Shown here: one piece after another, positions 1 to 22,577 of the stretch
Layout: each line of letters opens with the position of its first letter
Position numbering within the stretch: position 1 is the first letter of the stretch
Origin: a virus
Reading direction: 5' to 3' (one strand)
Length of the DNA: 22,577 nucleotides
IMG/VR virus record: IMGVR_UViG_3300030329_002997
Location: 1 to 22,577 of that record
Notes under the pieces: model-generated
The model's input: the letters and a program-made list of their open reading frames with translations, nothing else
Told to the model about the DNA's origin: nothing
Databases searched by the model: none
Made by a program: the position numbers and the translations under genes

Positions 1-77
1 TAAGTCCTTGCGTTTAAATAACTTGCGACCCCTGGGAAAAACAGCGTGACAATCTATCGCTTGCGCGCCGTCTAGCG
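1..77. repeat. Terminal direct repeat, left copy (circular joint)
   Basis: These 77 bases are identical to 22501-22577, the last bases of the window. The methyltransferase frame entering at 22577 continues in phase at 78-84 of the left end. This indicates a circular or terminally redundant 22,500-bp unit. An overlap of exactly 77 bases is also what a de Bruijn assembler with k=77 leaves on a circular contig, so it is not proof of a physical terminal repeat. Confidence 0.95.
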
Positions 78-84
78 ATCGCAT
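1..84 (-). CDS. DNA methyltransferase, N-terminal part (continues at 22500)
   Basis: This is the 5' end of the methyltransferase gene whose main part is at 21718-22577. Going down from the ATG at 84-82 the frame is open to position 1 and continues at 22500. Positions 22501-22577 are the second copy of 1-77. The ATG lies 11 bp after the stop of the beta-helix gene (96-98). No convincing Shine-Dalgarno site precedes it, so translation may be coupled to that gene. No other ATG, GTG or TTG in this frame lies upstream of the DPPY motif, which makes this start the only reasonable one. The first ~35 residues are basic and not recognisable. Confidence 0.7.
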   Translation of the reverse strand, partial: MRSLDGAQAIDCHAVFPRGRKLFKRKDL

Positions 85-95
85 TTCTGCGATTA

Positions 96-1103
96 TCAGG
101 AAGGACCCGCAAGCCATCGGATTCCCGGACCTGGCGACAAAGTCCCGGAATTGGCGGAGTTTAGCTTCCGTTCAGCCGGACCGCGTCGACCTCCATCATC
201 CAGTACGATCGCTCCGTCCCAATAGCGAACGGGATCAGAAAGATCGCAACGGATCGTGTTGTTCAGGAATCGATGGGGTCCCCCCGCGATCATAACCGTC
301 CCTTCGATATCGTTATCCGCAATCGTGACCCCGGACGAATAGACATTGGATCCCCATATATGCAGTTCGTATCTATGCCGGACTTGGTGTTCCGCGATTC
401 CGATCATACTGTTCGCCGCGATATAGCCGTCGTCCCCGTAATAATAAATTGCGTGGTCTTTATTGTTTTCCCGGATCTCCCCCTGGTGTAATTCGTAGCG
501 TTTCCCGATATTGCGAAACGCACAATTCATAACAGTCAGACCCGGCGCTTCCCGTCCCCCCAGGATCCCCTGGGTCGTGATACTATGGATCCGGCAGTTG
601 AACAGGGAAACGTGATCCGCGTGTCTTAGTTCGACCCCTTCGACCCCGTGACAGATCGACAGGTTGACCAGGACCGAACGGCGACCGACGACGACCGCGT
701 CCTTCCAGTCCACCAGCAGGAGTTGACCCGGATCCCCTTCTGGGTTTATATAGACTTCGTTTGTTTCCGGGTCGACGTAGAACAGCCGGGTCGCGAAACC
801 CAGGTGGTCGAAGTCTTCGACGCGGGAATAGGCTTCCCCCCCGAATTCGACGACCCCGAACATATGATGGTCGACAAGTTTTTCCCGGGTGATCCGCTTA
901 AAATAATCCCCTTCTTTCGTCCAGTCCGTCGCGGCGAACCCTAGCGAAACAACCACTTGCCCATCCCCTTCGATCGTCAGGTCTTCCCGTTGGGTCGACA
1001 GGGACGGGTAGTTCCCTTCCTTAATAATAAAATTATTACAGTGCAGATTCGCCGAAATGATTTTCGACGGGTCCTGTCCTGGGACGATTTCGATTTCTTT
1101 CAT
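96..1103 (-). CDS. Right-handed beta-helix protein, possible tail spike or depolymerase
   Basis: A 335-aa protein. From about residue 130 to 300 it shows short repeats of the kind V.L.NCRI and V.IADNDIEG, typical of right-handed parallel beta-helix (pectate-lyase-like / NosD-like) folds. In phages this fold is common in tail spikes and polysaccharide-degrading enzymes. No catalytic residues can be assigned and no signal peptide is seen. The start has a good ribosome site (AAAGGA, 8 nt before the ATG). It sits after the early-type genes and just before the methyltransferase, far from the tail genes, so it could instead be an accessory gene. The last ~30 residues are odd: they are encoded by a rearranged out-of-frame copy of part of the tail chaperone gene (118-191), so the C-terminus looks newly made. 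Confidence 0.7.
   Translation of the reverse strand: MKEIEIVPGQDPSKIISANLHCNNFIIKEGNYPSLSTQREDLTIEGDGQVVVSLGFAATDWTKEGDYFKRITREKLVDHHMFGVVEFGGEAYSRVEDFDHLGFATRLFYVDPETNEVYINPEGDPGQLLLVDWKDAVVVGRRSVLVNLSICHGVEGVELRHADHVSLFNCRIHSITTQGILGGREAPGLTVMNCAFRNIGKRYELHQGEIRENNKDHAIYYYGDDGYIAANSMIGIAEHQVRHRYELHIWGSNVYSSGVTIADNDIEGTVMIAGGPHRFLNNTIRCDLSDPVRYWDGAIVLDDGGRRGPAERKLNSANSGTLSPGPGIRWLAGPS
118..191. repeat. 74-bp rearranged copy of tail chaperone sequence (copy A)
   Basis: This stretch has the same 74 bases as 10385-10458 but with two adjacent internal blocks exchanged. The outer parts (118-133 and 169-191) match 10385-10400 and 10436-10458. The 25-bp block at 134-158 matches 10411-10435, and the 10-bp block gtttagcttc at 159-168 matches 10401-10410. 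Here it lies inside the 3' end of the beta-helix gene and is read in a different frame from the chaperone gene. Confidence 0.93.
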
Positions 1104-1124
1104 CGGTCAATCCTTTACGAAATA

Positions 1125-1153
1125 GGCGGTCGGTTCTGAGTCAACCGACCGCC
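1125..1153 (-). terminator. Perfect 11-bp hairpin before the beta-helix gene
   Basis: Bases 1125-1135 and 1143-1153 form a perfect 11-bp GC-rich stem with a 7-nt loop. On the minus strand it is followed by TATTTCG, a poor U-tract, and then by the ribosome site of the beta-helix gene. It could end or weaken transcription from the 1194-1637 gene, or act as a processing or stability element. Confidence 0.5.
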
Positions 1154-1160
1154 CCGCTTG

Positions 1161-1184
1161 CAAAACCCCGGGGAACATCCCCGG
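1161..1184 (-). terminator. Hairpin with short T-run after the coiled-coil membrane gene
   Basis: CCGGGG (1168-1173) pairs with CCCCGG (1179-1184) around a 5-nt loop. On the minus strand the stem is followed by GGTTTTGC. It lies 10 bp after the stop of the gene at 1194-1637 and is the first of two hairpins in tandem. It may be a weak intrinsic terminator. Confidence 0.4.
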
Positions 1185-1193
1185 ATCAATTGG

Positions 1194-1637
1194 TCACTTG
1201 GTTCCGTGTCCGTTCTTAATAATCTTGTCTTTGCGGCGGTTGTCGACGACCGCCCCGCCTAGTCCCAGGACGCCAGAAATTCCAAGAATCGTGGCGACGA
1301 TCTGGGTCGGTTCGAATCCACCGCCGGCGATCGTGGTCGCGAGACCCCCGACGATTTCGACAATTTCCGCTTTGATCCGATCCTGTTCGTCCAGGTCGGA
1401 GACCGCCGCGGCGACCTTGGCGTTGAAGGATTCGATCCGGGCGTTCAGTTCCGCCTGGGCGATCCCGATTTCCCCTTCCATTTCGACCCGGGTCACTTGC
1501 CGATTTTCATGGATTAGGGAACCGGTCCGGGACGCCATTCCGAACAGCCAGGTGTTAAGGCAGATCGTGATAATTAAGGCGATCACGGCCCCGCGATTAT
1601 GGTCCGCCAGTTTCAGAAATTTATTCAATAAATCCAT
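1194..1637 (-). CDS. Small membrane protein with two hydrophobic segments and a coiled coil (holin-like candidate)
   Basis: 147 aa. Residues ~17-34 form a hydrophobic segment, ~40-95 are charged and helical with coiled-coil character, ~96-131 form a second, glycine-rich hydrophobic stretch, and the end is basic (NRRKDKIIKNGHGTK). The ribosome site GGAAGGAAT precedes the ATG and overlaps the stop of the upstream zinc-finger gene, which suggests coupling. The layout fits a holin or other phage membrane protein, but no family is recognised. It is the last gene before two tandem hairpins. The lysis role is inferred from topology alone. Confidence 0.65.
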   Translation of the reverse strand: MDLLNKFLKLADHNRGAVIALIITICLNTWLFGMASRTGSLIHENRQVTRVEMEGEIGIAQAELNARIESFNAKVAAAVSDLDEQDRIKAEIVEIVGGLATTIAGGGFEPTQIVATILGISGVLGLGGAVVDNRRKDKIIKNGHGTK

Positions 1638-1640
1638 ATT

Positions 1641-1811
1641 CTATTCCTTCCGGGGATTCGTCAGGTTCAGGGACTTATAGCAGTTTGAACAGATCCGGAT
1701 CGGGCGTCCCCGGTCGGGTGAGATCCGGACGAATTTATGGACCTTTTTCCGGCAAAAAGCGCAGTCTCGCGTAAATCCCTTTTTTACTGTTTCGAATCGG
1801 GGTCGCGACAT
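1641..1811 (-). CDS. 56-aa two-CxxC zinc-finger-like protein
   Basis: A short gene with ATG at 1811-1809 and stop at 1643-1641. The product has CAFC at residues 17-20 and CSNC at 41-44 in a basic protein (RPRFETVKKG near the start, many Lys/Arg). Four cysteines as two CxxC pairs 20 residues apart fit a small zinc ribbon, usually DNA-, RNA- or protein-binding. It overlaps the end of the preceding gene by 28 bp, and its last codons contain the ribosome site of the next gene. That tight packing supports it being real. Function unknown. Confidence 0.75.
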   Translation of the reverse strand: MSRPRFETVKKGFTRDCAFCRKKVHKFVRISPDRGRPIRICSNCYKSLNLTNPRKE

Positions 1812-1978
1812 GACAAGGTCCAGAGTTGGGGTCCGGCGTCGGGATTCGGCCGGGTGAAATAATACGTTTTATGTTTACCGGTCAGGGGTTCCAGGGTCCC
1901 GCCGTTTAAGGTCCAGCCGAATCGACAGCAAAGATCGCGGTACTGTATCAAGAATTCTCGTTTTGGGTCTGTTGCCAT
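1784..1978 (-). CDS. Hypothetical 64-aa protein
   Basis: Begins MATDPKREFLIQYRDLCCRF and ends in DPDSKQ. It has no recognised domain; it is aromatic-rich (YYFTRP, LWTLSC) and looks like a small globular protein. ATG 1978 is preferred over the TTG two codons upstream because GGGGGA lies 11 nt before it and the upstream gene stops at 1981-1983, two bases away. It belongs to the compact run of small genes downstream of the promoter near 3.8 kb. Confidence 0.65.
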   Translation of the reverse strand: MATDPKREFLIQYRDLCCRFGWTLNGGTLEPLTGKHKTYYFTRPNPDAGPQLWTLSCRDPDSKQ

Positions 1979-1980
1979 GA

Positions 1981-2259
1981 TCAAGAATCATCCCCCTTTT
2001 CTACAATAAACAATCCCGCGTCCTGGATCACTTGCTGATATTTCCCCATCGCTTTCGGCTTAATCAGGCAATTCTCAGAGCGATACAACGAATCATTAAC
2101 CTGGCCATATGTTATGAGTAGGTCGACCGCCGCGGCGATGACCTGTTTCGCTTGGTCCAGTTCCCGGTCCAGGTCCCCGATCGCCTGGACCGCGGACATG
2201 TGGGCTTCCACGTCGATGGAGTCTATATATTCCATCTGTTTTTTTGTGAATTCCGCCAT
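1981..2259 (-). CDS. Hypothetical 92-aa helical protein
   Basis: Begins MAEFTKKQMEYIDS and is predicted mostly alpha-helical (heptad-like AVQAIGDLDRELDQAKQVI). The open frame extends upstream, but ATG 2259 is chosen because GGAG lies 9 nt before it and because it overlaps the stop of the preceding zinc-finger gene by one base. No family is recognised. Its place among small early-type genes suggests an accessory or regulatory role. Confidence 0.65.
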   Translation of the reverse strand: MAEFTKKQMEYIDSIDVEAHMSAVQAIGDLDRELDQAKQVIAAAVDLLITYGQVNDSLYRSENCLIKPKAMGKYQQVIQDAGLFIVEKGDDS

Positions 2260-2447
2260 TAGTGATTTCTCCAGCGTACCCCCCCGGCATCGTCGAACCG
2301 TTTCCGGTAATCCTTCTGGGATTCCTTGACCAGACCGCGTCGACAGACCGGGCATATCCCGACCGCGTGGCCGATTCCGATTTCATTCGTCCCGCGACAG
2401 ATCGGACACCGCCGCGGCTGGACTTTCAGGGGATCGGGTTCGTTCAT
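2259..2447 (-). CDS. 62-aa two-CxxC zinc-ribbon protein
   Basis: CPIC (14-17) and CPVC (32-35) are separated by a short glycine-rich segment (NEIGIGHAVG), an arrangement typical of rubredoxin-like zinc ribbons. The C-terminus is basic. The start codon lies inside the 3' end of the replication-candidate gene (65-bp overlap), and the stop overlaps the next start by one base, so translation is probably coupled. No specific partner can be named. Confidence 0.75.
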   Translation of the reverse strand: MNEPDPLKVQPRRCPICRGTNEIGIGHAVGICPVCRRGLVKESQKDYRKRFDDAGGVRWRNH

Positions 2448-3141
2448 AGTGTGTTTCCAGTTGGTTTCGGGTTTTAGACTTTCGGACCGGGCCGGTCGCG
2501 TGGGTCAGGGTCCGGATCAGATAGCCGGCGGGGTTGAAGTTCCGGACCCCGCGCGCTTTCCGCATCACTTGTTCCGCCAGGGCGTTTCGGGCCGCTTCGA
2601 CGACGTTTTCCGGTTGGTGTTTTGTCAAAAGGTCCAGGGCGACCCGTTTATTCACTTCGCATACCTTCAGGAGTCGATCCGCTTCCGCGTAGGCCGCGGA
2701 TCCGGTCGATTCGTCCTGGAACAGAAAATCCTGGTCCGGCGGGTCTATCGGGAGTTTCTTTCGGCGGGACAGGGAGAGGTTAAATCCCGGGGGGATCCCG
2801 TCGTCTGTCGTTCCCCCGCCGGACCAGGCGGTCGCCTGTTCGGGGTGTTCGGCCAACTGATAGACCGGGGCCGATCGGCGGCTGTACTGGTTGGACTGGA
2901 TCAGTCCCCGGTCTTCTAATTCTCTCAGTCCCTTCCCAATGGTTTTAGAGGATTTCTTGAATCGGCGGGTGATTAGGCGATAGGAGGGAAAGCACGTTCC
3001 GGTATTGAAATCGGCGAACGATAGGAGAATAATATAGATTTCCCGCGCCGCTGGTGACAGGCGCGGGAAATAGTCCCGCAAGATCCAGAGATAGACCTTA
3101 CAGAACAGGGGCCGTCCGTGGTCGTCTAAGATTCCGTCCAT
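2383..3141 (-). CDS. Winged-helix protein, candidate replication initiator
   Basis: 252 aa. Residues ~28-95 form a helix-turn-helix/winged-helix domain (AAREIYIILLSFAD, then SYRLITRRFKKSSKTIGKG and LRELEDRGLI), the pattern of phage and plasmid replication-protein N-termini. A charged linker follows, then a helical C-terminal part with FNPAGYLIRTLT (~202-213), a motif I associate with replication-initiator-like phage proteins. It is the only replication candidate here; no polymerase, primase or helicase is seen. It could also be a transcription regulator. The ribosome site is weak, and the start is 9 bp after the preceding gene. An origin might lie within or near it, but no iterons were seen. 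Confidence 0.6.
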   Translation of the reverse strand: MDGILDDHGRPLFCKVYLWILRDYFPRLSPAAREIYIILLSFADFNTGTCFPSYRLITRRFKKSSKTIGKGLRELEDRGLIQSNQYSRRSAPVYQLAEHPEQATAWSGGGTTDDGIPPGFNLSLSRRKKLPIDPPDQDFLFQDESTGSAAYAEADRLLKVCEVNKRVALDLLTKHQPENVVEAARNALAEQVMRKARGVRNFNPAGYLIRTLTHATGPVRKSKTRNQLETHYERTRSPESPAAAVSDLSRDE

Positions 3142-3150
3142 GAAATCCGG

Positions 3151-3354
3151 TTAAATTTTCCGATCTATCAGGGTTCCGTCCGGTCGGCGGCGAACGACGC
3201 GGCCGGGGTGTTCGGGGTCCTGGGTGTATAACGTCGCATAGGGTCCTTGTCCGATGATGACCAGGGGATCCAGACCGCCCCGCGGCTGGTCGCCCGCTAC
3301 GACCGGGCGGACCTGGTCCCGTGGTTCATATTCGATTTCTATCTTGATTTTCAT
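3151..3354 (-). CDS. Hypothetical 67-aa protein
   Basis: Starts MKIKIEIEYEPRDQ and contains GQGPYATLYTQD followed by a basic stretch RVVRRRPDG. It is probably a small beta-rich protein. A strong ribosome site (AAGGAAGG) lies before the ATG. It follows the 28-aa membrane peptide gene and precedes the replication candidate by 9 bp. No family recognised. Confidence 0.6.
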   Translation of the reverse strand: MKIKIEIEYEPRDQVRPVVAGDQPRGGLDPLVIIGQGPYATLYTQDPEHPGRVVRRRPDGTLIDRKI

Positions 3355-3376
3355 GGGGTCCTTCCTTGCCAGGGGA

Positions 3377-3463
3377 TCAGAATTTCCGAAGTATTAACCA
3401 GTAACATATCGCCAGGAATACGGCGGTCACATTCGCGATCGCGATCAGGTACAGAATTTCCAT
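3377..3463 (-). CDS. 28-aa single-pass membrane micropeptide
   Basis: The frame from ATG 3463 to stop 3377 encodes MEILYLIAIANVTAVFLAIC followed by YWLILRKF, almost entirely one hydrophobic segment with a basic end. AAAGG lies 8 nt before the ATG. Codon choice matches the neighbours. Peptides like this can act as membrane regulators or antiholins, but nothing here shows the function. It lies just after a strong hairpin at 3486-3521. Confidence 0.55.
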   Translation of the reverse strand: MEILYLIAIANVTAVFLAICYWLILRKF

Positions 3464-3480
3464 CGACGGGGCCTTTCGCT

Positions 3481-3521
3481 AAAATCCCCCGGTGACAGGA
3501 AGGACATCCAGTCACCGGGGG
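3481..3521 (-). terminator. Perfect 11-bp hairpin, terminator or attenuator
   Basis: CCCCCGGTGAC (3486-3496) pairs perfectly with GTCACCGGGGG (3511-3521) around a 14-nt loop. On the minus strand the stem is followed by ATTTTAGC. It lies 12 bp after the small gene ending at 3533 and before the next start at 3463, so it probably reduces transcription into the downstream genes. Confidence 0.5.
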
Positions 3522-3532
3522 CGGGGAGAAAA

Positions 3533-3771
3533 TCAGCCGTTTACGTGTGACCGGTAGCCCAATTCATTATCCCGCTTATGGATCCAGGCGGTCCAGCCGT
3601 TCGGTTCAGAAACCGACCGGTATTGACCAAGGTCCGCGGGGCGGTCTTTCCGGGGTTCGTTGCTATAGTCATTGCAGACAATAAAAAAAGCTAAACAGGT
3701 TTCCGGGTCGTTAGGTGCGCTAAGGATCCGCGGTCCTGTTCAGCTTTGGTTTTTTTCGTGATTGATTTCAT
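3533..3771 (-). CDS. Small protein gene with an apparent -1 frame change (possible pseudogene or frameshift)
   Basis: The frame from 3739 to the stop at 3533 is open and has codon use like the neighbours. It reads ...APNDPETCLAFFIVCNDY and ends WIHKRDNELGYRSHVNG. It has no ATG, GTG or TTG. A start with AGGTG spaced 4 nt upstream exists at 3771 (MKSITKKTKAEQDRGS), but in the zero frame, which stops at 3691. A -1 shift between 3739 and 3694 would join them into ~79 aa. No classical X XXY YYZ heptamer is seen there, so a point indel, an assembly error, or unusual recoding are all possible. The tail module, by contrast, has a clear slippery site. The product is not recognised. Confidence 0.5.
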
Positions 3772-3781
3772 AGCGCACCTA
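3712..3781 (-). promoter_or_regulatory. 11-bp inverted repeat that can hide the ribosome site
   Basis: TAGGTGCGCTA on the minus strand (3771-3781) contains the AGGTG ribosome site and the first base of the ATG at 3771. Its perfect complement TAGCGCACCTA occurs 48 nt downstream (3712-3722). In the transcript these could pair and block initiation. As DNA they could also be a paired operator. The role is inferred; the repeat itself is plainly visible. Confidence 0.55.
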
Positions 3782-4002
3782 TGGTTTATCTTCTTTCAAT
3801 ATACCCCATAGTCGGATCGAATGCAAAATTTCTACAACGAATTCGAACGGTAGCTGCGCAAAACCGCGTTGAAGGGCCAAAAATGGACGAAATATATCAT
3901 ATAAGAAACATATTTCCCGGTCCGGTCTGGGTGATTCTTAACAATATCTTTTGGGGTCTGGTGTGTCTGTGCGTCGCCAGTCGTTACCAGGACCGCCTGG
4001 AA
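3772..4002. other. Intergenic regulatory region without a supported gene
   Basis: About 230 bp between the membrane-protein genes and the small-gene operon. It is AT-rich, with several TATA-like stretches near 3893-3912. Besides the promoter near 3.8 kb I see no open frame on the minus strand. A plus-strand frame begins at 3781, but it lacks a ribosome site and typical codon use. This is the natural place to look for control elements or an origin. Confidence 0.5.
3798..3826 (-). promoter_or_regulatory. Sigma70-like promoter for the leftward small-gene operon
   Basis: On the minus strand TTGCAT (3826-3821) is followed after exactly 17 nt by TATATT (3803-3798). The -10 box matches consensus at 5 of 6 positions, the -35 box at 3 of 6. 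It lies ~27 nt upstream of the ATG at 3771 in the only sizeable gap without a gene, which is AT-rich compared with the rest of the genome. Confidence 0.55.
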
Positions 4003-4197
4003 TCACGGTCGGTTCGACGGGTCGATCATATCCGAGCGCCGATATCGCCGCGGACGACGACGCCAGATCCGCCGGAATCCCCATAGGATCAGGCCGGCCA
4101 GGACCGCGACGGTCAGACCGACCCCGACCTGGGCGGGTATCGATGGTCCGGGATCGATTTCGACCCGGACGGTCTGTTGTTCCTGAATAATTCCCAT
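4003..4197 (-). CDS. Small single-pass membrane protein, lysis candidate
   Basis: 64 aa: a short acidic N-terminal part, one hydrophobic segment at ~23-42 (QVGVGLTVAVLAGLILWGF), then a strongly basic tail (RRIWRRRPRRYRRS). It starts one base after the stop of the coiled-coil membrane protein and lacks its own strong ribosome site, so it is probably coupled to it. Together they resemble small phage holin, spanin or antiholin pairs, though no family can be named. Confidence 0.55.
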   Translation of the reverse strand: MGIIQEQQTVRVEIDPGPSIPAQVGVGLTVAVLAGLILWGFRRIWRRRPRRYRRSDMIDPSNRP

Positions 4198-4198
4198 A

Positions 4199-4483
4199 CT
4201 ACGGGACGACCGGCGGCGCGTGGCCGGATCCGGCCGCGACCGACTTGATAATCCAGGCCGCGGTCGCGACAGCGCCGCCGGTCGCGACCGCCCAGACCGC
4301 CCGGAGAATTCGATTCTGGACCGCCAGGGATTGTTCCTGTCTTTCTTCGATCCGGACGACCTTTTTCGCGATCCCTTCGTCGCCGTTCCCGTTCAAGATA
4401 TGGTCGTGTTCTGTTACCTTTTGGAACATAATCGCCATTTTTGCTTCATCCGGTAGATTTAGGGTTGTGTCACTTAGTCCCAT
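4199..4483 (-). CDS. Coiled-coil protein with C-terminal membrane segment (XhlA-like, lysis candidate)
   Basis: 94 aa. Residues ~30-60 are charged and helical (VVRIEERQEQSLAVQNRIL), followed by a hydrophobic segment (~63-83, VWAVATGGAVATAAWIIKS). A coiled coil followed by a C-terminal membrane anchor is the layout of XhlA-type haemolysin/holin accessory proteins. It overlaps the end of the glycosyltransferase gene by 14 bp. No endolysin gene is recognisable nearby, so the lysis role rests only on topology and position at the end of the structural operon. Confidence 0.6.
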   Translation of the reverse strand: MGLSDTTLNLPDEAKMAIMFQKVTEHDHILNGNGDEGIAKKVVRIEERQEQSLAVQNRILRAVWAVATGGAVATAAWIIKSVAAGSGHAPPVVP

Positions 4484-5638
4484 GCGGTGTCTTTCTCTTG
4501 GTTGTGTGCCATCCCGGGAGGGGTTTGAATTTCTTGACCAGCCAGGCCAGGGATCGTTCCCCTTTAAAGTCCTGGAAATGCTCGCGGATCGCGGTCCGGT
4601 TCGACTGGACCGCGTGTCCGTTCAGGTGGTAGGGAAATTTGGGCCGGAAATAATGACCAAACCAGGCGCGGCGGTCCAGGACCAGGCGCCCGCCATTAAG
4701 CCAAGTTTTTAGGGACCATTCGACCCCCGATTCCCCCCAGTGATAGAATTGCTCATCATATCCCCCATAGTTCATCCAGGTTTCCCGCCGGCAAAACCAG
4801 GCGGCGCCGATGAATGCCATAATTTCGACGACGTCCGCGGACGTCTTGGCGTCCGGGAGAACCTTGTACCGATAGTCCCGATTGATGTAATAGAAATTCC
4901 CGCCGCCCCGTTCGGCGGTCCAGGTCTCGACATCCAGGATCCGCATCGCCGGGACGACGACCGTCCCGGGATCCGCGGCGTTTTTCAGGGGGACGTCCCA
5001 GCCGGGCGAGAAGTTACAATGACCGTCGACCCGGAACAGATAGACCCCCTGGGCCAGATCCGCCAGGACGTTCGACCCGTGGCGGATCCCTTTCGGTTCG
5101 GCGTCATTGACGACACAGTGGACCCGGTCGTTGTCCATCGCCAGGACCCGTTCCTGGACTTCCAGGTGGTCGTCCCAGGCGTCCAGGAATACCCAGACGT
5201 CGATCGGGCCGATCGCCGTTTCGAATAGCGATTGGATCGTCCGTTCCAGATATTGTTCGTTCCGGGCCGGGATCAGGACGGAGACCGGGTCGGGGATCCA
5301 GCGCCCGACCGGACAGGTCGACCGGGCCAGGTGGACTTTTAAGGGTATCAGGCATCCGCATTTTTGACAGGTCCCGCGGCGGTGGTGTTCGCAGACATTA
5401 CAGATCGCCTTGCGGGTCGCGATCGTGTCCCGTTTGGCGACCGGGTTGACCTGGTGGCGGGTCATGTCACGTAGTGCCTGGACCCCCGCTTTCGCCAGGG
5501 TCCGGATCCGGGTCCCGATCGGCGGTTTCGGGCGGGGGAATTTCCGGTCGATTTCCGCTTCGTCCATCCCGGCGATCCGGGCCAGGTTCCGTTCGTGGAC
5601 GATCGCCAACAGTTTCGGGTCGTGGTTGTGCTGGTAGG

Positions 5639-5642
<4 letters not shown>
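4470..5642 (-). CDS. Family-2-like glycosyltransferase with N-terminal cysteine cluster
   Basis: 390 aa. Residues ~81-115 hold a cysteine cluster (CNVCEHHRRGTCQKCGC, then a later Cys at 110) of the kind seen as a small zinc-binding DUF6171-type domain in phage proteins. From ~119 the GT-A fold begins: PVSVLIPARNEQYLERTIQSL, then WVFLDAWDD (150-158), FRVDGHCNFSPGWD (203-216; DxD-like metal/sugar-nucleotide site) and a GYDEQFYHWGESGVEWS acceptor-side segment (~294-310). The start is GTG at 5642, overlapping the stop of the cysteine-rich gene, with GGAAG upstream. Placed directly after adhesin genes, it may glycosylate virion proteins or alter the host surface; that part is inference. Confidence 0.85.
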
Positions 5643-6232
<590 letters not shown>

Positions 6233-6233
6233 A

Positions 6234-6596
6234 TTACGGAGCGCATTCGGTGAAGGGGATCATCACGAAACAGGCGTACCAGGTCCCGTTGAGATCCTTA
6301 AATACCGGGATGTCGTCGCCGGACGACAGGACCGGAAACGTGGAATCCCCGGTGGTAAACAGTTGGACGGATATCGTGTCCGCGACTTCCGCCCCGTCCG
6401 CGTCCAGTAGTTTCGCGTCGACGGTCGACCCGGTGGCGTTCGCCTGGAGTTTCGCCCGGCGGGGTCCGTTGATCACATCATGGGAGGACCGCGGTCGCCG
6501 CTTCGGGCGGACCCGGACCAGGTTTTCGACCGTCCGGGTCGCCTTGGCGATCCGTTCGGTCGTCCGGCGGTCGAAATTATAGGATCCCCGGGCCAT
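6234..6596 (-). CDS. Hypothetical 120-aa structural-module protein
   Basis: Basic N-terminal third (RRTTERIAKATRTVENLVRV, RPKRRPR) followed by a beta-rich part (RAKLQANATGSTVDAKLL, SVQLFTTGD, WYACFVMIPF). A good ribosome site (AGGGGA) precedes ATG 6596. It lies inside the tail-tip/adhesion cluster, so a virion role is likely, but no family is recognised. Confidence 0.6.
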   Translation of the reverse strand: MARGSYNFDRRTTERIAKATRTVENLVRVRPKRRPRSSHDVINGPRRAKLQANATGSTVDAKLLDADGAEVADTISVQLFTTGDSTFPVLSSGDDIPVFKDLNGTWYACFVMIPFTECAP

Positions 6597-6609
6597 CGAT
6601 TCCCCTTCT

Positions 6610-7470
6610 CTAGCAGGCGTTCGCGGTGAATACGACCGCTTTATCCGGATCGGTCCAGGTGGTGATCGTGACCACGGACGGATCCCGGGCGAATACCCCG
6701 CCCGGGTTTAGCTTGAGGTTCGTAATGGTTCGGGCGGTCATGGATTGACAGCAGTCCAGCTTCCCTTCGACGTTCGCGGTCGTGATCGTCCCGGTCGAAT
6801 TGGAAACGGTGATCCCGGCGTCGGAATTTAATGTCGTAATCGCCCCGGATCCTTCCGTGGTCAGGTGGCCGCCCCGGTTCGTGACCGTGGTTGCCCCGGT
6901 CCGCACGAAATTCGTCCCGCCGGTCTGTTTCCAGGTGGTCAGGGTCACATTCGACCCGACGACGACCCGGGCGTCCAGGTCGCGATTGTCGACCCAGGAG
7001 ACATTCACCGTTCCAAAAGTTCCCGATTCGGTGGCGTCTGGTTCGACTTCGACCGATCCCTTTTTCACGTTCAGGACGTTCCCGGAATTGTTCCCCTTGA
7101 TCTGGACCGCCGCTTCGCCGGCGGTGGCCGCGTTCCCGGAGTTGTGGACGTTGATCGTCGACGCGGTGGTTTTGACATCCAGAAGGATTTTCTGGGACCC
7201 GGCCGCGGTCGCGAATCCGGAATTCTGGCCGATGTCGACGTTCGCGACCGTCACTTCCCAGAAGTCCGAAAAGGTCCCGGTGAAGGTCATATCGATATTC
7301 AGGGAATTTATCGTCGCGATCGAGGTGAATCCGGCGGTCACATTCTGGGAGGAGTCCCGGAAATAGACGTCATCCGACGCGCCGGGGACCCCGGAGGGGG
7401 ACCAATTTGCCGCGGTGTTCAGGTCGCCTTCATTGCCGGAATCGGTTCCGACCCATAGTTTATCTGCCAT
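6610..7470 (-). CDS. Beta-repeat adhesin-like protein
   Basis: 286 aa. The N-terminus (WVGTDSGNEGDLNTAANWSP followed by SGVPGASDDVYF) resembles the opening of repeat-rich surface proteins in which a W...NW..G..P...D motif starts a beta-helix. The rest is Ser/Thr/Asn/Gly-rich with regularly spaced V.I and T.T strands, consistent with a solenoid. A GGAG ribosome site lies 11 nt before the ATG. In this position, after the tape measure and tail-tip genes, it is a candidate tail fibre or receptor-binding protein. No enzyme motif is seen. Confidence 0.65.
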   Translation of the reverse strand: MADKLWVGTDSGNEGDLNTAANWSPSGVPGASDDVYFRDSSQNVTAGFTSIATINSLNIDMTFTGTFSDFWEVTVANVDIGQNSGFATAAGSQKILLDVKTTASTINVHNSGNAATAGEAAVQIKGNNSGNVLNVKKGSVEVEPDATESGTFGTVNVSWVDNRDLDARVVVGSNVTLTTWKQTGGTNFVRTGATTVTNRGGHLTTEGSGAITTLNSDAGITVSNSTGTITTANVEGKLDCCQSMTARTITNLKLNPGGVFARDPSVVTITTWTDPDKAVVFTANAC

Positions 7471-7476
7471 AATTTA

Positions 7477-8322
7477 TTACTCCAGTTGGAGGGTGAAAAA
7501 CGGGACCGCTTCGTAGACCTGGTATTGGACGAAATAAACTTGTCCCGCGTCGTTCGGACCCAGGGCGACCCCGTCGATCGACAGCGGGGTCGGGGTCTGG
7601 TACTTGTCCCCGTTGGCGTCCAGGATTTCTTTCGTTTCGTTCGATCCGGGTTTCTTGACTTCCCGATATCCGGCATTCAGGAATCGTTTATTCCATCCGC
7701 CCCGGCGGAATACGATCTGGTAGGTCACTTCCCAATAGGCCAGGGAATCGAAATAGACCCGGTCCGCTGAGATCCCGACCATCCGGCCGATCCCCGGGGC
7801 GAAACCGAATATCTCGTCTTGGTTTAGTTTATTGACGAAATTGATCGCGACGTCCGCGGTCCAGTTGGATTCGTTCCGGATTATCGTGACCTGAAGATCG
7901 GCAAAGTCCCGTTGCGGGGGCGGGTCGATCGGTTCCCCGACCGTGTTTGTGATCGGGGAACCTTCGACATCCAAATCGATTTCTTCCTGGATATTGACCG
8001 TCGTCCAGCGAATTATGGGCGGATCGGTCAGGGGGTTTAAGGATCGGACGTCGACGAATTCGGGGGATCGATAATGGACTTCCGCGGTCCAGAGGGTGTC
8101 CGCTTCCCCGCTGGATCGGACCCGGATATCGAGCGCCCGAATGAATCCCTGTTGGGGGTGGACTTCCCCATACCGCGGAACACCGGGGGCCAGTAGCGCT
8201 TCCATTTCGTTCGCCTGGGAATCAAACGTGATCGTGAAAGTCCGGTAGGATTCCGACCCGTCCGCCGAATCCCGGGCTTCCCGGCGGGTCCCCGATTCTT
8301 TTGTCGATAGGTGGTTCGCCAT
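7477..8322 (-). CDS. Probable tail-tip protein, 281 aa
   Basis: Directly follows the tape measure gene (one base between stop and start, no clear ribosome site of its own), the usual place of distal tail or baseplate hub genes. The sequence is beta-rich with well-formed strands (TFTITFDSQ, LWTAEVHYRSPEFVDV, YFDSLAYWEVTYQIVFRRGG). It contains GFAPGIGRMVGISADRVYFD and ends with FFTLQLE. No family can be named with certainty, so the tail-tip role rests mainly on position. Confidence 0.6.
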   Translation of the reverse strand: MANHLSTKESGTRREARDSADGSESYRTFTITFDSQANEMEALLAPGVPRYGEVHPQQGFIRALDIRVRSSGEADTLWTAEVHYRSPEFVDVRSLNPLTDPPIIRWTTVNIQEEIDLDVEGSPITNTVGEPIDPPPQRDFADLQVTIIRNESNWTADVAINFVNKLNQDEIFGFAPGIGRMVGISADRVYFDSLAYWEVTYQIVFRRGGWNKRFLNAGYREVKKPGSNETKEILDANGDKYQTPTPLSIDGVALGPNDAGQVYFVQYQVYEAVPFFTLQLE

Positions 8323-8323
8323 T

Positions 8324-9712
8324 TTAGAAGGTCACTGTCTGGGTCTGGTCGCCCCGCATTAATTCGAGGGTCCCGTTGATCCGTTCCATGATTTCGATCT
8401 GCTTAAATTGGGCTTCGTTGTTCCGTTTCCGCTGTGCGGAGGCTTTCTTCGCCGCGTCGACGACCGGGTCCGCTTGATGTAAGAACGCGGAGGCGCCGGT
8501 TAAAAACCGCGTATTTTGAGCGTTGACCCCGATCCCAAAAGGACCCGATCCGCGGGGTCCGGTCCGACCTTTTCGACCCCCGCCGGACCCGTCCGGCGCC
8601 TGGAGATTGTCGTCCGACAGGTCCGGGATATTCCATTTCGACAGGTTCCCGAAATTAAAGACATCTCCCAAATCCATCCGTTCGAACGCAAGGTCCTGGA
8701 TCTGTTTCCCCAGGTCGAAAAATATCGCGTCCATCTTGGCGTCCAGTTCCTTCATCGCGGCGCGATGCGGGGCCCCCCCGGAATTGGGAAAGGGTTCCGG
8801 TTCCGTGTCCGTGGAATCTAGTTTGTATCTTACGGGTTCGGGGACCAGCGCACCGAATCCGAACGACTTGACCAGACTGGACGCCATCCAAGCTCGCATC
8901 TTGTGGTACTGGTGTTGGGCGGATAGGATCGCGATTTCCATAACTTTCGGTAGGTTCGCGATCGCGACTTCGACCGCTGAAAATATCATAATTAACCCGT
9001 TAGCGAAGTTTTGTAAAATCGGGGCCAGGCCGGAAACGACCATCAATTGCAGACCTTCAAACAGGCGTCCCATCCGGTCCAGGGCATCGTTCGCGTCGAC
9101 GACTTTATCCGCAAAGTCCTGGTCGATGACAATCCCCAGGGCGCGGGCTTGATCCATCATCCCCTTGATCCCGGCCGCACCCAGATTCAGGACCCGGACC
9201 ATATCCGCCCCTTCCGAATCGAACAGCTTGAAGGCACGCGCCAGCTTGATCCCGGCGTTGTCGACTTCCCCAAAGGCTTCCGCCAGGACCATAAGCTTTT
9301 CGTCCAGGTCCAGGGCGATCAGCTTTTCGGCGTCCAAGCCCAGGTCCGCGATCGTGTTCTTCGCTTCCCCCCCATCTTCGGAGGCTTCCGCCATGCGGCG
9401 CGTCATCCGCTGGACCGCCATTGTCATTTTATTGAGTTCGACCCCGGTCTGTCCGGCGACGAATCCCAGACCCGACAGGACATCCGTCGTCGTGCCAAGT
9501 TTTTCCGCCTGTTTTGCCAGTTTGTCGACTTCCCGGGTTGTTTCTTTCAGTCCCCGGATCAGGGCGCGGCCCCCCAGGAAAGCCCCGAAACCGATCGCCA
9601 GGGTCTTGACCCGGCCGGACAGGATGGCCATCTGGCGGTCTAGGCTCTTGAACAGGCGGGTCGCGTTCCGGTCTTCCCCCTTGACGATGATATCGAGTCG
9701 GCGTTTAGCCAT
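8324..9712 (-). CDS. Tape measure protein
   Basis: 462 aa. The helical N-terminal part (RNATRLFKSLDRQMAILSGR, LKETTREVDKLAKQAEKLG) fits the phage tail tape measure family, with a glycine-rich hydrophobic segment at ~35-53 and a second hydrophobic region at ~223-262 (VVSGLAPILQNFANG). A Gly/Arg-rich linker (~373-393) precedes a short helical C-terminus. At about 1.5 Å per residue the tail would be near 70 nm, a short siphovirus tail. Residues 364-372 (DLSDDNLQA) are encoded by a 28-bp sequence also found in the gene at 10686-11054. The gene follows the chaperone pair, as in most long-tailed phages. Confidence 0.85.
   Translation of the reverse strand: MAKRRLDIIVKGEDRNATRLFKSLDRQMAILSGRVKTLAIGFGAFLGGRALIRGLKETTREVDKLAKQAEKLGTTTDVLSGLGFVAGQTGVELNKMTMAVQRMTRRMAEASEDGGEAKNTIADLGLDAEKLIALDLDEKLMVLAEAFGEVDNAGIKLARAFKLFDSEGADMVRVLNLGAAGIKGMMDQARALGIVIDQDFADKVVDANDALDRMGRLFEGLQLMVVSGLAPILQNFANGLIMIFSAVEVAIANLPKVMEIAILSAQHQYHKMRAWMASSLVKSFGFGALVPEPVRYKLDSTDTEPEPFPNSGGAPHRAAMKELDAKMDAIFFDLGKQIQDLAFERMDLGDVFNFGNLSKWNIPDLSDDNLQAPDGSGGGRKGRTGPRGSGPFGIGVNAQNTRFLTGASAFLHQADPVVDAAKKASAQRKRNNEAQFKQIEIMERINGTLELMRGDQTQTVTF
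8597..8624. repeat. 28-bp exact dispersed repeat, copy in tape measure gene
   Basis: Identical to 10911-10938 over 28 bases and read in the same frame in both genes, giving DLSDDNLQA. Flanking sequence is unrelated. Confidence 0.9.
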
Positions 9713-9763
9713 CGGGTCGCCCTATATATAATTTGTCTCTTGTTCTCTTATATCTTGTTATAT

Positions 9764-9811
9764 AGCACTTCCCATAGGGAAGCACTCAGCGCTTCCCATA
9801 GGGAAACACTC
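9764..9811 (-). repeat. Two tandem 24-bp units, each a hairpin, before the tape measure gene
   Basis: Units 9788-9811 and 9764-9787 match at 22 of 24 bases. Each can fold into a 10-bp stem around TAT (core TTCCC-TAT-GGGAA). The two differences keep pairing through G-U and G-C exchange. Between the units and the tape measure start lies an AT- and purine-rich leader (9722-9763) with AGGG close to the ATG. This could be an mRNA structure or processing signal, or a paired operator near a promoter. Confidence 0.75.
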
Positions 9812-9849
9812 CATTTTAACGTCGTAGTTTTACGGATAAATCATTTGCC

Positions 9850-10517
9850 CTATTTCCGCTTCGCTTCCCGTTCGGTAATGACCTGTTTCCATCGTGTCCG
9901 TTCTCCGGCGATAAATGGCATCGCCCGACAAAACCAGGCGTCCTGGTCCAGCGATCCGCCCGGGACCGGCCAGATCCCGAATTCTTCCGCCAAGGTCGCC
10001 AATTCGATTATTTCGACCATATCCGCCCCGTATTGAGTCGGACAAGTCGACAGGTTCCAGGACCCCGATCCGCCGCAGATATCGCATCCAGGATCACCGT
10101 CGCAGTAATTACAACCGATGTCGTGACCGGTCGGGATCAGGTCTTTGCAGTCGCCGCGGCAGTCTCGACAGAGTTCCCCGAATCCGACTGCGCAGGCGAC
10201 CCGGATCCTTTTTTTTCGTCGGGATCCGGTCCGGCCAGGCCGGTCTGGTACTGGAAAAGGAATTCCATAAGGTCTTCCGCGGTCATCCAGTCCAGGGGGT
10301 CCCCCTGGCCGTTGATATGGACGACCATTTCCGCCGCCTGGATCGCCTGGTCGATCGCGTCGACCCCGACCGATCCCGCTTCTGCGGATTCCCGGACCTG
10401 GTTTAGCTTCGCGACAAAGTCCCGGAATTGGCGGACGTTCAGCCGGACCGCGTCGACCGTCAGGCCACTCTGCAGTTTGACCGGTAGAATATCGCCAGGG
10501 GCCGATCCTTTAGCCAT
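9850..10517 (-). CDS. Tail assembly chaperone, long frameshifted form (gpGT-like)
   Basis: The first 103 residues are shared with the short chaperone. A -1 slip on A AAA AAA (10215-10209) enters a frame open from 10209 to the stop at 9850, adding 119 residues for a 222-aa product. The extension starts RIRVACAVGFGELCRDCRGD and has nine cysteines in its first ~56 residues (CRDCRGDC, CNYC, CDIC, and single ones), suggesting zinc binding. Its end is helical and basic (RTRWKQVITEREAKRK). G/GT chaperone pairs made by frameshifting just upstream of the tape measure gene are known from lambda and relatives. They coat the tape measure during tail assembly. The cysteine-rich T part is unusual to me. 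Confidence 0.8.
10137..10517 (-). CDS. Tail assembly chaperone, short form (gpG-like)
   Basis: 126 aa, mostly helical and acidic towards the C-terminus (DAIDQAIQAAEMVVHINGQG, LDWMTAEDLMEFLFQYQTG). The size, place between the tail tube and tape measure genes, and the slippery site near its end fit the tail chaperone G family. The start ATG 10517 overlaps the stop of the preceding 54-aa gene. Residues ~21-43 are encoded by the 74-bp segment that occurs rearranged at 118-191. Confidence 0.8.
   Translation of the reverse strand: MAKGSAPGDILPVKLQSGLTVDAVRLNVRQFRDFVAKLNQVRESAEAGSVGVDAIDQAIQAAEMVVHINGQGDPLDWMTAEDLMEFLFQYQTGLAGPDPDEKKGSGSPAQSDSGNSVETAAATAKT
10150..10215 (-). promoter_or_regulatory. 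Programmed -1 frameshift signal
   Basis: Slippery heptamer A AAA AAA in frame GAA AAA AAA GGA (10215-10209), then an 8-nt spacer, then a two-part hairpin. The lower stem GTCGCC/GGCGAC is at 10200-10195 and 10155-10150. The upper stem GCAGTC/GACTGC is at 10191-10186 and 10164-10159. Shift site, spacing and structure match the classical -1 frameshift layout. Confidence 0.85.
10385..10458. repeat. 74-bp segment copied elsewhere (copy B, in chaperone gene)
   Basis: The counterpart of 118-191. Block order here is 16 bp, 10 bp (10401-10410), 25 bp (10411-10435), 23 bp. It lies in frame within the chaperone gene, where the encoded residues (VDAVRLNVRQF onward) look normal, so this is probably the original. 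Confidence 0.93.
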
Positions 10518-10674
10518 TGGTCTTTCCCTTCCCCCCGGCCGCTTTCAGGTACTGTTCCCGGGTCTCCTGGGAGAGTTGCGACCAGAGGAAAGCCAGTTCC
10601 CCATCGGTCGCGTCCGCCATCGACGGACGGGCTTTCAAAAGTGCCTTTTTGTTTTTCTCGTCAAATTTTGCCAT
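10510..10674 (-). CDS. Hypothetical 54-aa protein upstream of the chaperone
   Basis: Starts MAKFDEKNKKALLKARPSMA and contains GELAFLWSQLSQETREQYLK before a Gly/Lys-rich end. It is small and helical. A good ribosome site (AAGGAAA) lies before ATG 10674. Its last bases overlap the chaperone start, so translation is likely coupled. It is probably a tail assembly accessory protein, but no family is recognised. Confidence 0.65.
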   Translation of the reverse strand: MAKFDEKNKKALLKARPSMADATDGELAFLWSQLSQETREQYLKAAGGKGKTNG

Positions 10675-10685
10675 GTCGGTTTCCT

Positions 10686-11054
10686 TCAGTCCGCGTTCGC
10701 CGCGGCCAGTTTCTTCTGTGCCTGTTCCTTCTGGGACGGGGTCATGACTTCCAGGCAGCGCCGGACCTGGATATCGTTTTCGAATTTCGCGTCGGGAAAT
10801 GCCGCCCGGACCAGGGCCAGGGTCCGCGGGTCGGTCCGCAAAACGACCCCATCGGGATCCGGATCCCCGGCGTCGTCCAGGGCGTTGTCGGCGTTCAGTT
10901 CGTCGATCGCCGCCTGGAGATTGTCGTCCGACAGGTCCATGGCGTTTATCGCGTCCGACAGGTCCCCCTTGTTCATTCCGTCAGTCCCGTCGATCCCCAG
11001 GATCCCGGCCAGGGACGCCAGGTCCCCTTTTCTCAGTTTCGCTAGTTCGGCCAT
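10686..11054 (-). CDS. SAP/HeH-like 122-aa protein in the tail module
   Basis: Residues ~5-50 contain repeated short helix pairs (LRKGDLASLAGILGI, MNKGDLSDAINAMD, LSDDNLQAAIDELNA) resembling SAP or HeH/Rho-N-type helix-extension-helix motifs, which often bind nucleic acid or stiffen phage connectors. The middle is acidic (DALDDAGD-type, DPDPDG) and the end helical. AAAGGAATTATTA before the ATG gives a good ribosome site. Residues 40-48 share a 28-bp exact sequence with the tape measure gene. It may be a neck or tail protein; the function is not known. Confidence 0.6.
   Translation of the reverse strand: MAELAKLRKGDLASLAGILGIDGTDGMNKGDLSDAINAMDLSDDNLQAAIDELNADNALDDAGDPDPDGVVLRTDPRTLALVRAAFPDAKFENDIQVRRCLEVMTPSQKEQAQKKLAAANAD
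10911..10938. repeat. 28-bp exact dispersed repeat, copy in the SAP/HeH-like gene
   Basis: The second copy of 8597-8624. Here the encoded DLSDDNLQA fits the local helix-repeat pattern (compare GDLSDAINA ten residues earlier), which suggests this is the source and the tape measure copy is derived. Confidence 0.9.
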
Positions 11055-11102
11055 TAATAATTCCTTTATGTTTTCGGTTTTCGTTTCAGTTCGCTATCCG
11101 CT

Positions 11103-11130
11103 GTAAATCGACCCTATCGGTCCAATTTAC
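11103..11130 (-). terminator. Imperfect hairpin after the tail tube gene
   Basis: GTAAAT (11103-11108) and ATTTAC (11125-11130) enclose a second GACC/GGTC pairing. It lies just after the tail tube gene stop at 11136, but no T-run follows on the minus strand. It is more likely an RNA stability or attenuation element than a full terminator. Confidence 0.3.
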
Positions 11131-11135
11131 GACGA

Positions 11136-12065
11136 TCAGGTCAGGGTCAGTGACCATTCGTCATCGCCGCTGGTGGCGACGCATTGGGCGGTGACGTCCA
11201 GGGTTTGAATCCCGTCCCGGTCCGCCTGGGACGGGTCCCGGAATTGCAGTTTCGTCGATGCGAAAGTCGCCGTGTCGGTCCCGTTCGTGATCGACAGGGA
11301 TAGATTCGCGGTGGTCCCGGCGAGCCATTTCCCATAGAAATCGTAGCCGGCGACCTTGTCGAATTCGGGGTCCAGGGTCCAGGCCGGGTCCCGGCCGGTG
11401 ATCAGGGCGTGGATCGATCCCCCCTGGTTCGCGATATCGGGCCGCAGGATCACGTTGTTCCCCAGGTCGAAAGACCAATTCGCGACCTTGATTGTCTCCG
11501 AATCGATCGTGAAAGCGCCGGCCGCGGCGTTCGTTCGCATCGGGACGACCGCGGTGAATGTCGGGGTCGGCAGCGCGGTATCGACGGGGGGTTGCCAGAC
11601 CCCGGTCAAGGTGAAATCGATCAGGACCCGGCCGCCGGCGCCGTTGCGAAAGACCGCGTTGCCCATCGCCCCGCGTAGGCGTTTCTGGACCCCGTCTTCG
11701 AATACGTCGACGGTCACTGTCTCCATCGTGCCAGGGACCGACGTCGGGGTGTAGACCTGGGTCGCCTGGGCGACCCCGCAAGCTTTTAACAGCTTGACCA
11801 GGACCGTATTCAGGGCCGCGGAATCGGTCCCCTTGAGTTCGGCGGTGAAGGAACAGGACCCCGCCAGGATCCCGTCGACGATCCCCGGGGCGGTGTGACC
11901 CAGGAATCCCCCGCCGCCTTTCCGTTCGGCGAACGTGGACTCGACGTTGGTCTGGAGATCGAATACCAGGAGGTAGTCGGTCGTCGTGACCGCGGTCCCC
12001 TTGGTCGATTCGGTCGCGATCCGGAGTATTCTTTTTCTTGCGAGTAATGGGGCCGAAAGTGCCAT
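11136..12065 (-). CDS. Major tail tube protein
   Basis: 309 aa. It opens ARKRILRIATESTKGTAVTT and continues with beta-strand-rich segments (GSCSFTAELKG, VLIDFTLTGVW, LSLSITNGTDTATF, VTAQCVATSGDDEWSLTLT), the pattern of phage tail tube proteins. The gene order tail completion, terminator, tube, chaperone, tape measure matches lambda-like tails. AAGGGA precedes the ATG. The size is typical for a tube protein with an added domain. It assembles as rings around the tape measure. Confidence 0.8.
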   Translation of the reverse strand: MALSAPLLARKRILRIATESTKGTAVTTTDYLLVFDLQTNVESTFAERKGGGGFLGHTAPGIVDGILAGSCSFTAELKGTDSAALNTVLVKLLKACGVAQATQVYTPTSVPGTMETVTVDVFEDGVQKRLRGAMGNAVFRNGAGGRVLIDFTLTGVWQPPVDTALPTPTFTAVVPMRTNAAAGAFTIDSETIKVANWSFDLGNNVILRPDIANQGGSIHALITGRDPAWTLDPEFDKVAGYDFYGKWLAGTTANLSLSITNGTDTATFASTKLQFRDPSQADRDGIQTLDVTAQCVATSGDDEWSLTLT

Positions 12066-12088
12066 ATCTATATCCCTTTATGATTCGT

Positions 12089-12577
12089 TTAAACTTGCGT
12101 ATATGGGTCCGCTATGTCGTGACGGACCGGGACTTCGATCGTAAAGAGGACCCCGGAGTATTCGGGGCCGCCGGTGATCCGTGTCACTTCGGAAACGACC
12201 GTGTCCCAGGTCTTCCCGGTCAGATCCGGGTCCGTCATTATCTTTTTGTAGACGTCGCCGATGACCCGATTGATCAGGGTATCGACGGCAGTATCGTCGT
12301 CCGATTCGATCACATAGACTTCCAGATTGAATGTCGCGGTCCATCGGGCCGTCGTGTAATCTTCCTGGAGGTCGTCCCCTTGCGCTTCCATCCGTTCCAG
12401 GTTGACCAGGTACAGCAGGCCGTTCCCGTTCTTCGGGGTCCGGTCGTAGACGTCCGACCAGTCCGTCCGCTTCGACCGGACGACCGATAGGGTCTGGTTG
12501 TATCCGTTGCCGGTCGTGACCCCGTTTAACAGGGTGAGCAGGTTCGCGGCGATATTCTCCAATAATGGATCGGCCAT
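12089..12577 (-). CDS. Tail terminator protein (gpU-like)
   Basis: 162 aa, beginning MADPLLENIAANLLTLLNGV, with a central beta part (TARWTATFNLEVYVIESDDD), then a helix (VDTLINRVIGDVYKKIM) and a final strand VLFTIEVPVRHDI. Size, secondary-structure order and the place immediately before the tail tube gene agree with gpU-like tail terminators, which cap the finished tail and contact the head. No sequence motif proves it. Confidence 0.7.
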   Translation of the reverse strand: MADPLLENIAANLLTLLNGVTTGNGYNQTLSVVRSKRTDWSDVYDRTPKNGNGLLYLVNLERMEAQGDDLQEDYTTARWTATFNLEVYVIESDDDTAVDTLINRVIGDVYKKIMTDPDLTGKTWDTVVSEVTRITGGPEYSGVLFTIEVPVRHDIADPYTQV

Positions 12578-12580
12578 AGG

Positions 12581-13243
12581 TCAATTCTTTCCCTTCGGCT
12601 CTTTCAGGAATCGGTCGACCTGGGACGACAGGTTCCGCATAAAGACCTGGTGCATTTCCCTTTCGACCTTTACCATCGCGGGCCGGGCTTCCTGGAAGGC
12701 GACCGCCGGGGAGGGTCCCTTGAGTTCCAGCAGTTTCCGACCGCTGGAGGGTTTCCCCTTCGGGTCCTTCCATCCGGGCGGGTGTGCGTCGGTCCGGGGT
12801 TTCTTGGTCCGGAAAACGCCCTCGTGTCCGTCGTAGTCATAATGCGCTTTATGGTTTTTCACCGTGGCAATGAAGACCGGGAATACATCGTCCCCGATGG
12901 TCTGGGCCGCCCCGCCGCGGGTGATCTTGTATTTCACCCCGCCCCGCTTGAGTTGCCGGGCGCCGAATTGGATCAGCGGGATCCGCTTGGTATCGATCAG
13001 GTTCACTTCCCCGATCCACTTGTTCCGGTTCGCTTTCTTGGTATCGATCCCTTTTTTGATATCGCCCAATTTCATATTGATCAGACCGAATATCCCCCGG
13101 GCGACCTTGGTTTTCCCCGACCGGGTCGTCTTGTTGATCGCCGCAGGCATCCCCCGAGCCAGTCCGCCGGGGAATCCCGCCAGAGTGTTTTTCAGCGCCC
13201 GGAATTGCGCCTGGTTGACATCGATCGTGAGAGCTTTTGCCAT
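12581..13243 (-). CDS. Tail completion protein, gpZ-like (minor tail protein Z family)
   Basis: 220 aa and strongly basic. The N-terminal LKNTLAGFPGGLARGMPAAI followed by NKTTRSGKTKVARGI resembles lambda gpZ (a helix followed by AINRVA...ATQ-like region). The central RIPLIQFGARQLKRGGVKY corresponds to the gpZ segment with PVIKLG. In lambda the protein completes the tail end that joins the head. The gene overlaps nothing, lies 3 bp from the tail terminator, and follows the lectin/head-joining fusion gene directly. Confidence 0.75.
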   Translation of the reverse strand: MAKALTIDVNQAQFRALKNTLAGFPGGLARGMPAAINKTTRSGKTKVARGIFGLINMKLGDIKKGIDTKKANRNKWIGEVNLIDTKRIPLIQFGARQLKRGGVKYKITRGGAAQTIGDDVFPVFIATVKNHKAHYDYDGHEGVFRTKKPRTDAHPPGWKDPKGKPSSGRKLLELKGPSPAVAFQEARPAMVKVEREMHQVFMRNLSSQVDRFLKEPKGKN

Positions 13244-13244
13244 A

Positions 13245-14201
13245 TTACATGACCGCGAATTCGACGAATCCGTCGTCCTGGTACTGGTGGAATTTCAATA
13301 ATCGCCGCTGGACGGGTCCGCCCATCCGGGCCGGGACATCAATCGAATCCCCGCCGGCGTCCGCCTGTTGCGGGGTGATCCCGATCGTCGCGTCGTTCGC
13401 GACGGTGATCGTCATCGACGTCCCGAAACCAGACGGTCCCGCCTGGGCCGGCGGGTCCCGGTCGACGATCGCCTTGATCGATCGGGCCGATCCGGACGCG
13501 GGGACGTATTGGATAACCTCCCCGAATTCGTCCAGGAAAACCGATTGTTCCTGGATCATTCGCCTGGAGGTCTGGTTGTCGACCCAGGCTATCGTCGGGG
13601 GGTTGAATGCGTTATTCCAGAATCCCTGTCCGTTCAGGATCCGGAGTTCGTCTATATAGGCGTCGCCGGCGTAATCGTCGGTGGGTCGGATAATCAGGTC
13701 CGCGGCGAAATTCGGGACGGTGTAAGACTTGCTGGCCGCGGTCGCCCCGACGACCCCGTCGACCCAGATCTTCCAGTCCGTCCCGATCCGGGTCGCGGCG
13801 ATATGGGTCCAGGTGTTCGCCGCGGGAATAGTCGTCGATTGTGCGGTAATCTGGGTTACGGCCGATTCCCGAACTAGGAATCCAACGACCCCAGAATTCC
13901 CGTATATGAACCAATAATTGTTGATGTCGACGTATTGACCCGCCAGCATAAGATTCGGCATCGACGCGCCGCGGCGATACCAGAAATCGATCGTGAAATC
14001 ATTGTCCCCGAAATGCCAGTCCGCCGAATCGGGGACCGTGACGATATCCGCTTCGGCGGTCCCTTTCAGGGAGGCGTCCCCGAATTTTGCCTGGTCTTCC
14101 GATATCGCCGCCGATCCCGACGCGGTCATTGTCTGTTCGTTCCCCGAATCGTCCTGGACGTCCGAATCGAAATGACATAATAACTTCTGAAATGTTTCCA
14201 T
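13245..14201 (-). CDS. LamG-like lectin domain fused to a head-tail joining-like domain
   Basis: 318 aa. Residues ~1-195 form a concanavalin-A/LamG-type jelly roll (SLKGTAEADIVTVPDSADWH, FTIDFWYRR, TWTHIAATR, WKIWVDG, AYIDELRILNG). From ~215 the protein looks like a separate small unit: EFGEVIQYVPASGSARSIKA, TITVANDATIG, SIDVPARMGGPVQRRLLKFH. This resembles short head-tail joining/adaptor proteins usually encoded here. An ATG (codon 215) marks the border, but only a weak ribosome site precedes it. The fusion would place a carbohydrate-binding domain at the neck or head surface. The lectin part is well supported; the second half is supported mainly by position. Confidence 0.7.
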   Translation of the reverse strand: METFQKLLCHFDSDVQDDSGNEQTMTASGSAAISEDQAKFGDASLKGTAEADIVTVPDSADWHFGDNDFTIDFWYRRGASMPNLMLAGQYVDINNYWFIYGNSGVVGFLVRESAVTQITAQSTTIPAANTWTHIAATRIGTDWKIWVDGVVGATAASKSYTVPNFAADLIIRPTDDYAGDAYIDELRILNGQGFWNNAFNPPTIAWVDNQTSRRMIQEQSVFLDEFGEVIQYVPASGSARSIKAIVDRDPPAQAGPSGFGTSMTITVANDATIGITPQQADAGGDSIDVPARMGGPVQRRLLKFHQYQDDGFVEFAVM

Positions 14202-14935
14202 TAGGCCGTCCGCGCTCCCCCGCCGCCCCGTCCGCCGCCGCCGGTCCGGGCGCCGCCGCCCGACCGCGATCCAAGTCCCGCCCGGCCGGATCCGCCGGGG
14301 ATATATTCCCCGATCACGGACCCGTCGTCGTTCGCGACGACCTGGTCGATATACATATCCCCGGAGGTCCCGACGTCGGTCGATGAAACCGCCCCGATTT
14401 CAAAGTCGTCAAAAGGCCAGCGCGCCGTCCCCCCGCCGCCGGTATGGTCCCAATTTTCCCCGGTGATTTCCTGGGCTAGAGACCCGTTTATATAGACCTT
14501 GAAATAGGCGGCGGTCAGGTGGCCAAAACAGTCAATTTCACAATATCCCGAATTCGCTATCGTGACGAACCCGGGGGTCGGGAAGTTCCCGTCGTTGTCG
14601 CGTAAGCGAGGTTGTATCTGCAAATCCCCGCCGTTGTTCCGCATCTGGATATATCCATTGTTGGACCCCCCCTTGTTCAGTTGTATCCAATCAAAGGTTT
14701 CACCTAGACCGATCGTCAGGTTGCTTGCGTCGTAATACCACCGGGCGCGGAAATTCGTATTGCTTCCGCTGAAAGTCTTATTCGCTTCGACGTTGGTCGA
14801 CGATACAACCGGGATCTTTAGTCCGTAACCCGTCCCCGCCAGGGCCGCGTCGATATGAGCGACAACCCCGGTCCCGACCCCGGTCCATCCGGTAGTCCCG
14901 CCGTTTTCATGGTCAATGTCGAACAGGATCGCCAT
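14201..14935 (-). CDS. Second jelly-roll (LamG-like) virion protein with Gly-rich tail
   Basis: 244 aa from ATG 14935, which has AAGGAA 9 nt upstream. The frame extends 19 codons further without a ribosome site. It is beta-rich with a jelly-roll-like pattern (FRARWYYDAS, GYIQMRNNGGDLQI, AYFKVYINGSLAQEI, FDDFEIGAVSSTD, MYIDQVVANDDGS). The last ~30 residues are Gly/Arg/Ser-rich (GGGGRGGGGA). The final base of its stop codon overlaps the first base of the next start. It is likely an accessory capsid or neck protein that binds sugars or the host surface. Confidence 0.65.
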   Translation of the reverse strand: MAILFDIDHENGGTTGWTGVGTGVVAHIDAALAGTGYGLKIPVVSSTNVEANKTFSGSNTNFRARWYYDASNLTIGLGETFDWIQLNKGGSNNGYIQMRNNGGDLQIQPRLRDNDGNFPTPGFVTIANSGYCEIDCFGHLTAAYFKVYINGSLAQEITGENWDHTGGGGTARWPFDDFEIGAVSSTDVGTSGDMYIDQVVANDDGSVIGEYIPGGSGRAGLGSRSGGGARTGGGGRGGGGARTA

Positions 14936-14947
14936 CGGCAGTTCCTT

Positions 14948-14986
14948 AAATAATAAAACCCGGACCGGACGCGATCCGATCCGGGT
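14948..14986 (-). terminator. Intrinsic terminator after the decoration protein gene
   Basis: On the minus strand ACCCGGATCGG pairs with CCGGTCCGGGT (11 bp, one G-U pair, 7-nt loop ATCGCGT), followed directly by TTTATTATTT. It is the clearest rho-independent terminator in the window. It separates the strongly expressed capsid genes from the lectin and tail genes, whose ribosome site begins just after the T-run. Confidence 0.65.
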
Positions 14987-15025
14987 CGACAAGGATTAAA
15001 CCCACTGAAGGTTTAGTCTTTACGA

Positions 15026-15409
15026 TTACGCGTGAAGCGTGACGATCTGTTCGTTGATCCGGACCAGGACCGACGTCGCCGAGGCGGCGCTGTCTTCCAT
15101 AGTGTGACCGATCAGGGGGTCGTTCGTCCCGGCGCCGGCGTTGTTGACGATTTCGTTGGCGGAAACGTCCCAATAGACGTCTTCCCCGGCCCCGAAATCG
15201 TCGCCGGTATTGCAGGTTATTTCCCAGACCCCGTCGAACGCCATCTCGATGATGTCGCCCGACGCGGCGGCGACGTCCAGGGCGATCATGATGATCCCAT
15301 TAACCAGCAGGACTTCCCCGGCCGCGATCGCGGCCGTGGCGGTGTGGGTGTAGGTCGCCCCGGTTCCGCCATAGCGATATTCAGCTTCTTTAGATCCAGC
15401 GATTGCCAT
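15026..15409 (-). CDS. Capsid decoration protein, DUF2190-like
   Basis: 127 aa: YTHTATAAIAAGEVLLVNG, then IMIALDVAAASGDIIEMAFD, GVWEI, and a GEDVYWDVSANEIVN segment ending in VLVRINEQIV. This is the pattern of DUF2190-type small capsid-associated proteins (an introduced value, a 'gutter' of alanines, then D.VYWD). They often decorate or stabilise the capsid. A strong ribosome site AAGGAAT precedes ATG 15409. It lies directly after the capsid gene and before a terminator. Confidence 0.85.
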   Translation of the reverse strand: MAIAGSKEAEYRYGGTGATYTHTATAAIAAGEVLLVNGIIMIALDVAAASGDIIEMAFDGVWEITCNTGDDFGAGEDVYWDVSANEIVNNAGAGTNDPLIGHTMEDSAASATSVLVRINEQIVTLHA

Positions 15410-15462
15410 CTGTTATTCCTTTTTGTTTTTCGTTTCTGTTTCGCTAGTTCGCGATTATTTAG

Positions 15463-15506
15463 ACCAGGCGGCAGTCAAGGAGGTCAATCGTTGACCGCCG
15501 CCTGGT
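15463..15506 (-). terminator. Long hairpin between capsid and decoration genes
   Basis: ACCAGGCGGC (15463-15472) pairs with GCCGCCTGGT (15497-15506). Inside lies a second stem GGTCAA/TTGACC (15482-15487, 15491-15496). No T-run follows on the minus strand, so it may tune read-through, protect the capsid mRNA, or act as a processing site. Confidence 0.4.
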
Positions 15507-15527
15507 GAGGGGGTTTCTAGCCGCTTT

Positions 15528-16994
15528 CTAGGCGGTGTTCTTTTGCAGGGTCCGGTAGTCCATCGGGGCCACACCAACGTCGACGTAGACCCGATAGGTG
15601 ATCCCAAGGGTGTTCGGATCCATGTCGAACTGTTCGACGACCGGGTTCTCTTGGCCGTTCAGAAATGCGACTTCCAGGGTGTCGTGTTGCGACGGGTCGC
15701 CGGTGACGTACCAGGTCGTAGTCGAATTCCCGGTAAAGTTCGAATTCTCGAGACGCGGTTCGACGATCGGGGTCATCGTCCCGCGGAGAACATTCGAAGC
15801 GGGGACCGTGGAATTGGTCGACCCGGTGATGATCAGGAGGTCCGATTCCAGCAGGGACCGGGCGGTGTTCTCCAGGTTCGGCGGGACCAGCAGGCCGAAC
15901 GGGGAAACGTCGATCGGGTCCCCGTCCAGGTCGGTCTGGTTCCGGAATCCCTGGATCGCCGCGGCGAGAGTGTCTTTAGTCAGGGCGGCGGACGTATTTA
16001 AATTGCTGTGGGAGGCGTTGAACAGGGCGATCCCGTCCGACATATTCCCATTCGCCATCAGGGACGTATAGACTAGGTCACTGATTTTGGTCGCCGCTTT
16101 GCGGCCGAATGCGGCCGGGGTCCGGACTAGGGCGTCAATATTATCGTTTACAATATCGTTACGGGAGACCGCGAACAGTTTCCCGCGGGTCTTGGCCGTG
16201 ATGGTCTCGTATTCTTCTTGAGCAGATCCGTGGGTGAAGGTCCCCTTGTTTTCGACCGTTTCCAGGTCGCCCATATCGGTTACGCGGACGCGCGTGTGGG
16301 CTTTGAAATCGGCGACCGACCCGATGGAACACCAATTCCGCCAGGTGGCCGGGGCGTTCTGGTAGGCCATCAGCGCCGTCACGTTGGCCGTATTGGACAG
16401 CGCCTGGGGGAGCGTGTAGGTCGAAAATGCGGCGCGGATCATGTCGCGTTTATTACGCGGGACGACCTTCCCTTCGAATTGCAGGGACGCGCGGCAGACA
16501 TCTAGGAGGGTCAATTCCTGGAATTCTTCCAGGGCGACATTTACGTCCTGGTCGGAGTGCCGGCTGATTAGGGTCTTTTCGGGGACCCGGGCGCGACTAC
16601 AAAGCGCAATTTCCAGGTGACGGGCATTTACCGACCGGTTGCCGGCGATCACATTCGGGGCGCCGATTTCGACCCGGTTCGCCTGGATCGATTCCAGAAA
16701 TAACTGTCGGGCTTGGTCGACGTTCAGGCCGGTCGATATCGCCCGTTCGACGATATCCGCGGGAACCAGGTTCCCGGCGTTCAGGTCGCGGATCTGTTCG
16801 ACCCGGTTCTTTTCCGCGGCGATTCCTTCCGCTTTCGCCCGTTCCAGGGCGTCCGGTCCGGGGGTCGGGTCCGCCGCGGGGGTCGGTTCGGCGGCGGTGC
16901 GTTGATCCAGAAATACCTGGATCACGTTGTCGTCCAGGTCTTCGGGTGAGAGTCCCAGGGACCGGACATAGTCCAGTTGTTCTTTTGTAAACAT
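15528..16994 (-). CDS. Internal-start scaffold-capsid product (488 aa)
   Basis: Inside the fusion gene, codon 202 is an ATG (16994-16992) preceded by AAAAAGGAAAGAACT, a near-ideal ribosome site 7 nt away, at the border between protease and scaffold parts. The product starts MFTKEQLDYVRSLGLSPEDL. It would give capsid subunits without protease in excess over the fusion, as in phages that nest scaffold and capsid genes. The site is visible; its use is inferred. Confidence 0.6.
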   Translation of the reverse strand: MFTKEQLDYVRSLGLSPEDLDDNVIQVFLDQRTAAEPTPAADPTPGPDALERAKAEGIAAEKNRVEQIRDLNAGNLVPADIVERAISTGLNVDQARQLFLESIQANRVEIGAPNVIAGNRSVNARHLEIALCSRARVPEKTLISRHSDQDVNVALEEFQELTLLDVCRASLQFEGKVVPRNKRDMIRAAFSTYTLPQALSNTANVTALMAYQNAPATWRNWCSIGSVADFKAHTRVRVTDMGDLETVENKGTFTHGSAQEEYETITAKTRGKLFAVSRNDIVNDNIDALVRTPAAFGRKAATKISDLVYTSLMANGNMSDGIALFNASHSNLNTSAALTKDTLAAAIQGFRNQTDLDGDPIDVSPFGLLVPPNLENTARSLLESDLLIITGSTNSTVPASNVLRGTMTPIVEPRLENSNFTGNSTTTWYVTGDPSQHDTLEVAFLNGQENPVVEQFDMDPNTLGITYRVYVDVGVAPMDYRTLQKNTA

Positions 16995-17597
16995 AGTTCT
17001 TTCCTTTTTGCTTTCGTCAAGGGTTCGCATTTTCGCCGCCTGGTCCGCCCCGTGTGGGCATATACAATTGTGGACCAGTTCCCATTCGGTCGAGAGTTTC
17101 AGGGCGCGGTCGCCGTTGTTCTGGTATGTTTTGCCCCGGACCTTTCGGGATTTCCCGGGGTCGATGAAAATGGATTTTCGGTCGTTCACGCGGTAGCGGA
17201 CGGAATTGTCGGTGACATATCCCCCGGAAACGAGTTCCCAGGCGTCCCGGGCCGATTCGGTGTCCGCGAAATAGTTCCAGGCCAGGATCCGCCCTTGGGC
17301 GTCGACGGAGAATTCCCGGGAGGACCCTAATACGTCCTGAACCGATCCGACACGGTGGGTATCGACCAGGGGGACCTGGTCCGGCAGTTGGACCCCGTCC
17401 GACAATAGGATTTCGTCGACGTAGTCCATCCGGTCCCAATCAAACATAAGGACCGGGGTTTCGGTCGCGACGACCGCCTGGACTTTGCGCTGGTCCGCGT
17501 TTGCCGTTTTGGGGACGACGGTCGCGGCGCGTTCATAGGATCCGTCAAGCGGCGGTTGTTGCGTTTTCTGGGCTGTCGTCGTTTTCTTCCGTGTCAT
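15528..17597 (-). CDS. Prohead protease-major capsid protein fusion
   Basis: 689 aa. Residues ~35-185 resemble the HK97-type prohead protease, with the likely catalytic His in VDTHRVGSVQDVL (H81) and Ser in TDNSVRYRV (S132). Residues ~203-305 are acidic and helical with a Pro/Ala/Thr-rich linker, consistent with a scaffolding (delta) region. From ~310 the major capsid domain follows, with motifs such as EKTLISRHSDQDVNVALEEF, GKLFAVSRNDIVNDN and a C-terminal ITYRVYVDVGVAPMDYRTL. Protease-capsid fusions are known in phages. The start ATG 17597 has AAGGA upstream and overlaps the portal gene by 53 bp. Confidence 0.85.
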   Translation of the reverse strand: MTRKKTTTAQKTQQPPLDGSYERAATVVPKTANADQRKVQAVVATETPVLMFDWDRMDYVDEILLSDGVQLPDQVPLVDTHRVGSVQDVLGSSREFSVDAQGRILAWNYFADTESARDAWELVSGGYVTDNSVRYRVNDRKSIFIDPGKSRKVRGKTYQNNGDRALKLSTEWELVHNCICPHGADQAAKMRTLDESKKERTMFTKEQLDYVRSLGLSPEDLDDNVIQVFLDQRTAAEPTPAADPTPGPDALERAKAEGIAAEKNRVEQIRDLNAGNLVPADIVERAISTGLNVDQARQLFLESIQANRVEIGAPNVIAGNRSVNARHLEIALCSRARVPEKTLISRHSDQDVNVALEEFQELTLLDVCRASLQFEGKVVPRNKRDMIRAAFSTYTLPQALSNTANVTALMAYQNAPATWRNWCSIGSVADFKAHTRVRVTDMGDLETVENKGTFTHGSAQEEYETITAKTRGKLFAVSRNDIVNDNIDALVRTPAAFGRKAATKISDLVYTSLMANGNMSDGIALFNASHSNLNTSAALTKDTLAAAIQGFRNQTDLDGDPIDVSPFGLLVPPNLENTARSLLESDLLIITGSTNSTVPASNVLRGTMTPIVEPRLENSNFTGNSTTTWYVTGDPSQHDTLEVAFLNGQENPVVEQFDMDPNTLGITYRVYVDVGVAPMDYRTLQKNTA

Positions 17598-19038
17598 CGT
17601 CTAGTCCTTCGGGGGGTTCGGCAGGTTCGGGGGTGATCCCTAATTCTTCGTCCAATTCGTTGTCTTTTGCGATCTTCCGGGCGGTCGATTCATAGGACCG
17701 GCCGTCCCGGGCGCAGATCTCCGACTTCGACAGGATCCCCGACTGGATCGAGATCAGGTTCGCTTGCGCTTCCTTGACCGGGTCAATCGCGACCGCCGGT
17801 CCGGGCCAATACCAGACCGGGTCGATCGGCCGGAGGATCCGACGACCCGGGGACCCGAGTTGTCGTTCGGTAAACCAATTTATAAAGATCGGGCGGAGGG
17901 CGACCGTTTCGATTAACTGCCGGACGACCCCGCAAAACTTATAATAAATTTGATGATCCAGGCGACCCGAGGCGAAATTGTGGTTGGAGGAATTCGCCGC
18001 GGCGACGTTTAAGGGCATATTAAGGCATCGGGCCATTTCGGAGAGTACCATTTTGGTAAACATTTCAAAAGTTGTCGCGGGGTGTTCCGCTTTCAGTTGC
18101 GAGACCTTATACCCCGCCGGGAGGGTGACAAGGGTATCATACTCTATTTCGTAGTTGTCCAGGTCGTCCGGATCGGAGGGGGATCCCAGGCCGATATCGG
18201 ATTCCAGGACCGCGGACATTGCCGCGGCGGTTTCGGCGGCCAGGACGGTCGCGTGGGTGAATCGGTGCTGGTGGGCGAATAGGTCCAGGGCCGGGGCGAT
18301 CCAGGGGATCCCGCGGGATTGACCGGGACGGTCCAAGCGATATAGGTGGACGACCTGGTCGGCCGGGACCCGGGTGAAATTATCATGGGTAAGACCGCCG
18401 ACGATTGAGGTCGTATCGCCAGGGTGTTTATCGTTGATCCAATAGGCGACGACGCGACCGCTGGAATCCTTCTCGACCCCCATATCGACGGACGGGTCGT
18501 TGTAGAGTTCCCAGGGGGACGCCAGGCGGTCCGGTTCGACTGCCTGGATTTTAAGGGTCGATCCCCCCGCTGAGTCCCCGCGACCCAGGACGAACAGCGC
18601 TTCCCCGGTCTCTACCAGTCCGCGGACCGCCCCTTGTAATAGGGACGCGAGATCTTGCCTTCCCTGGATATCGCAGGATCGGGACCAGGTCCGGAAATCC
18701 GTTTCGATTTCCATATCGGCGGAAGTTTCGGTGTCGACGTTCAGGGTCGGACCGACCCCGACGACGTCCTGGGCGAGTGTTTCCATCATCCCTTTTGCAT
18801 AGGACGAATTTCGGGTGACATGGCGGGCGCGGTTCCGGAGTTTCACCAGATCGCGTTCGACGGTGGAATCGGGGTCCTGGTTCCCGGCGTTCGACCAGTA
18901 TTTCGCATTATGGCGGGTTTCCTTCGCCGCTTCGAAATATCGGGACTTCCAGTAGGTCGCCGGGTTCCAGGCGGGATCGGGGCGTCGGGCGGATTTCCGC
19001 CCGGATCGGGTGAATAGGTTCCGGATCCGGCGGATCAT
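17545..19038 (-). CDS. Portal protein, lambda gpB family
   Basis: 497 aa. Residues ~76-97 carry RNSSYAKGMMETLAQDVVGV, and 231-250 carry HLYRLDRPGQSRGIPWIAPA, both characteristic of lambda-type portals; WYWPGPAVAIDPVKEA lies near the C-terminus (~410-425). The tail is acidic and low in complexity (EPPEGLDDDTEENDD). The portal forms the dodecameric DNA channel of the head. Its start overlaps the gpW-like gene by 4 bp and its end overlaps the protease-capsid gene by 53 bp, so the packaging and head genes are translationally linked. Confidence 0.9.
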   Translation of the reverse strand: MIRRIRNLFTRSGRKSARRPDPAWNPATYWKSRYFEAAKETRHNAKYWSNAGNQDPDSTVERDLVKLRNRARHVTRNSSYAKGMMETLAQDVVGVGPTLNVDTETSADMEIETDFRTWSRSCDIQGRQDLASLLQGAVRGLVETGEALFVLGRGDSAGGSTLKIQAVEPDRLASPWELYNDPSVDMGVEKDSSGRVVAYWINDKHPGDTTSIVGGLTHDNFTRVPADQVVHLYRLDRPGQSRGIPWIAPALDLFAHQHRFTHATVLAAETAAAMSAVLESDIGLGSPSDPDDLDNYEIEYDTLVTLPAGYKVSQLKAEHPATTFEMFTKMVLSEMARCLNMPLNVAAANSSNHNFASGRLDHQIYYKFCGVVRQLIETVALRPIFINWFTERQLGSPGRRILRPIDPVWYWPGPAVAIDPVKEAQANLISIQSGILSKSEICARDGRSYESTARKIAKDNELDEELGITPEPAEPPEGLDDDTEENDDSPENATTAA

Positions 19039-19253
19039 AATCCCCCCCCCTTCTGGATCCGGTGTTGTTGGATCGGGACGACCGCCCCGGTCGACGCGAC
19101 CTTTTTTTCGAATCTGGCCAGCAGGGATTCCAGGCCGGCCAGGTCATATTCGGAGGATCGGCCGTTGATCGTCATCCTGGTCAGACCGCCGCGCTGGGCG
19201 ATTCTAGATATGGCGGTCTGGATATCGGTCAGGATTTCCGCGTCGGTTGCCAT
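19035..19253 (-). CDS. gpW-like head-tail connector
   Basis: 72 aa: ATDAEILTDIQTAISRIAQR, then TRMTINGRSSEYDLAGLESLLARFE and a short basic tail. A helix, a short beta hairpin (MTINGRSSEYD) and a second helix, of this length and just upstream of the portal gene, are the hallmarks of the gpW family that seals the head after packaging. No strong ribosome site precedes ATG 19253; the stop overlaps the portal start. Confidence 0.85.
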   Translation of the reverse strand: MATDAEILTDIQTAISRIAQRGGLTRMTINGRSSEYDLAGLESLLARFEKKVASTGAVVPIQQHRIQKGGGL

Positions 19254-19374
19254 ATTCTATATGTGGCACACAATCGCCCGGCATACAAGATATAGTGGGT
19301 CGTTCAGCTGAAAATCATACTATATATAGTATATTTTATTTCCCGGAGTCTTTCAGGGGGACCAAGTTCCCGAA
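19254..19374. other. AT-rich gap with 16-bp palindrome
   Basis: No open frame of note. It contains ATACTATATATAGTAT at 19317-19332, a perfect 16-bp palindrome, in an AT-rich run within otherwise GC-rich DNA. It lies upstream of the gpW-portal-capsid genes. It may hold a promoter or operator, but no spaced -35/-10 pair stands out. Confidence 0.5.
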
Positions 19375-19554
19375 TCAGTCATATCTGTCGTCCCTGGGTG
19401 GATCCCACTTTTCCGACGTCCGAAACCGGGCCAGGCAGTTCTTACACCGTCGATATCGCCGGACCCGTCCGTTGACCTGGAGGGTCTGTTCGACTTCCGA
19501 ATCGTCCGACCGACAGACCGGACACCGGATTCCGGATGGTTTCAGGTCTCTCAT
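19375..19554 (-). CDS. 59-aa zinc-ribbon protein (NrdR-N-like pattern)
   Basis: ATG 19554 to stop 19375. The product begins MRDLKPSGIRCPVC, then SDDSEVEQTLQVNGRVRRYR and CKNCLARFRTSEKW. CPVC at 11-14 and CKNC at 37-40 with a basic RVRRYRR strand and a following ARFRTSE resemble the N-terminal zinc ribbon of NrdR, a DNA-binding element, and similar small phage zinc fingers. The start overlaps the terminase stop by 2 bp within ATGA. It could be a transcriptional regulator or packaging accessory; that is inference. Confidence 0.75.
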   Translation of the reverse strand: MRDLKPSGIRCPVCRSDDSEVEQTLQVNGRVRRYRRCKNCLARFRTSEKWDPPRDDRYD

Positions 19555-21647
19555 TTCCGCTTATTCCGGTCCGACAGGCGGACCTTTTCCCGCGGTCCGC
19601 GGCTACGTCCCGGGGATCCGCCCGGGGTCGGTCCTGGTTTATCCGCCAGGATCCGGAAACCGGCGATCGACCCGGCGACCCGGGCGAGCGCCATCGCGTC
19701 CAGGTAGTGATTCGCCCGGGAGTTCAGGACGAATCGGGCGTCGAATCCCTTCCCCGGGACGAACGACCGGGTCCAGGTTTCCGCGGCGATATGTTGTCCG
19801 AACGTCTTGTGGTGGACCGGTTCAGATCCGAATAATTCGATCGATCCCGGCTGGCCGGCGGTGGTCATGAATCCGCTGTGGACTTCATTCTTATAGTGAT
19901 CCGCGTCGAAATTGATCAGTTGGACCGTCTTATTCCCCGGCCGGGAGATATACCAGGATGGCCCCTGTTGGACTTTCGCGGTCGGCGCTTTATACCGGGT
20001 CTGTCCGGTCAGGGACCCGAATCCCTTGGACGGGAGGAATTCCCGCCGGCCGCGACAGAATTGATATATAGCGTCCGGCATCCATCCGGAATCGACCAGG
20101 ACGGACGCCAGGGGGACGGATCCCCCGCCGGGTCGCGAATACCCCGGTGGAGTCGCGATCCGTTCATACCAGGCGGACAGGGCGGAAAATATGGCATCCT
20201 GTAACTGTTTCCGCTGGCCGGGTGTTTCGATCCGTTCCCGGGGCCGGTGGACCTGTTCGGTCCCGTAGTCGACGACCGACGAGATCGCGGGATTCCGCCA
20301 GGCCAGGATGACCCAATGGAGGACCGCGGACCCGACATCGATCCCGGCGGTCAGCTTGTCCGCCCAGGGCGGGACGACCCCGCGTTCCAGGTGGTTTATC
20401 TTTTGACAGACCGATGAGACCGTCGCCCCGCCGGTCTCCGTCCCGGCGACGTCCGGGGGGTCGTTCTGAAATTCAGAATTAAAGGCATCGTCGCCCATAT
20501 CATACAGACGGTTCATCGCGTGTTGGATCGCGCTGATTTCCTTCTGGGTCCCGTCGTCCAGTTCGTCCCCGTCGAATCGGTGGGGGTTGTTGACTTTCGC
20601 CCCTTTATTCATCTGGGTTTTGTGTTTCGTGTAGAAAGCATGGGATTCCCGACATTTCGACTCCGGGTCCCGGATCCGTTCGGCGTCCCGGATTTCCTGG
20701 TACTTATCCCAGAGGTCCGATCGGTCTGGTTTGGAGATCAGGAATTTCTGTCGGATTCCATGCCAGGCGGGGGACCGGTTCCGGTCGGTCAGTTCGTCCG
20801 CCAGGCATCCCCGCTTTGCGATCGTGCAGAGGTAGGCCGCCCGGAGGGTCTTCCCAGGGCCGGCCAGTCCCAGGACGTCCTGGTTGACGACGTCCCGGCG
20901 GGAATTGATTTCCGCCTGGGACCCGGCCGACTGTGTTGTTTCCAGGTCGTCGATCAGGACCAGGTCGGGGCGGATCCCCCGCTGGACCAGGCCGCGGATC
21001 GACGATTCGACCCCGCGGGTGACGACCATCGCCCCGCGGGAGGGCGATCCTTCGATATCCGGGAGGCGGACCATTTCCTTCGACCAGACGATCCGGGTCC
21101 GGGTCCCGTTGACCGTCTGGAAATTGGCGTTCTGCGGCCGACCTTCCAGCGCCCGGATCGGGGTCGATATCTCCGGGAAATCCTGGGCGAACAGGTCGGA
21201 GAATTCCATCAGGTCCTTCAGGTCTTCCAGGATGTTTTTCGCGTGGCCGGCGTTGGGTCCCAGGATAACCGCGTAACGGATATGGCCGTAGGCGATCGCC
21301 CAGAGGGTCGCGACTTCGATGATCGTCGTTTTCCCATCGCCCCGGGCCGCGGCGAGGGCTTGCAATCCGCCATAGATCAGACGGTCCTTAATAACCTTGA
21401 ACATCGTCCGCTGGTCGGGGGTGAAGGGATTATAGAACAGGTCAGGGAAATAGGTGTTCGCGAATATCTGAGGTCTGTTTTTACAGCGTCCCCGCCGGGC
21501 CGGATCGACGATCGGGGCCAACTTGATATCCCGATCCCGGGCGCGGCGCCGGCGTTGGCGGTCCCGGGCGGCGTCCTGGAAGTGACCCAGACGGGCGGAC
21601 TTGCTCTTGAGATCCGCGAATCCGAATTGTCCCTGGGTCTCAGCCAT
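19551..21647 (-). CDS. terL: Terminase large subunit
   Basis: 698 aa. Walker A-like AARGDGKTT at ~100-108 and Walker B LVLIDDLET at ~229-237 form the packaging ATPase. The C-terminal nuclease domain carries acidic residues in AGIDVGSA (~434-441), SVLVDSGWM (~515-523) and HYLDAMALA (~647-655). Motifs and length agree with large terminases that cut and package DNA through the portal. The start ATG 21647 has GGGA upstream. It precedes the zinc-ribbon, connector and portal genes, the normal order. A small terminase subunit was not recognised upstream. Confidence 0.9.
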   Translation of the reverse strand: MAETQGQFGFADLKSKSARLGHFQDAARDRQRRRRARDRDIKLAPIVDPARRGRCKNRPQIFANTYFPDLFYNPFTPDQRTMFKVIKDRLIYGGLQALAAARGDGKTTIIEVATLWAIAYGHIRYAVILGPNAGHAKNILEDLKDLMEFSDLFAQDFPEISTPIRALEGRPQNANFQTVNGTRTRIVWSKEMVRLPDIEGSPSRGAMVVTRGVESSIRGLVQRGIRPDLVLIDDLETTQSAGSQAEINSRRDVVNQDVLGLAGPGKTLRAAYLCTIAKRGCLADELTDRNRSPAWHGIRQKFLISKPDRSDLWDKYQEIRDAERIRDPESKCRESHAFYTKHKTQMNKGAKVNNPHRFDGDELDDGTQKEISAIQHAMNRLYDMGDDAFNSEFQNDPPDVAGTETGGATVSSVCQKINHLERGVVPPWADKLTAGIDVGSAVLHWVILAWRNPAISSVVDYGTEQVHRPRERIETPGQRKQLQDAIFSALSAWYERIATPPGYSRPGGGSVPLASVLVDSGWMPDAIYQFCRGRREFLPSKGFGSLTGQTRYKAPTAKVQQGPSWYISRPGNKTVQLINFDADHYKNEVHSGFMTTAGQPGSIELFGSEPVHHKTFGQHIAAETWTRSFVPGKGFDARFVLNSRANHYLDAMALARVAGSIAGFRILADKPGPTPGGSPGRSRGPREKVRLSDRNKRK

Positions 21648-21702
21648 ACAGTCGTCCCATCAGTGTGAAGTCCCCGCATTCTGGAATCATTAGCCAGGCC
21701 AT
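21640..21702 (-). CDS. Possible 20-aa peptide overlapping the terminase start
   Basis: The frame from ATG 21702 encodes MAWLMIPECGDFTLMGRLYG. GGCGGA lies about 8 nt before it. Its stop overlaps the first codons of the terminase gene, which would allow coupling. It is too short to judge; it may be a leader peptide or chance. Confidence 0.25.
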   Translation of the reverse strand: MAWLMIPECGDFTLMGRLYG

Positions 21703-21717
21703 TCGGTCGTTCCGCCA

Positions 21718-22577
21718 TTAAAACATTTTGACCTGGGCCGCTTCCCGTTCGATTCGCCGGGCGGCGACTTCGCAGATCTTCTCCGACTTTTCGACGCAGA
21801 TCCATTTCTGGCCGATGGTTTCACAGGCGACCCCCAGGGTCCCGGATCCGGCGAACGGGTCCAGGATGACACCGTCCGGTTTACAGATCAGGGCCAGGTG
21901 GCGGATCAGGTCCAGGGGCTTTTCCGCTATATGGTTTTTCTTTTCCCCCTTGACCGGGAGGAATTCCAGGACGTTCTTCAGGGTCCCCTTCCCTTCGTTC
22001 GGGAGTCCCTTCGACCCATAAAGCATATATTCCGCGGACGACGAAAATCGTCCCTTCTGCATCCGGACCCCGGGCTTGTGCCAGGTCACGATGTTCCGCC
22101 AGATCCATCCGCCGCCTTGTATCGCGTCGGACATCGTCGGGAGTTGCCGCCAGTCGGTGAAACAGATCAGCACCGCGCCGGGGTTCGCGGCGTCGTGAAG
22201 GCGGGTCAGCCATAACATCGCCCAGGCCAGGAAGGACCGCTGGTCCCGGTTGTCCCCCAGGAATTCGTCCCAGCAGGTCATAAGGCTGTCACTATAGACA
22301 TATTTGACGGAGGGCGCCTGGGACCGATCCCCGCGGAACATCCCGCCGGACGAATAGGGCGGGTCGGTCAGGATCAGGTCCGCCCCGGGGAGATCCCCGG
22401 CGATCTCCAGGGTGTCCCCGCAATAGAGGGATCCGAGGTCTGTTTTAAAATAGGGTTCGATCGTAAATCCTTTATATTTCTTAACTTGTGACCCCCGCCG
22501 TAAGTCCTTGCGTTTAAATAACTTGCGACCCCTGGGAAAAACAGCGTGACAATCTATCGCTTGCGCGCCGTCTAGCG
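21718..22577 (-). CDS. DNA methyltransferase, beta-class (N6-adenine/N4-cytosine type), main part
   Basis: The full gene runs across the joint from ATG 84 to stop 21718 and encodes 288 aa. Motif IV is ADLILTDPPYSSGG (DPPY at ~74-77, encoded at 22345-22380), and motif I is ILDPFAGSGTLGVA (~240-253), near the C-terminus. The order IV before I is typical of beta-class amino-methyltransferases that methylate adenine N6 or cytosine N4. The target-recognition region (~125-225) gives no target. No restriction enzyme gene is near, so it is probably an orphan enzyme protecting phage DNA or adjusting its expression. A linear reading of the window loses the first 81 residues if it starts at ATG 22341, including DPPY. 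Confidence 0.88.
   Translation of the reverse strand, partial: LDGAQAIDCHAVFPRGRKLFKRKDLRRGSQVKKYKGFTIEPYFKTDLGSLYCGDTLEIAGDLPGADLILTDPPYSSGGMFRGDRSQAPSVKYVYSDSLMTCWDEFLGDNRDQRSFLAWAMLWLTRLHDAANPGAVLICFTDWRQLPTMSDAIQGGGWIWRNIVTWHKPGVRMQKGRFSSSAEYMLYGSKGLPNEGKGTLKNVLEFLPVKGEKKNHIAEKPLDLIRHLALICKPDGVILDPFAGSGTLGVACETIGQKWICVEKSEKICEVAARRIEREAAQVKMF
22501..22577. repeat. Terminal direct repeat, right copy
   Basis: Identical to 1-77. It codes for part of the methyltransferase N-terminus, and the frame remains open through it. See the left copy for the interpretation. Confidence 0.95.

Follow-up and report, generated by a model that had tools for sequence, protein, structure and literature searches.

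A 74-base copy of a putative tail-chaperone gene segment with two exchanged blocks in a phage record: probable filler insertion or library artefact

The virus record IMGVR_UViG_3300030329_002997, all 22,577 bases of which were analysed (the window), contains two segments, A and B, that consist of the same 74 bases with two internal blocks in exchanged order. String comparison gave P16-C25-Bk10-Q23 for A (118-191) and P16-Bk10-C25-Q23 for B (10385-10458), where the numbers are block lengths in bp, with 0 mismatches, 0 bases lost and 0 bases gained. This agrees with the sequence-only reading, according to which a 10-bp and a 25-bp block were exchanged within 74 shared, mismatch-free bases. The likeliest origins of segment A are careless joining of DNA, which would have left it as a scar-like filler, or an artefact of the library. 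The blocks of A and the second copy are as follows.

118 to 133, plus strand: block P of copy A, equal to 10385-10400 (16 bp, or 17 bp counting a shared G)
134 to 158, plus strand: block C of copy A, placed before the 10-bp block, equal to 10411-10435 (25 bp)
159 to 168, plus strand: block Bk of copy A, displaced by 25 bp, equal to 10401-10410 (10 bp)
169 to 191, plus strand: block Q of copy A, equal to 10436-10458 (23 bp)
10385 to 10458, plus strand: copy B, the donor, with the blocks arranged P-Bk-C-Q; its coding strand is the minus strand, where it reads VDAVRLNVRQFRDFVAKLNQVRES

The junctions proposed earlier (133/134, 158/159 and 168/169) were found to hold, the first with a one-base ambiguity due to the shared G. 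The argument that a plain duplication cannot yield the block order of A was likewise borne out by the exact P-C-Bk-Q versus P-Bk-C-Q arrangement. Only two copies were present in the window, one in each order, and B is located 10.3 kb from A in the same circle. The swap was exactly conservative, with each donor base used once, and all pieces of A had the same orientation as in the donor.

In order-3 Markov shuffles (n=40), the longest exact repeat did not exceed 19 bp per 22.5 kb, and no cluster similar to that formed by the exact A/B pieces of 17, 25 and 23 bp was observed. The A/B pair ranked first in a 9-mer cluster scan, with 71 covered bases compared with 29-40 for the top pair of each of 6 shuffles. 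The odds that the 10-bp block alone would equal the 10 bases omitted between P and C were approximately 4^-10. A swap detector applied to the window and to ten other phage sequences (395 kb) found only the window's own swap; given this small sample, such swaps can be called not common, and no more than that.

The direction of copying was deduced from the gene in which B lies.

10137 to 10517, minus strand: donor gene encoding 126 aa; synteny with RcOceanus genes 13-16 puts it in the position of the tail assembly chaperone

This gene is located between the tail tube and tape-measure genes, and the corresponding slot is annotated as tail assembly chaperone in RcOceanus, a distantly related Rhodobacter phage. 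No family match was found for the 126-aa product; the name tail chaperone, which the gene had been given earlier, is therefore justified by position but not by family. Codon usage was strong for the donor segment in its own frame (approximately 13-22 bits per 60 nt), whereas A scored approximately -4 to 1 per 60 nt in the frame of the beta-helix open reading frame (ORF) that contains it. When the order of A was placed in the donor gene, the translation became NGS*, and this stop codon ruled out the order of A as the ancestral one in the chaperone gene. Because the order of A would stop this gene and because B lies in a strong coding frame while A scores near zero, B is, as judged from coding content, the donor and ancestral copy, and A is derived from it.

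The first 77 bases of the window (1-77) were identical to the last 77 (22501-22577) in an exact string comparison. Since both ends are the same, the record is a circle of 22,500 bp, and the 77-bp repeat is an assembly k-mer overlap. It has been reported that assemblers leave k-mer overlaps, commonly of 55, 77 or 99 bases, on circular templates, with the break point being random (PMC8116208). An end repeat of 127 bp (1-127 and 41333-41459) was also noted in the Bordetella phage record PV870137.1 (L012), which is designated 'complete', and it looks like a residual assembly k-mer overlap.

The gene set was that of a small tailed phage (terminase, portal, protease-capsid fusion, head decoration, neck, tail tube and tape measure), and a methyltransferase, a replication-initiator-like protein and a glycosyltransferase were also recognised. 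Family matches across the 22.5-kb circle revealed no lysin, integrase or recombinase, which may mean either that their families are not known or that sequence is missing. No RNA families or tRNAs were found in the window. A region of approximately 650 bp (3354-4003) contains no convincing gene and may be a regulatory or origin region. A second short dispersed copy, unswapped (8597-8624 and 10911-10938; 28 bp exact, 30/31), is shared by the tape-measure gene and gene 10686-11054; the frame is the same in both, and each reads DLSDDNLQA. Two 24-bp tandem copies with the palindrome TTCCCATAGGGAA are present at 9764-9811 between the tape-measure and chaperone genes, and hexamer repeats of the GGGGTC type at 6069-6156 encode a PTPTPT stretch in gene 5639-6232.

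Segment A is located at the boundary of two genes on the minus strand.

96 to 1103, minus strand: ORF of 335 aa with similarity to right-handed beta-helix proteins (PF13229, E 4e-5, below the gathering cut-off)
21718 to 22461, minus strand: N4/N6 DNA methyltransferase

Read in the frame of the beta-helix ORF, A gives GRRGPAERKLNSANSGTLSPGPGI. It had been suggested that A gave the protein a new, out-of-frame C-terminus of about 24 residues. The frame was as claimed, and the whole tail past '...AIVLDDG', which includes WLAGPS and derives from A and the sequence beyond it, comprises 31 residues. This end appears to be non-native and incidental, and nothing suggests selection for it; single-sequence structure prediction of the beta-helix protein was unusable (mean pLDDT 34). 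Both block orders leave the beta-helix frame open. When A was removed and its flanks were joined, the beta-helix frame ran open into the methyltransferase frame. No functional conclusion was drawn from this, because the stretch immediately before the methyltransferase scored as non-coding by codon score.

Homologues of the methyltransferase begin near 22461-22446, and no ATG, GTG or TTG is present there in the window. The sequence AAAGGA was noted 6 nt upstream of an in-frame ATC (22461), and the closest canonical start codons, two ATGs at 84 and 117, lie beyond the stretch that scores as non-coding (22461-22485 and 84-117). The in-frame ATG at 117-115 adjoins A. No promoter or terminator was found at A. 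Nothing suggests a function for A, and it may be regarded as a mutational curiosity.

Analysis of the junctions showed almost no microhomology: 1, 0 and 0 bases at the three internal junctions and 0 and 0 bases at the two outer ones. Extended homology between the flanks of A and B did not exceed that in shuffles. In a post hoc model of uniform random jumps with three free internal jumps, an exact conservative swap was obtained in 4e-6 of the valid jump sets, which makes three independent template switches a poor explanation. The sequence-only reading had proposed replication template switching, and switching guided by short homologies was not supported on either count: at least 2 shared bases are expected for it at each junction, and the exact permutation is too rare among random jump sets. 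Its other proposal, recombination at a short signal, also lacked support, as did a shufflon, because the cut points (CCTG|GTTT, CTTC|GCGA and GGA|CGTT) share no common motif or short site, and a recombinase was not found. A diversity-generating retroelement was rejected on the basis of 0 substitutions in 74 bp and the lack of a reverse transcriptase family match.

The donor contains one structural feature that may be relevant to the displaced block.

10388 to 10428, no strand assigned: imperfect inverted repeat with arms ATTCCCGGAC and GTCCCGGAAT, 9/10 pairs and a 21-nt loop

The 10-bp block Bk falls inside the loop of this repeat; in A, the same arms are located at 121-130 and 142-151 and enclose 11 nt. 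The inverted repeat would help a polymerase to skip the 10-bp block. This is suggestive only, because approximately 0.13 such repeats are expected per 74 bp (in approximately 13% of 74-bp stretches) and the stability of the donor hairpin was ordinary. Folding of the whole DNA segment was not significant for either the donor or A.

The explanation to which we give about even chances is that A is a filler insertion: 74 bases from the tail-chaperone gene, rejoined or copied in pieces out of order. According to this scheme, DNA would have broken, or replication stalled, where the beta-helix gene meets the methyltransferase, and the 74 bases, taken from this phage genome or from a sister one, would have been captured or copied into the site. 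Rejoining or copying would have brought the four pieces P, Bk, C and Q of the donor into the order P-C-Bk-Q, with every base used once. Two homology-free routes may be considered. In the first, fragments of one donor strand would be end-joined. In the second, a polymerase would skip the 10-nt block, possibly as a hairpin loop, and copy on; the skipped single-stranded part would be filled up to the duplex, and copying would then resume at the next uncopied base. Putative elements of this scheme are the break, the enzymes involved and the filling-in of the skipped part. The conservative swap combined with a microhomology of 0-1 base fits cut-and-rejoin or once-only copying better than three independent microhomology-guided jumps, and the uniform orientation of the pieces suits single-strand processes. 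Family matches among the phage genes revealed neither Ku nor ligase D nor a recombinase.

The strongest competing explanation, which is possible although less probable, is a chimera formed in vitro, during amplification or while the library was prepared: in one molecule, a scrambled piece of the tail region would have linked the beta-helix gene to the methyltransferase, and this molecule would have entered the assembled circle. In that case, other sequence, or real ends, may exist at A in the true genome. About a third of the weight was left to an artefact because the window is a single record without reads. The record is metagenome-derived, perfect identity is expected of an artefact, and A lies in a terminase-proximal gap of low coding score that may hold a packaging site. 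The lack of a recognised lysin in the 22.5-kb circle also means that sequence could be missing. However, with k=77, the junction k-mers would require reads extending approximately 76 bases past A on both sides, so one chimeric 150-base read would be insufficient. It was shown for chimeras produced in phi29 multiple displacement amplification (MDA) that 85% were inverted, that direct joins accounted for 11/475 (<10 kb) and 58/475 (>10 kb), and that microhomology of at least 2 bases was found in 90.9% and 27.6% of these direct joins, respectively (PMC1855051). Like A, such chimeras join segments of one genome with little or no homology, but near ones are usually microhomologous (PMC1855051), and five consecutive joins, all direct, would be odd for such a process.

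The artefact concern raised earlier, that A lies close to the contig joint, was legitimate in that A starts 40 bp past the exact 77-bp repeat. It was weakened by the finding that the joint is an ordinary k-mer overlap, such circles being broken at random (PMC8116208), and the distance of 40 bp is probably incidental. Assembler error at k=77 was rejected, since it needs a shared repeat of at least k and the longest exact A-B repeat is 25 bp; the assembler could not have built the order of A from B reads. A strain-variant branch at A was also rejected as the cause of the joint, because the branching k-mer would be expected at 41-117 or 192-268 and not at 1-77.

It is improbable that A arose in two steps, in which a plain P-Bk-C-Q copy was inserted and the 10-bp block was then moved by 25 bp within A, for example by slippage or a second repair. 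An unswapped intermediate would have been tolerated, as either order keeps the beta-helix frame open, and the genome contains the unswapped 28-bp dispersed copy elsewhere; however, two rare events would have had to occur in a copy without a point mutation, and the second would still have been exactly conservative. Least credible by far is a programmed or selected origin, in which a site-specific recombinase shuffles the blocks or A is kept to end the beta-helix ORF before the methyltransferase: the opening of the frame on removal of A and the adjoining in-frame ATG speak for it, but no recombinase was recognised, the three cut points have no motif in common, only two copies in two orders exist, the coding score is negative from the upstream ATGs to the methyltransferase proper, and a promoter and terminator are absent at the site.

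Protein and pattern scans of viral_contigs, genome_contigs, phage and plasmid records revealed no close relatives with or without A; the only kin were distant (MCP at 38% in L004 and 33% in L005, portal at 21% in L017). The filler may accordingly represent either an insertion or a replacement of resident sequence.

Short-patch double illegitimate recombination, reportedly described by Harms et al. in PNAS in 2016 (doi 10.1073/pnas.1615819114, cited in PMC6321871), is one related process. Events of this type are reported to involve one contiguous segment joined at microhomologies. The 74-bp segment A resembles their products in being a short segment of the same genome that turns up at an unrelated site in a system of bacterial type, but A is internally permuted and its outer joints have 0 bases of microhomology. 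Templated insertions, or filler DNA, at end-joining junctions are described mainly in eukaryotes, for example in plant break repair (PMC10923293, PMC5217109). A is similar to such filler in matching a donor sequence located elsewhere in its genome and possibly in consisting of several pieces, whereas it differs in using every donor base once; no end-joining enzyme was recognised among the genes of the phage itself. The feature that is new is an exactly conservative swap with 0-1 base of junction microhomology.

We tentatively suggest, while considering it doubtful, that A represents a real class of phage mutation: the blocks of a short donor would be captured or copied in a changed order, each base once and with no microhomology, and gap-limited copying or fragment rejoining would yield a conservative block swap within a filler insertion. 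The block swap leaves knowledge of the phage's genes unchanged. If A is a library artefact, caution is needed when small rearrangements are read from single metagenome contigs. If A is present in phage DNA, phage filler insertions can hold conservatively permuted donor blocks, which would be overlooked by ordinary duplication searches and by homology-guided models; a rotated core between same-diagonal flanks would provide a simple signature for which phage genomes can be scanned.

Follow-up and report, generated by a model that had tools for sequence, protein, structure and literature searches.

The stretch of viral DNA analysed here (22,577 nt, hereafter the window) contains on its minus strand a gene coding for a putative tail assembly chaperone, G, which is followed in the -1 frame by a cysteine-rich extension, T (Table 1). 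The gene is placed between proteins that match phrog_290 and phrog_9483, as is customary for G/GT genes, and several relatives of the upstream protein carry the annotation "tail tube protein"; the G/GT position proposed by an earlier sequence-only reading is thus borne out by the tail tube upstream and the tape measure downstream. A G/GT frameshift in this position is textbook knowledge for the tail genes of lambda-like phages. The G product, for which an alignment of 18 rows across loci was obtained, was modelled with AF2 (pLDDT 81) and shows a weak similarity to 2ob9, the tail chaperone of HK97 (Z 4.4, rmsd 4.7, 81 aligned), that is a hint only, because unrelated rows outscore it (a PARP catalytic fragment reaches Z 6.0), and the assignment of G rests, therefore, on its gene place and on the slip. 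Foldseek with the same model gave no match at E 0.001, neither window G nor window T matches any Pfam family at E up to 1, and in PHROGs G is unmatched and T has only a chance-level match (E 0.2).

Table 1. Positions of the chaperone gene, its internal features and its neighbours in the window.
Feature	Position	Strand	Details
Tail tube protein, upstream	11136..12065	minus	phrog_290, E 1.4e-13; probable partner of T
G ORF, tail assembly chaperone-like zero-frame product	10517-10137	minus	126 aa; flanked by the tail tube and tape measure genes
Slippery heptamer A AAA AAA, -1 phase	10215-10209	minus	Within A8 run 10216-10209; G codons GAC GAA AAA AAA GGA
Two-part stem-loop, possible frameshift stimulator	10150..10200	minus	8-nt spacer 10208-10201
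T part, -1 frame	10215 to stop 9850-9852	minus	121 codons including two Lys codons, 119 after the slip; 10 Cys
Putative site A, first three Cys	C16 10170-10168, C19 10161-10159, C23 10149-10147	minus	Cys in 62, 63 and 61 of 64 rows
Putative site B knuckle, C35-x2-C38-x5-C44-x2-C47	10075..10113	minus	Full in 59/64, wholly absent in 5/64, never partial
Putative site A, fourth Cys, C58 of the conserved CP	10042..10044	minus	Cys in 63/64 rows
GGxxDQ motif (G86, G87, D90, Q91), start of long C-terminal helix	9943..9960	minus	64-row alignment
Tape measure protein, downstream	8324..9712	minus	phrog_9483 (tail length tape measure), E 6e-41; probable partner of G

Other features of the window were recorded along the way. 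A 54-aa ORF (10511-10674, minus) overlaps the start of G, and similar small ORFs were seen by eye before G in two relatives (L002, 4947-5162; L041, 517-909). Two copies of a palindrome with a TTCCCATAGGGAA-like core are located at 9768-9805, after the stop of T and before the tape measure gene begins. Farther away, a 689-aa ORF (15528-17597, minus) codes for an apparently fused protease and major capsid protein (phrog_4523, 4e-116), a Laminin_G_3 protein (PF13385, 2e-12; 13245-14201, minus) lies in the head-to-tail region, and a family 2 glycosyltransferase (PF00535, 4e-9; 4470-5642, minus) has a cysteine-rich DUF6171-like stretch in front of it.

The extension is open over the 119 codons after the slip that had been claimed for it (121 counted from the heptamer). 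In a GC-rich genome such as this one, long ORFs arise by chance in large numbers in all six frames, so that the length of the open frame carries no weight, and T is taken to be a real protein because of its homology to L002, its conserved slip site and cysteines, and its low dN/dS. Scans with single proteins gave zero relatives for window T and for the tape measure and one for the tail tube, L002, which opened the way to the family; its T part (BLASTP 2e-11 to window T) is found at the equivalent position and follows an A9 run. Searches with T alignments enlarged the set from four loci to 24 and then, through a scan of IMG/VR, to 87 relatives, 80 of which were listed. In seven close homologue pairs the -1 frame has dN/dS values of 0.025-0.207, compared with 1.2-5.5 in the other two frames, showing that the T frame is under selection as a protein. 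T relatives in bacterial genomes amount to two contigs and three further Planctomycetota genomes (L040-L042), which, the seed genome apart, were the true matches in a search of 392 genomes; a search of 385 genomes gave four matches, of which the sole true member was the own genome of an already known locus (L036) and the others were L059, L060 and L061 (one strand read).

The heptamer announced by the sequence-only reading is present in the right phase. When the 90 rows (88 contigs) of the family were reduced to 61 distinct T proteins, 60 were found to have an in-phase X XXY YYZ heptamer at the G/T junction (AAAAAAA in 50, AAAAAAC in 6, and AAAAAAG, GGGAAAC, GGGAAAA and AAATTTT in one each), against a background in the upstream G ORFs of 19 in 10,715 codon positions. 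Homologues with no slip site, or with stops in the extension, had been named as the counter-evidence to look for, and with 60 of 61 distinct homologues keeping the heptamer the proposed frameshift stood. The sole exception is L064, in which an A10 run (L064 1490-1515) sets T in +1 relative to G; this could be a one-base change in homopolymer length or real use of another slip. A second in-phase heptamer of the window (A AAA AAG, 19101-19107, minus), inside a 72-aa ORF between terminase and portal, is probably due to chance.

Three other origins of the frame change were considered. RNA polymerase could slip on the A8-A9 run and add an A, bringing T into frame at the transcript level, as might be suspected from the runs of 8-9 A in most of the members whose junction was read out and from the A10 run of L064; however, in 10 of the 61 distinct members the heptamer is not AAAAAAA, and three of these heptamers (GGGAAAC, GGGAAAA and AAATTTT) come with no long A run; the A run of L036 and L042 is only six long, and a stable RNA is found at frameshift spacing in one clade (see below). 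Tandem tRNA slippage by -1 follows the rule X XXY YYZ, with which the non-A7 heptamers agree, and polymerase slippage is considered improbable. T could also be made separately from a start codon of its own, and some homologues have an ATG or TTG between the heptamer and the first site-A cysteine, but there is no ATG, GTG or TTG from the opening of the T frame to C16 in the window, L018, L026, L028, L029, L035, L002, L036 and L037, making separate initiation unlikely in the window and a very poor explanation in general. Finally, sequencing errors are common at homopolymer runs and the window gene might be broken or mis-assembled, but 60 of the 61 distinct homologues, which come from many samples, show the same frame relation, and remote versions exist in two isolate phages. 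The homologues refute an artefact at the family level, so that it is scarcely credible, and any residual doubt concerns the A count of the window record alone. The reading preferred here is, then, a ribosomal -1 slip on the heptamer.

Downstream of the heptamer, the 8-nt spacer and the two-part stem described by the sequence-only reading are both present, but the stability of the stem (-25.4 kcal/mol) is not above chance in the window (z -0.70, with 44 of 200 shuffles as good); for the 60 nt past the heptamer, z was -1.45 and -1.6 in two runs. The same 60 nt in 40 representatives of the family have a mean z of -1.15, with 11 of the 40 below -2; the corresponding means are 0.04 (1 below -2) for a control stretch some 180 nt farther downstream and -0.38 (4 below -2) for one upstream. 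In one clade the stem, at frameshift spacing, goes far past chance, with z down to -6.3. A conserved RNA register at the exact window positions fails, since the arms shift between members, RNAalifold on 11 sequences recovers part of the stem only, and Rfam gave no match in the window. From the z values of the 40 representatives and the shifting register, a structured stimulator is likely for some members of the family and no more than plausible for the window.

Window T contains ten cysteines (C8, C16, C19, C23, C35, C38, C44, C47, C58 and C96), one more than the nine originally counted, and the CxxC-type pairs noted among them are kept in the family, with Cys in 59-63 of the 64 rows per column of an alignment that comprises 61 distinct T parts, the window and two isolate phages. 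Eight of them fall into two quartets, named here site A (C16, C19, C23, C58) and site B (C35, C38, C44, C47). Both quartets are complete in 55 rows, five rows have four site-A and no site-B cysteines, three have three and four, and one has none and four. The five lacking site B with site A complete are Alteromonas phage P24, Microcystis phage Mae-JY22, L120, L133 and L037, and L041 is the reverse case, site A being wholly missing and site B complete. In the members without site B a short linker stands in its place, which we take to form a simple hairpin. A tree from which the site-B region was left out shows five changes in the state of site B, although the number of events may be as low as two or three, since support for the tree is weak (starred: 3 of its 40 inner branches). 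The motif GGxxDQ is nearly invariant in the same 64 rows (Q91 and one G 100%, the other G 98%, D 97%).

Since the eight cysteines move as all-or-nothing quartets, the simplest reading of the alignment is that T has two separate Cys4 metal sites, B being an optional knuckle enclosed by A along the sequence and the metal being predicted. The structure prediction that had been proposed as a check on the extension bears this out in part: in the AF2 model (pLDDT 84, pTM 0.75), which places no metals, short strands (31-34 and 52-55) directly flank site B and long helices follow C58, one of them spanning residues 89-120, but no solved structure matches in fold searches (best E 1.8, best Z 3.1), a null result that speaks neither for nor against a new fold. 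Elsewhere in the window, a 197-aa ORF (5639-6232, minus) has 17 Cys (8.6%) and long TP repeats, with no Pfam match at E 0.01; the Cys content of the other listed ORFs is 0-2.9%.

Among PDB sequences the T profile is matched best by an enzyme, bacterial PheRS alpha, in its Cys4 hairpin (4p71, residues 256-285, E 0.003); the shared pattern, IxCxxCxGxGCxxCxxxGW over 30 residues, is confined to site B, and it is regarded as a likeness in sequence pattern and not as a claim of common origin. Many Planctomycetota PheRS alpha genes (L043-L058) have a CPFCxGxGCxxC hairpin much like site B. Among 33 Planctomycetota genome matches, 29 span only profile positions 32-73; sixteen of the 29 were retrieved (L043-L058), and 15 of the sixteen carry what we take to be the PheRS alpha motif. 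An origin of site B from a DnaJ-like protein, considered on the basis of CxxCxGxG and of weak PDB matches to BSD2, was dropped, two of 18 scanned loci having two CxxCxGxG. Cys4 motifs alone do not tell which metal is bound, and the quartets could instead hold an iron-sulfur cluster or form disulfides as a redox switch; against this, CPxCxGxGCxxC with its flanking strands resembles Cys4 hairpin knuckles (the weak match to 4p71 quoted above), and tail chaperones work in the reducing cytoplasm. We judge a cluster or a redox switch to be improbable and structural zinc the best candidate.

The T domain is absent from Pfam, PHROGs and NCBIfam as a covered family. With 15 members as queries, three Pfam families match one member each (best E 0.0049, in a table that prints no cut-offs), NCBIfam behaves likewise (best E 0.0034), and the best PHROGs match, phrog_25876, has no function and is found in three of the 15 (E 0.001); the curated zinc-finger models of Pfam do not match window T at E up to 1. 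A tblastn search of 50,697 phage records with six T queries returned nothing at E up to 1. Among isolate phages the T domain was found only in two remote, site-A-only versions, those of P24 and Mae-JY22 (hhalign probability to the family of 91 and 89%), which have an A AAA AAC slip site, all four site-A cysteines and no site-B cysteine, and which match only themselves when used as tblastn queries. In P24 the T part is unannotated, and in Mae-JY22 only its second part is annotated, as a separate hypothetical protein.

A different T is found behind related tubes. The tail tubes of Synechococcus phages S-CBS1 and S-LBS1, Rhodobacter phage RC1, Thiobacimonas phage P1, P24 and Mae-JY22 are related to that of the window (25-30% identity), and in all six phages T stands behind an in-phase heptamer. 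In the first four, T occupies the same -1 place, after AAAAAAC or GGGAAAC, and matches DUF1799 (PF08809; E 8e-11 to 3e-14), a family that matches none of 15 members of the window family nor window T itself; hhalign between the window-family T and the S-CBS1 T gives a probability of 0.1%. The frameshift arrangement is thus of a known kind, and related tubes are followed by two or more types of T domain that seem to be unrelated. The window family has in common with lambda gpG/gpGT a gene between tail tube and tape measure, a heptamer near the end of G and T in the -1 frame, and differs from it in the cysteine-rich T with two probable metal sites and in the helical part with GGxxDQ; to our knowledge the lambda T does not have this cysteine-rich, two-metal-site character. 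The sequence-only reading knew of no metal-binding-looking T among the classical examples, and the openly accessible literature searched, including passages of PMC5009743, PMC2628397, PMC5313236, PMC7230728, PMC7911831 and PMC3706429, contains no report of one. The authors of a study on HF1-like haloviruses, which are rich in CxxC proteins, state that the assembly and morphogenesis region contains none of these (PMC7230728). The G/GT frameshift is, then, classical, and the metal-binding T domain, with a metal predicted from its cysteines, is undescribed as far as searched.

Taken together, the gene is best explained as a G/GT chaperone gene with a two-centre Cys4 metal-binding (most likely zinc) T domain, a reading to which we give a probability of roughly 0.78 and in which the metal, the use of the slip and the tube binding are inferred. 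The frameshifted, cysteine-rich T proposed by the sequence-only reading is supported overall, with metal binding and the fusion as predictions. Most ribosomes would make G, and in a minority a -1 slip on A AAA AAA would lead to GT, whose T part would consist of the two-centre Cys4 domain followed by the helical part with GGxxDQ. Site A would be the core of the domain, joining the beginning of T with the CP motif that precedes the helices, and site B an optional knuckle at the tip of a beta-hairpin; zinc would stand in for a hydrophobic core, holding this small domain together, and site B may be an add-on that touches the client. In lambda, the tape measure protein is the binding partner of G and GT and the major tail protein that of T, and the ratio of G to GT is important for assembly (PMC5009743). 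By analogy, G would coat the tape measure protein and the T part would bring tail tube subunits to it; the use of the slip, zinc as the metal, this lambda-like division of labour and tube binding are all things that we infer. A wider proposal is more tentative and, in our opinion, rather doubtful as a whole: T might be a new, modular metal-binding chaperone domain in which site A provides the fold and site B a removable zinc knuckle gripping unassembled tube subunits, so that assembly would be zinc-dependent and the slip would meter the zinc module, with T and DUF1799 modules being exchanged behind related tubes.

As far as we know, no part of tail length control is understood as poorly as the T half of the chaperones, and the eight diagnostic cysteines give a handle on it, through its metal content, through tests of single residues and through a sequence mark that is easy to recognise. 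As the extension can go unannotated, as in P24, the following recipe would help annotators to find it: an in-phase heptamer between tube and tape measure, followed by CP and GGxxDQ. The phages with this T are a little-known environmental family in which a slip appears to add a cysteine-rich, probably zinc-binding domain to the chaperone, and quite different T domains serve related tail tubes.
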